Shown piece after piece: positions 1-64,000 of a DNA stretch of 64,000 nucleotides. Made by a program: the position numbers and the translations under genes. The first letter of the stretch is position 1, and each line of letters opens with the position of its first letter. Source of the stretch: an uncultured SAR86 cluster bacterium (GTDB lineage: Bacteria; Pseudomonadota; Gammaproteobacteria; Magnimaribacterales; D2472); NCBI GenBank assembly GCA_902557575.1, contig CACEAR010000001.1:62001-126000 (forward strand), written 5' to 3'. The notes under the pieces are model-generated. The model searched no databases and had not been told where the DNA came from. It was given only the letters and a program-made list of their open reading frames with translations.

Positions 1-1
1 C

Positions 2-367
2 TTAGAAGATTTTATTAAAACCTTAAGTCCAGAAGAAATTAATGAAAGAGCTGAGTTTGCATATGAAGCTTGTGTGATTTCAAGAGAAAGACTTATTAAT
101 ACCAAATCTCAACAGCGATTCTTAGGAATGTCAGAGGAGGAAGCTAGAGAGTTTCAATTAAATACTGGAAGTTTTGAAATGTTCAGGAACTTCCTTTTCT
201 CAAGAGTGATACCAAATCTATCAAGGATTGGTCTGCTCACTGATGAAGTTAGGCCGAAATTTGAAGCTCTTGGTCTTTTAGAGTATGAAAATGCCCCTGA
301 TGACTTTGAGTGTGATTGGGCAGAGATGAGAAAGCCACTTGAAGCATTTGAAAAAATTCCTGTTTGA
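2..367 (+). CDS. hypothetical protein, 3' part of a CDS that begins before the window
   Basis: Frame stays open from base 2 (LEDFIKTLSPEEINERAEFAYEAC...) through the track ORF start at 74 to the stop at 367; family not recognised. Confidence 0.6.
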   Translation, partial: LEDFIKTLSPEEINERAEFAYEACVISRERLINTKSQQRFLGMSEEEAREFQLNTGSFEMFRNFLFSRVIPNLSRIGLLTDEVRPKFEALGLLEYENAPDDFECDWAEMRKPLEAFEKIPV

Positions 368-382
368 TCCTATATAAAGAAT

Positions 383-1177
383 ATGTCTAAACATTCAGCT
401 TTAAACAACTTTGGTAGGTCTGGGAATCCGGCCTTCCGAAATCACTTTGATAATAGTCAAACTGCTTCTAATACCTCAGTTAGAAATCCTTCTTATCAAA
501 ATCATTTTGAGGCAAATCAAAGTCTTTCAGAAGGAACAATGTCTCTTGATGGGACGGTAAATAAAACAGGAATTCTATTGGCTTTATGTGTAGCTGGTGC
601 ATTTTTTGGTTGGAATGCTCCAGGATTGGCTCTTCCTGCAGTAATTATTGGTTTTGTAATAGCTTTATTTACAATCTTCAGGCCTAAAAACTCACCATAT
701 ACTGCCCCAGCTTATGCTGCAATTGAGGGCGTTGCTTTAGGAGCAATTACAATGGTTTTCGAGGCACAATACCCTGGTATTGGTATCCAAGCAATTGGTC
801 TGACTTTTGGCATCTTAGCTTCACTTCTATTTTGTTATAAAAGTGGGATTATAAAACCAACTGAAAACTTTCGTCTTATGATTTTCTCAGCGACTATGGG
901 TATAGCTTTACTATATTTAATAAGTATTATTATGTCGTTTTTTGGAAATAGTATTGGGTTTATTCATTCAAATGGATTGATGGGTATCGGTTTTTCCCTT
1001 TTTGTTGTTGGTATTGCTTCACTTAATCTAGTTTTAGATTTTGATTTTATTGAAGAAGGTTCTGAAGTTGGTCTCCCAAAATATATGGAATGGTATGGAG
1101 CATTCTCACTGATGGTAACTTTAGTCTGGCTTTATCTGGAAATCCTAAGACTTTTGGCAAAGATTAGATCGAGATAG
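383..1177 (+). CDS. Bax inhibitor-1/YccA-like multi-pass membrane protein
   Basis: About 7 hydrophobic segments; AAIEGVALGAI and DFDFIEEG...YMEWYGAFSLMVTLVWLYLEILRLL C-terminal pattern typical of this family. Confidence 0.75.
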   Translation: MSKHSALNNFGRSGNPAFRNHFDNSQTASNTSVRNPSYQNHFEANQSLSEGTMSLDGTVNKTGILLALCVAGAFFGWNAPGLALPAVIIGFVIALFTIFRPKNSPYTAPAYAAIEGVALGAITMVFEAQYPGIGIQAIGLTFGILASLLFCYKSGIIKPTENFRLMIFSATMGIALLYLISIIMSFFGNSIGFIHSNGLMGIGFSLFVVGIASLNLVLDFDFIEEGSEVGLPKYMEWYGAFSLMVTLVWLYLEILRLLAKIRSR

Positions 1178-1180
1178 ATC

Positions 1181-1303
1181 TTGGAAAATTTATTTTTTTT
1201 AATCCTTGCTGCTTTTTCTCTCTTCGTTTTTTTTAAACTTGGAAAAGTAAAAGCGTCAAAAAAACAAACTGACAGGGAAGATCGTATAAAGAGGTTTAAA
1301 TAA
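1181..1303 (+). CDS. small single-TM protein, 40 aa (MENLFFLILAAFSLFVFFKLGKVKASKKQTDREDRIKRFK)
   Basis: Open TTG-started frame 3 nt after the previous stop; one hydrophobic helix plus a basic tail; below the ORF track size cutoff. Confidence 0.4.
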   Translation: MENLFFLILAAFSLFVFFKLGKVKASKKQTDREDRIKRFK

Positions 1304-1317
1304 CCTAGGAATTAATT

Positions 1318-3519
1318 ATGTTAAAAAACTTATCTCTACAAACTTTATTTTCCATTTCTCTTTTATTTTTAAATTCACAATTAACTGCAAATGATGCACC
1401 AATTATTTTGCCAGGAGCTCCCGGTGAAGAATCTAAAAATTTGGATGCCGAGGATGCAACAAATATTGCTAATACTTCCTATATTGAAGCTGACGTCAAG
1501 TTTCTTCAAGGAATGATAGTACACCACGAGCAGGCAATTCTTATGTCTAGCATGGTTGGCAAAAGAACAAATAATCCCACTATTGTTGATTTGGCAGATC
1601 GGATCGATGCATCTCAAGAGGATGAAATTAGCTTTATGAAAGGTTGGCTCAAAGATAGAGGTGAAAATGTTCCTGAAGAAAATGAGCATTCTATGATGAG
1701 CCATCACGATATGGAAGATCATGACATGAGCATGCATCTAGATATGGTAGGTATGGCTAGTCCAAAACAATTAAAAGAATTAGAAAACTCTAAAAGTACT
1801 GACTTTGACAGACTCTTCCTTCAGTTAATGATTGCTCACCATGATGGAGCTCTTGAAATGGTGAAAGACTTAAAGAAGTTTTCAGGTGCTGCATATGATC
1901 CTATTTTGAATGAGTTTGTGTCTGACCTTGTTAATGATCAGGGAGTCGAAATTGAGAGAATGAACACTATTGCTGTTGGTTTATCCGATGATCCAAGATC
2001 TGGACTTGCTCATGGTCTTTATACTGCAGACGAAGCAATTTTAAATTTAGAGTTGATAGCTTCATTAAGAAAACCAACAGGTTTCTATGACCCAAGCAAT
2101 CCTGAGGGTAAAGGCTCAGAAGATCTTACTGAAGATAATGAAGGTAAAACGACTGAGGAAATTTCGAGATCTCTTAGATCACCGATGCTAAGTTTTTCAA
2201 ATACTGATATGGCATTTAGAGATGACTTACTAGTTGCAGGAAGTTATCACGGCTTCAATATGTATAAGATTGACTCTGATGGAATCCCCAATCTTATATC
2301 ATCAGTTGTTTGTCCAGGTGGTCAAGGTGATGTATCAATTGTTGGTAACATACTTATTATGTCTGTTGAAGAGAACAGAAGTAGAATAGATTGTGGACTT
2401 GAGGGTGTTAGCAGAGACGCAAGCCCTGAGAGGTTTAGAGGAATCAGAATATTTGACATATCAGATTTAGAAAGACCAAAACAAGTCGGCGCTGTTCAAA
2501 CCTGCAGAGGTTCTCATACTCACTCTGTTGTCGATGGACCAACAGCGGATGGAAAAATAATTGTCTATAACTCCGGAACTGGAGGAGTCAGAGATGATGA
2601 AGAGATGGAAGAGTGTGTAGGAAATATTGCTGGTGATCAAAGAACAGCATTATTTAGAATTGATGTAATAGAGATACCAATTTCAGATCCGTCAAAGTCT
2701 AGAATTGTATCAAGCCCAGCTGTATTCGCTGATCCTGAAACTGGTTCATTAGCTGGTCTATGGAGAGGTGGTGATCACGGAGATGATACTCAGGATACTC
2801 GAAGAACAGATCAGTGTCATGATATTACAGTCTTCCCATCAGCTAAGATAGCTGCAGGTGCTTGTTCTGGAAATGGGATACTTTTTGATATTTCTGATCC
2901 ATATAACCCAAAAAGATTAGATGTTGTCACTGATATTGGGTTTGCATATTGGCATTCCGCTACTTTTAATAATGATGGAACTAAAGTTATCTTCACTGAT
3001 GAATGGGGTGGTGGTGGAAGAGCTAGATGTAGAGCATGGGATCCACTAGATTGGGGAGCAGATGCCATTTACGATATTGTTGATAATAAATTAGAGTTTA
3101 GAAGCCATTACAAAATGCCAGCTCCACAGATGGAAACAGAAAACTGTGTTGCTCATAATGGCTCAATAATACCGATTCCTAACCGCGATATTTTCGTTCA
3201 AGCTTGGTATCAAGGCGGCCTTTCAGTAATGGATTTTACAGATTCTTCAAATCCAATTGAGATAGCGTATTTCGATAGAGGCCCAATTCTGAAAGATCTT
3301 TTAATCTCTGGGGGCTATTGGTCGACATATTATTATGAAGGTTATATATACGGTACAGAAATTAAAAGAGGTTTAGATGTCTTTAAACTTTTACCAAGTG
3401 AATATCTTAGCAAAGAAGAAATAGCTGCTGCAAAAAATGCTTATCCAGCTCAAGGTCCCAGAGTATTCAATCCACAGCAACAAGTCCCTTTAGTTTGGCC
3501 AAGTGCTGGATCTGAATAG
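1318..3519 (+). CDS. secreted DUF305 (HHEQAI / HHDGAL) protein fused to LVIVD-type beta-propeller repeats
   Basis: Signal peptide; two HH motifs of DUF305 (MIVHHEQAILMS, MIAHHDGALEM); repeated ...IFDISDLERPKQVG / LFDISDPYNPKRLD / VMDFTDSSNPIEIA blades. Confidence 0.8.
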   Translation: MLKNLSLQTLFSISLLFLNSQLTANDAPIILPGAPGEESKNLDAEDATNIANTSYIEADVKFLQGMIVHHEQAILMSSMVGKRTNNPTIVDLADRIDASQEDEISFMKGWLKDRGENVPEENEHSMMSHHDMEDHDMSMHLDMVGMASPKQLKELENSKSTDFDRLFLQLMIAHHDGALEMVKDLKKFSGAAYDPILNEFVSDLVNDQGVEIERMNTIAVGLSDDPRSGLAHGLYTADEAILNLELIASLRKPTGFYDPSNPEGKGSEDLTEDNEGKTTEEISRSLRSPMLSFSNTDMAFRDDLLVAGSYHGFNMYKIDSDGIPNLISSVVCPGGQGDVSIVGNILIMSVEENRSRIDCGLEGVSRDASPERFRGIRIFDISDLERPKQVGAVQTCRGSHTHSVVDGPTADGKIIVYNSGTGGVRDDEEMEECVGNIAGDQRTALFRIDVIEIPISDPSKSRIVSSPAVFADPETGSLAGLWRGGDHGDDTQDTRRTDQCHDITVFPSAKIAAGACSGNGILFDISDPYNPKRLDVVTDIGFAYWHSATFNNDGTKVIFTDEWGGGGRARCRAWDPLDWGADAIYDIVDNKLEFRSHYKMPAPQMETENCVAHNGSIIPIPNRDIFVQAWYQGGLSVMDFTDSSNPIEIAYFDRGPILKDLLISGGYWSTYYYEGYIYGTEIKRGLDVFKLLPSEYLSKEEIAAAKNAYPAQGPRVFNPQQQVPLVWPSAGSE

Positions 3520-3534
3520 TTTTAGTCAGTAGAT

Positions 3535-3900
3535 ATGTCTATAAATCTTTTCTCCATTGGAAGAGTATTGATTGGCATATATTTTCTGCTGCCAGGAATT
3601 GCAAAGGTATTCCTTTTTTCAGCAAACTTAGAAGTTGTTATTGCAAAAGAAGTGCCCTTCCCAATCTTTTCTTTGTCTATTGTGGCAGTTGCTCAAATCT
3701 TATTAGGATCATTTATCATATTGGGGAAGCATCTTAAAATAAGCTCTATTGGTTTAGCAATAACTACTTTGCTTATAAACTTTTATATTCATGATTTCTG
3801 GAATTTAAGTGGTGATCCCAATCAAGCTCACGAAACACAAAATTTTGTTAAAAATTTAGGAATACTTGCTGGTTTACTTATCTTATCTAAAGAAGAATGA
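3535..3900 (+). CDS. DoxX family membrane protein
   Basis: 121 aa, four hydrophobic segments, IGRVLIGIYFLLPGIAKV N-terminus. Confidence 0.75.
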   Translation: MSINLFSIGRVLIGIYFLLPGIAKVFLFSANLEVVIAKEVPFPIFSLSIVAVAQILLGSFIILGKHLKISSIGLAITTLLINFYIHDFWNLSGDPNQAHETQNFVKNLGILAGLLILSKEE

Positions 3901-4712
3901 TTGCGGTCTTTGATTTTGGTATTTCAAATACTGATATTGCAATATCTGATAATGGGAATATTGATTTTTTTAATTTTAAAACTCGATTGCCTATTGAAGA
4001 GAATGATCTCTTAGAGCTTCTTGATAAAATCAAAATTTCATCAAAAGATATTAGTTGTATTGGAATAAGTGGTGGTAAAACTAAAGATTTCCCAAATGAA
4101 ATAGATGAAATCAGAATAATTCAGGTACCTGAGGTTGAGGCAATTGGAAGAGGAGCTAAAAAAAATTTTGAAATAGAAGATTCTTTTCTTGCCATGAGTT
4201 TAGGTACAGGAACTGGATGTATTTTCGGTGACAAAGACAATAACTATCAATACATTGGAGGCATCCCGGTTGGAGGAGGAACACTTATTGGTCTTTCAAA
4301 ATTACTTTTAAATGAGACAAATATTGAAAGTATTTCCAAACTAGCAAATGCTGGAGACCGCTCTGTAGTAGATTTTTTAATAAAAGATGTTGTATCTGGG
4401 ATAAATATTTTAAAACCTAATCTAAGCGCCTCAAATTTTGCAAAAGTTTCAGAGGGTATTCACAGAAAAGAAGATATTTCAAAAGCTCTGACTAATATGA
4501 TCGGAGAAATTATTGGTACAGTAGCTTTTTCGAATGCCCTTATATTTCAAAAAGAAGAGATTTATTTTATCGGTAGGACATTTTTAGAGCCTAATGTAAA
4601 AAGTGCAATTGATGAAAGATTGGCAATTGCAGGTATAAGCGGTATATACTCGTCTTCCCTTGGATTTGAGAATTGTTTAGGAATCTTAGATTTTATTAAA
4701 GAAAACTATTAA
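3897..4712 (+). CDS. coaW: type II pantothenate kinase-like (CoaW/eukaryotic PanK family)
   Basis: N-terminal FDFGISNTDIA phosphate motif, SLGTGTGCIFGD, GGIPVGGGTLIGLSKLLL, AGDRSVVD, LSASNFAKV, IYFIGRTFLEP match the Staphylococcus CoaW pattern. Confidence 0.75.
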   Translation: MIAVFDFGISNTDIAISDNGNIDFFNFKTRLPIEENDLLELLDKIKISSKDISCIGISGGKTKDFPNEIDEIRIIQVPEVEAIGRGAKKNFEIEDSFLAMSLGTGTGCIFGDKDNNYQYIGGIPVGGGTLIGLSKLLLNETNIESISKLANAGDRSVVDFLIKDVVSGINILKPNLSASNFAKVSEGIHRKEDISKALTNMIGEIIGTVAFSNALIFQKEEIYFIGRTFLEPNVKSAIDERLAIAGISGIYSSSLGFENCLGILDFIKENY

Positions 4713-4721
4713 AATTATTTT

Positions 4722-5972
4722 ATGGATAAGTCAGTATTAATTTTTTATGCAATACCAGTTTTTTTTCTATTAATAATAATAGAATTCATCTACGGTCTAA
4801 TCATTAAAAAGAATACATATAGAATTAATGATACTTTTGTAAGTATCTCTATTGGCTTAATTAGCAGATTCCCCGTTATATTGAATTTAGGCTTTAATGC
4901 TTTCCTTTTTACTTTAGCGGCTACAACTTTTAATCTTAAACTACTTCCATTAGATAGCTGGGTAACTTGGGTTATAGCTTTCTTAATGTATGACCTAACC
5001 TACTATATCCAACATAGACTGCACCACGAAATAAAAATCTTGTGGGCTACACATGTTGTTCATCATCATGGTGAAGAATATAACCTAGCCACTGCTTTGA
5101 GGCAGACAAGTACAGGCTTCCTATGGAAATGGATGTTTTATGTACCTATGATGGTGGTTGGGATACCTGCGGAAGTATTTGCAACAGTCGGTGGAATTAA
5201 TCTTCTATATCAATACTGGGTTCATACTGAACATATTCCTAAACTAGGCTGGATGGAAAAAATTTTCATTACCCCGTCAAATCATAGAGTTCATCATGCA
5301 AAAAATCCTGAATATATTGATGCAAACTATGGAGGCGTCTTTATTATTTGGGATAGAATCTTTGGAACTTATATCGAGGAAAAAGATGATATTAAGCCTG
5401 TATATGGAACTGTTAAAGCATTAAATAGCTGGAATCCAGTCTGGGCAAATTTTCAAGTTTTCTACAATATGTTCTTGGATTCTATGAGAACTAAAAAACT
5501 CTCTGATAAATTCAAAGTTTGGTATGCCCCAACTTATTGGCGTCCAAGTGATGTAGAAGAAAAGTATCCAAGCAAGCCAGTTGATCTAAAGAATAAATAT
5601 AATCCTTTTATGTCAACTTCAACCAAAGTCTTCGCTGCAATACAGATGCTAGCGATGATTTTGATTTCTAATTCATTATTTCTAAATATAAGCAGTTTTT
5701 CATATGAGCAGGTAGCAATATTTGGTGCCATTTTAGTTGTCATTCCAACAATAACTGCATTATTGATGCAAAATAGCCCTTTTGCTCTCCTTAGTGTGGG
5801 TACCTTAAATTTAGCTATTTTGATCATTTGTTTTTCTGGTCTAGTCCCTCTTCCAGCTCTTGCTACGCAATTTACATTATTCACTAGTTTGATAAATATA
5901 TTATTCTTTGTTTATCAAATAACTTTTGCTGGAAAATATGAAGAATTCAAACTTAGCAATATCAGATCGTAG
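4722..5972 (+). CDS. sterol desaturase / fatty acid hydroxylase family di-iron membrane enzyme (AGMO-like)
   Basis: Histidine boxes HRLHH, HVVHHHGEEYN, SNHRVHHAKN; multi-TM C-terminus. Confidence 0.85.
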   Translation: MDKSVLIFYAIPVFFLLIIIEFIYGLIIKKNTYRINDTFVSISIGLISRFPVILNLGFNAFLFTLAATTFNLKLLPLDSWVTWVIAFLMYDLTYYIQHRLHHEIKILWATHVVHHHGEEYNLATALRQTSTGFLWKWMFYVPMMVVGIPAEVFATVGGINLLYQYWVHTEHIPKLGWMEKIFITPSNHRVHHAKNPEYIDANYGGVFIIWDRIFGTYIEEKDDIKPVYGTVKALNSWNPVWANFQVFYNMFLDSMRTKKLSDKFKVWYAPTYWRPSDVEEKYPSKPVDLKNKYNPFMSTSTKVFAAIQMLAMILISNSLFLNISSFSYEQVAIFGAILVVIPTITALLMQNSPFALLSVGTLNLAILIICFSGLVPLPALATQFTLFTSLINILFFVYQITFAGKYEEFKLSNIRS

Positions 5973-7059
5973 ATTTCTCAGGTCTCCTTTTTTTAACTGC
6001 TATCATCATGAAGACGTTCTTTATGGAGTCTATAACAATAGGTTATACCCTCTTAGCTGCGGATATGATGACCAAGATCATTACAGGCATCTTCGAAAAT
6101 ACTGTTGCTTGTATGATGTGCCTGAAACTCCTTTAAGAATAACCGGCAAAGATAGGAAAAAGTTCTTAGAAAGAATATTTACTAGAAATATAGATAAGAT
6201 AAAAACTGGCAGGGCCGTTTATGCATTTGCCTGTAATCATGATGGTGGGATATTAATGGATGGAGTTTTAATGCATCCAAGCGAAAATGAATTTATTTAT
6301 GTTCAAGCAAATGGCGATTTCATTAATTGGGCAACTGCGAACATAGGTAATCTTGATGTAAAAATAGAGGACTTTAATTCTTGGGTTCTTCAAATACAAG
6401 GGCCAACTTCACTAGATGTTCTCTCAAAAATTACTGACATCAATCTAGAAGAATTTACATATTATTCATGCTCTAAAGTAAAAATCCTTAATAAAGATTT
6501 TTATGTTTCGCGATCTGGTTGGACTGGAGAAAAAGGTTTTGAACTATATTCCGATGGTGATAATTTTTCAGGAGAAGAGCTGTGGAATTATCTTCTTGAA
6601 GCTGGAAAAGATGACAAGCTCATTGCTTCAGATATTGCATCAATGCATATAAGAAGGATTGAGGCTGGAATACTAGATTATGGTACAGATTTCGATCAAA
6701 GGCTTGACCCTTTTGATCTTGGTTTACAGAAATTTATAGATTTTGATAAAAAGAATTTTATTGGCAAAGAAGCGTTAGTAAAAAAAGAGAAAAGTCCTAT
6801 AAAAATTAGGGGTATAAAGTGTCCTTCCGTAAAGCCGGTTGTTGATGATGAATTACAGTCACTTGATGGAAAAATTATTGGATCCGTTACAGCCGGAGCG
6901 TGGTCTCCTTTTCTTGAAGCCGGTATTGCCATAGTGCAATTAAATTGTGGTTTGGAGAATGTTAGTGAAGCCAAATTAAAAAATAGCGGAGGCATTCATG
7001 ATGTTATGATATGCGACTTACCATTCCATGATAAAGAAAAAAATATACCAACAGGTTAG
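5938..7059 (+). CDS. GcvT-family folate-dependent aminomethyltransferase/demethylase (DmdA-like)
   Basis: RSPFF...VYNNRLYP, LYDVPETPLRITG, HDGGILMDGVLM, LQIQGPTSLDVL, SRSGWTGEKGFELY, RRIEAGILDYG, FIGKEAL; ATG at 5938 preferred over the track TTG at 5926. Confidence 0.8.
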   Translation: MKNSNLAISDRRFLRSPFFNCYHHEDVLYGVYNNRLYPLSCGYDDQDHYRHLRKYCCLYDVPETPLRITGKDRKKFLERIFTRNIDKIKTGRAVYAFACNHDGGILMDGVLMHPSENEFIYVQANGDFINWATANIGNLDVKIEDFNSWVLQIQGPTSLDVLSKITDINLEEFTYYSCSKVKILNKDFYVSRSGWTGEKGFELYSDGDNFSGEELWNYLLEAGKDDKLIASDIASMHIRRIEAGILDYGTDFDQRLDPFDLGLQKFIDFDKKNFIGKEALVKKEKSPIKIRGIKCPSVKPVVDDELQSLDGKIIGSVTAGAWSPFLEAGIAIVQLNCGLENVSEAKLKNSGGIHDVMICDLPFHDKEKNIPTG

Positions 7060-7061
7060 AA

Positions 7062-7922
7062 ATGTTTGATGATAAAGAATTAATTTTTACTGCGGAAACA
7101 ACACCAGATCTTTCTATGGATTTAGAAAGCAGTGTCAATAAAATTGCACCCTTAGTTGGTTTAGCGGATGCTGTAAATGTCACTGATTCACCAAATTGTA
7201 AAACTAAGTTATCCAGTATTCTTGTTGCAGCAGAAATTAAGAAAAAAGGACTAGATGTTATTCTGCAATTAACAGGTAGAGATAGAAATAGGATTGCCAT
7301 AGAATCTGAAATAATTGGTGCTGCTTCAATAGATATAAATAAGGTTCTTTGTTTGACTGGTGACCAACCTGGTGAAAATGGTCCTAAAGCTGTAAATGAA
7401 TTTAATGGTGCTTCCCTTATTGAGTTAATTGATACACTCAATTCAGGAAAAATAACAGATGGAACACAGATTGCTTCTCCAAAAGAAATCTATGCAGGAG
7501 CCGCAGATGATTTGTATACCCATCAATCCAAGCCAGAGGCAATCGGTTCCTTGATGTCCAAGATAAATTCAGGTGCAAAGTTTGTACAAACTCAATATTG
7601 CTTTGATATAGATATTATAAAGTTCTATTCAGATTTACTTTTAAATAATGGGAAAGATGATTCTTGGAAAGTATTAGTCGGCATGGGTCCATTAAAGTCT
7701 GCAAAACAGGCAGATTGGATGAGAAAAAATCTTTGGGGTATAAATATTTCTGATGAAATTGTAGAACGATTAGATAAAAGTGAGGATCCAATTTCAGAAG
7801 GTGAAAAGATATGCGTTGAGCTCATTCATCAAATCAAAGATCTTCCAGGTATTGATGGAGTTCATCTCATGGGTCCTAATTGCGAAAGTCAGTCTGCAAA
7901 TATAATCAAAGCTTTAACTTAA
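7062..7922 (+). CDS. MetF-like methylenetetrahydrofolate reductase
   Basis: TAETTPDLS, VNVTDSP, CLTGDQPG, GAKFVQTQYCFDI, VGMGPLKSAKQADWM, DGVHLMGPNCE. Confidence 0.8.
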   Translation: MFDDKELIFTAETTPDLSMDLESSVNKIAPLVGLADAVNVTDSPNCKTKLSSILVAAEIKKKGLDVILQLTGRDRNRIAIESEIIGAASIDINKVLCLTGDQPGENGPKAVNEFNGASLIELIDTLNSGKITDGTQIASPKEIYAGAADDLYTHQSKPEAIGSLMSKINSGAKFVQTQYCFDIDIIKFYSDLLLNNGKDDSWKVLVGMGPLKSAKQADWMRKNLWGINISDEIVERLDKSEDPISEGEKICVELIHQIKDLPGIDGVHLMGPNCESQSANIIKALT

Positions 7923-7976
7923 ATCTCTTTTTCTTTTTTTATTCGCTTAATATATATACAATATGCAAACTAATGT

Positions 7977-8052
7977 GGGGCTATAGCTCAGCTGGGAGAG
8001 CACCTGCTTTGCAAGCAGGGGGTCCGCGGTTCGATCCCGCGTAGCTCCACCA
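7977..8052 (+). tRNA. tRNA-Ala (anticodon TGC), with encoded CCA
   Basis: GGGGCTATAGCTCAGCTGGGAGAGCACCTGCTTTGCAAGCAGGGGGTCCGCGGTTCGATCCCGCGTAGCTCCACCA folds as a canonical cloverleaf. Confidence 0.98.
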
Positions 8053-8056
8053 ATTC

Positions 8057-8467
8057 TTAAGAGTCTTCTTCTTCTCTAATTTTTAGTTTTGACAAGCTGT
8101 TTTTATCTTTAAGGCTCATGATATAAGCAGCAACTGACAACAATAAAATACCCGATGCCTCATAAATAATATTTATAGCATCAAGTCCTTTACTCTGAAG
8201 AATTATCATTCTTGTTAATGCAGTAATAGCAATAATTATAGGAAGTGTAACTGGGATTCTATTGTCCCTATAAAACACTCCGACCATACCGAGAACTTCA
8301 GCATAAATAAATAACAAAAATAAATCACTTAAATTAACAGTCATCACATCAAATATACGCACCAGTTCAATTATGGTTGCTCCAATAGTAGCTAATGCGA
8401 TGACAAGCAAAATTACTTGTTCAGCAATCCAAATAGATGATTGAATTGGGTTAGTCTTTCTACTCAT
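8057..8467 (-). CDS. PsiE-like phosphate-starvation-inducible family membrane protein
   Basis: IWIAEQVILLVIALATIGATIIELVRIF, LLFIYAEVLGMVGVFYRDNRIPV; ATG at 8467 (MSRKT) preferred over the track start 8500. Confidence 0.7.
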   Translation of the reverse strand: MSRKTNPIQSSIWIAEQVILLVIALATIGATIIELVRIFDVMTVNLSDLFLLFIYAEVLGMVGVFYRDNRIPVTLPIIIAITALTRMIILQSKGLDAINIIYEASGILLLSVAAYIMSLKDKNSLSKLKIREEEDS

Positions 8468-8903
8468 AAGAAACCTCTCTTTTATTTGAATAAGTCCCAT
8501 AAAAGCTATGTAAGAAATAGAACCAGAATGCGTTAATTATCGGCTCTACAAAAGCATCAATAGCAGCGAGATTGACCGAAGCAGAGAAGATTATTACCGC
8601 ACACATTGTTGCAATAAAAATATGCCCCACAGTATATACAATGGTCAAAGTTATCTTGCCAAGAATCTCAGCACAAGCCTTATGAAGCGCATAAAACCAA
8701 AAACCATTTATAACTGGTTCGATAAAAGCATCTACTGCAGCAAGGTTAAGTGGAGCATCAAATATATAAGCAGCACAGAGAATAGCAATCCATATATGTC
8801 CAATGGTATAAATCACTGCCAAACCAAGGCTGCCAAGATTCTTTGCAAAAGCTTCAAATCTATTTACTAGGGCTAAATAACTCTTAACTATATATTTAGT
8901 CAT
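8460..8903 (-). CDS. DUF2061-like membrane protein with two tandem domain copies
   Basis: Two internal copies: VIYTIGHIWIAILCAAYIFDAPLNLAAVDAFIEPVINGFWFYALH and IVYTVGHIFIATMCAVIIFSASVNLAAIDAFVEPIINAFWFYFLH. Confidence 0.7.
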   Translation of the reverse strand: MTKYIVKSYLALVNRFEAFAKNLGSLGLAVIYTIGHIWIAILCAAYIFDAPLNLAAVDAFIEPVINGFWFYALHKACAEILGKITLTIVYTVGHIFIATMCAVIIFSASVNLAAIDAFVEPIINAFWFYFLHSFYGTYSNKREVSYE

Positions 8904-8949
8904 GTTTAGATTCTATATGGATTTTTTTAGATAATACAATTTTTAAAAC

Positions 8950-8978
8950 AAAAAAAAGGGGTGACAAAAAGTCACCCC
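8950..8978 (-). terminator. intrinsic terminator for leftward transcription (TonB receptor 3' UTR)
   Basis: ggggtgac-aaaaa-gtcacccc, flanked on its left by an A8 tract (T tract on the minus strand). Confidence 0.75.
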
Positions 8979-9043
8979 AGTGAATGATTAGAGAGAATAA
9001 CCGTCAAAAAGGGGAAAGTATATTGCATTCTAACCATTATGAG

Positions 9044-9152
9044 AGTTTTAAGTTAAGGGCGACTAAGTCGCCCTTTTTTAAAATGAAGAGTTAAGGGGTG
9101 TGTGATTAAAGGAAGTATTACCCGATTAACTCTTTATCCTCAACTTAAAACT
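9044..9152 (-). ncRNA. candidate structured RNA / 3' UTR element with three-way-junction potential
   Basis: AGTTTTAAGTT (9044-9054) is exactly complementary to AACTTAAAACT (9142-9152), enclosing the AAGGGCGAC-TAA-GTCGCCCTT hairpin (9055-9075) and AAGAGTTAA/TTAACTCTT (9086-9094/9126-9134); strand uncertain. Confidence 0.4.
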
Positions 9153-9166
9153 TATCAAACTCCGAA

Positions 9167-11269
9167 TTAGAAGCTTCGTGTTAGAGAAAGTCTTACGTTT
9201 CTTTCTCTTCCTACTGAAACTTGATGAGTACTGTGTGAATGTGGGAAATATAACTTATCTGTTAAATTTTCCATATTTAGCTGAAGTCTGAAGTCATCAG
9301 AAAGCATATAGTAAAGCGCAGCATCAACTCTTGTGTAAGCAGGTAGCATTTGTGTGCCGCCATCCTTAATAAGTGAGTCGCCCTGATGCATAACACCTAC
9401 AGCCCATCCAAGTTTAGGATTCACTGAAACGTTTGCCCACATTGAAGCTGTTTTTTCAGGAACTTCTCTCGCATCTTTTATACCATTCTTTGCATCTATG
9501 ATATTTGAAAGGCCAAGAGTTAGGTCTAGCTTGTCGTTAACTCTCCCTTTAAGCTCTAGCTCCATTCCATTAACTTCAAGACCTCTTTCAACTATATATT
9601 CAGCGCTTGACCCATCATAACCAGCCTTATCAGCTTTGCTGTCAAAATAAGCAGCGGTTAAGCTGAGATCAGAAGTTAAGTCAACTTTTACACCTACTTC
9701 TGTATTCTCGAAATAGTCAGGTCGTAAAGTTTCACCAGAACCAGGAGATCCGCCAGTAAGTTTTTTGTACTGTTCACCAGATCTCGGTGCAAAACTTTCA
9801 CTGTAACTATAGTAAACAGATACAGCGTCTCTTGGTTTATATATTAGTCCCATTCTTGGAGAAAATTCGCTATCTTCACTAGCTGCTGATGTTCCATTCT
9901 TAATATCATCTACAGTCACATCAAAAGTGTCATGTCTTCCACCCAGAACAAGAATTAAGTTATCAGTAACATCAACTTGATCCTGTATAAAGAAAGAAGT
10001 AACACTGATATCAGTCTCTGTACTTGATTTAAGTGAACAAGGATTTGTATATTCTACTGATGTTGGAGCTCCGCCTGCAGTTACAGTGAAGTCCATTGGG
10101 TCAGTAATATTGAAAGACTCTTGATCATAACCACTTGCTGAGCAATCTTTCGAAGTCCAGTAAGTGTTAAATCTAAAGTTACTATTTTCTGTTTCAATGC
10201 TTTCAAAACCTGCAAGAACAGTATGTGTAGTGTTTCCAATTGTAAGTTCATTAACCAAGCTACCAGAAAGAATAAAGTTATCTCTTTCTGTTGGATCATG
10301 ATAACCATCCATAGTTACCACACCACTTCCAGCAGTGTGCGATGCAGCATAAGTATTCTGATACATCTTTTCAAAACTATTTGATGTCATAGATAGGTTT
10401 CCTTTTCTTGTATCTGAGAAAACATGACTTACAGTTGCTCGAAAAACAGAAGCTTCAACGGTATGGATATTATTGTCTTTATCCCCGAAAACAATACCTG
10501 CAAAATCTTTTACCGGTACATTGTTAGCTGTTGGTATACCTCTATCAATAAATCTCTCATGATCAATATGCTCATATGAAAGATCCAATGTTGTATCAGA
10601 ACTTAACTTCATTCTAAGCGTAGGATTAAAGCCCAATCTGTCGCCTTCGTAGTAATCTCTGTGATTTTCAAGAGTGTCACTATGAACATTTATACGAAGC
10701 GCCATTGTGTCGCCCATGTCCATATTTATGTCAGCAGCTAAATCAAAAGCGCCAAATGAGTCCATACCCACATTAACTGTCCTGAAATCATCTCCGACCA
10801 TAGCTTTTTTTGTTACCCTGTTAAGAGCTCCGCCTGTTCCGCCTCTTCCAAATAGAAGCGCATTAGGCCCTCTTAAGATTTCAACCTGTTCTACGTTATA
10901 TAGTGAACGATAATATTGAACATCATCTCTAGCACCATCTTGGAAGAAATCAGCTGTGGATCTTACACCTCTGAAAACCACGGCATCACGATGCCCTTCA
11001 CCTTGTGATGTATTTACACCAGGTGTATATCTGATTATGTCTCCAATAGATCTCATGCCTTTCTCAAGCATCTCTTCGTCAGTAACAATTGTTAGAGATT
11101 GGGGAACATTAATAATAGGTGTTGGTGTCTTCAGAGCGTTTACTTGATCTGATTGGAGCACTTTACCTTTTACTACAACTTCTTCTATTTCAGCATCTTG
11201 AGCAGAAACTGAACCAGAAATGAAAAAACCGCATACAGCGATTAAGCTTAAAAATAATACTTGTCTCAT
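9167..11269 (-). CDS. TonB-dependent siderophore-type outer membrane receptor
   Basis: Signal peptide, EIEEVVVKGKV TonB-box region, plug (TPTPIINVPQSLTIVTDEEM...), EILRGPNALLFGRGGTGGALNRVTK, C-terminal NVRLSLTRSF; Fur box upstream. Confidence 0.92.
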   Translation of the reverse strand: MRQVLFLSLIAVCGFFISGSVSAQDAEIEEVVVKGKVLQSDQVNALKTPTPIINVPQSLTIVTDEEMLEKGMRSIGDIIRYTPGVNTSQGEGHRDAVVFRGVRSTADFFQDGARDDVQYYRSLYNVEQVEILRGPNALLFGRGGTGGALNRVTKKAMVGDDFRTVNVGMDSFGAFDLAADINMDMGDTMALRINVHSDTLENHRDYYEGDRLGFNPTLRMKLSSDTTLDLSYEHIDHERFIDRGIPTANNVPVKDFAGIVFGDKDNNIHTVEASVFRATVSHVFSDTRKGNLSMTSNSFEKMYQNTYAASHTAGSGVVTMDGYHDPTERDNFILSGSLVNELTIGNTTHTVLAGFESIETENSNFRFNTYWTSKDCSASGYDQESFNITDPMDFTVTAGGAPTSVEYTNPCSLKSSTETDISVTSFFIQDQVDVTDNLILVLGGRHDTFDVTVDDIKNGTSAASEDSEFSPRMGLIYKPRDAVSVYYSYSESFAPRSGEQYKKLTGGSPGSGETLRPDYFENTEVGVKVDLTSDLSLTAAYFDSKADKAGYDGSSAEYIVERGLEVNGMELELKGRVNDKLDLTLGLSNIIDAKNGIKDAREVPEKTASMWANVSVNPKLGWAVGVMHQGDSLIKDGGTQMLPAYTRVDAALYYMLSDDFRLQLNMENLTDKLYFPHSHSTHQVSVGRERNVRLSLTRSF

Positions 11270-11298
11270 AAAACTACCTCTGATATCTTAAGTGATAG

Positions 11299-11320
11299 TG
11301 AGAATGATAATGATTCTCAT
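11299..11320 (-). promoter_or_regulatory. Fur box upstream of the TonB receptor
   Basis: tgagaatgataatgattctcat, close to the GATAATGATAATCATTATC consensus and palindromic. Confidence 0.8.
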
Positions 11321-11350
11321 TTAGATTTACAAGTATTTTTTTTTACTTTT

Positions 11351-11767
11351 TTAGTTATTCCCTCTAATCGTGAAATATAAACCAATAATAAATAAGAAAA
11401 TCTGTTCACTTGTGAAAAGCTTTCTTAAGTCGGCAAACCAATCCATATGAGCCAAATAAATAGCACCAATCATTATTACTACAACTGCCCCTCCGGATAG
11501 TCTTGTAACTAAATTACCAAAATTGCCTGGTAGTAGTCCTCCCAAAATTATTCCGGCACCAGCCCCTACTTCACCCAAAGCAACAAGACTTGTAACAATC
11601 TCCGGATACATAAAGCCCATGCTTTCAAACCAGGTAACCATTCTTTCAGGTGGTAATGGAAACTTACCGATTCCATGGTAGATAAATGCTATCCCAAGAC
11701 CAAGTCTAAGCAGCCAAGGAGTTATAGGCATAAAGGGTTTTGCCATTGCGTCTAGATATTTATTCAT
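11351..11767 (-). CDS. DoxX family membrane protein
   Basis: WLLRLGLGIAFIYHGIGKFPLPPERMVTWFESMG; four hydrophobic segments. Confidence 0.75.
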   Translation of the reverse strand: MNKYLDAMAKPFMPITPWLLRLGLGIAFIYHGIGKFPLPPERMVTWFESMGFMYPEIVTSLVALGEVGAGAGIILGGLLPGNFGNLVTRLSGGAVVVIMIGAIYLAHMDWFADLRKLFTSEQIFLFIIGLYFTIRGNN

Positions 11768-11841
11768 AAAATCTCCTTAATGAATACAAGCGATTAAAAC
11801 TTTTATATAAATCTATTGTTCTAGCATAGCAAAAAAGATAT

Positions 11842-13254
11842 TTAATTATCTTTTTTAATGCTGCCAAATACGTCGATGGCTTTTTGTCTTGAAGTTTTTA
11901 AATCAACAATTGGCTCAACATAACCAAGATCTTTTGGATTACTTGGCATGTGAACTTCTTTATTTGGGCAATCTCGGAGTTCTTTTACATATTTCCTAAT
12001 ATATTCGCCTGTTTCATCAAATCTTAGTGATTGAGTTTCTGGATTCATTATTCTGAAATACGGAGCAGCATCAGTTCCTGTAGAAGCACTCCACTGCCAA
12101 CCGCCATTATTTGAAGCAATATCACCATCTATAAGATGCTTCATAAAAAATTCTTCGCCTATTTTCCAATCCACCAACAAATTCTTGGATAAGAACATTG
12201 CCACAATCATTCTTAATCTATTATGCATCCACCCTGTTTCAATCATTTGTCTGATTCCTGCATCAACTATAGGTATCCCCGTTCTCCCATTTTTCCATGC
12301 TTCGATAAAATCTGGATTATTCTCCCAAGGGATATTCTCATACCGCATTTGGAAAGGTTTGCCTTTTGATACTCTTGGATAATTAAATATTATGTGCCGG
12401 TAGAATTCTCTCCAAAGTATTTCAGACACCCAGTGAAGAATTCCTTTATCTCCCTCATCTAAAGCATCGTAATTAAAATTTCTTGATTGATTCAAGCACC
12501 ACTTTGACGAAACAACACCCGTATTCAAATAAGGAGAAGCCATAGATGTTGCTTTCATCGAAGGAAAGTTCCTATCAGTTTTGTATAAGGTTCCTTTTTT
12601 CTCTAAGAAATTTGAGATCATTGTCTGGACGTTAGTCTCGCCGACAGGCCAAAGATCTTGATTTATTTTAGATTTGTCATAGCTATGAATATCAAATTCA
12701 TTCTGATGAGAAATATTTATCTGACTTGCTGGTGAAGGAATAGGAATTTCTTCAAGCATTGCATAATCTAATTCAGCAAACCAACATCTTTTAAAGGGAC
12801 TGTAAACTGAGAAATCTCCTCCAGCTTTTGTTTTTAATGTTCCAGGTTTATGAATAACCTGATCATGGAATGAAAATACTCCCTTATTTTGATTTTCAAA
12901 AGTCTGAGTAACTTCTTCATCTCTTTTTCTTTCATTTACAGGATATTCAATATTAAAGAAGATGTTGTCTAAATTATTTTCAGTTGAAAACTCTAGAAGT
13001 TTTTTTGAATGATCTTTGTAAAAATCTGACTTTAAAATGATTAGGGGAATATTTATTTTTTTAAGCTCTTTTTCAAGCTCAACCAAGCATCTAAACCAAA
13101 ATGAAATCTTATTTACAGAATCATTATGCTCATCCCACTGTGATTCACTGACAATATAGACCGCTACAACCTCATTATTGGCATTACATGCTGCATCCAA
13201 AGCAGGATTGTCATAAACCCTTAGATCATTTCTAAACCAAACTAAATTTCTCAT
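11842..13254 (-). CDS. phrB: deoxyribodipyrimidine photolyase / cryptochrome family
   Basis: LVWFRNDLRVYDNPALDAA, ILWREFYRHI, GIPIVDAGIRQMIETGWMHNRLRMIVAMFLSKNLLVDWKIGEEFFMKHLIDGDIASNNGGWQWSASTGTDAAPYFRIMNP. Confidence 0.95.
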   Translation of the reverse strand: MRNLVWFRNDLRVYDNPALDAACNANNEVVAVYIVSESQWDEHNDSVNKISFWFRCLVELEKELKKINIPLIILKSDFYKDHSKKLLEFSTENNLDNIFFNIEYPVNERKRDEEVTQTFENQNKGVFSFHDQVIHKPGTLKTKAGGDFSVYSPFKRCWFAELDYAMLEEIPIPSPASQINISHQNEFDIHSYDKSKINQDLWPVGETNVQTMISNFLEKKGTLYKTDRNFPSMKATSMASPYLNTGVVSSKWCLNQSRNFNYDALDEGDKGILHWVSEILWREFYRHIIFNYPRVSKGKPFQMRYENIPWENNPDFIEAWKNGRTGIPIVDAGIRQMIETGWMHNRLRMIVAMFLSKNLLVDWKIGEEFFMKHLIDGDIASNNGGWQWSASTGTDAAPYFRIMNPETQSLRFDETGEYIRKYVKELRDCPNKEVHMPSNPKDLGYVEPIVDLKTSRQKAIDVFGSIKKDN

Positions 13255-13977
13255 CTAACTTTCTATTTTACTACCATCAAATGCAAAAACTGATCCTGAA
13301 TCACCTTCTTTCAGTCCATCTACAACATTAATCATGGCATCTGCAGAAAACTTTGGAGTGAAAAGTTTATTGTCTGGAACATTTTTTTGAAATGGTTTAC
13401 TCAACTGAGTATCAACTGTGCCTGGATGAAGTCCAATAACTTTTGCTAATTTATTAGTTCTAGCTAATTCAATTGCAAAATTCTTAATCAGCATGTTTAG
13501 TGAAGCTTTGCTAGCTCTGTATGCATGCCATCCACCCAAATTATTGTCTGAAATGCTACCAACTCTTGCACTCAAAAAAGCAAAAACACTAGAATTTTTA
13601 TTATCTAGCATGGGTAAAAAGGATTTGCCAACTAAAGCGGGTCCAACGGTATTTATGTTAAGAACTTTCTTAAAGTTATCAGCTGATATTTGTTTCAAGC
13701 TTTTTTCTGGAGAAAAATCAGCGCCATGGAGGACTCCAGTTGCAACAATTATTAATTGGTAAGGCCCATATGCCTCTGCCTGTTTTGCGGCACTCTCAAT
13801 GGAGTTCTCATTTTCTAAATCTAAAAAATGATGGGCATGAAGGTTTTCAATATCTGTATTTTCTGATCTTGATAGTCCAATAATCTTATTATCGGCATTT
13901 TGTTTTGCAAAAATATCAACGAAAGCTTTGCCAATCCCGCCTGAGGAACCAATTATTAATATATTTTTATTTGTCAT
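13255..13977 (-). CDS. short-chain dehydrogenase/reductase (SDR)
   Basis: LIIGSSGGIGKAFV Rossmann glycine motif; YRASKASLNM catalytic motif. Confidence 0.85.
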   Translation of the reverse strand: MTNKNILIIGSSGGIGKAFVDIFAKQNADNKIIGLSRSENTDIENLHAHHFLDLENENSIESAAKQAEAYGPYQLIIVATGVLHGADFSPEKSLKQISADNFKKVLNINTVGPALVGKSFLPMLDNKNSSVFAFLSARVGSISDNNLGGWHAYRASKASLNMLIKNFAIELARTNKLAKVIGLHPGTVDTQLSKPFQKNVPDNKLFTPKFSADAMINVVDGLKEGDSGSVFAFDGSKIES

Positions 13978-14030
13978 AAAAAATTCAGTGGTGTAAATTC
14001 TAAATTGACTATTAATTTAAGAATTAAGTA

Positions 14031-14924
14031 ATGAAATTTATATTGACGTCATTTTTATTTTTTTCAAGTCTTTTGGGGGCTGAAACTCGTTTGGCTATCT
14101 TGGGGTCAGGCACTCCAAACCCAGATCCTCAAAGAATGGGATCTGCTTACGCGGTAATAGTAAATGATAATGCATACTTGGTGGATTTTGGTCCCGGAGT
14201 TATCAGAAGAGCGGCTGAACTATCTTCGAATTGGGGTGGAGATATAGATGCATTAATTCCTGCCAAATTAAAGCATGCATTTTTAACTCATATTCACTCT
14301 GATCATACTATGGGGTTATCAGATTTCTTAATAACTCCTTGGATCATGGGTAGAAATGAAAAAGTTGAACTTTTTGGTCCTAAAGATCTCGAGAATATGG
14401 CAACAAATATTCTCAAAGCCTACAAAACAGATATCGATTATCGTATTTATGGAACTCAGCCAGCAAATAAATTAGGTTATAAATTTAACTTTCATGAATT
14501 GAAAAATGGCGTAATTTTTCAAAATGAAGATGTTAAAGTTGAATCCTTTAGAGTTGATCATGGAGGACTTCATGAATCATATGGCTTTAGGTTTACATCT
14601 GCAGATAAAGTGATTGTTTTTTCAGGTGATACAGGGCCATCAGAAATTTTAGAAAGTTACGCTAAAGATGCTGATATTTTAGTTCATGAGGTTTACTCAT
14701 ATGCTGGCTTCTTGAATAAAACTCCAGATTGGCAGAAATATCACAAAGGTCATCACACTTCTACTCTTGAATTGGGCGAAATAGCTAAAAGGATAAAGCC
14801 AAATAAGTTGGTTCTATCTCATATTTTATTTTGGGGGTCGACTCCAGATGAGATATATAAAGAGATTTCGTCTGTCTATGATGGGGAAGTTATTGTTGCT
14901 GAAGATTTAATGGTTATAAATTAG
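14031..14924 (+). CDS. secreted MBL-fold metallohydrolase (RNase Z/arylsulfatase-like fold)
   Basis: Signal peptide, LGSGTPNPDPQRMGSAYAV, THIHSDHTMGL, FSGDTGPS, HHTST, LSHI. Confidence 0.85.
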   Translation: MKFILTSFLFFSSLLGAETRLAILGSGTPNPDPQRMGSAYAVIVNDNAYLVDFGPGVIRRAAELSSNWGGDIDALIPAKLKHAFLTHIHSDHTMGLSDFLITPWIMGRNEKVELFGPKDLENMATNILKAYKTDIDYRIYGTQPANKLGYKFNFHELKNGVIFQNEDVKVESFRVDHGGLHESYGFRFTSADKVIVFSGDTGPSEILESYAKDADILVHEVYSYAGFLNKTPDWQKYHKGHHTSTLELGEIAKRIKPNKLVLSHILFWGSTPDEIYKEISSVYDGEVIVAEDLMVIN

Positions 14925-14997
14925 CAAAAAATCATTGATTTCTATTAAATTAAATTGAAAAAAAGTTTAGAATCTTTAAATAATATATATAAATTGA

Positions 14998-17148
<2,151 letters not shown>

Positions 17149-17161
17149 TCCATCTTTTTTA

Positions 17162-17201
17162 TAATTTATGGCTTGAAATTTATTTTTTGAGCCATAAATT
17201 A
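17162..17201 (+). terminator. inverted repeat 3' of katG, possible terminator or 3' stem-loop
   Basis: TAATTTATGGCT (17162-17173) / AGCCATAAATTA (17190-17201), perfect 12-bp arms; no strong T tract. Confidence 0.45.
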
Positions 17202-17336
17202 ATTTATTACTGCCTTGTCAGGATCTTGATTTAGAGCGGGCACGCTTAAATCTTACATATCTCGAACGCCCAGTATTACGAATATAAAAAACTTAAAGGG
17301 AAATTTTCTCTATAAATATTTGTTTAGGAGGCTTAT

Positions 17337-19241
17337 ATGTATAGATCAATTTTTAAAAACATTTTAGTTGTTATAGCTACTATAACCATAGCTGCTTGTG
17401 GTGGCGGTGGTGGCGGTGGCGGCAGCGATTATGGTGGCGGCGGTGGCGGCGGTGGCGGTGGCTACGGTAACAATCCACCAACAATCACCAATTCTACTTC
17501 CATGTATTCTGTTTCAGAGAATCAAACTGGTGCATTTTTAGTCACTGCTACAGATCCAGACGGAGATACAATCACCTTTTCTATTTCTTCAGGAGCTGAC
17601 GCCAGTTTATTCAGCATTAACACAACTGGAAGTGTTACATTTAATACGGCGCCAGACTTTGAAATGCCCAGCGATGCTAACTCTGATAATACTTATGAAT
17701 TAACCGTAACTGCATCTGATGGAACTGCTTCGGATTCTCAATCATTTAGTGTTACCGTTACGAACGATACTTCTGATGATCCCGTAACTTCAAACTATGA
17801 CGGAATCTTAATAATAGATGGTTACATTCAATCTGCAGATGTCTGTATACCAATAACTAATTCAAATGATGAAGAAACTTGTAATGGTGCAACTTATATT
17901 ACAACAACAGCTTCTGATGGATCATTTTCATTAGAAATCGATGAGGGCGTAACTGGAAAAATTATAGCTCAAGACGGATTTAATCCTGTTATTAGTAATA
18001 ACCCCGTTGGTCGAACGATGATCATAAATGACCCTACAGTTGATCAAAATTTTGTTATCTCTCCATTGAGTACAATGCTTGCTATTGATGATAGGTTTTC
18101 TTTCACTTCGTTAAAGGAAAAGCTTGGCATTGATCCAAACTTTATGATTCGTTTTGATGATCCGTATCTAAGCATTAATGATGCAGCATCGAATAAGGCT
18201 GCTGTTGTTAATACTCAGTTATTTATTTTGGATACAACATTAAATTCCCTCCAATCATATGCGGGTGTCACTGGAACATTAACTGCTACATCAACCATTA
18301 ATAATGCAATCTTTAATCGAGATGCATCAACAGAAACGTCTTTGGGAGATACTACTCTTATTAGAGATATTCTCCTAAATCTTGATTTAGCTGATACCAC
18401 TCTATCTAATACACAGCTTGAAAATTTATCTGGTGGTCTGTCATCTTATCTTCAAAAAGTTTATGTGGATTCTGAAAGTGAGCAAGCTTACTTTACCCAA
18501 ACTGCAGGAGATTGGTTAAGTCCCCTACTGGAAGGTATTTTAGAAGGAACAGCTACACAAGAGGAGATTGATCAACTCATCTTTGATACCCTTCAATGGT
18601 ATTCAGATAACAGCAGTAGAACAAATCTAACTGATGTAGAAGACTTCAGAACAACAACCTATACAGTTGGAAATAGTGGTTCAGCTTATTACACAGTTGA
18701 CGGGATTAATGCTGACTCAACTGCATTAGTAATTTATGCACGAGTTGGAGACACTATAGTATTTGAACCAACAGCTAACAGCGTTTTTTCTGCACATCCA
18801 TTTGAAATATCTACTACAGCCAATGATACAAGCGGATCAAATAATATCGGTTCCCCTGAAGGCTGGGATCAATCCAGCCATACATTAACAGTAACGGACT
18901 CCACGCCTACAACTCTTTATCCTCATTGTGGAGTCCACACTGGCATGTACACCAATGGAAGGATTGAGATTGTTACAACGTTTGATGATTCTCTGATTGA
19001 TGTTACATCTGCAAGTAGTGGTTTAGAGGTTAGCGGAACAGTTTCCGTTGGACCTTTTAAAGGCGCATCAGGTAATACTCATACAGTGTACTTAAGAGCT
19101 GCAGATGCAGGTGCTGACTATCATGAACATCAATTCCATGAATTACCAGGACTAACATTCTATATGCCTGCTGACCAAGGCTATCATGGCGCAACAAATT
19201 CATCGGGGCAAACTAAGTTTAAAACAAAGTCGCACTACTAA
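17337..19241 (+). CDS. poly-Gly lipoprotein with cadherin-like domain and C-terminal cupredoxin-like domain
   Basis: Lipobox IAAC then GGGGGGGGSDYGGGGGGGGGGYG; cadherin motif ATDPDGDTITFSISSGAD; HPFEI...YPHCGVHTGMYTNGRIEIV type 1 copper ligand pattern (H...C-x2-H-x2-M). Confidence 0.7.
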   Translation: MYRSIFKNILVVIATITIAACGGGGGGGGSDYGGGGGGGGGGYGNNPPTITNSTSMYSVSENQTGAFLVTATDPDGDTITFSISSGADASLFSINTTGSVTFNTAPDFEMPSDANSDNTYELTVTASDGTASDSQSFSVTVTNDTSDDPVTSNYDGILIIDGYIQSADVCIPITNSNDEETCNGATYITTTASDGSFSLEIDEGVTGKIIAQDGFNPVISNNPVGRTMIINDPTVDQNFVISPLSTMLAIDDRFSFTSLKEKLGIDPNFMIRFDDPYLSINDAASNKAAVVNTQLFILDTTLNSLQSYAGVTGTLTATSTINNAIFNRDASTETSLGDTTLIRDILLNLDLADTTLSNTQLENLSGGLSSYLQKVYVDSESEQAYFTQTAGDWLSPLLEGILEGTATQEEIDQLIFDTLQWYSDNSSRTNLTDVEDFRTTTYTVGNSGSAYYTVDGINADSTALVIYARVGDTIVFEPTANSVFSAHPFEISTTANDTSGSNNIGSPEGWDQSSHTLTVTDSTPTTLYPHCGVHTGMYTNGRIEIVTTFDDSLIDVTSASSGLEVSGTVSVGPFKGASGNTHTVYLRAADAGADYHEHQFHELPGLTFYMPADQGYHGATNSSGQTKFKTKSHY

Positions 19242-19262
19242 GTTTTGGCTATAAAGCCTCCT

Positions 19263-19294
19263 CGGGCTGGCTTCGGTCAGCCCATTCTTTTTTT
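19263..19294 (+). terminator. intrinsic terminator
   Basis: GGGCTG-gcttcggt-CAGCCC followed by attcttttttt. Confidence 0.85.
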
Positions 19295-19314
19295 AAATGC
19301 TTTAAAATAATTCA

Positions 19315-19866
19315 ATGGCATTAACATATTCAAGCATGCTAGAGCTTGGCTCTAGCTTAGAGGAGTTTAAACTTCTAAATACAGTTAGCGGCAATGACTT
19401 TTCTTCAAATGAACTTGATGAAGCTAAACCTTCGTTAATAATGTTTATCTGTAATCATTGTCCATATGTCATTCATTATCATCAAGAAATTAAGCGTCTT
19501 GCTGGAGATTATGCTGAGATTCTTAATATGGTAGCTATCAGCTCAAATGATATAGAAAACTATCCTCAAGACGGGCCGGATAAGATGGGTGAGTTATGGA
19601 AAGACCTAGGACTATCATTCCCCTACTTATTTGATTCAACTCAGGAGATAGCTAAAAAATACAAGGCGGAATGTACACCTGAATTCTATCTTTTTAATCG
19701 CTCGCAACAGCTAGTATATCGAGGCAGGCTTGATGAAAGCTCACCTAATTCAGGCATTGAGCCAACTGGTAAAGATCTTAGAGATGCAATAGACAATCTC
19801 ATTGGTGGCAAAGAAATTAATTCTAATCAGCTTCCTTCAATGGGTTGCAACATAAAATGGTTTTAA
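19315..19866 (+). CDS. thioredoxin/AhpC-TSA family protein
   Basis: IMFICNHCPYVIHYHQEIKRLAGDY; TPEFYLFNRSQQLVYRGRLDE. Confidence 0.85.
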   Translation: MALTYSSMLELGSSLEEFKLLNTVSGNDFSSNELDEAKPSLIMFICNHCPYVIHYHQEIKRLAGDYAEILNMVAISSNDIENYPQDGPDKMGELWKDLGLSFPYLFDSTQEIAKKYKAECTPEFYLFNRSQQLVYRGRLDESSPNSGIEPTGKDLRDAIDNLIGGKEINSNQLPSMGCNIKWF

Positions 19867-19874
19867 AAAAAATT

Positions 19875-21437
19875 TTAAGAGTTGTTTTCAATCAATAAGT
19901 TTGGTTGATCTTTACGTTTTTTAAGAAGAAATTCATCATATAGCTTTCCCGTTGCCGTATATGCGCGGAACCTAAGATTATCTTTGTTAATATCTATAAT
20001 TTGATAGAGCTGAGTATTTTCTCCAAGCTTTTTTGCATATGAACCTTTAGTAATTTCATACATTTTTGGTCCGCTTACTGAAACAACATGGACAGTGCCG
20101 ATTTCTGGATCATAAGCTTGCTGATAACCTGTTGGAATATTTTCAACTTTTTTTGCATCAATTAGGCCGGTACGAGAGTAGGTATGATCGTGCCCGCTTA
20201 AAACAAGATCAACTTTAAATTCATCAAGTAATGGTTTCCATAGTTGACGCATTTCTAAATTATCTCGATCTGATGCAGGAGAATATAGTGGATGGTGAAA
20301 TGTAATTATTGTCCAACGATTATCATTCTCTTCTAGAACTTTTCTAAGCCAATCTACTTGAATCTCCATTTCAATATTTGAATCAAGCGATATAAAACGA
20401 ACACCTTGGTAATCCAGATAGTATAAAGTCTCTTTTAATCGTTCATCGGGAACATTCTGGATTGGAAAAGAGAATTGTGGTCTCCAATGATTGCTAACCT
20501 TTTGAATACCATCCGGATTTTGAAGACGATCATATAGTGGAGCTTTGCCACCCAAAATTGGTTTATCTATAAGTTCTTCTTTTTTGTACCCCGTAATTAA
20601 TTCAATGCCCTCATCAGCATCTATTATTTCTCCAGAATCTTTAATCTTTATTGTTCCTGTTCTATTTTGAAAGTCTTCGATATCAACAATAAAGATCTCT
20701 GGATTATCATTGTTTAAAGATTCAATTTCGATATTGATAGGTTGGCCATCTTTGTTTGTCCATATTCTTTTAGTCTCAGAATCTTTTTGATATTCATGAT
20801 TGCCAGGGGTTGCTATTACAGGAATTGTTCCATTTACCCAATCAGGACCCTGATGCCATTCACCCCATTGTGAGTCCATATTGTGTTCATCAATTAAATC
20901 ACCAGCATGTAATGTAAATGCAGCTCTTGGTGCGTCACGAAAAGCTTCCCTAAAAACTCTTGACCAATGAGTTCTCACTTCATTTTGTGCGTCACCGAAA
21001 TAAATAAAACTGAAGGGATCTTCTGAAGAGCTTGCAGTTTTAAAGTGATAATACTCTGTCCAATTTACTCCATCTCCAACTCTATAAGCATATAGAGTAT
21101 TGGGTTGAAGATTCTTAAAAGTAACACTATGGTAATGAGCATCATTTATATCACTCTCGAAGTAACTTGTTTCTGCTTTAAACTCATCTGGCTTAAGCGC
21201 CCTCCCATTTGCATTTGCTATAGCAAGCTGTGCAAGCCCCACTTCGATAGATGTATCAGTTCTCCATGTTACTGCTTGGGTTGTTGCAGGATCATCATTC
21301 CAAGTTAAGACTACTCTATCTGGCAGAGGTGTTGGAGCATGTGCCATTTCGTCAGGATACTTCTCAATAGAAGAATTTGGATGCGATAGAAGAGTTATCG
21401 AAAAGAAGAAAGTTAAAAAATAAAAAAATCTGTGCAT
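19875..21437 (-). CDS. secreted purple-acid-phosphatase-like metallophosphoesterase with PAS-like insertion
   Basis: Signal peptide; FnIII-like N-terminus; YFGDAQ, LHAGDLID, GNHEY, TFHHPLYS, GHDHTYSRTG metal motifs; IKDSGEIIDADEGIELITGYKKEELIDKPI resembles a PAS core. Confidence 0.85.
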   Translation of the reverse strand: MHRFFYFLTFFFSITLLSHPNSSIEKYPDEMAHAPTPLPDRVVLTWNDDPATTQAVTWRTDTSIEVGLAQLAIANANGRALKPDEFKAETSYFESDINDAHYHSVTFKNLQPNTLYAYRVGDGVNWTEYYHFKTASSSEDPFSFIYFGDAQNEVRTHWSRVFREAFRDAPRAAFTLHAGDLIDEHNMDSQWGEWHQGPDWVNGTIPVIATPGNHEYQKDSETKRIWTNKDGQPINIEIESLNNDNPEIFIVDIEDFQNRTGTIKIKDSGEIIDADEGIELITGYKKEELIDKPILGGKAPLYDRLQNPDGIQKVSNHWRPQFSFPIQNVPDERLKETLYYLDYQGVRFISLDSNIEMEIQVDWLRKVLEENDNRWTIITFHHPLYSPASDRDNLEMRQLWKPLLDEFKVDLVLSGHDHTYSRTGLIDAKKVENIPTGYQQAYDPEIGTVHVVSVSGPKMYEITKGSYAKKLGENTQLYQIIDINKDNLRFRAYTATGKLYDEFLLKKRKDQPNLLIENNS

Positions 21438-21514
21438 AACGGTATAGATTTTACTCGAAAAAATTTATGTAAGTGTGGCTAAGAAGAAACTTTTTGTATC
21501 AGGTTTGAAAAAGA

Positions 21515-21592
<78 letters not shown>

Positions 21593-21644
21593 AATTAAAT
21601 TGGAAGGAGCATTTTACCCTCCAAATGCAATCACAACAATACGT

Positions 21645-22319
21645 TTAGCTCTTTATAGATTTATATAGGCTAAAGTAGATGTACATCCAGGGGAGAATGC
21701 AAACATACTCTACAAGCCCTGCCCCAATAGTTCCTGCAACTGGATTGCCATCGAATATTACACCTGACATTAATGAGCCCGCTACAAGAGTAAGTACAAA
21801 AAATATAAAGGTTAAAAAGAAAAGGGTTGTTCCGTGTTCATCGGTTGCTTCCCATGAAGCTCTAAGAGAATCCATAACGCCCTTATCTTCAAACATAATA
21901 TATGCTGGGAAAAGGTAAACACGTCCCATAAAATAAAAGGCAGGAAGTATTAAAAGGATTGCTCCCAAGCCAATCAATAAGGATGAAAGAATAGTTGCTC
22001 CAAGCAATGGAAAGAATTTCTTAAACCCAGCAGATAATGCATTTATTGGATTAGAGGCCTCTTGCGACATAATTGATTGATAAGCAACCATCAATCCGCC
22101 AGTAAGAGATACACTGAGCACAATAGCAATAAGTGAAACTATCATAATGCTTGCTACGTTTCCGGACATATACTCGCTTATATCCATTGGATCCATTCCA
22201 TCAATAGGTATTAATAAATATGCGACTAGCATTTCACTCACCATTACTGGTAAAACTAGTAAAAATAGATATTGAAAGTTTTTAAGCGCAAATTCCCATG
22301 CTGCAATGAATTGATTCAT
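21645..22319 (-). CDS. multi-pass membrane protein, YciC-like
   Basis: Repeated hydrophobic segments; FMGRVYLFPAYIMFEDKGVMDSLRASWEAT pattern. Confidence 0.5.
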   Translation of the reverse strand: MNQFIAAWEFALKNFQYLFLLVLPVMVSEMLVAYLLIPIDGMDPMDISEYMSGNVASIMIVSLIAIVLSVSLTGGLMVAYQSIMSQEASNPINALSAGFKKFFPLLGATILSSLLIGLGAILLILPAFYFMGRVYLFPAYIMFEDKGVMDSLRASWEATDEHGTTLFFLTFIFFVLTLVAGSLMSGVIFDGNPVAGTIGAGLVEYVCILPWMYIYFSLYKSIKS

Positions 22320-22356
22320 GTTTTTACCTCTAATTTATTGATAAGATATTGTATAC

Positions 22357-24465
22357 ATGAAACTATCCCGTATCTACTTTATAACCTTTATTTTTGTAGC
22401 AGGTTGCTCAAATATGAATAATGATGAAAATTACCCAGAATCTAGGAAAGATGGCACTGTTGAGGAGATCTTCGGAGTAACAGTTGAGGACCAATATAGG
22501 TGGCTTGAGGACTTCACATCGCCTGAATCTACCGCTTGGGAGCAAAATCAGAACAAATTTACTGAAAAATACCTAAAAAAAGGTCCTTTTACTCGAAAAA
22601 TTGGTAAAGATTTAGAAAAAGTATGGGATGGGGAGTCAATTAGTACTCCATATGTGCAAAATGATCGAATTTTTTACTATTTTAATGAGGGTGATTGGCA
22701 GCATAGCAAATTAATGATGAAAGACTGCCTTGAAGAATGTGGGGCAGAAGTATTAATTGATCCAAATTCATTTTCAGATGACGGAACATTCTCTTTGGGC
22801 GGAACTAGCATTAGTCCAGATGGAAAATGGATCGCATATTCAGTTTCGGATGGAGGATCAGATTGGCGCATTTGGAAAATTATGAACATAGAGACTCGAG
22901 AGCTTTTAGAGGAAACGATTAATTGGTCAAAATTTTCTGGAGCCGTTTGGGAAAAAAATAATTCAGGTTTTTATTATCAAAAATATTCTGAGCCAACAGA
23001 TGAGTTGTTAGCAGATATAAATGAACAACCAAAATTAATGTTTCATAAATTAGGTACATCACAAGATGAAGATGAGCTAATTTATGAAAATCCTGACCAG
23101 CCCAGATGGGGTTGGTCGATTTCGATCTCCGAAAATAATGCTCATAAAATTCTTTCGATCAGTGATGGGACAGAAGAAAAAAATAGAATCTATATTAAAT
23201 CTAATGATTCTGAAAATTTCATTCCAGTCATCGATGAGCTAATTGGTGAGTATGGATACATAACAAGCAAAGATGATGTTCTATTTTTCTACTCAACAGA
23301 AAATGCTCCTAATGGAAAAGTTTCAGCGCTAACAATTAAAAACGGATCTTACGTTTGGAATGACGTAATTAGTGAATCTGATTTTGCAATTCGTTCTGTC
23401 AATATAGTCAATGAAAAAATAGTTATTAATTATCTGGTAGATACCATTTCAAAAATTAAATTCTTCGACATGAATGGAAATCATCTGAATGATCTCAATT
23501 TTGAGCTAGCTGGAACAATAAGCGGATTTGGTGGCGGAATAGATAATAAAGAAACTTACTTTAATTTTTCTAACTACGTTACCCCGACAAAAATCTACAA
23601 GATAAATATGGAAGATTTCTCTTACGATGTTTTTTGGGAAGAGCGACTAGCAGATCATAATGTAGATGATTATGAGACAAAATTATGGTTTTATGAATCA
23701 AAAGATGGAACGAAAATACCACTGCATATCAGTAGTTTAAGTAATATTAATGTTGATGAAAATACACCAGTGTTGCTTTATGGATATGGAGGTTTTGATA
23801 TCTCAATTCTTCCTGGGTTTAGTAAAAGATTTCTATCTTGGATGAATCAAGGTGGCGTTGTTGCAGTTGCAAGTTTGCGAGGTGGTTCTGAGTATGGAGC
23901 AAAATGGCATGAGGATGGGATGCTCTTTAACAAGCAAAATGTCTTTGATGATTTTGCCTATGCTGCAAAATTTTTACATGCAACTGGAATTGGTTCTCCA
24001 GAGACAACTGCAATTGAGGGAAGATCAAATGGTGGACTTTTAGTTGGAGCAACTATGCTTCAAAATCCTGAGTTATTCAAAGTGGCTTTACCAGGAGTTG
24101 GAGTTATGGATATGCTGAGATTTCATAAGTTTACAATTGGCTGGGCGTGGACAAGCGACTATGGATCACCAGATGAAAAAGATGCTTTTTTAAATTTGTA
24201 TGAGTATTCGCCCTATCACAATATTCAAGATGGAGTATGTTATCCAACTACTTTAGTTTTTACTTCTAACAGAGATGATCGTGTTGTGCCATCCCACTCA
24301 TATAAATTTGCAGCCCGTCTTCAAGAAGCTCAAGGTTGTGAAAATAAAATTTTAATTAGAATTGAAGATCGAGCTGGACATGGTGCAGGTACTCCTCGAT
24401 CAAAACAGATTGAAGCAATATCTGAAATATATGGATTTGCTCTAAATGAAATTTCTAAGAAATAA
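22357..24465 (+). CDS. prolyl oligopeptidase family serine peptidase (S9A), lipoprotein signal
   Basis: VAGCSN lipobox; ASLRGGSEYGAKWHE; EGRSNGGLLVGA catalytic Ser motif; DDRVVPSHSYKFAARLQ; DRAGHGAG. Confidence 0.93.
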   Translation: MKLSRIYFITFIFVAGCSNMNNDENYPESRKDGTVEEIFGVTVEDQYRWLEDFTSPESTAWEQNQNKFTEKYLKKGPFTRKIGKDLEKVWDGESISTPYVQNDRIFYYFNEGDWQHSKLMMKDCLEECGAEVLIDPNSFSDDGTFSLGGTSISPDGKWIAYSVSDGGSDWRIWKIMNIETRELLEETINWSKFSGAVWEKNNSGFYYQKYSEPTDELLADINEQPKLMFHKLGTSQDEDELIYENPDQPRWGWSISISENNAHKILSISDGTEEKNRIYIKSNDSENFIPVIDELIGEYGYITSKDDVLFFYSTENAPNGKVSALTIKNGSYVWNDVISESDFAIRSVNIVNEKIVINYLVDTISKIKFFDMNGNHLNDLNFELAGTISGFGGGIDNKETYFNFSNYVTPTKIYKINMEDFSYDVFWEERLADHNVDDYETKLWFYESKDGTKIPLHISSLSNINVDENTPVLLYGYGGFDISILPGFSKRFLSWMNQGGVVAVASLRGGSEYGAKWHEDGMLFNKQNVFDDFAYAAKFLHATGIGSPETTAIEGRSNGGLLVGATMLQNPELFKVALPGVGVMDMLRFHKFTIGWAWTSDYGSPDEKDAFLNLYEYSPYHNIQDGVCYPTTLVFTSNRDDRVVPSHSYKFAARLQEAQGCENKILIRIEDRAGHGAGTPRSKQIEAISEIYGFALNEISKK

Positions 24466-25650
24466 TTAGGTTTTAATTTTTAAGAATCTTCTCTTGCCAA
24501 CTTGGACAAGTAACTCTTGATTTTTTTCAATACTGAGTTTTGGGTCATAAATTTTTTCATCATTAATTTTTACTGCTCCTTGTTTAACTAAACGCATCGC
24601 TTCCGACGTGCTCTGAACTAGTCCAGATTCTTTAAGCAAGTTCCCAATCGCAATGTCATCATCCAAAGAAATTGAGAACGTTTCTATATCTTTTGGCTTT
24701 GCCCCTTTTTGGAATCTATCAAGAAAAGTATTTTTTGCATTTTCAGCATCTTCTTTGGAATGAAATCGCTCAATTATCTCTTCAGCAAGCAAAATCTTAG
24801 TATCTCGAGGGTTCATACCCGATTTCACCTCTTTTTTAAGCTCATTTACCTCATTTATTGGCCTAAAACTCAGTAATTCGAACCATCTCCACATCAAATC
24901 ATCAGAAATTGACATAATTTTGCCGAACATTTCATCAGGATCTTCATTGATACCAACATAATTATCTAAAGATTTAGACATTTTATTAATTCCATCCAAG
25001 CCTTCTAAAATAGGAAGAGTTATACAAACTTGAGGCTCTTGATCAAATGCCCTTTGCAGCTCTCTTCCCACAAGAAGATTAAATTTTTGGTCAGTCCCGC
25101 CCATTTCCACATCTGCCTTTAAAGCGATTGAGTCATAAGCCTGAATTAAAGGATATAAAAACTCGTGAATGGCAATTTGTTGATTTGCTTTGTAGCGTTT
25201 CGAAAAATCATCTCTTTCAAGCATACGGCCTAAATTATATTTTGATGCAAGCCCAATAATTCCATCGGCACCCAGATCTTCACACCACTCAGAGTTAAAT
25301 CTGATATCTGTTAAATCTTTATTTAAGATTTTAAATACTTGATCAGAGTAAGTTTTAGCATTTTTTTCAAGTTCCTCTTTATCAAGTGATGGACGTGTTT
25401 TGTTTTTGCCAGATGGGTCCCCTATTCTTCCAGTAAAATCTCCGATTAAAAAAACTACCTTATGACCGAGGTCTTGGAAGTGCCTCATCTTATTTAAGAT
25501 CACAGTGTGGCCAAGATGAAGATCGGGTGCAGTTGGGTCAAATCCAACTTTAACAGTTAGTTGTTTTTTAGATTTAAGTTTTGAAATAAGGTCGTCTTCA
25601 GTTAAGACCTCATCGATGCCTCGCTTTATTAATTCAAGAGATTCTTTCAT
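24466..25650 (-). CDS. tyrS: tyrosyl-tRNA synthetase
   Basis: [31 protein letters not shown] (KMSKS), C-terminal S4-like domain. Confidence 0.97.
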
Positions 25651-25685
25651 AAAAATTTTTCTCCATCATAGTATAAAATAACTTT

Positions 25686-28600
25686 ATGAAAGATTTCACA
25701 AAATTCCATTCAGATAAGGAAATTGCTAAATATTTAATAAGTGAATTTGATAACTCTAAAGAGAAAGAAATCTTTTCAGCAACAAAAAAAATAATCACTG
25801 AGTGTAGGAAAAATAAGTCAGGCAGAACACTACTAGATAAATTTCTAAGTGAGTATGGTTTAACAAATGATGAAGGCGTTGCCTTAATGTGTCTTGCTGA
25901 ATCTGTTCTAAGAATCCCAGATGACAACACAAAAGATGAACTAATATCTGAAAAGATTACAAACTCAAATTGGGTAGATCATATTAATCAGGCAGATAGC
26001 TTATTCGTTAATGCAGCTACTTGGGGCTTACTAATTGCAGGTAAAGTTATTCAGCCTCCAAGAGCATTATTTGATAATCCGCTTGAGTGGATAGGCAAAC
26101 TGACACAAAAAACTGGAGAGACTTCTGTGCGGCAAGCAATCACGACTGCAATGCAGATCTTGAGCAAAGAATTTGTAATGGGAAATGATTTTGATTCTGT
26201 TATCAAAAGTTCAAATCTGAAAAAGTCCATCCACAGCTTTGATATGCTTGGTGAAGCTGCAAGAACTAAATCACAAGCAGAAGGTTTCTATAATTCTTAT
26301 GTTGAGGCGATTGAAAGGGTTGCTAAACTTAATAGAGAGTTTGGAATCAATCATGGAGTATCAATAAAGCTTTCAGCACTTCATCCAAGATACGAAACTC
26401 TCAAATATGAATTAACAAAAAAAGAGATCCTCAACTCAATCCTAAGCCTAGTTAACCTCGCATATCAAAATGATGTAGAGATAACAATTGATGCTGAAGA
26501 ACAACACAGGCTCTCTATAAGTCAAGATTTGATTGAAGAAGTTGCTATGAGTAAAAGAATAAATGATTGGAATGGATTGGGTTTTGCTATTCAAGCTTAT
26601 GGGAAGAGAGCATCAAATGTTGTCAATTGGGCGAATGAGTTGTGCTCTAAAAGAGAAAAAATGCATGTCAGGCTGACAAAAGGCGCTTATTGGGATGGAG
26701 AAATAAAATTCTCTCAAGCCGGAGGTCATGAGGGGTTCCCAGTCCTTGTTAATAAAAGTCTTACTGACCTTAACTATTTATTTATTGCCTCAAAGCTTCT
26801 TGGCTCAGATAATCTGAAGCCTAAGTTTGCTACTCATAATGCTCATTCTATAGCCTCGATTTACTTTATGGCCGAAGAGAAAGAATATGAATTCCAAAGA
26901 CTTTTTGGAATGGGAGAGCTACTTTATAAGTCTGCAGATAAGGTTCTAGGAGGAATACCTTCCGCCGGAATATATGCACCCATTGGTCCATATAAAGATC
27001 TGCTCCCATATTTAGTAAGAAGACTGCTTGAAAATGGTGCTAACAGCTCATTTGTGAATAACTTACTTAATCCAGAAGTGAGTCCAGATGATCTAGCAGA
27101 AGATCCAGTTAAATCTGTAAAAAAAGCTATTGATAAACTTCAACATGAAAAAATAGTAAACCCATCAGATATCTTCTCTCCAAGAGTTAATTCATCTGGA
27201 TATGACTTAAGCGAACCTAAGAATCTACTTGACTTAAAATCTGACCTTTTGAAATTTGATAATTTAAAAGTTGAGGCAAAAAACTTTTGTAGCGAAATTA
27301 ATGAATCTAAAAATGAGAAACGATACTCAATAGCTAATGGAAATGAGATTGGGGATTGTTCTTTTGCAGATATAGCAAATGAATTAAATTTCCAACAATG
27401 CACTGAATGGAAAAATACTCCTGTTAGCGAGAGAGCAGATATCTTTTATAGAATTGCTGATAATTTAGAGAAAGATTCTACAAAATTCTTATATTACTTA
27501 ATTCATGAAGCCGGGAAAACATACAAAGATTCCTATGATGAAATTAGGGAGGCAGTCGATTTTCTTAGATATTATGCAGACAATGCTAAAAGTCTTTTAA
27601 GCGAACCCAACAACCTCAATGGTCCAACAGGTGAATCTAATCAACTTTTCTACCAGTCAAAAGGTACTTTTGTGTGCATCAGCCCATGGAATTTCCCGCT
27701 TGCCATTTTTGCAGGCCAAATAGCCGCGGCTCTTGTAACAGGAAATTCAGTTATATCAAAGCCGTCTGAGCATACTCCAATCATTGCGACCATGATGATT
27801 GAGCTTTTTTATAAAAATGGTGTACCAAAATCTGCATTAAAATTAATTCAGGGAGATGGCTCAATAGGTTCAAAACTAATTTCATTTGATCACATTTCTG
27901 GAGTTGCCTTTACGGGATCCTCAGCAACTGCAAAGAAAATTAATCTCCAGTTGGCTAAAAAAGATGGCCCTATCTCTTCTTTAATTGCTGAAACTGGTGG
28001 CCTTAATGCAATGTTTATAGATTCCAGCTCTCTTCATGAGCAGGTTGTCGATGACATAATGCGATCTTCCTTTAATAGTGCTGGGCAAAGATGTTCTGCT
28101 TTGAGGTTAGCAATTATTCATGAGAGTATTTTTGATGATCTGGTAGAGATGATTAAAGATGCAATGGCTGAACTCACTGTTGGTAATCCCGAAGACTTCC
28201 ACTGTGATGTGGGTCCAATTATCGATGAAAGATCAAGAAATATGCTTCTTGAATATATTTCAGAATGTTCAAACAATGGATATCAAGTTTTTAGCCATAA
28301 TCAAGCTCCTGATGGTAATTTTGTTTCGCCTACCTTGATTGAATTAAATTCGATTGATGATATAAATGAAGAAAAGTTTGGACCGATACTTCATGTCATC
28401 AAATACAAAACTGATGAGCTTGATCAAATTCTAACTGCTCTTAAGAATAAACAATATGGTTTAACCATGGGTGTCCATTCTAGAATTGAATCAAAGGCAG
28501 ACGACATCATAAATAAATCTATTGCTGGAAATACTTATATTAATAGAGATATTGTGGGTGCTGTTGTCGGCTCTCAACCATTTGGAGGAACTGGTTTATC

Positions 28601-28721
28601 AGGGACTGGATTCAAGGCTGGTGGCCCAAACTACTTACTCCAATTTGTTGATGAGAGATCGATAACTAAAAATACAGTTGCTTTTGGTGGCAATGCCGAA
28701 ATACTCAATTTAGAAGACTGA
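25686..28721 (+). CDS. putA: bifunctional proline dehydrogenase / L-glutamate gamma-semialdehyde dehydrogenase
   Basis: PRODH motifs (SIKLSALHPRYE, VRLTKGAYWDGEIK) followed by ALDH motifs (FVCISPWNFPLAIFAGQIAAAL, AETGGLNAMFID, FNSAGQRCSALR). Confidence 0.97.
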   Translation: MKDFTKFHSDKEIAKYLISEFDNSKEKEIFSATKKIITECRKNKSGRTLLDKFLSEYGLTNDEGVALMCLAESVLRIPDDNTKDELISEKITNSNWVDHINQADSLFVNAATWGLLIAGKVIQPPRALFDNPLEWIGKLTQKTGETSVRQAITTAMQILSKEFVMGNDFDSVIKSSNLKKSIHSFDMLGEAARTKSQAEGFYNSYVEAIERVAKLNREFGINHGVSIKLSALHPRYETLKYELTKKEILNSILSLVNLAYQNDVEITIDAEEQHRLSISQDLIEEVAMSKRINDWNGLGFAIQAYGKRASNVVNWANELCSKREKMHVRLTKGAYWDGEIKFSQAGGHEGFPVLVNKSLTDLNYLFIASKLLGSDNLKPKFATHNAHSIASIYFMAEEKEYEFQRLFGMGELLYKSADKVLGGIPSAGIYAPIGPYKDLLPYLVRRLLENGANSSFVNNLLNPEVSPDDLAEDPVKSVKKAIDKLQHEKIVNPSDIFSPRVNSSGYDLSEPKNLLDLKSDLLKFDNLKVEAKNFCSEINESKNEKRYSIANGNEIGDCSFADIANELNFQQCTEWKNTPVSERADIFYRIADNLEKDSTKFLYYLIHEAGKTYKDSYDEIREAVDFLRYYADNAKSLLSEPNNLNGPTGESNQLFYQSKGTFVCISPWNFPLAIFAGQIAAALVTGNSVISKPSEHTPIIATMMIELFYKNGVPKSALKLIQGDGSIGSKLISFDHISGVAFTGSSATAKKINLQLAKKDGPISSLIAETGGLNAMFIDSSSLHEQVVDDIMRSSFNSAGQRCSALRLAIIHESIFDDLVEMIKDAMAELTVGNPEDFHCDVGPIIDERSRNMLLEYISECSNNGYQVFSHNQAPDGNFVSPTLIELNSIDDINEEKFGPILHVIKYKTDELDQILTALKNKQYGLTMGVHSRIESKADDIINKSIAGNTYINRDIVGAVVGSQPFGGTGLSGTGFKAGGPNYLLQFVDERSITKNTVAFGGNAEILNLED

Positions 28722-29977
28722 TGATTGAATACAAAAGAATATCATTTAAGTATGTTGTGTTGGCATTTCTAATTGCAGCCTTTTTAATTATTCTTCTAAG
28801 CGTCGATCGCAAGAATAATGAAGCTCCGCCAATTGAAGATGTATTTATTGAAGAGCTTTTTAAACCTGAGCTTGAAAGAGTGGAAACATCCGCGATCCAC
28901 GAAGTGAAAGATGGAGAAAATTTATCAATTATTTTTGAAGACTATAGAGTGCCTTTAAATACTGTTTATAAAATTCTTAAGCTTGATAGAAGTAATGAGC
29001 TAAGAAATATTAGACCTGGTGATGAAATTAAGTTTTCTTTCCTTAATGATGAGATAAATAGAATTGAAATCAAAAAAGATATCTTGAATAGCATAATGGT
29101 CGATATAGGAGAAGATATTTCAATTGAAAAGATTGTAAAAGAAGTTGAAAAACTTAAATCAATTAGCATGGGAGAGATTCAAAGCTCTTTTTATGAGTCT
29201 GGTCTAAAAGCAAATATGCCGGACAGTATTATTATGGACTTCGCTTTTATTTTTGGCTGGGATATTGATTTCATATTTGATGTTCGAAATGGAGATACTT
29301 TTTCAGTTATTTATGAAACTGACTATTCAGAAGGAGAAAAGATTTCTAGCGGCGACATAATTTTCGCTGAATTCATTAATAATGGTCAGAGATATACTGC
29401 CCAGAGATATTTTGATGATGAGCTTGGAAAGCAATATTTTGATGAAAATGGTAAGAATGTAAAAAAAGCTTTTTTAAGAGCGCCATTAGATTTTGCTTAT
29501 ATTAGTTCTCACTTCAATCCAAACAGGATGCATCCAATACTCCATAAGATTAAGGCACATAACGGAGTAGATTATGCAGCTAGAAGAAATACTCCAATTA
29601 AGGCCTCAGGCGAGGGTGTTATTTCCTTTGCCGGATGGAAAAGTGGTTATGGAAGGACTTTAGAGATCCGTCATGGCGGAAATATATCAACTCTTTATGC
29701 CCACTTGGAAAAGTTTGAATCAAAAATAAAAGTCGGCACCAAAGTCTCTCAGGGTCAAATCATTGCTTTTGTGGGTGATTCTGGATTGGCAACTGCACCG
29801 CATCTACATTATGAATTTAGAATTGGTGATAAAAGGACTGATCCAGTTAAAGTAGAACTACCATCAGCTAAGCCAATTGATCAGTCTAAGCTAGAGGGTT
29901 TCAAAGCTATTGTCCAAGAAAGTAAAGAGGCGTTAAAAGTTTTTGACTTAGAAAGTAATGAAGTAGGTTATGAGTAA
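28721..29977 (+). CDS. mepM: M23 family peptidoglycan endopeptidase, MepM-like
   Basis: N-terminal anchor, LysM/OapA-like GENLSIIFEDYRV, RMHPILHKIKAHNGVDYAARRNTPIKASGEGVI, HLHYEFRIG. Confidence 0.92.
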   Translation: MIEYKRISFKYVVLAFLIAAFLIILLSVDRKNNEAPPIEDVFIEELFKPELERVETSAIHEVKDGENLSIIFEDYRVPLNTVYKILKLDRSNELRNIRPGDEIKFSFLNDEINRIEIKKDILNSIMVDIGEDISIEKIVKEVEKLKSISMGEIQSSFYESGLKANMPDSIIMDFAFIFGWDIDFIFDVRNGDTFSVIYETDYSEGEKISSGDIIFAEFINNGQRYTAQRYFDDELGKQYFDENGKNVKKAFLRAPLDFAYISSHFNPNRMHPILHKIKAHNGVDYAARRNTPIKASGEGVISFAGWKSGYGRTLEIRHGGNISTLYAHLEKFESKIKVGTKVSQGQIIAFVGDSGLATAPHLHYEFRIGDKRTDPVKVELPSAKPIDQSKLEGFKAIVQESKEALKVFDLESNEVGYE

Positions 29978-30980
29978 ATATTTTATTGGGTTAATGACCG
30001 GAACAAGCGCTGATTCAATTGATGGGTGTGTGGTGGATTTCAGTAATGGATTTGAACTTATACACTCAAAATCAAACAATCTTGAAAAAAACTACAAGTC
30101 AAAATATGAGGAAGCTATTAAAAAAGGCTTTAAGAACAAAGAAGATGACGAAATTGTGCTTGAGCTTGAGGAGAGCTTAAATAAGAGCTCTGTGAAGCTA
30201 ATTAAAAACTTGTTAGAAGAAATTGATACATCTTTAATATCTGCAATAGGTTTTCCTGGACAAACTATGTTTCATGACACTGAGCGAAGCTATCAAATCG
30301 GATGCGCTCAATTTCTAGCTGATGAAGTTGGAATTAAAGTAATTCATGATTTTAGAAACTATGACATGCAAAAAGGAGGTTTGGGTGCGCCGCTCGTTCC
30401 AGAATTCCATAAATATCTTTTTGCTGAATCAAACAAAAGAAAAGCTATTTTCAATATTGGAGGAATATCTAATGGTACTTACTTGGATGGAGAAGATATT
30501 AAAGTAGCTTCAGATGTCGGACCTGGTAACTGTTTAATAGATTTAGTCGCAATGCGTGACTTTGGGATGCCATATGATGAAGATGGAAAGATTGCAGCTA
30601 CAGGACAAATAGATCAAAGGCTTTTAAATAGCTTGCTCGATAAAATCCGCACTAAAAGCTATCCCAGAGCAGATGATAAATCTTTTTACTATAATCTTGA
30701 TGAACTTGAATCAAATAAGCCTGAAAATCTATTGGCAACTCTAAGCGAGCTAACCGCTTTGTGTATATCTGATTTTTGCCGTTCTTGTGATATGCCTGTG
30801 GAGATATTGCTGCATGGTGGTGGTACCAAAAATAAATTCCTCATGGAAAGACTGGAGAAAAATATTGGATCATCTTTAAGATTTACAGACCATTTTATCC
30901 CTTCAAAATTTGTAGAATCTGCAGCTTTTGCTTATCTAGCTTATTTGAAAAGAGGTTTATTGGTTGAACCTAGACGGTAA
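29970..30980 (+). CDS. anmK: anhydro-N-acetylmuramic acid kinase
   Basis: GLMTGTSADSIDG, NIGGISNGTYL, DVGPGNCLIDL, LLHGGGTKNKFLMERL. Confidence 0.95.
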   Translation: MSKYFIGLMTGTSADSIDGCVVDFSNGFELIHSKSNNLEKNYKSKYEEAIKKGFKNKEDDEIVLELEESLNKSSVKLIKNLLEEIDTSLISAIGFPGQTMFHDTERSYQIGCAQFLADEVGIKVIHDFRNYDMQKGGLGAPLVPEFHKYLFAESNKRKAIFNIGGISNGTYLDGEDIKVASDVGPGNCLIDLVAMRDFGMPYDEDGKIAATGQIDQRLLNSLLDKIRTKSYPRADDKSFYYNLDELESNKPENLLATLSELTALCISDFCRSCDMPVEILLHGGGTKNKFLMERLEKNIGSSLRFTDHFIPSKFVESAAFAYLAYLKRGLLVEPRR

Positions 30981-31302
30981 AAGATTCACCACATCCGCAT
31001 GTGGTCTTGGCGTTAGGGTTTTTAATAATAAATTTAGCGCCTGAGAGATCTTCAACGTAGTCAAGCTCAGAGCCATACAAATATGGATATGAAAGAGAAT
31101 CTAATAAAACTCTGAAATGGCCAAAATCAATTACATCATCATCGAAAGCTTCTTCTGAATCAAACTTAAAACCATATTGGAAGCCGGAGCAACCTCCTCC
31201 CGTGACATAAACGCGGAAAGCATTTGATTCATATTCTGGAAGCAGATTCTGAATCCTTTTCTGCGCACTTTCTGTGACGTTGATAGATGTATTTTGTTTC
31301 AT
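30970..31302 (-). CDS. erpA: iron-sulfur cluster insertion protein
   Basis: A-type carrier: GGGCSGFQYGF and CGCGESFTV. Confidence 0.95.
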   Translation of the reverse strand: MKQNTSINVTESAQKRIQNLLPEYESNAFRVYVTGGGCSGFQYGFKFDSEEAFDDDVIDFGHFRVLLDSLSYPYLYGSELDYVEDLSGAKFIIKNPNAKTTCGCGESFTV

Positions 31303-31353
31303 AGCGTTATCTTAATAAATTAATAGTATTAGTTTCAATAAAAACAATATCAC

Positions 31354-31875
31354 TTAATGAAATATATCTTTTGCAAAATCATCCACTTTTGACCAATCTG
31401 TAAATTCAAATGATTCATTAATATCTGTTGGTCCATTTGTAATCCACATAATAAATCTAATCATATGTTTATCAAAAAACTTATACTTTGGATAATCAAT
31501 CTTGCCCGCAAAAACGCCCAATTTTTTGGGCTGCCAAGCTGATTGCTTCATAAATTTAATTAAATATGGATTTGTTTCTGGATCACATTTTTCTGGTTTT
31601 CTTGCTACTGCATTAACACTAAAAAAAGCATTCTCTTTTGAATCTAAAATACTTTTATATTTCTTAGAAAAAATAAAAAGTCTTTTATTATGCTTTCCAT
31701 AACGGATGCTTGCACCAACTAAGACTTTATCAGCACTCTTTATCTCAAGCTCTGAACAATCTTCGAGGCTGGTAATTGTGACTGATGCATTAATAGATAA
31801 GACTTCTGCAATTCGATTACATATCGAAACAGTGTGGCCATCAGTTGTTGAAAAAAGAATTAATATTTTATCCAT
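31354..31875 (-). CDS. hemG: menaquinone-dependent protoporphyrinogen oxidase, flavodoxin-type
   Basis: ILILFSTTDGHT, VLVGASIRYGKHN, FFSVNAVARKPEK, FMKQSAWQPKKLGVFAGKIDYPKY match the E. coli HemG pattern. Confidence 0.9.
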   Translation of the reverse strand: MDKILILFSTTDGHTVSICNRIAEVLSINASVTITSLEDCSELEIKSADKVLVGASIRYGKHNKRLFIFSKKYKSILDSKENAFFSVNAVARKPEKCDPETNPYLIKFMKQSAWQPKKLGVFAGKIDYPKYKFFDKHMIRFIMWITNGPTDINESFEFTDWSKVDDFAKDIFH

Positions 31876-31899
31876 TTCTATTCTGTTATATTTTATATC

Positions 31900-32532
31900 G
31901 TGATTGATGCTAAAGATAAATTAAAGGGTATTTATGCAGTAACTCCTCCAAAGTTTGATGAAACAAAACTTTTGCATGATATCAATATATGTCTTGGTTG
32001 TGGGATAAAGATATTCCAAATCCGCTATAAAGAGGAAATAACGAGAGAGCTGAAAGATTTTTTCTCAGTTCTTATCAAAGAAATTAAAAAGAAAGAAGGG
32101 ATTACTATCATAAATGATTATCCACACCTTGCTCATGACTTAGGGGCAGATGGCGTCCATTTAGGCAAATCCGATTTATCAGTTCATGCTGTTAGGAATA
32201 AATACAAAAATCTTATTATTGGTAAAACCTGTAAATCATCAATTGAAGAAGCAAAGAAAGCTATAAATGAAGGTGCTAATTATGTCTCATTTGGTGCCTT
32301 CTCTCAGTCTTTAACAAAGAAGGAAGCAATTCCAATTGAAAAAAGTGACTTAGACCTAATAAATAAGTTTAATGTTTCTAATAAAGCAATTATTGGTGGA
32401 ATAAGTAATAAAAACTTTCACGAGGTTGCGGAGCTAAATTTTGATATGATTGCTTTAAGTAATGCTATTTTTAACTCACAAGATATTGCTAAATCAGCAA
32501 GCTTTTTTGTAAACAACTTTAATTTTGAGTAA
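31900..32532 (+). CDS. thiE: thiamine phosphate synthase
   Basis: IYAVTPP, IKIFQIRYK, INDYPHLAHDLGADGVHLGKSD, YVSFGAFSQSLTK. Confidence 0.92.
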   Translation: MIDAKDKLKGIYAVTPPKFDETKLLHDINICLGCGIKIFQIRYKEEITRELKDFFSVLIKEIKKKEGITIINDYPHLAHDLGADGVHLGKSDLSVHAVRNKYKNLIIGKTCKSSIEEAKKAINEGANYVSFGAFSQSLTKKEAIPIEKSDLDLINKFNVSNKAIIGGISNKNFHEVAELNFDMIALSNAIFNSQDIAKSASFFVNNFNFE

Positions 32533-33808
32533 AACGAATAAATCTAAGTCTCTTTTTAATAAAGCAAAATCGGTAATGCCTGGGGGTGTAAATTCACCTG
32601 TAAGAGCATTTGGGAATGTTAATAGTACTCCTATTTTTATTAAGAGCGCCTCTGGGGCATATCTTCATGATGTTGACGGAAATGATTATGTAGACTTTAT
32701 TGGATCTTGGGGTCCAATGATTTTAGGTCACAGTAATCCAAAAATAATAAAAGCAATCAAGGATCAGGCTGACTTAGGAACAAGTTATGGAGCTCCAACA
32801 GAAGCAGAAACATCTATAGGCGAGTTAATAAGAACGATAATGCCCTCAATCGAAAAAATTAGAATGGTAAATTCTGGAACAGAAGCAACAATGAGCTGCA
32901 TAAGGTTGGCTAGAGGATATACAGGTCGCAATAAAATTATTAAATTTACTGGCTGTTATCATGGTCATGTAGATTCTCTTCTTATAAAAGCAGGTTCAGG
33001 AGTATCGACTTTTGGGCTACCCGACTCTCCAGGTATACCTGAAGAACTTGCAAGACATACCATAAGTGTCCCCTACAATGACATAAATGCTTTTTTAGAA
33101 GTCTTTGAGTCAATTAAAAGTGAGCTTGCGGCAGTCATAATTGAACCAATTGCTGGAAATATGGGTTTTATTCCCGGAGATAAAGATTTTTTAGAAACTC
33201 TGAGGACCAAAACATATGAAAGCGGTTCGGTATTAATCTTTGATGAGGTAATGACAGGCTTTCGAGTATCTTTAGGAGGAGCTCAAGAATTATATGGAAT
33301 CACGCCAGACCTAACTGCTTTAGGAAAAGTTATAGGTGGAGGCCTTCCTGTAGGAGCATTTGGTGGCAAGGCCGAAATAATGAACTTTCTCGCACCAGAA
33401 GGACCCGTTTATCAGGCAGGTACTCTTTCAGGCAATCCTCTAGCAGTTGCTGCTGGAAAATGTCTCATTAATGAGCTTATAAAAATAAATCCTTATGATG
33501 AGCTTGAGGCAAATGCCAGCTATCTATTAACAAATATTAAAAATGAGATGTTTAAAAAAGAAATACCCTTCTCTTTTAATCAAATTGGTGGAATGTTTGG
33601 ATTCTTCTTCACAGATGAATTTCCAAATAACTTTGATGATGTAAGCGCATCGAGCGATAAGTATTTTGAAAGTTTTTTTAAAGACTGTCTAAATCAAGGT
33701 ATATACTTTGCTCCATCAAAATATGAAGCTGGATTTATCTCAACAAAGCATACTAAAAAGATTCTTGATGAGGTAATAAATAAGGTAAAGGTGATATATG
33801 GCACATGA
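32525..33808 (+). CDS. hemL: glutamate-1-semialdehyde 2,1-aminomutase
   Basis: LFNKAKSVMPGGVNSPVRAF, MVNSGTEATMSCIRLARGYTGR, LGKVIGGGLPVGAFGG. Confidence 0.97.
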   Translation: MSKTNKSKSLFNKAKSVMPGGVNSPVRAFGNVNSTPIFIKSASGAYLHDVDGNDYVDFIGSWGPMILGHSNPKIIKAIKDQADLGTSYGAPTEAETSIGELIRTIMPSIEKIRMVNSGTEATMSCIRLARGYTGRNKIIKFTGCYHGHVDSLLIKAGSGVSTFGLPDSPGIPEELARHTISVPYNDINAFLEVFESIKSELAAVIIEPIAGNMGFIPGDKDFLETLRTKTYESGSVLIFDEVMTGFRVSLGGAQELYGITPDLTALGKVIGGGLPVGAFGGKAEIMNFLAPEGPVYQAGTLSGNPLAVAAGKCLINELIKINPYDELEANASYLLTNIKNEMFKKEIPFSFNQIGGMFGFFFTDEFPNNFDDVSASSDKYFESFFKDCLNQGIYFAPSKYEAGFISTKHTKKILDEVINKVKVIYGT

Positions 33809-34790
33809 TATAGCGGCAATAGGTAATGCATTGGTTGATACTCAGTTTAAGATTGAGCAAGATTTTCTTGACGAAATTGGTATGAAGCCAGATGAGATGG
33901 TTATTCAATCAAGAGAAGAGCAAAATGCTATATTGGATAAGCTTTTGCTATTAAATCTTGAGTCAGTTATTGACTGTGGTGGCTCTGCTACCAATTCATT
34001 AGTTGCTGCATCTTATTTCGGCTCTTCCTGTCATCATGTTTGTAAATTGAATGATGATGAAGATGGTAATAAATACCTAAAAAGTCTATCAGAGGCTGGA
34101 ATTGATCACATTGGTATTAGCTCGAATGATCAAAATACTCCAACAGGAAAATGTCTTGTTCTTGTTACCCCTGATGCAGCAAGAACTATGTGCAGCACCC
34201 TTGGAATTAGTGAGCATTTAAGTGAGAAAGATATAAATTTTGAGTATCTTCAAAAATCTAAAATCTTCTACATAGAAGGCTATATGGTAACCAGCGATTC
34301 TAACTTTAACTCTGTTACAAAATCTCTTGATTCTTTAGTGGGTTTCGGAACTAAAAAAGCATTATCTCTATCAAATGATGGCATTGTTCATGGTTTTCGA
34401 GAGAAGTTTGAAAAAATACTTTCATATGGAATCGACTTCGTTTTTGGTAATCATGACGAGGCATTGGCTCTTACCGAAACCGATAACATAGATGACGCAA
34501 TAGAAGTTTTAAAAGAAAAAGATTTCACTACCGTAATTACTGATGGGCCTAATGGCAGTTTTATTATTACTGATGGAGATGTTATTAAAAGTAATGGGTT
34601 TGAGGTTGAGGCAATTGATACAAACGGAGCTGGCGACATGTTCGCAGGTGCATTTATGCATGCAATGCTGAGCGGTAAAGAGCTTCATGAATGCGGCGCA
34701 TTTGCTAACTTAGCAGCTTCAAAAATAGTACAAACATTTGGCCCACGTCTTAAAAAAGAGGAATACCAAGATCTCTTAGAAAATTTATAA
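33798..34790 (+). CDS. PfkB family carbohydrate/nucleoside kinase (adenosine kinase-like)
   Basis: IGNALVDTQFKI, GGSATNSLVAASYFG, AIDTNGAGDMFAGAFMHAM. Confidence 0.9.
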   Translation: MAHDIAAIGNALVDTQFKIEQDFLDEIGMKPDEMVIQSREEQNAILDKLLLLNLESVIDCGGSATNSLVAASYFGSSCHHVCKLNDDEDGNKYLKSLSEAGIDHIGISSNDQNTPTGKCLVLVTPDAARTMCSTLGISEHLSEKDINFEYLQKSKIFYIEGYMVTSDSNFNSVTKSLDSLVGFGTKKALSLSNDGIVHGFREKFEKILSYGIDFVFGNHDEALALTETDNIDDAIEVLKEKDFTTVITDGPNGSFIITDGDVIKSNGFEVEAIDTNGAGDMFAGAFMHAMLSGKELHECGAFANLAASKIVQTFGPRLKKEEYQDLLENL

Positions 34791-34792
34791 AC

Positions 34793-36106
34793 TTGATAAT
34801 TAAGAATCTCTTTAAAAAAATCAACAGCAACAAATCGCCTGTTAGCTCTAAGGATTGGAAAAGCATAAGTCCTTTTGCTGTAGAGATTATCAATAAGCTT
34901 CAAGATCATAACTATGAAGCTTACCTTGTTGGTGGTTGTGTCAGAGATTTGTTAGCCAATATTAAACCAAAGGATTTTGATATCGCGACTAATGCTGAGC
35001 CAAAAGAAATTAGGAAAATTTTTAAAGCTTCAAGAATTATTGGGAAAAGATTTCAGTTAGTTCATATATATAAAGGAAAGCAGATAATAGAAGTTGCAAC
35101 ATTTAGAGCTGGTCTCAATAAAAATAGTACAACTATAGAAAATGATCTCATCAAGGATGATGCTGGGAAAATAATCAGAGACAATATCTGGGGTAATATT
35201 GAGGATGATTGCAATAGAAGAGATTTCACAATAAATGCTATTTACTTTTGTCCAATAAGTAATACTTTTAAAGACTTCCATGATGGCGCTCAACACGTTA
35301 AAGAAAAGAAAATAATTTCTATAGGAGATCCTTTATATAGATTTGAAGAAGATCCAGTGAGAAGTCTAAGGGCTATAAGGTTTGCAACTAAACTTAATTT
35401 CAAACTAGATAGCAAAGTAAAAGAAGCTATTTATGAAAAAGGAGACCTTTTAGGCAACATCTCTAATGCAAGATTGTTTGATGAGTTCTGTAAAATCTTT
35501 TTGAATGGGCATGGATATGAAAATTATAAAAAACTTCAATCTTTTGGTATTGCAAAATATCTGCTTAACTTAGAAAAAAAGTATTCTGGAAACAAAGTTT
35601 ATGATGAATCATTCAAAAATACTGATAAAAGGTATAGAGATGGTAAATCTATTACTCCAGGTTTCCTTCTTGCAGCAATCTTATGGCCAAGGTTAATTGA
35701 AAGATGCTCTTTTGATAACGGGATTAATGTTAGAAAATTTTTTAGATCTATGGACTCTATTATCGCTGAACAGCAAAGAATTACTGCCATCCCAAGAAAA
35801 TTCTCTAGCTACATAAAAGACATCTGGTATTTGCAATTAAAATTAAATGATAGATTAAAAAATAATCCTAATAAGATAATTAAGCATCCAAGATTTAGAG
35901 CTGGATATGATTTCCTCTTAATCAGAGAGATGGCCTCAAAAGATAAATCAGATCTCGGGAAGTGGTGGACAAGCTTTCAGCATGCAGATGCTAAATCCAA
36001 GGAAAAAATGATTGGAAAAGTAAGAAAAATTGCAGAAGGTGATGGAAATTTCAACCCAAGAAAGGGTGAGGGAAAAGAATTTGGATTTTCTGAAGAATTA
36101 AGATAA
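34793..36106 (+). CDS. pcnB: poly(A) polymerase I
   Basis: YLVGGCVRDLLANIKPKDFDIATNAEP, GKRFQLVHIY, DDCNRRDFTINAIYF. Confidence 0.95.
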   Translation: MIIKNLFKKINSNKSPVSSKDWKSISPFAVEIINKLQDHNYEAYLVGGCVRDLLANIKPKDFDIATNAEPKEIRKIFKASRIIGKRFQLVHIYKGKQIIEVATFRAGLNKNSTTIENDLIKDDAGKIIRDNIWGNIEDDCNRRDFTINAIYFCPISNTFKDFHDGAQHVKEKKIISIGDPLYRFEEDPVRSLRAIRFATKLNFKLDSKVKEAIYEKGDLLGNISNARLFDEFCKIFLNGHGYENYKKLQSFGIAKYLLNLEKKYSGNKVYDESFKNTDKRYRDGKSITPGFLLAAILWPRLIERCSFDNGINVRKFFRSMDSIIAEQQRITAIPRKFSSYIKDIWYLQLKLNDRLKNNPNKIIKHPRFRAGYDFLLIREMASKDKSDLGKWWTSFQHADAKSKEKMIGKVRKIAEGDGNFNPRKGEGKEFGFSEELR

Positions 36107-36125
36107 TCTAATTTTTATATATTTT

Positions 36126-36791
36126 ATGAAATTAGCATATAAAGAAGACCCTTTACCTAAATATATTGCTGTTGAAGGGCCAATTGGGGTTGGAAAAACT
36201 ACCCTGGCAAATAAGCTTGCAAAATCTTTTAACTATGACATTTTGCTTGAAATGCCAGCTGAAAACCCCTTTTTAGAAGCATCTTATAAAAATCCAACAC
36301 AGTCTGCGCTCGCTGCTCAATTATTCTTCTTATTTCAAAGAGTTCAGCAAATGGAAGAGTTGAAACAGAGAAGCTTGTTTGAACCAGTTAGGGTTGCTGA
36401 TTTTATATTGGAGAAAGATAGACTGTTTGCTGAAGTGGTCTTATCGGCAGAGGAAATGAAGCTTTATGACAAAGTTTACGAACACTTAACTCTTGACTCG
36501 CCCACACCAGATCTGGTCATTTATCTTCAAGCACCTGTTGAAGTATTGATGGGAAGAATTGATAAAAGAGGTAATGAATACGAACAATATCTTACTAATG
36601 AATACTTAACAAAAATCAATGAAGCTTATTCCCGATTCTTTTTAGACTATGAAAAAGCGCCAGTTCTGATAGTTAATGCTGCTGACATAAACTTCGAAGA
36701 AAATGAAGAAGATTATGAGATGTTGGTTACAAAAATTATGTCCAATCCAAAAGGAAAGACTTTTATAAATCCCCAACCATCTATTCTTTAA
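36126..36791 (+). CDS. deoxynucleoside kinase family protein
   Basis: [21 protein letters not shown]-loop; [40 protein letters not shown]. Confidence 0.88.
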
Positions 36792-36792
36792 G

Positions 36793-38721
36793 ATGACACA
36801 AGAAATTTATAATCCTAATCCCGGATTTTCAAATCCGCATATAAAAGATTTTGATGAATACTTAAGTCTATATAAAGAGTCAATTGAGAATCCTGAAAAA
36901 TTCTTTGGCGATCTGGCAAAAGAAAATATTTCATGGATTGAAGATTTTAAAGAGGTGCATAATTCTGAATTCCAGGAAACTAAATGGTTTGTTGGAGGAA
37001 AAACAAACATAACGCTCAACTGTATTGATAGACACCTTGAAAAAAATGGCGATAAGGTTGCCTTAATTTGGGAAGGTGATGAGCCAGGAAACTCTAAAGA
37101 AATAACTTTCAAAGAATTACACTCTGAGGTTTGCAGGTTTGCAAATATCCTTAAAACACTTCAAATTAAAAAAGGCTCCAGAGTTTGTATTTATATGCCG
37201 ATGATTCCTGAAGCTGCATTTGCAATGTTTGCATGTGCAAGAATTGGTGCGATCCACTCAGTTGTTTTCGGTGGATTTTCTCCAGAATCTTTAAAGGATA
37301 GAATTTTGGATGCTGATTGTAGAATTGTAATTACTGCTGATGAAGGTGTTCGAGGCGGTAAAAAGGTTCCTTTAAAAGATAATGTTGATGAAGCCCTAAT
37401 AAATTGCCCTGATGTTAAGAATGTCATCGTTGTTAACCGAACTGGTGGAAAAATTAATTGGTTTGAGCATAGAGATCTTTGGTTTCATGAACTAAAAGAT
37501 AAAGTTGATGATGTTTGCGAGCCTGAGCCGATGGATTCTGAAGATCCACTCTTTATTCTTTACACATCTGGATCAACGGGAAAGCCAAAAGGAGTTTTAC
37601 ACACAACGGCTGGATATCTTTTAGGAGCACATATCTCTTTTAAGTATTTATTTGGATTCAACGAAAATGATAAATATTGGTGCACAGCAGATGTTGGCTG
37701 GATTACTGGACATACTTATATTCTTTATGGTCCCTTATCAAATGGGGCTACTTCACTTATGTTTGAAGGCGTGCCTACATATCCAACTGCATCCAGATGT
37801 TGGGAAATATGCGATGAGCATGAAATAAATATTTTTTATACTGCCCCAACTGCCATAAGAGCTTTGATGTCTCTAGGAGATGAATTTGTTGGAAGTACCT
37901 CGAGAAAATCGATTAAAGTTCTGGGTACTGTCGGTGAACCAATAAATCCTGAGGCATGGGACTGGTATTACTCAGTTGTAGGAAATAAATCTTGTGAAGT
38001 TATTGATACATGGTGGCAAACAGAAACTGGTTCAGTCCTTATCTCTCCGATTGCAGGCATTACGCCAACAAAACCAGGCTCTGCAACATTACCATTTTTT
38101 GGTGTAAGACCTGAGCTGTATGATGAGAATGGTACTAAGCAGTCAGGAGAAGCATCGGGTAATCTGGTGATTGAGTCTTCATGGCCCAGTCAAATTAGAA
38201 GTGTTTATAACGATCACCAGAGAATGATTGATACTTATTTTTCAACCTATAGCAATATTTACTTTACAGGTGACGGTGCAAAAAGGGATGAAGATGGTTA
38301 CTTTTGGATTACTGGAAGAGTCGATGATGTTCTTAATGTTTCTGGGCATAGGCTTGGAACAGCTGAAGTTGAAAGTGCGCTTGTTCTGCATCCAGTTGTA
38401 GCTGAAGCTGCTGTGGTGGGCTTTGAGCACCCAATAAAAGGACAAGGCATATACGCTTTTGTTACTTTAATGGTAGGTGAAGAATTTTCAGATGAGTTAT
38501 CAGCAGAATTAAGAAACTTTGTTGGCAAAGAAATTGGTCCTATTGCAAAACCTGACTTAATTCAAAATGCTCCCGGTCTACCAAAAACTAGATCAGGCAA
38601 GATTATGAGAAGAATATTACGTAAAGTTGCTGAAGGTGATTTCGAAAACTTAGGTGATACGACAACACTTGCTGAGCCTGCTGTGGTGTCTGATCTTATA
38701 AATAATAAAAAAAGTTTATGA
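36793..38721 (+). CDS. acs: acetate--CoA ligase
   Basis: [85 protein letters not shown]. Confidence 0.97.
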
Positions 38722-39116
38722 ATAGATTAGCTGTCATTTTTTCTTTATCGATAATATTTCTTTTCTCTTGCTCCTCAGCTCCCAACAATGATCCTCTTGC
38801 AGATATCGTTGGCGAAAATAAAATAGGTTATGTGCAAACATCATGCATGCAGAATCCAGATAATGGTCCAAGGATGGTTTCAAGACAAGACAAGCATGAA
38901 TACCTCAACAGAGATGATTACTTTGATTGCGTCGATAGAACAAGTGCTTCCATTGAAGCCCAAATTGAAGAAGAAAGATTAAATAAAGAAAATCAACTCA
39001 AATTAGTGCCAAAAAAAGAAGAAGAAATTAAGCTTGAAGAAGATGAGGATGAGTTAAAAATTAAGTGCGAGCCTGATATTGGAGGAGATACAGGAAGATA
39101 TTACAAATGCTCTTAA
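38718..39116 (+). CDS. hypothetical lipoprotein
   Basis: Signal with lipobox LFSCSS; overlaps the acs stop codon. Confidence 0.55.
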
Positions 39117-39925
39117 TCTTCTAAAGACCTATATTTTCCTTTTTCCAGAACAACTCTTTCGTCCTCAATAAGTTTTATCAGATGTGCTTCAAGGCTCCAT
39201 TTTGCAATAGGAAGTAGTTTTGGATTGACATCGTTATAAACTGAAATTAACAGACGATTAATTCCAGTAGCTCCAAGCTTAGAAAGCTTCTTGAAAACTT
39301 TTTCTTCTCTATTTAGCCTGTGTTGAATAGTCCACTCAATAATTTCGTAAGGATTATCAATGTAATTACCATGACCAGGTGCTATTGAATCAAAAGAAAA
39401 ATCATTAAGCTTTTTTAGCGAAGAAATGTATTCGTTCATATTGCCGTCTTTTGGAGCAATAACAACTGTAGATCCATCCATAATATGATCACCACTCAAT
39501 AAGCATTTGATTTCATCAATCAAAAAACAATAATGGTTAGAGGCATGACCAGGTGTATGGATTGGCTTAATCGTATATTCTTCAGTTTCAATATGCTCAT
39601 CTTCTGACAATATAAAATCTGGCTTGAAAGACTCGTCTTGAATTGAGAAATCATTTTCAACCAATTTTCCATAGCAAGGAATAGATAGGCGTTCAGCAAG
39701 AGGTTTAGCCCCTGGTGAGTGATCCATATGAGTATGAGTTACAAGAATCCTTTTAATGTTGTTATCTGCCTTCTCAACAAGCTTATCTAAATGCTTTGGT
39801 ATGTTTGGGCCAGGATCTACTAAGGTTATATCCTTTTTGCCAATGAGGTAGGAGTTTGTCCCTGCGCCAGTAAAAATACCCCCATTTGGTGAAGTTATTT
39901 TCTTTAATAAATTATCTCTTTCCAT
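39113..39925 (-). CDS. MBL-fold hydrolase, LACTB2-like
   Basis: TGAGTNSYLIG, LVTHTHMDHSPGA, PIHTPGHASNHYCF, LSGDHIMDG. Confidence 0.88.
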   Translation of the reverse strand: MERDNLLKKITSPNGGIFTGAGTNSYLIGKKDITLVDPGPNIPKHLDKLVEKADNNIKRILVTHTHMDHSPGAKPLAERLSIPCYGKLVENDFSIQDESFKPDFILSEDEHIETEEYTIKPIHTPGHASNHYCFLIDEIKCLLSGDHIMDGSTVVIAPKDGNMNEYISSLKKLNDFSFDSIAPGHGNYIDNPYEIIEWTIQHRLNREEKVFKKLSKLGATGINRLLISVYNDVNPKLLPIAKWSLEAHLIKLIEDERVVLEKGKYRSLED

Positions 39926-39927
39926 CG

Positions 39928-40713
39928 CTAAAAATCTTCATACCCCTCATCATCTGGCAATCGACCTTCCCACTTGCCATCAACTTTTTTAAATTTAGGC
40001 AGAATAGATTTGATCTCTGAAGACCCCTTGCTTTTATAAAAAGATATTAATTCATTTGTAGAATTAAAATCAAAGGTTTGCTCTAAATTCTTTGAAGTTG
40101 GCAAAATCATCTTTATCTCACCATTCCAGGCTTTTTTAATTGCTTCCTTTGGAGAAATCCATAAACTATTTGTAAGCTCATTCCCATCATGAAGGGTTGG
40201 TTGATCTTTTGGCATTTCTGCAGCAAAGAATCTTGTATCAAATCTCTTTGTTTCAATATCTGGAGTAATCCAATGAGAGAAAGGAACAATATTAGTTGTT
40301 TCAAAAAAAAGGTCTTCTCTTTCACAAATCTCCAAAAAAGAAATCTTGTTAGAGATTAATCTTTCTCTATAGTCAACAAACCTATCCTTATCCTTGTTGT
40401 TTAAATCAATTTTTGATCCATCTTTTTTTCTTGCCAAAAGCACTCCAACTTCTTCAAAGCATTCTCTAATGCAAGCAACCCAAAAAGATGCACCACCATC
40501 TTCTATATCAAGTAATTTCGAACAATCTGCATCATTTAAATCAGAGTAGAAGCTAAGCTTGTCTGAAAAATTATCTTCGGAATCCACTTTGCCTCCTGGA
40601 AATACATACAAGTCTCCAAATGCCGTATTGCTTGAACGCTCTACAAGTAAAACCTCCATTACATTATTGTTTTGTCTCAACAATAGAACTGTTGCTGCTG
40701 GAATTAAACTCAT
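39928..40713 (-). CDS. NUDIX hydrolase
   Basis: VFPGGKVDSEDN...ACIRECFEEVGVLLA Nudix box (split by insertion, NUDT19-like). Confidence 0.85.
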   Translation of the reverse strand: MSLIPAATVLLLRQNNNVMEVLLVERSSNTAFGDLYVFPGGKVDSEDNFSDKLSFYSDLNDADCSKLLDIEDGGASFWVACIRECFEEVGVLLARKKDGSKIDLNNKDKDRFVDYRERLISNKISFLEICEREDLFFETTNIVPFSHWITPDIETKRFDTRFFAAEMPKDQPTLHDGNELTNSLWISPKEAIKKAWNGEIKMILPTSKNLEQTFDFNSTNELISFYKSKGSSEIKSILPKFKKVDGKWEGRLPDDEGYEDF

Positions 40714-40754
40714 TATTTAAGAAAACTTTTTGTTTCTAGATTAGAATAGCCTCA

Positions 40755-41645
40755 ATGAACATTACTGACAATCTTAAAGAAGATATATCGAATGCCCCTG
40801 AGTGGTTTCAAAATGCAATTGTTTCAAAATCAGAAGTAAAAGTATTGGAAGCAGAGCTTGGCAATGTAAGTTATAAATGTTGGGGCAAGGGTACAAATGA
40901 TAAAACTATTGTTTTAATCCATGGAACTGGTGCTTCTAAGAATTGGTGGGATCCAATAGCCCCATTTATTTCAGATGAATATAGAGTTATTGCGCCAGAC
41001 TTACCAGGAATGGGAGACTCAGATCACAGAGATGAGTATAGCTACGAAGTTTTTGGTGAAAGTATTCTATCGATTTTAGAACAAGAAAATATTACAAATA
41101 ATGTTTTTCTTGTTGGGCACTCTCTTGGGGGTCATATAGCTGGTTTCGTGGCTACTGAGAAGCCATCAAAAATTTCTGGGATCATTATGATTGATACGCC
41201 TGTTAGACCTCCAGACTATGAGTATGATAAGCATGTTGGCTCTGGTCCACTTAGGTTGATCAAATACTATCCAGATAAGAAAACAATACTTGGAAGGTTT
41301 AGACTCATGCCTAAACAAGAGTGTGAAAATGATTGGTATTTAAGATATGTTGCTGAGTATTCAGTGAAACAGACTGAAGAAGGTTGGAGATGGAAATTTG
41401 ATGACAGTCTTTTCTATAAATTAGGAAGGCCCAAAGGATATGAATATATTTTTAAATGCCCTTCTCTCTTTATAGCTGGAGGAAAAAGCTTGCTCATGGG
41501 TTCAAAAATTTTGGAGTATATGCAATCAACATTTAAAGAAAATATGGAATTCGTTTCAATTGACAATGCAGCCCATCACGTTCCTATAGATGCTCCAAAA
41601 GAGGTTATTAAAATAATAAAAGAAACTATAAGTAAATGGCTCTAA
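40755..41645 (+). CDS. alpha/beta hydrolase
   Basis: VLIHGTGASKNWWDP, VGHSLGGHIAG nucleophile elbow, AAHHVPIDAP. Confidence 0.9.
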   Translation: MNITDNLKEDISNAPEWFQNAIVSKSEVKVLEAELGNVSYKCWGKGTNDKTIVLIHGTGASKNWWDPIAPFISDEYRVIAPDLPGMGDSDHRDEYSYEVFGESILSILEQENITNNVFLVGHSLGGHIAGFVATEKPSKISGIIMIDTPVRPPDYEYDKHVGSGPLRLIKYYPDKKTILGRFRLMPKQECENDWYLRYVAEYSVKQTEEGWRWKFDDSLFYKLGRPKGYEYIFKCPSLFIAGGKSLLMGSKILEYMQSTFKENMEFVSIDNAAHHVPIDAPKEVIKIIKETISKWL

Positions 41646-43033
41646 ATTATTTCTTTACAATACTTTTTTTAGCTTTAGGTCTATCAGCGCTGCTTTTTGG
41701 TAGAGCTATGTTTAGCTTCTTTTTAAAGATAGCTAATGATGATGAGCTTTCTAAAAGAGTTGGTCTTGCAATAGGCATTCCAGGCTTAGCATTACTAATT
41801 TTTATTCTTAATATCGAAAATTGGTATTTCAGGGTGTGGAGTATAGTTTCCTTTTTATTTGGATTAGGTTTCTTCCTGAGAGGATTATTTTTCATATTTT
41901 TTAGAAAGTTTTTAGTAAGCACTCTCGAAAAGATGATATCTATGGGAAAAGCAGTCAGTGTTTTTGCTTTTTTAATTATGCTTTGTCTTTCAGTGCTTAC
42001 AGTAAGTAGAGATTACGTTGGGCCAATAGAAGACATTTCAGATTGCTCAAATGGAACAAAGTTAGAAGTCTACTGTGTGCTCTCAAATCCTGAAGATATT
42101 TTAAAAACGCCGGATGAGAAATACTTTATTGTTAGTGAGTTTGGTGGAATAAAGCCATATGAGGAGCCTAAAGAAGGAAACCTTGCTCTCTTTAATTTAA
42201 ACACAAAAATGAGGGAGGACTTGGATATTAAATTTGGTTCAAATGTTTGGGGTGACCCGAAGTGTCAAAGAGATGACTTACGTTTTGGTCCGCATGGCAT
42301 TGACCTTAATAAAAGATATGATGGCAGTTACCAGCTTGCTGTAGTTAATCACTACCCACAGGAGTCGGTAGAGTTCTTTGAGTTAGCTTTTGAAGAAAAC
42401 TGGTCTTTGATTTGGAGGGGGTGTGTTTCTATTCCTGAAAAATATTATATAAATGATATTACGGTTGAAAGTAGTGGTTCATTCTTCACTACGCATATGT
42501 ATCCAAGAAATATTTCTATGAATGAGTGGCTTAGCGCAGCTATTTTTAAATACTCTACAGGTGTGGTTTTATTTTGGAACAAATTTAAGTTTGAAGAACT
42601 TTCTTTTACAAATGCTGGTCAACCTAATGGAATAGCTAAAAAGGATAATATTCTTTATGTTGCAAATAATTTAAGTGACACTGTAAAAGCATATGATCTG
42701 ATCAAAAAAGAGGAAGTTTTTAGTTATAGTATCAACAGCCCTGATAATTTGGTTATTGATGATAATTCAATTTGGGTAACAAGCTTGGATCATGAAACCC
42801 TTGACGTTACAGCTAAATGTCCAGGATATACTTTAAAAGGTATCGAAGAAGATCATATGGTCTGCTCACTACCATTTAAGGTTATTGAACTTAGCGCCAA
42901 AGACCTTACCCCAATAAATATTTTTACTTTTAGCAAAAATAAGGCGGCATTTCCTACAGTTGCTCTGCCTGATGGAGACTCTGTTTGGGTCGGCTCATTC
43001 TCACTTGATAGATTAGTTAGTTTCAAAAATTAA
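41636..43033 (+). CDS. membrane-anchored beta-propeller protein (SMP-30/paraoxonase-like)
   Basis: Several N-terminal TM segments; FGPHGIDLN, GQPNGIAKKDNILYVANNLSDTVKAYDL, SVWVGSFSLDRL propeller-like repeats. Confidence 0.6.
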   Translation: MALNYFFTILFLALGLSALLFGRAMFSFFLKIANDDELSKRVGLAIGIPGLALLIFILNIENWYFRVWSIVSFLFGLGFFLRGLFFIFFRKFLVSTLEKMISMGKAVSVFAFLIMLCLSVLTVSRDYVGPIEDISDCSNGTKLEVYCVLSNPEDILKTPDEKYFIVSEFGGIKPYEEPKEGNLALFNLNTKMREDLDIKFGSNVWGDPKCQRDDLRFGPHGIDLNKRYDGSYQLAVVNHYPQESVEFFELAFEENWSLIWRGCVSIPEKYYINDITVESSGSFFTTHMYPRNISMNEWLSAAIFKYSTGVVLFWNKFKFEELSFTNAGQPNGIAKKDNILYVANNLSDTVKAYDLIKKEEVFSYSINSPDNLVIDDNSIWVTSLDHETLDVTAKCPGYTLKGIEEDHMVCSLPFKVIELSAKDLTPINIFTFSKNKAAFPTVALPDGDSVWVGSFSLDRLVSFKN

Positions 43034-43035
43034 TT

Positions 43036-43857
43036 ATGCGAGATTTTTGTCTGGACAATTTAGATGTCTCTCTAGATCAAGGTATTTTAGATACTCATAA
43101 AGGAAGCTTTGGTCATCTTTTGATAGCCAGTGGTGATACTGGTTATGGTGGTGCAGGCATAATTGCATCTGAATCTGCCATCATGTCAGGTTGTGGTCTT
43201 GTAACTTTAATTACAAAAAAAGAGCATATTCAATCTTCTTTATCAAGAAATCCTGAGGTCATAGCTATAGGTGTTGATGGTCGTCAAGATGCAGAAACCT
43301 TTTTAAAGGATCAAAAAACCCTCTTAATTGGTCCAGGCTTAAGGGAGTCAGTATGGTCTCAACAGCTTTGTGAGCTTTTTCTTACTAGCGCTGAAAGAAA
43401 TGAAGATATTAATATTGTTATTGATGCTGGTGGGCTCTATTACATGAAAGAGTTTGGCTGTCCTTCAAATGCAATTATTACTCCACATCCTGGAGAGGCT
43501 GCTATGTTGCTCGATTGTTCAGTTGAGGAGTTACAAAAAAATAGATTAGAAGCTGCTAAAGAGCTTTTTAAAAGATATAACTGTTTGATTATTTTAAAAG
43601 GTTATCAAACTATAGTATTTGATGGAGAAGCATATCAATGCTCTGATGGAGGTCCTGCCCTTTCAACTGCGGGAACAGGAGATGTTCTTGCTGGCCTAAT
43701 TGGATCTTTTTTGGCACAAGGCCTAAGCAAGATAGATGCAGCTAAATTCTCCGTTGCTATTCATGGTGCAGCAGGAGATAAATTTTCTAAAAACAAAGGG
43801 GTAAGAGGATTGACTGCAACTAAACTGATTAAAATTATAAATGAGGAAATGTTATGA
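43036..43857 (+). CDS. nnrD: ADP/ATP-dependent NAD(P)H-hydrate dehydratase, stand-alone
   Basis: HKGSFGHLLIASGDTGYGGAGIIASESAIMSGCGLVTL, ITPHPGEAAMLL, GGPALSTAGTGDVLAGLIGSFLAQG; YjeF N-terminal epimerase domain absent. Confidence 0.92.
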   Translation: MRDFCLDNLDVSLDQGILDTHKGSFGHLLIASGDTGYGGAGIIASESAIMSGCGLVTLITKKEHIQSSLSRNPEVIAIGVDGRQDAETFLKDQKTLLIGPGLRESVWSQQLCELFLTSAERNEDINIVIDAGGLYYMKEFGCPSNAIITPHPGEAAMLLDCSVEELQKNRLEAAKELFKRYNCLIILKGYQTIVFDGEAYQCSDGGPALSTAGTGDVLAGLIGSFLAQGLSKIDAAKFSVAIHGAAGDKFSKNKGVRGLTATKLIKIINEEML

Positions 43858-44288
43858 AAATCTTTTTGAAAGATCCAGATGCAACTACTCATTTTGGGAT
43901 CGAGATCTCAAAACTTATTTCAGACTCAAAAAATAAAGTTATTGAACTACATTTAGTAGGAGAGCTTGGAGCTGGTAAAACATTTCTTACTAAATCAATT
44001 TTAAACTCCCTAGGCTGGCATGGAATCGTAAAAAGCCCAACTTATACCTTATGTGATGAATATGAGACTGAGGACATTTTGTTTTTACATGTTGATTTAT
44101 ATAGGCTCGCTGATGTCTCTGAGATACAAATTTTAGATCTCGATAGGCCATCGGAAAAAGTTAAAGTTATCATCATTGAATGGCCAGAAATCATTGGTGA
44201 CTCAAGAACCTTTGATTTAAAAGTTAGCTTGAGCTATAAAGATAAAGGAAGAGAAGCTTTACTAGAAAATAAATTAATAAATAGATGA
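43854..44288 (+). CDS. tsaE: tRNA threonylcarbamoyladenosine biosynthesis ATPase
   Basis: LVGELGAGKTFLTKSIL, VKSPTYTLCDEY, HVDLYRL, IEWPEI. Confidence 0.94.
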   Translation: MKIFLKDPDATTHFGIEISKLISDSKNKVIELHLVGELGAGKTFLTKSILNSLGWHGIVKSPTYTLCDEYETEDILFLHVDLYRLADVSEIQILDLDRPSEKVKVIIIEWPEIIGDSRTFDLKVSLSYKDKGREALLENKLINR

Positions 44289-45529
44289 AAAGAAGCTTAA
44301 TTGCAGTCTTAATTTTTTCATTCCATCAGGTAGTTTTTTCTAATCAATTAGACTTTGTGGGAGTTGGTGAAAAAAATAAATCTTATAATCTAGAATTTTC
44401 ATTGGAAAAAACTGCTCTAATAGTTGCTCAATCTTCTAACTCTCCTTTTAGCATTTCTTTAGAGTTCAAGGAAACTTCAATGAAAGAAGATTTTGATCTA
44501 AAGCAAAACTACCCAATTAAAAATATTAAGTCCTTTTCATCAGAAAATAATTCAATAATTGAAATATTTTTCTATGAGCCTGTCTCATGGCAAAAGCCGC
44601 AACAAATTAAAACAGAAAATGGCATTAAAGTCTTATTATCCCTAGATCACAATAAAGAGATTAAGAAGATGACTAGAGAGGTAATTGTTATGATTGATGC
44701 TGGTCATGGCGGAAGAGATCCTGGAGCAATTGCAAAATCTCACAATGTGATAGAGAAAGATATAACCCTATTAATTGCCAATGAATTATTTAGAACACTT
44801 GAGGATACTGATGGATATAAGCCAGTTCTGATAAGAGAAGATGATTCATTTATTTATTTAGATCAAAGGTATCAAAAAGCGAGGCAAAATAGTGGAGATA
44901 TTTTTGTTTCAATCCATGCAGATGCTTTTAGTCTTCCTTCTGTTAAAGGCGCTGCTGTATATATTTGGTCTGACGAAGCTTCAAGTAATTCAGCAAAAAG
45001 TCTCTCTTCTAAGAAAGTAAGCTCTGTTCGAGTTGATGAGTTTGATTTTGATGAAGATTTAGCAAGATCAAAATATCCTAAGATATATGAAAAGAAAAAG
45101 GATAAAAGTATTCAACTTGGCAAAAAAATATTAGATCAGCTCAAACGAGATCCCTATACACATCTTCATAAAAAAAGAGTTGAATACGCAGACTTCAGGG
45201 TTCTAAAGTCTTTAGATGTACCCTCAGTTCTAATTGAGTCTGGCTTCATATCTAATTCGGAAGATGCCGAAAGGCTTAAAGGAAAGCCTGGAAGAAGAAT
45301 GATTGCCAGATCGCTTTTTCTGGGTATAAATAATTATTTTAAGGAAAATCTTGAAGACGATTTTTTTATTTATGATGCTGAGGGGTACTTAACCTATACA
45401 GTCCAAAGAGGTGATGTTTTGTCAGAAATTGCCATTCGTTTTGGAGTGCCTGTTATGGACATAATAAATACTAATTTGATAAGAGATGAAGCTATCTTTC
45501 CTGGGCAACGAATTAAGATTAAGATTTAA
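44285..45529 (+). CDS. amiC: N-acetylmuramoyl-L-alanine amidase with N-terminal AMIN-like and C-terminal LysM
   Basis: IDAGHGGRDPGAIA, SIHADAF, LIESGFISNSEDAERL; LysM YTVQRGDVLSEIAIRFGVPVMDIINTN. Confidence 0.92.
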   Translation: MKRSLIAVLIFSFHQVVFSNQLDFVGVGEKNKSYNLEFSLEKTALIVAQSSNSPFSISLEFKETSMKEDFDLKQNYPIKNIKSFSSENNSIIEIFFYEPVSWQKPQQIKTENGIKVLLSLDHNKEIKKMTREVIVMIDAGHGGRDPGAIAKSHNVIEKDITLLIANELFRTLEDTDGYKPVLIREDDSFIYLDQRYQKARQNSGDIFVSIHADAFSLPSVKGAAVYIWSDEASSNSAKSLSSKKVSSVRVDEFDFDEDLARSKYPKIYEKKKDKSIQLGKKILDQLKRDPYTHLHKKRVEYADFRVLKSLDVPSVLIESGFISNSEDAERLKGKPGRRMIARSLFLGINNYFKENLEDDFFIYDAEGYLTYTVQRGDVLSEIAIRFGVPVMDIINTNLIRDEAIFPGQRIKIKI

Positions 45530-45530
45530 C

Positions 45531-47498
45531 CTATTGATAATCGATTGGATTAAAATCCACTGACCATCTCACCTTGAGTCTTTTTTGTTTTTCTATGTAT
45601 CCTTCGACTAGATTTTTAGTATTTTTATGAAGTGTTGGCAATGTTTTTGCTTTAAGCAAGAGAGAGTGTCTAAAATTGCCTCTTACTTTTGAGATAATAT
45701 CTGGAAGCGGTCCAATACATTCACAATTTGTTTCTTTTTCTAAATACTTACGAGCCTTATTTAAGAAATTAACATTACTGGTTTTTTTTGGTGATGATGC
45801 TCGCAAGATTGCAACAGATGAAAATGGCGGAAGGTTTGCTGCTTCATATTCTTTAAGCAAATGTTTAGAAAACTCTAAGTAGTCTCCGCTACTTAAGATA
45901 TTTAAATATTCATTATCTAAAAGATTAGATTGGACTATTATTTTAGACTTTCCTGATCTGCCAACCCTTCCGGTGACTTGAATTAAAAGTTGTGAGAGTT
46001 TCTCAACTGCATTTACTTCATGGCTTACTAGGCCTAAATCTGCATCTATAACAATTCCTAGCTCTACGTCAGAAAAATCATGACCTTTAGCAATCATTTG
46101 GGTACCAATTAAGAAAGCTTTTTTTGTATCGCTAATTTCTGATAATAATCTTTCTAGAGAACCTTTTTTTCTTGTTGAGTCTAGATCAAGCCTTACCATT
46201 GGTACTCTTGGAAACTCTTCATTCAAAAAGGATTCTATTTTTTGAGTTCCTACACCCTCTGAAGTAAGTTTGGTGCTCTCACATTCCGGACAGCTATGCG
46301 GTACTCCAAAGGATGTATCACATCTGTGACATCTTAGTCTGGCACTATTTTTATGATATACAAGACGTGAGTTACATGAATTACACATAGCGGTCCAATT
46401 ACAATCTGTGCACTTGAATACAGGTGAGTACCCTCTTCTATTTATAAATATCAATACCTTCTTATCTTTTGAAATTGTTTTATCAATTAAAGATAGTAAG
46501 TTGGTATCTATTCCTGCTTTTCTATCTAAAAAGTGAGAATTTAATATTGAGAACTTAGGAGGGTTTTTGTCATTGACTCTTTTTGGCATAGAGATAAATT
46601 TATATTTACCTTTATCGACTAAATGCAGCATCTTCAGCGAGGGAGTAGCTGATGCAAGAATAATCGGGATTTTTCTATCCTGCGCCATTTTAATAGCAAC
46701 ATCTTTAGCAGAAAACTTTAAGCCCTCCTGCTGCTTAAAAGATGCATCATGTTCCTCATCAATAATTATCAAAGAAAGTTTTTGGAGTGGGACAAAAAGC
46801 GAGGATCGTGTTCCTATTAAAACTCTTAGTTCTCCAGACTTAGACTTTTTCCATGTTTCAAATCTCTCTTTAGAGGTTTTCTTTGAATGATATGTACCAA
46901 TATTTTCTCCAAACCTTTTTTTAAATCTCTGCTCTAATTGAGGCGTCAGACTTATCTCAGGAATTAATAATAAGCATGACCCGCCTTTCTTTAGTGCCTC
47001 TTCTACTAGTCTCATATAAACTTCAGTTTTTCCAGAGCTTGTGACCCCATGGAATACGCACGGATCAAAACTATCTAATTTACTTAAAAATTTAAATGCT
47101 CTCTGTTGGTAAGAAGTAAGAGGAAATCTTTTGTCATCATCATTTACTTTATACTCATTGAATTTAGTTTCAGGACCCTCGTAATAAAAATCTTTTCTTA
47201 ACTTTGGAGGTAAAAAATTAGAAAAAACTTCACCTCGTGAATGAATATAAAAATCTGAGACCCAATTAAGGGTTTTTAACGCCAAACTATCAAAAACTGG
47301 TTTTTCGTCTAACAATTCTTCAATTTTTGTAGTTTTGAAAGCCGGTTTCGATGTTTGTTTGCAGACTACACCAACTACCTTCCTCTTATTGAATGAAACC
47401 TTTACCCTCGATCCAGCCTGAATCTTTTCTTCACTAAAATACGTAAAATCTTTTCTTACAGGAACTGGTATTGAAACTGAATAGTAAAATTTTTCCAT
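45531..47498 (-). CDS. priA: primosomal protein N' (replication restart helicase)
   Basis: HGVTSSGKTEVYMRL, IIIDEEHDASFKQQ, zinc-binding Cys cluster CTDCNWTAMCNSC...CHRCD...CPEC, GTQMIAKGHDF. Confidence 0.97.
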   Translation of the reverse strand: MEKFYYSVSIPVPVRKDFTYFSEEKIQAGSRVKVSFNKRKVVGVVCKQTSKPAFKTTKIEELLDEKPVFDSLALKTLNWVSDFYIHSRGEVFSNFLPPKLRKDFYYEGPETKFNEYKVNDDDKRFPLTSYQQRAFKFLSKLDSFDPCVFHGVTSSGKTEVYMRLVEEALKKGGSCLLLIPEISLTPQLEQRFKKRFGENIGTYHSKKTSKERFETWKKSKSGELRVLIGTRSSLFVPLQKLSLIIIDEEHDASFKQQEGLKFSAKDVAIKMAQDRKIPIILASATPSLKMLHLVDKGKYKFISMPKRVNDKNPPKFSILNSHFLDRKAGIDTNLLSLIDKTISKDKKVLIFINRRGYSPVFKCTDCNWTAMCNSCNSRLVYHKNSARLRCHRCDTSFGVPHSCPECESTKLTSEGVGTQKIESFLNEEFPRVPMVRLDLDSTRKKGSLERLLSEISDTKKAFLIGTQMIAKGHDFSDVELGIVIDADLGLVSHEVNAVEKLSQLLIQVTGRVGRSGKSKIIVQSNLLDNEYLNILSSGDYLEFSKHLLKEYEAANLPPFSSVAILRASSPKKTSNVNFLNKARKYLEKETNCECIGPLPDIISKVRGNFRHSLLLKAKTLPTLHKNTKNLVEGYIEKQKRLKVRWSVDFNPIDYQ

Positions 47499-47504
47499 AA
47501 TTTA

Positions 47505-47532
47505 TTGTAAAGATTTCCTTATTTGGTATAGT
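47505..47532 (+). promoter_or_regulatory. predicted sigma70-like promoter for rpmE2-rpmB
   Basis: TTGTAA (47505-47510), 16-nt spacer, TATAGT (47527-47532). Confidence 0.45.
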
Positions 47533-47557
47533 TCTCAGCCTAAATTAAGATTTTATT

Positions 47558-47590
47558 ATGAAAAAGGGCGTACACCCTAATTTGGTTTAA
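47558..47590 (+). CDS. 10-codon upstream [13 protein letters not shown], partial copy of the L31 start region
   Basis: ATGAAAAAGGGCGTACACCCTAATTTGGTTTAA parallels ATGAAAAAAGGCATACATCCTGAATAC of rpmE2 at a 35-nt offset. Confidence 0.45.
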
Positions 47591-47592
47591 TT

Positions 47593-47841
47593 ATGAAAAA
47601 AGGCATACATCCTGAATACCGTGAAGTTCTTTTCCACGATATTAGTGTGGATGAGTATTTTTTAATTAGCTCAACCCTAAAAACGGATAAAACTAAAGAA
47701 TGGGAAGATGGAAAGACATATCCATACTATCCTTTGGATGTATCTTCTGCATCGCATCCTTTTTACACAGGTAAACAAAAAATTCTTGACACTGGTGGAA
47801 GAGTCCAGAAATTTGAAAAAAGATTTGGTAAGAAATCATGA
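47593..47841 (+). CDS. rpmE2: 50S ribosomal protein L31 type B
   Basis: [16 protein letters not shown]...[28 protein letters not shown]; no CxxC motif. Confidence 0.96.
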
Positions 47842-48074
47842 GCAAAGTTTGTCAAGTAACTGGTAAGTCACCTCAAGCTGGTAATCATGTTTCTCATGCA
47901 AAAAACAGAGTGAAGCGAAAGTTTTTTCCGAACCTTCATAGTCATAAATTTTGGGTGGAATCTGAAAATCGTTTTGTTACTCTCAAAGTGTCTGCAAAAG
48001 GCATGAGAGTTATTGATAAAAAAGGTATCGAAGAAGTCTTAAAAGATATTAGATCTCGCGGTATTAAAGTCTAA
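47838..48074 (+). CDS. rpmB: 50S ribosomal protein L28
   Basis: [63 protein letters not shown]. Confidence 0.97.
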
Positions 48075-48075
48075 A

Positions 48076-49074
48076 TTAATTATATCCTGCTGTTTGCGCA
48101 ATAAAGACTGCATCACTTTGTATTGATCCAAGCTTATCAACCTGAATAAGGTCCTCCTTAAAATCACCCCAAGCCTCTATAACAGGATGAAGAGGAATTC
48201 CATCAACAGTTGGATATTCTTTATTTGCTTTAGCATACATCTCCTGAGCTGTATCTGACGACAGCCACTCAAGCAATTTAATTGAAGAGCCCTTATTGTT
48301 AGACCATTTAACAAGGCCTGCACCTGAGATATTCACATGCACACCTCTATCTTCTTGATTAGCCCAAAAAATTCCAAGGTTTTCTACTGAATTGCTTTCA
48401 ATGAGCCTTGCTAGATAATAGGTATTCACAATGGTTAGGCTACAATTTCCAGCCTCAACTGCCTTTAGAACATTGGTGTCGCTAGAGAAAACTGGTTCAG
48501 CCAGATTGTTGACCCAGCCTTTTACTACTCTTTCAGTCCTTTTAGATCCATTTGCTTCAATCATGCTTGCAATTAATGATCTGTTATAAACTTTTTTTGA
48601 AGTTCTTAAGCAGAGTTTACCCTTAAACTCCCTTGTAGCTAGCGCTTCGTATGAGCTTAAATCTTGTGGGTCTATATCTGTCTTTGAGTAAACTATTGTT
48701 CTTGCTCTTTTAGAGAAGCCAAACCATTGATTATCGATATCTCTCAAATGTTGAGGTATTCTTGAAGAAAGCACTTCTGATTCAACAGGATCGAATATTC
48801 CTTTATCTGCAGCTTGCCACAAAACGCCTGCATCCACGGTCATGAATATATCTGCATCTGTATCTGCTCCTTCTACTGCAATCCTTTCCATTAACTGCTG
48901 TGCATCTCCTGATAAAACAGTTACCTGGATTCCTGTTTCTTCAGTAAAAACATCTAAGAGATTTTCTATTAGCTGTGGTTGACGAGAGGTGTAAATAACA
49001 ACCTCATCATCATTTGCTTGCTCAAAAGAGCATGACGATATGAGTATGGTTAAAGCTAGAATATAATTTTTCAT
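48076..49074 (-). CDS. Fe(3+) ABC transporter substrate-binding protein (FbpA/FutA/IdiA type)
   Basis: Lipobox SSC; VVIYTSRQPQLIENLLDVFTEETGIQV; ERIAVEGADTDADIFMTVDAGVLW; Fur box upstream. Confidence 0.92.
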   Translation of the reverse strand: MKNYILALTILISSCSFEQANDDEVVIYTSRQPQLIENLLDVFTEETGIQVTVLSGDAQQLMERIAVEGADTDADIFMTVDAGVLWQAADKGIFDPVESEVLSSRIPQHLRDIDNQWFGFSKRARTIVYSKTDIDPQDLSSYEALATREFKGKLCLRTSKKVYNRSLIASMIEANGSKRTERVVKGWVNNLAEPVFSSDTNVLKAVEAGNCSLTIVNTYYLARLIESNSVENLGIFWANQEDRGVHVNISGAGLVKWSNNKGSSIKLLEWLSSDTAQEMYAKANKEYPTVDGIPLHPVIEAWGDFKEDLIQVDKLGSIQSDAVFIAQTAGYN

Positions 49075-49085
49075 GCACCCATTCT

Positions 49086-49106
49086 AAATGATAATGATTA
49101 TCATTT
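49086..49106 (-). promoter_or_regulatory. Fur box upstream of the Fe(3+)-binding protein gene
   Basis: aaatgataatgattatcattt, near-perfect palindrome. Confidence 0.85.
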
Positions 49107-49122
49107 AAACAAGAATGCTATA

Positions 49123-50250
49123 TTACTTTATTGGGCCAGAAGCTGCTTTAACAAAGAAAGATTTTAGAAATTTAGACTGATTAAAAGCATTTAATCCAAA
49201 ATTTCTTAAAAACCTTATATATGGATTTCTTTCATTAAATAATGCTACAAATCCATCCATGGTTTTAAGCATAATTTCATTCTGTAGTCTTCTTTCGTTT
49301 GAGTAGGCATTCAAACTTTCTTTAAAATTTATAGTATCTGAATCATTAGTTTTGATAATCTTCTTAACTAAGGAGTTTGCATCCTCAAATCCAAGGTTTA
49401 TTCCTTGGCCCGCAAGGGGATGGATAGAATGAGCAGAATCACCAACTAGTACAACCGGAAAATCTATATAACTCGATCTATTATGTGATGATAATTTAAA
49501 GCTTTGGACTTTAGACCTTATTTGAAAACTATTTCCTATTTTTCTAGAGATCTTTTCTAGATTCTCCTCAATAAAATCTTCATATCCATTCTCGATAAGA
49601 TCATCTGATATTGACCAAACAACGGTAACGAAATCCTCCCCTTTTTTTCTTGTTGGCATAAAAGCACAAATACCATTGTCTGAGAAAATCTGAAAAGCGC
49701 TCATGTTCATATCTTTTTCAGCAGAAGCTAAGAAAGTTAAAGCTGTTTGAAAGTAATCCTTATCTGATTTAGGAATTTTATTTGCTAGCTTCGAGTTTTT
49801 ACCGTCTGAAGAAATTATAAGATTTGTTTTAATGACCTTTCCACTCGATAAAGTTACTTCATTAAGGTCACCTTTATTATCAATATCAATAATTTCCTCT
49901 TTATATAGGATTTTTTCACTTGCTTTTTTTCGGACCGCCATTAAGAGAGTGGCAAAATCTGATACATAGGCGAGATGATCCATCCCTATCTCTCTACTTT
50001 TAAAAACTATTTTTCCAGTACCATCAAAGTCATTGACTTCCATTTTATTGATCATCGAGTAATCATTTTCAATGCCTATCTTGTCTAAAAGATTTTTTGA
50101 GAAGGGATTTAATGTGATGGTCCTGACAGAATCTTCAACCTCATCATCTTTTTTTTCCAATACTATAGAGTCGATGCCTTGAAGGCTTAGGGCGCAAGAA
50201 ATATAACACCCTAGGATTCCAGCTCCAGATATTACAATTGGTTGTTGCAT
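49123..50250 (-). CDS. FAD-dependent monooxygenase, UbiH/UbiF/Coq6 family
   Basis: VISGAGILGCYISCALSLQGIDSIVLEK, VVLVGDSAHSIHPLAGQGINLGFEDANSL. Confidence 0.9.
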   Translation of the reverse strand: MQQPIVISGAGILGCYISCALSLQGIDSIVLEKKDDEVEDSVRTITLNPFSKNLLDKIGIENDYSMINKMEVNDFDGTGKIVFKSREIGMDHLAYVSDFATLLMAVRKKASEKILYKEEIIDIDNKGDLNEVTLSSGKVIKTNLIISSDGKNSKLANKIPKSDKDYFQTALTFLASAEKDMNMSAFQIFSDNGICAFMPTRKKGEDFVTVVWSISDDLIENGYEDFIEENLEKISRKIGNSFQIRSKVQSFKLSSHNRSSYIDFPVVLVGDSAHSIHPLAGQGINLGFEDANSLVKKIIKTNDSDTINFKESLNAYSNERRLQNEIMLKTMDGFVALFNERNPYIRFLRNFGLNAFNQSKFLKSFFVKAASGPIK

Positions 50251-51545
50251 TAAGATTCTTGCATCAAGGATTCGATTTCAGCAGGATCGGTTGGAACAGT
50301 ATCAGTTAAGTTTTTATTGCCATCTTTAGTAACCAAAACATCATCTTCGATTCTAATACCTATACCCTTCCACTTATCATCAACGTCTGAAGTGGAACTT
50401 ATATAAATACCTGGCTCAATTGTTGTAATCATGCCTTCATCAAACTTAATGAATTCTCCTTCGTGCATATAATCACCTACGTCATGTACATCCATTCCCA
50501 TCCAGTGACCAATTTTATGCATATAAAAATCTTTAAATGATCCTTTTTCATGCTCTTCTTCAAGATTCCCTTTGATTATCCCAAGGTCTATTAGTCCCTC
50601 AGTTATAACTTTCTCAGATATTGTTTGAGGGTCCATAACTCCGTTACCCTTGCTGACAGCATCAACTGATGCTTTTTGTGCTTCAAGCACAATATTATAA
50701 ATCTGAAGCTGTTCATCACTGAACTTTCCATTTACTGGGAATGTTCTTGTTATATCGGAAGCATACATCTCATATTCGCAGCCTGCATCAACAAGGAGCA
50801 AATCACCATCATTGATTACTTGATTGTTTTCAACATAATGTAAAACACATGCGTTTTCTCCTGATGCAACTATTGGATTATAGGCTGGAAATCTTCCACC
50901 ATTTTTAGCAAACTCATATAGGTAAAAAGCTTCAACTTCAGCTTCATTCATACCAGGTTTAACGAACTTCATTGCTTCCAAGTGAGCATTTGCAGAGATT
51001 TCGCATGCTTTTTCAATAATATTTATCTCGGAGCTATCTTTTATAAGTCTTTTATTGCCAATAATTTTTGAGATATCTGCAATCTCCATTTTTTTTGAGT
51101 GGCGATCTTTGCTATTAGCTTTTTTAGTCCACTTAATTACCTTTTGATCAAAGCCCTCAACCTTACCAAATGGATAATATACACAGCTCACACCATCCAA
51201 TAAGTCTGGTAAAAGCTCGTCTATCTCATCGTTATTAAATGCATCATTAAAACCGAAATCTGACTTCATGCCCTCAGGGCCATGCCTAAAGCCATCCCAA
51301 ATTTCTTTTAGTTTGTCTTTTTTGGGAACAAAACCTATAGAGTTAGTCTTTCCAGATTTGTTAATAATCATCAATGTTGAGTCTGGTTCATTAAATCCAC
51401 TTAAATAGTAAAAATTACTATCCTGCCTAAATGGATAAGCAGTATCATTACTTCTGTTAGCTAAAACTGATCCAGGAATAATTACAGCAATATCTCCACT
51501 GAGATTTTCTGTTAATTTTAGTCTTCTTTCCTCGTAAATCTTCAT
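50250..51545 (-). CDS. pepP: Xaa-Pro aminopeptidase
   Basis: Pita-bread metal motifs: LLVDAGCEYEMYASDITRTFPV, HKIGHWMGMDVHDVGDY, ITTIEPGIYI. Confidence 0.95.
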   Translation of the reverse strand: MKIYEERRLKLTENLSGDIAVIIPGSVLANRSNDTAYPFRQDSNFYYLSGFNEPDSTLMIINKSGKTNSIGFVPKKDKLKEIWDGFRHGPEGMKSDFGFNDAFNNDEIDELLPDLLDGVSCVYYPFGKVEGFDQKVIKWTKKANSKDRHSKKMEIADISKIIGNKRLIKDSSEINIIEKACEISANAHLEAMKFVKPGMNEAEVEAFYLYEFAKNGGRFPAYNPIVASGENACVLHYVENNQVINDGDLLLVDAGCEYEMYASDITRTFPVNGKFSDEQLQIYNIVLEAQKASVDAVSKGNGVMDPQTISEKVITEGLIDLGIIKGNLEEEHEKGSFKDFYMHKIGHWMGMDVHDVGDYMHEGEFIKFDEGMITTIEPGIYISSTSDVDDKWKGIGIRIEDDVLVTKDGNKNLTDTVPTDPAEIESLMQES

Positions 51546-51607
51546 ATCTTTATTTTACTCTCTTATTTGGAAGTTCCCAATTTTATAAGCTAGAATTAAT
51601 CTAGTTT

Positions 51608-51814
51608 ATGGCCAAAGATCTAAATAAGAATGTTTTAGAAGAACTCAATAAAAAAGTTGATGTTCTTCTTAAAAAATTTAGTGAGCAAAAAGGTATTATC
51701 GACGGATATGTCAAAAGAGAAAGGGATTGGAAGAAAAATAAAACCCTTAATCTAAAGAAAATAAAAGATTTAGAATTTGAGCTAAAAAAAATTGCTTCAG
51801 AGAATAATGGCTGA
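51608..51814 (+). CDS. small coiled-coil protein upstream of zapA
   Basis: Conserved position before zapA; predicted coiled coil (LEELNKKVDVLLKKFSEQKGIIDGY). Confidence 0.7.
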   Translation: MAKDLNKNVLEELNKKVDVLLKKFSEQKGIIDGYVKRERDWKKNKTLNLKKIKDLEFELKKIASENNG

Positions 51815-52067
51815 AATTGAAAGAGTTTCCCTAAGAGTTTTTGGAAGAGATATAACTCTTGCATGTCCCTCTGATGAAAAAGATGCTCTCTTGTCTGCAG
51901 CTGAGCTTCTTAATGAAGAGCTGAATGGGATTTCAGATAAAGAAAATGCTTTAATCCTTGCTGGACTGAATCTTGCAAATAAATGTCTTAACCCTTCAGG
52001 TGAATCTATAAATATTGAAGGTTTAGATCTTCTTTTAGAAAAAGTTGATAAAGCTTTAAAAACATAG
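51792..52067 (+). CDS. zapA: cell division protein ZapA
   Basis: VSLRVFGRDITLACPSDEKDALLSAAELLNEEL; located upstream of 6S RNA and ygfA. Confidence 0.88.
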   Translation: MLQRIMAEIERVSLRVFGRDITLACPSDEKDALLSAAELLNEELNGISDKENALILAGLNLANKCLNPSGESINIEGLDLLLEKVDKALKT

Positions 52068-52097
52068 TTCTCGATAATTAATAAATAACTTATACTA

Positions 52098-52290
52098 AGT
52101 GCATACTGGTTCATTCGTTTATATATAAGTTATTTTTTGAACCTATAATTTTTAATAAGGTGATTTTCCTCTGTTAATGTTGTGCATTACCTTTTTTTAA
52201 GAGAAGCCTGATTTAGCATGATATTCACCACCTGGACAACGGGTTCGGGGATTATATGTGACGGTGAATCGGTTCTATGCCTCCGTACTG
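52098..52290 (+). ncRNA. ssrS: 6S RNA
   Basis: Between zapA and ygfA; gagaagcctga...attcacc...gggttcggggattatatg resembles the E. coli 3' half; gcata...attc (52101-) can pair with gaat...tatgc (52266-52280); TATACT -10 box at 52091-52096. Confidence 0.85.
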
Positions 52291-52296
52291 AATGCT

Positions 52297-52860
52297 GTGA
52301 AAGAAGATATTCGAAGATCACTTTTAAAACGGAGGCGATCTCTTTCCAAAGAAGAACTGAAGCAAGTCTCTTGTGAAATTAATGCTCATTTAATAAATGA
52401 AATCCAAAACAGAGATTTAAAAAAAATTCTTGTCTATCAATCCATCGATAATGAGCCTTCAATTGAGCAAACTACTGAATTAGCATTGCAAAAAGATATT
52501 GAAGTTTATATTCCAAAAGTTATATCAAAAGAAAAAATAATAATTAATAGATTAAGGAAAAATTCTAGTTACTCAAAAAATAAATTTGGCATCAAGGAGA
52601 GTAATGATTTAGACAGTGTTGAATTAGCTGAAATTGACCTTGCAGTGCTGCCGCTGGTAGGTATAGATCTAAATGGATTTAGACTTGGATATGGAGGTGG
52701 ATACTACGATAGGTTCTTTAATCAGGAGAGTGAGTTGAGCAGAAAACCATTTATAATAGGTGCGGGTTATGCATTTCAAGTTTTAGAAGTCAGTTTTGCA
52801 GAAGACCATGACCTTAAATGTGACTCAGTTATAACTGAAAAGGGAGTTTTAAAATTTTAA
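52297..52860 (+). CDS. ygfA: 5-formyltetrahydrofolate cyclo-ligase
   Basis: KRRRSLSKEEL, YIPKV, DLAVLPLVGIDLNGFRLGYGGGYYDRF; start moved to GTG 52297 because the track start (52258) lies in 6S RNA. Confidence 0.9.
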   Translation: MKEDIRRSLLKRRRSLSKEELKQVSCEINAHLINEIQNRDLKKILVYQSIDNEPSIEQTTELALQKDIEVYIPKVISKEKIIINRLRKNSSYSKNKFGIKESNDLDSVELAEIDLAVLPLVGIDLNGFRLGYGGGYYDRFFNQESELSRKPFIIGAGYAFQVLEVSFAEDHDLKCDSVITEKGVLKF

Positions 52861-55130
52861 GATTATTTTTATTAACTTTTTTTTGCGTAACTTACGTTAA
52901 TGCAATTGATATTGATGGTGTCCTTGATGAAAAGGAGTGGGATAGTGCTCAACAGATATCAGACTTCACAACCATAGTTCCATATAATTTTGAGGACCCT
53001 AAATATCTAACTAATGTAAAAATCTTTACCAATCAAGACGGAATTTATGTAGGTTTTATCAATGAACAAGATAATGAAACTATAAGGTCTTTTAACCATA
53101 TCCGTGATGACTGGGATGATAGAGGAGATAAAAATTCATTCACAATTGATTTTGATGGCAATTCTAAAGTTGCATATGGATTTACCGTATCGCTTGGAGA
53201 CTCCCTTTCAGATGCAACATACACAAATGGCAATAGTGAGAGTAAAGATTGGGATGGTGATTGGATAGCAAGAACATTTAAAGGTGATAATTTTTGGAGC
53301 TCTGAATTTTTTATACCTTGGACAGTAGTGCCAATGCAAAAAGTAGATGGACCAAAAAGGAATGTAAAATTTATTGCATTTCGATGGTTAGCTAGTGATG
53401 AATTTGGCTTTGGTTCAACAAAAACAAATTGGGAAAGAGAAACTTTTATATATGATCTTGAAGATCTTATAATTGATAATTATCAGTCCAAAAAATATAG
53501 TTATTTCCCTTATCTAACGGTTGCGGAAGACTCTGTAACAAATGAATCGGTTCAAAAAGCTGGAATAGATATTTTTTTAAATCATGGTGATGGAAGCCAA
53601 ACAAACATAGCTATTAATCCAGACTTTGGTCAGGTTGAGACGGATCAAGTTGTGGTTAATTTCAGTGCAGTTGAGACCTTTTTCTCCGAAAAAAGAGCAT
53701 TCTTTACCGAAAATCACTCCTTATTTGAAGTCAAAGGTGGAAGAGATGATTTTTACGTCATTAATACAAGAAGAATAGGAGGAAGACCGGATTATGATTG
53801 TAGTCGTTTTGAGCAAACTGATATTTGTGAAAACAACAGAAAAGAATATTCTGATTTAGATCTTGCTTTGAGACACACAATTCAAAAAGAAAAAGTTGAT
53901 TTAGGATTCTTAGCTGCAAGTGAAAGTGATGAAGATTTCTCAAAAGGAAGGGATTATTTTGCATTTAGAGTAAGGTCGAATAATCCTCAAAATAAAGTTG
54001 GTTTTTTAGCAACTAAAACTAAGAGTAATTTTTTTAATGAAAGTTCAGATGTATATTCTCTTGATATAGAGAATACAGCAGTAAAGAATACGCAGATTTC
54101 TGGATACTTATTGAATTCTAGGAAAGAAAACTCTACAGGCCATGGGCTTAGGTTTGATATTAAATATATCCCAAATGATAAATATGAAAATACTATAGGC
54201 TTTCACTATTTTGATAAAGATCTTGATCTAAATGATATGGGCTATCTTCAGAGAAATGACCAAATCAAGTTTTATAATAGATTTGAGTTTGACAGAAACT
54301 CATATCCAAAAGAATCATTACTTAGAAGTAGAGATAGTCATATATCTATTTTCCAAACAATGACAACAGATGGAAAGAAGTCTCCAAAAGGAGTTTGGAC
54401 TAAGACCGAGTTATCTTTTAAATCAAATTTCAATATTGATTTATCTATGTCTGCAAAAACTGAAGGTAAAGATACCAATATTACAAGAAAATATATAGGC
54501 TCACCGTATATCCAAATTATGGATGAGGTGAGTTTTAATGCCGGTTTTGGATCTCCCAAATATAAAAACTTCTCTTTTGGTGCAGGTTTTGGATTTAATA
54601 AATATTCTCCATATTCTTCTTGGGATTCTGATGGGAGAAATAATAAAAGTAAGAGATTTAATATAAATTATTTCCCTAATGATCAGCTCCAGTTTAGTTT
54701 TGGTGTGGATGATTCAAAAGAAGAGGAGTGGTTAAAGTGGATTGATACTAATAGACTAGGATCATTTACTAAAAACAGAAGAAATATTAATTTTGGTATG
54801 ACCTACTTTCAGGGTACAAGACATGAATTTAGGCTTAAAAATCAATCAGTGATGATTAAAGCCGAAGATCCAATTCCATTAATAAGCTCACTTTCAGGGG
54901 AATTGAGTGAATCTGATTATTTGATTGACCCTTTTTATGTTTCTGAAAACTCCCTTCAGATGAGATATCGTTATGAAATATCTCCTCTTTCCTATTTCTA
55001 TTTAGTTTATACAAGGGGATATAGTTTTTTTGACGACTCTGACACGTTCACTTATGAAGATCTTTATCAAGATTCTTGGGAAAATCCTTCCAATGAAGTT
55101 TTTACTTTAAAAGTTAGATTTAAATTTTAA
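52854..55130 (+). CDS. DUF5916-like outer-membrane protein with N-terminal CBM9-like domain; predicted AUU start
   Basis: No stop in frame from 52854; signal peptide LRLFLLTFFCVTYVNA then IDIDGVLDEKEWDSAQ (CBM9-like); NPDFGQVETDQVVVNFSAVETFFSEKRAFFTENHSLF...TRRIGG DUF5916 hallmark; AGGGAG 7 nt before ATT. Confidence 0.75.
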   Translation: MLRLFLLTFFCVTYVNAIDIDGVLDEKEWDSAQQISDFTTIVPYNFEDPKYLTNVKIFTNQDGIYVGFINEQDNETIRSFNHIRDDWDDRGDKNSFTIDFDGNSKVAYGFTVSLGDSLSDATYTNGNSESKDWDGDWIARTFKGDNFWSSEFFIPWTVVPMQKVDGPKRNVKFIAFRWLASDEFGFGSTKTNWERETFIYDLEDLIIDNYQSKKYSYFPYLTVAEDSVTNESVQKAGIDIFLNHGDGSQTNIAINPDFGQVETDQVVVNFSAVETFFSEKRAFFTENHSLFEVKGGRDDFYVINTRRIGGRPDYDCSRFEQTDICENNRKEYSDLDLALRHTIQKEKVDLGFLAASESDEDFSKGRDYFAFRVRSNNPQNKVGFLATKTKSNFFNESSDVYSLDIENTAVKNTQISGYLLNSRKENSTGHGLRFDIKYIPNDKYENTIGFHYFDKDLDLNDMGYLQRNDQIKFYNRFEFDRNSYPKESLLRSRDSHISIFQTMTTDGKKSPKGVWTKTELSFKSNFNIDLSMSAKTEGKDTNITRKYIGSPYIQIMDEVSFNAGFGSPKYKNFSFGAGFGFNKYSPYSSWDSDGRNNKSKRFNINYFPNDQLQFSFGVDDSKEEEWLKWIDTNRLGSFTKNRRNINFGMTYFQGTRHEFRLKNQSVMIKAEDPIPLISSLSGELSESDYLIDPFYVSENSLQMRYRYEISPLSYFYLVYTRGYSFFDDSDTFTYEDLYQDSWENPSNEVFTLKVRFKF

Positions 55131-56244
55131 GCTTCTGAACAAAAATTCTTATATCTCTTTCTAGAGTCTCAGGCTTTTCAAGGGCTGCAAAATGACCTCC
55201 ATCATAATGCTCCCAATGGATAAGGTTATATATTTCTTCTGCCCAAGCTTTAGGCGGGAGCATGATCTCATTTTTAAAAAGTGCACAGCCAGTGGGTACT
55301 TCAACTTTTGATTTTGAAAACCCTTCCCTCCCATTCTCGTTATAAAGTCTCATTGAGGAGGTTATTGATTCTGAAAACCAATATAATGAAACTATAGAAA
55401 GGACATCTTCCAGACTTACAATTAATTTATCTTTCTCATCATCAGTCCAAGAATGAAACTTTTCAATTATCCATCCTGCTAAACCAACAGGAGAATCATT
55501 AAGTGAGTATCCAAGAGTCTGTGGCTTAGTTCTTTGGATTTCAAAATATCCACTTCCTAACTCTAAGTATTTAGCATATCTTCCAAGCAAAATTTTTTCC
55601 TGATCTGTGACTCCCTCCATGGGATCATCTTTTTCAGGTGGAAAAGCGATAACTAAATTTAAATGCAGGCCCAGCACTTCATTGGGGAAAAGTTCAGCAG
55701 ACCATTTGCTTACTGTTGAACCCCAATCACCACCCTGAACTAGATACTTTTTATATCCAAGAGCTGTCATTAGCTCATGATTAATTTCAGCTATCTTTTT
55801 TGAGTCATAGCCTTTTTGACTGGGCTTATCTGAAAAACCATACCCTGGCATGGATGGACAGATAACATCAAAGCTTAGACCATCTTTATCCTTATTAAGT
55901 AAGGGGATAATTCTAAAAAATTCCTGAATACTCCCAGGCCATCCATGGGTTATTATGATTGGTATAGAATTTTCAGAATCTGATTTTGAATGAATAAAGT
56001 GTATCTCTAGATCATCCTTTGTCTTAAATTTATAACTTCCAAAATCATTTATTTGTTTCTCATGTATCTTCCAATCAAAGTCATTTCTCCAATACTGGAC
56101 AGCGTCTTTTAAAAAACTTTTTTTAGTTCCAAGAGTCCAAATCTCATCATTAACCTCATCAGGCCATCTGGTAAGATCTATTCTTTTATAAAGATCATCT
56201 ATTTTGGACTCATCTACTGAAACCTTGAATTCTCTGATAGTCAT
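55120..56244 (-). CDS. epoxide hydrolase (EHN domain, microsomal type)
   Basis: N-terminal LYKRIDLTRWPDEV..., THGWPGSIQEFFRIIPLL, PSMPGYGFSDKP, QGGDWGSTVSKW. Confidence 0.93.
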   Translation of the reverse strand: MTIREFKVSVDESKIDDLYKRIDLTRWPDEVNDEIWTLGTKKSFLKDAVQYWRNDFDWKIHEKQINDFGSYKFKTKDDLEIHFIHSKSDSENSIPIIITHGWPGSIQEFFRIIPLLNKDKDGLSFDVICPSMPGYGFSDKPSQKGYDSKKIAEINHELMTALGYKKYLVQGGDWGSTVSKWSAELFPNEVLGLHLNLVIAFPPEKDDPMEGVTDQEKILLGRYAKYLELGSGYFEIQRTKPQTLGYSLNDSPVGLAGWIIEKFHSWTDDEKDKLIVSLEDVLSIVSLYWFSESITSSMRLYNENGREGFSKSKVEVPTGCALFKNEIMLPPKAWAEEIYNLIHWEHYDGGHFAALEKPETLERDIRIFVQKLKI

Positions 56245-57780
56245 TTACTCAAGAAAATGTTTGTAAGCTATGTTTGAAGTCTCTTCTGTGAAAGTGTATC
56301 CAGTTCTTTTTAAATATCTTTTTAGTAGTTCTTTATTCTTTGAGCTATCTTGGATTCCTACTAAGACTTTCCCAAAAGCAGAACCCAAATTCCTATAATG
56401 GAAAAGCGTTATATTCCATTTATTACCTAATTTTTCTAAGAAATCTAGCAAAGCCCCTGGCCTTTCAGGAAATTCCATCCTGAAAACTCTTTCGGTTCTC
56501 GCAGTTGTACTTCTTCCACCAACCATATGTCGCAAATGGTCATTTGAAATCTCATTTTTTGTAAGATCTTTAAAAGGGTAGTGATTTTTAGACAGTCTGT
56601 TTTTTAGTGATATAAAATTTTTAGCTGACTTTGTTTTTATTCCAACCAGTACATGTGCATCATTTGGATCAGAAAGCCTGTAATTAAACTCTGTAATCTG
56701 AGAATTAGAAAATATCTTAGATAGTTTTAGAAAACTCCCAGCTTTTTCAGGAATTTGGATACTTAGAATCTTTTCTTTGTCCTCTCCAAGCTCTGACCTT
56801 TCAACAATATAACTTAATCTATCAAAATTTAGGTTAGCGCCGCTACTTATTGCTAGCAGATTCTTTTTCTTTTTTGATGCGTATTTCTTCAATCCTGCTA
56901 ACGCTACTGCTCCGGCTGGTTCAGACATTACTCTTGTATCTTCAAACAGATCTTTTACTGCGGCACATACCTCATCAATAGTTACTGTTATTACCCCATC
57001 AATACATTCTTTTATAACATCAAAGTTGTTTTTACCTACTTGTTCTACAGCAACGCCATCAGCAAAGATTCCTACATTCTTGAGTCTTACTCTCTTGTTT
57101 GCTTTGAGAGCCTCATAAAGACATGCAGAATCATCAACCTCGACTCCATAGATTTTTATTTTTTTGTTATTTTGGGCTATCCATGCAGAAACTCCTGCCA
57201 GAAGACCTCCTCCACCAACTGGGACAAATATTGCATCTAAGTCATCATTTGTTTCTAAAATTTCTTTTCCAACTGTTCCTTGGCCAGCTATTGTATATGG
57301 ATCATCAAAGGGGTGAATAAATTCTTTCTTCTCCTTTTTACAAATTTCATATGCATGCTTCACGGCTTGATCATAATTATCACCAAATAGCTTTACTCTT
57401 GCTCCAAAATTTTTAACAGCCCTAATCTTTATTTCTGGGGTCGTTTTAGGCATAACTATAAGACATTTAATTTTTAATTTTTTACATGCACTTGCTACTC
57501 CTTGAGCATGATTACCAGCAGATGCGGCAATAACCCCCAATTTAAGCTTATCCTTTTTAATATTCACAATTTTGTTGTAGGCGCCTCTATTTTTAAAAGA
57601 AAAAATAGGTTGTAAATCTTCTCTCTTTAGGAAAACATTATGGCCAAGTTTATTTGAAAGGTTGGTTGCATTAGTAATTGGGGAAACATTTGCTACATCG
57701 TAAACACTAGAATTTTCAATCAAAGATAAATATCTTTTTGATTTAGTAAAATTCTTTGTTCTTTTGTTAGAAATTTTCAC
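56245..57780 (-). CDS. ilvA: threonine ammonia-lyase, biosynthetic (two ACT-like regulatory domains)
   Basis: FKREDLQPIFSFKNRGAYNK-like PLP motif (LKREDLQPIFSFKNRGAYNKI), ASAGNHAQGVA, PVGGGGLLAGVSAW; C-terminal regulatory repeats. Confidence 0.96.
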   Translation of the reverse strand: MKISNKRTKNFTKSKRYLSLIENSSVYDVANVSPITNATNLSNKLGHNVFLKREDLQPIFSFKNRGAYNKIVNIKKDKLKLGVIAASAGNHAQGVASACKKLKIKCLIVMPKTTPEIKIRAVKNFGARVKLFGDNYDQAVKHAYEICKKEKKEFIHPFDDPYTIAGQGTVGKEILETNDDLDAIFVPVGGGGLLAGVSAWIAQNNKKIKIYGVEVDDSACLYEALKANKRVRLKNVGIFADGVAVEQVGKNNFDVIKECIDGVITVTIDEVCAAVKDLFEDTRVMSEPAGAVALAGLKKYASKKKKNLLAISSGANLNFDRLSYIVERSELGEDKEKILSIQIPEKAGSFLKLSKIFSNSQITEFNYRLSDPNDAHVLVGIKTKSAKNFISLKNRLSKNHYPFKDLTKNEISNDHLRHMVGGRSTTARTERVFRMEFPERPGALLDFLEKLGNKWNITLFHYRNLGSAFGKVLVGIQDSSKNKELLKRYLKRTGYTFTEETSNIAYKHFLE

Positions 57781-57811
57781 AGCTCTTTCCTCATTGGAGT
57801 ATTATAGCTTT

Positions 57812-58447
57812 ATGAGCGATGCAAAGATAAGGGCTGCAGAAAAAGCACTAAATTATCTAGGGCCCAAAATTAATTCAAAATCTATCTTAGGAATTGGAAC
57901 TGGATCAACAGTTAATTGTTTTATTGAACTGTTGCGACCATGCCCTACCCTTGTAAAAGGTGCAGTTTCCAGCTCTGAAGCTTCAACAAAGCTCTTAAGA
58001 GAAATAGGAATAGATGTCTTTAATTTAAATGATATTGATGAGGTTGAGTTCTATATTGATGGAGCGGATGAAATTGCTGATGATTTATCTCTTATGAAAG
58101 GTGGAGGTGGTGCACACACTCAAGAGAAAATTATTGCAACAGCCTCTAAGAACTTCTTATGTATTGCGGATCAATCAAAAATAGTTTCAAAATTAGGCTC
58201 CTTCCCAATCCCTGTCGAAGTCTTATCGCAAGCCAGAAGTTTTGTTGCAAGGAAATTAATGGCTTTGGGCGGTATTGCAAAATTGAGACATGATTTTATT
58301 ACCGATCAAGGTAATGAAATTCTTGATTTAACTGGAATGACAATTGATGACCCAATATCTTTGGAAACAAAGATTAATTCAATCCCCGGAGTTGTTGATA
58401 ACGGAATATTTGGATTACGAAAAGCAGATCAAATATTTATAGGTTAA
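57812..58447 (+). CDS. rpiA: ribose-5-phosphate isomerase A
   Basis: LGIGTGSTVNCFIELL, YIDGADEIADDLSLMKGGGGAHTQEKIIA; ATG 57812 (MSDAKIRAAEKA) preferred over track 57764. Confidence 0.95.
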   Translation: MSDAKIRAAEKALNYLGPKINSKSILGIGTGSTVNCFIELLRPCPTLVKGAVSSSEASTKLLREIGIDVFNLNDIDEVEFYIDGADEIADDLSLMKGGGGAHTQEKIIATASKNFLCIADQSKIVSKLGSFPIPVEVLSQARSFVARKLMALGGIAKLRHDFITDQGNEILDLTGMTIDDPISLETKINSIPGVVDNGIFGLRKADQIFIG

Positions 58448-58969
58448 TTAGAGGAGATTTTCTATTTTGCCAGCTAGTGACTCTGGTAAAACTTTTGAAT
58501 CATACATTCCCACTAACTTGCCCTCTTTTGAAATAAGAAATTTATTAAAATTCCAAGATGGTTCTTTACCAGATTCTCGAGAAAGTTTTTTGAAGAGTGG
58601 GTGTGCTTGATCTCCTCTAACACGAGTAGTTGCATAAAGAGGAAATGTTACGTTGTAAGTTGCATCACAAAATTCAGCAGTTTTAGATTCATCTGTAAAT
58701 TCTTGCCACATAAAATCGCGAGATGGAATACCTATTACTGTGAAGCCTTTATCACCATATTCTGAATATAGTTTTTGTAATCCTTCGTATTGAGGTGTAT
58801 ATCCACACTTGCTGGCCACATTAACGATTAAAAGAACGTCACCCTCATATTTGCAAAGACTTTCAGATTCAGTCGAATCAAGTATTCTGAGCTTTTCGTC
58901 AATCAAAGAATTACAAGCAAAACTTGTAACTGAAAAAAGAAGCGCAGATATGTACAACAGGTTTTTCAT
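58448..58969 (-). CDS. glutathione peroxidase (Cys type), secreted
   Basis: VNVASKCGYTPQYEGLQKLY, WNFNKFLISKEGKLV; N-terminal signal. Confidence 0.93.
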   Translation of the reverse strand: MKNLLYISALLFSVTSFACNSLIDEKLRILDSTESESLCKYEGDVLLIVNVASKCGYTPQYEGLQKLYSEYGDKGFTVIGIPSRDFMWQEFTDESKTAEFCDATYNVTFPLYATTRVRGDQAHPLFKKLSRESGKEPSWNFNKFLISKEGKLVGMYDSKVLPESLAGKIENLL

Positions 58970-58985
58970 GATGTGGGATTATAAC

Positions 58986-59063
58986 TTAGCTTACAGGTGC
59001 AATTGCAAGTACTGAAACAAAAAATAAACTTGCTAAAAAAATTACTTCTAAATTCTCTCTCAT
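58986..59063 (-). CDS. candidate 25-aa hydrophobic peptide MRENLEVIFLASLFFVSVLAIAPVS
   Basis: ATG-started ORF with AAGGA Shine-Dalgarno 5 nt upstream; single TM-like helix; 16 nt before gpx. Confidence 0.4.
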   Translation of the reverse strand: MRENLEVIFLASLFFVSVLAIAPVS

Positions 59064-59082
59064 TATATTCCTTATAAGACTT

Positions 59083-59100
59083 GGAGGGCCTGAGCCCTCC
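59083..59100. other. perfect stem-loop GGAGGGC-CTGA-GCCCTCC
   Basis: 7-bp perfect GC-rich stem, followed on the + strand by acattttt; lies in the 5' leader of the minus-strand small ORF/gpx unit. Confidence 0.6.
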
Positions 59101-59237
59101 ACATTTTTCAGAGGATTTGTCAGCCCAAAAATAGGGGGAGGAGTGCTGACAAGTTAATATTATGCACGTTTATAATGTATTATCAATACTTTTTATAAAA
59201 TAAATGGTCTTTTTTTTGGGTATAATGTAAAAAAATT

Positions 59238-61403
59238 TTGGAGTTTGTCTTGAAAGGAAAAATTAATTATAGCGTTACCGATGGAATTGCAATTCTTGAG
59301 GTTGATAATCCACCGGTCAACCCTCTTAGTGATGGCGTAAGACATGGTCTTATAGAAAGTATGGAAAAAGCAGAATCTGATGACAATGTTGTTGGTATTG
59401 TGCTTACAGGTAAAGGTAGATCATTCATTGCAGGAGCAGATATTTCCGAATTTGGCCAACAGATAGAAGGGCCTTCTATTCACGACGCTTTTGAAAAAAT
59501 TGAAAAATCGACAAAGCCTGTTATTGCCGCAATTAACGGATCTGCTCTTGGTGGTGGATTAGAAACAGCTTTATGTTGCCATTACAGAGTCTCATCAAAG
59601 CAAGGTTTTATAGGCTTGCCTGAAGTAAATCTTGGGTTGTTGCCAGGTGCAGGTGGAACTCAACGTCTCCCCCGTCTAGTCGGGCCAGCTGAAGCCCTCA
59701 AAATAATGCTTTCAGGAAGGCATATACCCGCTGTAAAGGCTTTAGATATGGGTGTTATAGACTCATTATCTGAAGGAGACATAGTAGAAGATGCTGTTGC
59801 ATTTGCTAAAGATGTAGCAGAGAAAAATGAAACACATCCACTAGTGAGAGACCTTAATGAGAAAGTGCTCGCAGCAAGAGGTGATGAAAACATAATTTCA
59901 GAAGCGAGAGCGCTTGCAGCAAAAACAAGAAAAGGGCAATTTGCGCCTGGAAAGATCATTCAATGTGTGGAAGAAGCAATAAATTTAGATGATTTTGATG
60001 AAGGAATGAAAAAAGAAGCTGAATATTTCATTGAATGTCTTCTAAATCCTCAAAGAGAGGCAATGATTCATATCTTTTTTGGTGAAAGAGCTGCCTCAAA
60101 GATTAATGATGTTCCAAAAGAGACACCAAAAATGGATATTAATAAAGCCGGAATAATTGGCTCGGGAACAATGGGTGGAGGAATAGCGATGTGCTTTGCA
60201 AACATTGGTATACCGGTTCATATTGTTGATCAAGATGAAGAAAACCTTAAAAAAGGTTTAGCAGCTATAGAAAGAAACTATAAGTTTATGGTTGATAGAG
60301 GAAGAATGTCGGCTGAACAAATGGAAAAAACTTTTGGTCTTATTTCATCAGGTCTTTCTTATGAAGAAATTTCTGATGTTGATATTGTCATTGAGGCTGT
60401 ATATGAAAACTTAGACCTAAAACTAGAGATATTTAAGAAACTAGATGAGGCTGTCAAAGATGATGCAATCCTTGCATCAAATACTTCTGGGCTTGATGTT
60501 GATGCCCTAGCAGATTGTACTAAAAGGCCTGGGAAAGTAGTGGGCACTCACTTTTTTAGTCCTGCAAATGTGATGCGGTTGTTGGAAGTTGTGCGTGGTG
60601 AAAAAACATCTAACGAAACACTTGCTACTATTATGTCGCTTGGTAAGGCCCTTAAAAAGGCTCCAGTTGTATCTCTAAATGCACCAGGGTTTATTGGAAA
60701 TAGGATGCTATTTGGATATACAACTCAAGCAAATAAACTCCTATTAGAAGGGGCTCTCCCCCATCAAGTTGATTCTGCACTTGAGAATTTCGGCATGAGC
60801 ATGGGTCCATTTAGAATGCTAGACCTCGTTGGTTTAGACTTAGGATGGAGAGCTAGAAAGCTTAGTGGGACCGAATCACCAATTACGGCAAAAATAAATG
60901 ACGCATTATGTGACTTGGACAGATATGGTCAAAAAAATGGCAAAGGCTTTTATAACTATGTTGAGGGTTCTAGAGCTCCACACCCTGCTCCAGAAAATGA
61001 AGCTATATATGAACAAGTTTCTAAAGATAATGGCTTTGAAAGAAGAGAAATATCTGATCAGGAGATCATTGATAGATGCATATTGGCTCTAGTTAATGAG
61101 GGAGCAAAAATCCTTGAAGAAGGTGTTGCTCAACGATCAGGAGATATGGATGTTGTATATATTAATGGTTATGGCTTTCCAATTTGGAGAGGAGGACCAA
61201 TGCAGTATGCAAATATGGAAGGTCTTGATGTAATTTCAGCTAAAATAGATGAATTTGCTAAAAATGATCCTGAATTTTGGCAAAAAGCTGATTTAATAGG
61301 GAGTCTAAGCGAAATTAAGGGAAGGTTTGGAGATGCGCCGGCACCTGAAGACAGAAAACCTGTTTCAGGCTTTAATAAATCATCGGTAGCTGGTAATTTA
61401 TAA
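59238..61403 (+). CDS. multifunctional enoyl-CoA hydratase / 3-hydroxyacyl-CoA dehydrogenase
   Basis: Crotonase motifs (GRSFIAGADISEF, GSALGGGLETAL, GAGGTQRLPRLVG) then GSGTMGGGIAMCFANIGIPVHIVD and HFFSPANVMRLLEVV; start codon among TTG 59238/59250 uncertain. Confidence 0.95.
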   Translation: MEFVLKGKINYSVTDGIAILEVDNPPVNPLSDGVRHGLIESMEKAESDDNVVGIVLTGKGRSFIAGADISEFGQQIEGPSIHDAFEKIEKSTKPVIAAINGSALGGGLETALCCHYRVSSKQGFIGLPEVNLGLLPGAGGTQRLPRLVGPAEALKIMLSGRHIPAVKALDMGVIDSLSEGDIVEDAVAFAKDVAEKNETHPLVRDLNEKVLAARGDENIISEARALAAKTRKGQFAPGKIIQCVEEAINLDDFDEGMKKEAEYFIECLLNPQREAMIHIFFGERAASKINDVPKETPKMDINKAGIIGSGTMGGGIAMCFANIGIPVHIVDQDEENLKKGLAAIERNYKFMVDRGRMSAEQMEKTFGLISSGLSYEEISDVDIVIEAVYENLDLKLEIFKKLDEAVKDDAILASNTSGLDVDALADCTKRPGKVVGTHFFSPANVMRLLEVVRGEKTSNETLATIMSLGKALKKAPVVSLNAPGFIGNRMLFGYTTQANKLLLEGALPHQVDSALENFGMSMGPFRMLDLVGLDLGWRARKLSGTESPITAKINDALCDLDRYGQKNGKGFYNYVEGSRAPHPAPENEAIYEQVSKDNGFERREISDQEIIDRCILALVNEGAKILEEGVAQRSGDMDVVYINGYGFPIWRGGPMQYANMEGLDVISAKIDEFAKNDPEFWQKADLIGSLSEIKGRFGDAPAPEDRKPVSGFNKSSVAGNL

Positions 61404-61925
61404 TACTATATTAACTTTTGTTCCCTTTTCGACTAGGCTAAATAGTTCAATAACGTCCTGATTAAACATTCTTATGCAACCATGAGAAGCTTTTTCACCT
61501 ATTAAGCCCTCTTCAGGAGTGCCATGAATATAGATATATCTATAAAAAGAGTCTACATTACCACCCTTATTAAAACCCTCCTCAGTCCCCTCTAACCATA
61601 GTATTCTTGAGGTTACATGGTCATCTTCTGAATCATAGTCATCATGGTGGATTTCTGCAAATTTACCAGTATTTATTCTCTCTTTAAAAATAATGTTTTT
61701 AGGAGCATCTGTACCAATTTTTTCTTTTATTATATGACTACCTAGAGGTGTTTTATAGGAATTCTCGATTTGGCCTTCACCATATGAAGATGAAGATATA
61801 GGATAGGAAATAATAAGATCACCCCTATTATCAAGCAGAAAAAGTCGTTGTTGGCTGATATCAACAAGAATATCAGCACCTGAAAGACCAGAGAAGACTA
61901 TTAAAAATAAAAAGTACTTATGCAT
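61398..61925 (-). CDS. L,D-transpeptidase (YkuD), secreted
   Basis: YIHGTPEEGLIGEKASHGCIRMFNQDVIEL catalytic motif. Confidence 0.93.
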   Translation of the reverse strand: MHKYFLFLIVFSGLSGADILVDISQQRLFLLDNRGDLIISYPISSSSYGEGQIENSYKTPLGSHIIKEKIGTDAPKNIIFKERINTGKFAEIHHDDYDSEDDHVTSRILWLEGTEEGFNKGGNVDSFYRYIYIHGTPEEGLIGEKASHGCIRMFNQDVIELFSLVEKGTKVNIVL

Positions 61926-63375
61926 TCCTCATTCTAACAAAAAATAATTTGATTGAAACTATAAAAAGGTATATATAAAGAAGTAGATTGCCATATTTGT
62001 TGTAGAACGTGCGTACATCTGTGGGTACAAGTTTAACATGGAGTATGCCTGAATTGCCTTTACCCATATAATCAACAATTGTTCCTTTACTATCTATAAG
62101 TGCTGATATACCATCATTTGTGGCTCTAACAATTGGAATGTTATTTTCTATAGATCTTATTCTTGATATCTCAAGATGCTGATAAGGACCGAAAGAATTA
62201 CCAAACCAGGTATCATTACTGACATTGATAAGATAATTAGAACTTTTGACGTCTTTTCTAACCATTTCACCAAAGACTATATCAAAGCAAACAAGTGGTG
62301 AAAAGCTTCCATATCCTACATTCATCTTTTTCGGACTATCACCCCTGGTCATATTTGACATGGGCATATCAAAAAATGAAATTAATCCCCTTAAAAAGCT
62401 TTCAAATGGAATATATTCCCCAAATGGTACAAGTTTTCTTTTGTTATATTTTATTTCTTGCTCTGAATTTATTATTGAATTGTATAAATTTCCATTCTGA
62501 TAACTAAAAAATCCGCTAATCAATGGCTTTTCTATGTTTTTAATTAAATTTTGGCTTCTTGCAGATTCTGAAGTATAGGGTAGTGGAGCTTCGGGCCAAA
62601 CCAAAATATCAGCTTTTTCTGCAGCTTGAGAAGATAAACTTACAAATTCCTGTTCAATGTCATTTAAATAGTCATTATCAAATTTCTTAAAAGGATCTGT
62701 GGATGGCTGAATGATTGCTAAATTAATAACATCTCCATCACTTTTACCGCTTTCAAAAATATTTGGTGACATAAGGCTAATGAATATGAATAAGTTAAAC
62801 GCCAATAAATAAATTTTGTTTGAATATAAAACTACATTTGAAGCTACAAAAATATATAGCAAAAGAGATAAACCTGAAACGCCGATCAAACCATATAAGA
62901 TTTCATAAGAGGTATCTAAAAAAATGTATCCTGGCAATAGCCATGGGAATCCGCCTAAAAAGTAATACCTACCGAATTCAACTAAAATTAGAATGAAAGG
63001 CACGAACAAAAGGAGGTTATTTGATTTGTTAATAATAACTCTTTTTAACAATAGAATTGGTAGAAAAAAGAATATGATGCAGCCAATTGATAATATTAAG
63101 AATAATAAAATTGATCCAAAAAGACTTACATTTCCGTAATAGTAAATACTTACTATTATCCATGATGTTCCAATTCCCCAATACCCAAACGACCATAGAA
63201 ATAAGTTATTTAAATTCCTATTATCATTTGATCTAAATAGTTTATAGATTAGATAGGTGTAACTTACAACTAGCGCGTATTTAAATGAAAAAGGTGCAAA
63301 AGATAATACTCCAATTGAGCCAAACAATACTGGCTCAAAGTATTTTCTCAAACTAAGTAATAATTGAGATGCCAA
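61918..63375 (-). CDS. lnt: apolipoprotein N-acyltransferase
   Basis: Multi-TM N-terminus; LVWPEAPLPY, KRKLVPFGEYIPFE, SPLVCFDIVFGEMVR, INVSNDTWFG. Confidence 0.96.
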   Translation of the reverse strand: MASQLLLSLRKYFEPVLFGSIGVLSFAPFSFKYALVVSYTYLIYKLFRSNDNRNLNNLFLWSFGYWGIGTSWIIVSIYYYGNVSLFGSILLFLILSIGCIIFFFLPILLLKRVIINKSNNLLLFVPFILILVEFGRYYFLGGFPWLLPGYIFLDTSYEILYGLIGVSGLSLLLYIFVASNVVLYSNKIYLLAFNLFIFISLMSPNIFESGKSDGDVINLAIIQPSTDPFKKFDNDYLNDIEQEFVSLSSQAAEKADILVWPEAPLPYTSESARSQNLIKNIEKPLISGFFSYQNGNLYNSIINSEQEIKYNKRKLVPFGEYIPFESFLRGLISFFDMPMSNMTRGDSPKKMNVGYGSFSPLVCFDIVFGEMVRKDVKSSNYLINVSNDTWFGNSFGPYQHLEISRIRSIENNIPIVRATNDGISALIDSKGTIVDYMGKGNSGILHVKLVPTDVRTFYNKYGNLLLYIYLFIVSIKLFFVRMRNA

Positions 63376-64000
63376 TTTTTTTAATTCGACGTTTATCTGC
63401 AGCTGTGACGACTAGCTCAATTGATTCAACAATAATTTTATCGCCAACTTTTGGAAGTATTCCTAATTTTTTGGTCATATATCCGCCCAAAGTCTCAACT
63501 GAGCTTTCATTTAAATTAATCTCAAATTTTTCTTCGAATTCATCTATTTCGATCTTTGCATCGGCAATGAACTCTTTTTCTGATACCTGAATGAGATCAA
63601 GGTCATCGATATCGTGCTCATCTTCTATTTCACCAACTAATTCCTCTAAAATATCTTCGATAGTTACCAAGCCACATATTTCTCCATATTCATCAATTAC
63701 AACAGCTAAATGTGACTTATCTTTTTTAAATTCTTCAAGAAGTGAATCCGCGCGTTTTGTCTCAGGTACAACTTTTGCATCTCTCATTATTGAATCTAAA
63801 TTTACCTCTTCATTTAGAGATAGAAGTGGCAATAGGTCTTTTGCTAGAAGGATTCCTTCTACCTTCTTCTTTTTTTCATTTATGACTGGATATCTTGAAT
63901 GGCCAGATTCAATTACAGTCTCAAGTAGTTTCTCAGATGAATCATCAATGTAGATATTTACCATTTCAACTTTTGGAATCATTATTTCTTTAACGGAGGT
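63353..64000 (-). CDS. corC: CorC/HlyC family CBS-domain protein (5' end beyond the window)
   Basis: Frame stays open past track start 63982 to the edge (TSVKEIMIPKVEMV); HSRYPVINEKKKKVEGILLAKDLLPLL, LAVVIDEYGEICGLVTIEDILEELVGEIEDEHD. Confidence 0.93.
   Translation of the reverse strand, partial: TSVKEIMIPKVEMVNIYIDDSSEKLLETVIESGHSRYPVINEKKKKVEGILLAKDLLPLLSLNEEVNLDSIMRDAKVVPETKRADSLLEEFKKDKSHLAVVIDEYGEICGLVTIEDILEELVGEIEDEHDIDDLDLIQVSEKEFIADAKIEIDEFEEKFEINLNESSVETLGGYMTKKLGILPKVGDKIIVESIELVVTAADKRRIKKIGISIIT

Follow-up and report, generated by a model that had tools for sequence, protein, structure and literature searches.

A probable circularly permuted mini-PAS domain inserted next to a metal-ligand motif of a secreted phosphatase-like enzyme from SAR86 bacteria

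The purple Fe(III) charge-transfer band of purple acid phosphatases (PAPs) arises from a tyrosine metal ligand in the motif GDxxY. In an ordinary PAS domain, elements A to D are followed by helices E and F and then by strands G, H and I; the sheet order is B-A-I-H-G, in which Iβ and Aβ are neighbours, and helices E and F normally close or line the ligand pocket. Most canonical PAS domains are found in the cytoplasm (PMC10468136), and the literature describes PAS domains as sensors inside the cell, whose extracellular counterparts are the Cache domains (PMC10468136, PMC4822843). For the DcuS/CitA domains, circular permutation was at one time proposed (PMC4822843). In the open-access literature, seen mostly as titles and abstracts, we found no description of a natural permuted PAS domain or of a PAS domain within a PAP-like enzyme.

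The DNA analyzed here (the window) is a stretch of 64,000 nucleotides from an uncultured SAR86 cluster bacterium. It encodes a PAP-like enzyme carrying an extra domain, and the features of this locus are as follows.

19875–21437, minus strand: gene for a secreted PAP-like metallophosphoesterase with an inserted domain (520-residue ORF)
21384–21437, minus strand: probable Sec signal peptide, an N-terminal hydrophobic helix, residues 1–18 (MHRFFYFLTFFFSITLLS; helix 2–16 in the model)
21036–21323, minus strand: purple acid phosphatase N-terminal (fibronectin-like) domain, residues 39–134 (PF16656)
20790–21014, minus strand: metallophosphoesterase domain, part 1, residues 142–216, with the motifs GDAQN, GDLID and GNHEY (PF00149)
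20526–20783, minus strand: inserted domain, residues 219–304 (boundaries ±5), absent from some relatives and folded alone by AlphaFold2
20673–20771, minus strand: first half of the insert, residues 223–255, three strands resembling PAS Gβ, Hβ and Iβ with the KDG turn (strands 5–9, 15–27 and 30–37 of the insert model; hhalign)
20571–20660, minus strand: second half of the insert, residues 260–289, matching PAS Aβ, Bβ, Cα and Dα (hhalign, Foldseek)
20163–20489, minus strand: metallophosphoesterase domain, part 2, residues 317–425, with HWRPQF, FHHP and GHDH (PF00149)
21515–21592, minus strand: tRNA-Ile(GAT), directly upstream of the gene and the apparent left edge of a transferred cassette (ARAGORN; edges of the homology block)

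The 520-residue protein matches PF16656 (E=2e-19) and PF00149 (E=6e-17), both above the cut-offs, and its closest structural matches in Foldseek are plant PAPs (E 1e-21). The N-terminal helix is probably a Sec signal peptide, judging from its sequence and model, and the N-termini of the full-length relatives inspected are likewise hydrophobic. Among the metal-site residues, Asp149 and Asp180 are near-invariant, and Asn213, His214, His381, His382, His416 and His418 are invariant in the alignment of relatives; these residues are conserved in carriers and non-carriers of the insert alike. Asp183, the last residue of GDLID (residues 179–183), aligns with the PAP tyrosine ligand, and this position is Asp or Asn in most relatives inspected. 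Because the tyrosine metal ligand is absent, the enzyme is better named PAP-like than a true PAP. The original prediction of a secreted purple-acid-phosphatase-like host thus stands with respect to secretion, domain composition and structural neighbours, and only the “purple” ligand is missing. A near-invariant histidine, His19, lies just past the probable signal peptide (window positions 21381–21386, residues 18–19), where most relatives have Ser-His or Ala-His. The alignment suggests that the mature enzyme might start with this histidine, which is possibly a metal ligand.

The segment first singled out (20515–20765, minus strand) corresponds to residues 225–308. The motifs GNHEY (last residue 216) and HWRPQF (first residue 317) are separated by 100 residues, compared with 18 in insert-less relatives L109/L027 and 15 in L110/L028. 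The excess of ∼82–85 residues agrees with the ∼85 extra residues predicted originally. Residues 219–308, modeled alone by AlphaFold2 from 51 aligned relatives, form five strands (223–227, 233–245, 248–255, 260–266 and 270–274) linked by tight turns and followed by two helices (276–282 and 286–289), with a mean pLDDT of 93.4 and a pTM of 0.82. The same secondary-structure elements appear in the full-length model, and the insert is predicted to be an autonomous, discrete domain. It is under purifying selection: dN/dS is mostly 0.09–0.23 in the insert and 0.03–0.12 in the enzyme core, with amino-acid change in the insert ∼1–6 times faster than in the core. At the insert exit (residues 300–304 of alignment A2), Pro300, Leu301 and Arg304 are >90% conserved, above most of the insert. 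The Asp-Arg pair at this exit is kept in insert-less L109 and is gone in L110.

The second half of the insert is, on sequence and model comparison, a genuine PAS A-B-C-D segment. A profile of the insert aligns with a profile of 30 gammaproteobacterial PAS domains over 35 columns (hhalign E=4.2e-9) and has matches in 136 of 229 gammaproteobacterial genomes. Foldseek superposes the insert on PAS structure 3lyx_B over 33 columns at 0.6 Å with 36% identity, at a Foldseek E-value of only 3.0. The invariant Gly283 corresponds to the conserved glycine of the PAS GY/GF motif, and the strands and helices of A to D are predicted in their places. Across 54 relatives, the Pfam families PAS_9, PAS, PAS_3 and PAS_11 match 15, 12, 6 and 5 members, respectively. 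The PAS-like string noted originally is therefore present and its resemblance exceeds chance; the search that could have returned PAP loops alone matched PAS families instead. Taken singly, the window protein scores under the curated cut-offs, both for TIGR00229 (E=0.0028, 17.8 bits; cut-off 22.9) and for PAS_9 (E=0.046, 14.5 bits; cut-off 27), as would be seen if an elongated PAP loop merely resembled PAS by chance. Such a coincidence is extremely improbable given the independently predicted fold (pLDDT 93), the profile–profile E-value of 4e-9 and the many members matching several PAS families, and a chance loop was rejected on these grounds. We consider the insert to be homologous to PAS, though under curated thresholds. 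None of the searches returned a Cache match, and a viral structure library gave no significant match.

The order of the elements is unusual. In the insert model the three strands of the first half come before A-B, which are followed by C-D. Since the five strands are connected by tight turns, their order in the sheet would be 1-2-3-4-5, which is the PAS order B-A-I-H-G read backwards. No helix equivalent to PAS E or F is found between Dα and the resumption of the enzyme in either the full-length or the insert-only model. We therefore examined the insert as a rearranged PAS domain. Cutting the PAS profile in the D–F region lengthened the hhalign alignment from 35 columns to ∼71, all collinear, and the score of the cut profile with terminal helices trimmed rose from 50 to 58. 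On its own, the first half matches the PAS end in register, with KDG placed on KDG, and scores 15.7 compared with a shuffle mean of 8.9, and none of 300 column shuffles did as well; other segments of the same enzyme reach up to 14.6 against PAS, over fewer columns. Placing the halves in PAS order raised the PAS HMM score by more than 1 bit in 17 of 37 members and lowered it in one, and the members with Pfam PAS matches increased from 18 to 22, 13 to 18, 8 to 12 and 5 to 8. Shuffled first halves never reached the real mean in 100 trials, and shuffled or reversed first halves lowered the PAS scores. The G-H-I signal is strongest in early-branching Opitutales members (mean 6.5 bits versus 0.8), whose individual P values of 0.0000–0.009 (2000 shuffles) overstate independence, as this basal group was picked after the scores had been seen and its members are related. 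A signal clearest in the early branches is expected from descent with divergence.

Based on these sequence comparisons and models, the insert is probably a naturally circularly permuted mini-PAS domain (G-H-I-A-B-C-D) lacking helices E and F. The natural PAS ends, Iβ and Aβ, would have been fused through a turn of four residues. The domain would be joined to the enzyme at its new ends, which would lie at the site of the D-E-F helices, a few residues past GNHE. The evidence for permutation is good if not conclusive, and the reading is supported rather than proven. It also bears on the PAS core proposed originally: a PAS half is indeed present in the second part of the insert, and the insert is an independent PAS-like domain in the AlphaFold2 model (pLDDT 93.4), but the native-order profile matches that half only, the order is permuted, helices E and F are missing, and Foldseek finds no whole-domain sequential match to any PAS structure. 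Foldseek is unable to align permutations, and the missing match is expected under permutation and also under a different fold.

Such a different fold would arise if only the second half were PAS-derived, a captured half-PAS (A-B-C-D) having combined with an unrelated three-stranded meander into a new small fold that looks like a permuted PAS. PAS profiles are strong on residues 260–295 and match hardly any of the first half in SAR86; the topology, a meander of five strands, is simple enough for other origins to be conceivable. Consistent with this, the first half alone matches a Pfam PAS family in none of 37 members, finds nothing useful among PDB sequences and carries only a weak PAS signal within the clade of the window protein. 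The in-register G-H-I signal with its KDG turn, clearest in the early branches, and the better PAS scores of the reordered halves argue against this origin, which we regard as rather unlikely. An ordinary, unpermuted PAS domain was rejected, being at odds with the native-order profile, which never reaches past Dα. The native-order profile matches the tandem PAS protein MmoS (3ewk) and, across a large part of its length, numerous multi-PAS kinases. The multi-PAS kinase alignments inspected place the first half on the inter-PAS helix, not on G-H-I, and these matches are therefore not counted as evidence for an origin at the junction of tandem PAS domains.

The insert begins a few residues past the GNHE metal-ligand motif and, by analogy with PAP structures, is likely to lie near the active-site rim. 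Most likely, the permuted mini-PAS would act as a rigid domain beside the metal site, a lid or interface module that would shape substrate access or oligomerization of the periplasmic enzyme. The original prediction of ligand-gated activity, in which a PAS sensor would gate the phosphatase allosterically, is compatible with either reading of the fold. Ligand sensing is common among PAS domains, and the insert is constrained and adjoins a metal-ligand motif. However, the element order is not that of an ordinary PAS, the E/F pocket region is absent, neither a LOV cysteine motif nor another cofactor motif was seen in the insert sequence, and orthologues without the insert retain all metal motifs. 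Moreover, the host protein is secreted, whereas canonical PAS domains occur mainly in the cytoplasm (PMC10468136). The proposal is thus unsupported, and we consider it improbable. Classical sensing of a ligand or cofactor is less likely because helices E and F are missing; together with the lack of a cofactor motif, their absence makes ligand gating seem no more likely than a lid, specificity or interface role.

Homologues with and without the insert were both found. The gene occurs in 28 of 101 related genomes, and a scan of GTDB genomes, from which 80 relatives were kept (mainly SAR86, with SAR92, Porticoccaceae, OM182, Opitutales and Gemmataceae), showed the insert in nearly all gammaproteobacterial and Opitutales relatives. 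It is absent from SAR86 L109 (identical to L027), L028 of the SAR86 order, Puniceicoccaceae L110, Gemmataceae L103 and L104, and the more distant gammaproteobacterial homologues L142–L146. In a maximum-likelihood tree of the enzyme core, with the insert excluded, the distant insert-less homologues all fall outside the insert-bearing group, while L109 and L110 fall inside, and three changes of presence or absence are required. The history of the insert is most simply one gain and at least two losses; a single insert-bearing clade without losses was rejected (AU p=0.0005 against all carriers as one clade). The insert-less junctions differ, with L028 and L110 retaining residues from before the insert (SEAKR, SKAKR) and L109 those after it (FDR), which fits independent deletions. 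The domain would thus have been gained a single time, by a PAP-like metallophosphoesterase that lacked an insert, before the enzyme spread through Opitutales and marine Gammaproteobacteria. Copying of a PAS domain from the host genome was considered and rejected: in the genome of the window, TIGR00229 finds nothing at E≤1e-3 and PAS_9 finds only the insert at E≤0.01. Copies with the insert also turned up on contigs from a Crocinitomicaceae bin (Bacteroidota; L079) and a Euryarchaeota MAG (L052); they are nested among gammaproteobacterial sequences and reflect either transfer or mis-binning.

Several other SAR86 genomes, including some assigned to another family, share with the window only the block that runs from the tRNA to the gene end (∼1.7 kb, 80–97% identical). 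This block consists of the PAP-like gene and an adjacent tRNA-Ile(GAT) or tRNA-Met(CAT) amid unrelated flanks (window positions 19875–21592; L033, L034, L035 and L037). Such identity between unrelated flanks points to horizontal transfer, and the enzyme appears, from these sequence comparisons, to travel as a one-gene, tRNA-bounded cassette between SAR86 lineages and families. The 3′ half of the tRNA is directly repeated downstream of the gene in L034 (tRNA-Ile, positions 5836–5880, 45 of 45 bp identical) and L037 (tRNA-Met, positions 5606–5647, 42 bp, 88%). These direct repeats resemble the att repeats of tRNA-integrating elements. A further gene (5892–7328) lies beyond the repeat in L034, in a stretch that does not align to L035.

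We put forward only tentatively the overall picture that a PAS domain, circularly permuted in nature, sits beside the metal site of a secreted phosphatase, controls access or activity and spreads with its enzyme on tRNA-bounded cassettes among marine bacteria. If it is true, the PAS fold can be reused within a secreted enzyme, permuted and stripped of its pocket helices, to serve simply as a structural or gating insert. The insert-less orthologues L109 and L110 provide natural deletion controls.

Compared with PAS domains (PF00989/PF13426, TIGR00229), the insert shares the Aβ/Bβ/Cα/Dα segment (G.I..vd.gie.iTGf...eLiGk), a five-stranded antiparallel sheet with the same inferred order and, probably, the KDG turn between the putative strands G and H. 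It differs in its order, read as G-H-I-A-B-C-D instead of A-B-C-D-E-F-G-H-I, in the lack of helices E and F, and in being housed in a secreted enzyme, whereas PAS domains reside in cytoplasmic signaling proteins. Cache/PDC extracellular sensor domains (PMC4822843) likewise represent a PAS-related fold outside the cytoplasm; unlike them, the insert carries a classical intracellular-type PAS motif, is soluble and is not part of a receptor. The plant PAPs (1xzw, 4dhl and 1kbp), the nearest structural neighbours of the SAR86 enzyme, have the same fibronectin-like N-terminal and metallophosphoesterase domains and the same GD, GD, GNHE, H and GHxH metal motifs. In contrast to them, the SAR86 enzyme has an aspartate (residue 183) in place of the GDxxY tyrosine and an additional domain after GNHE.
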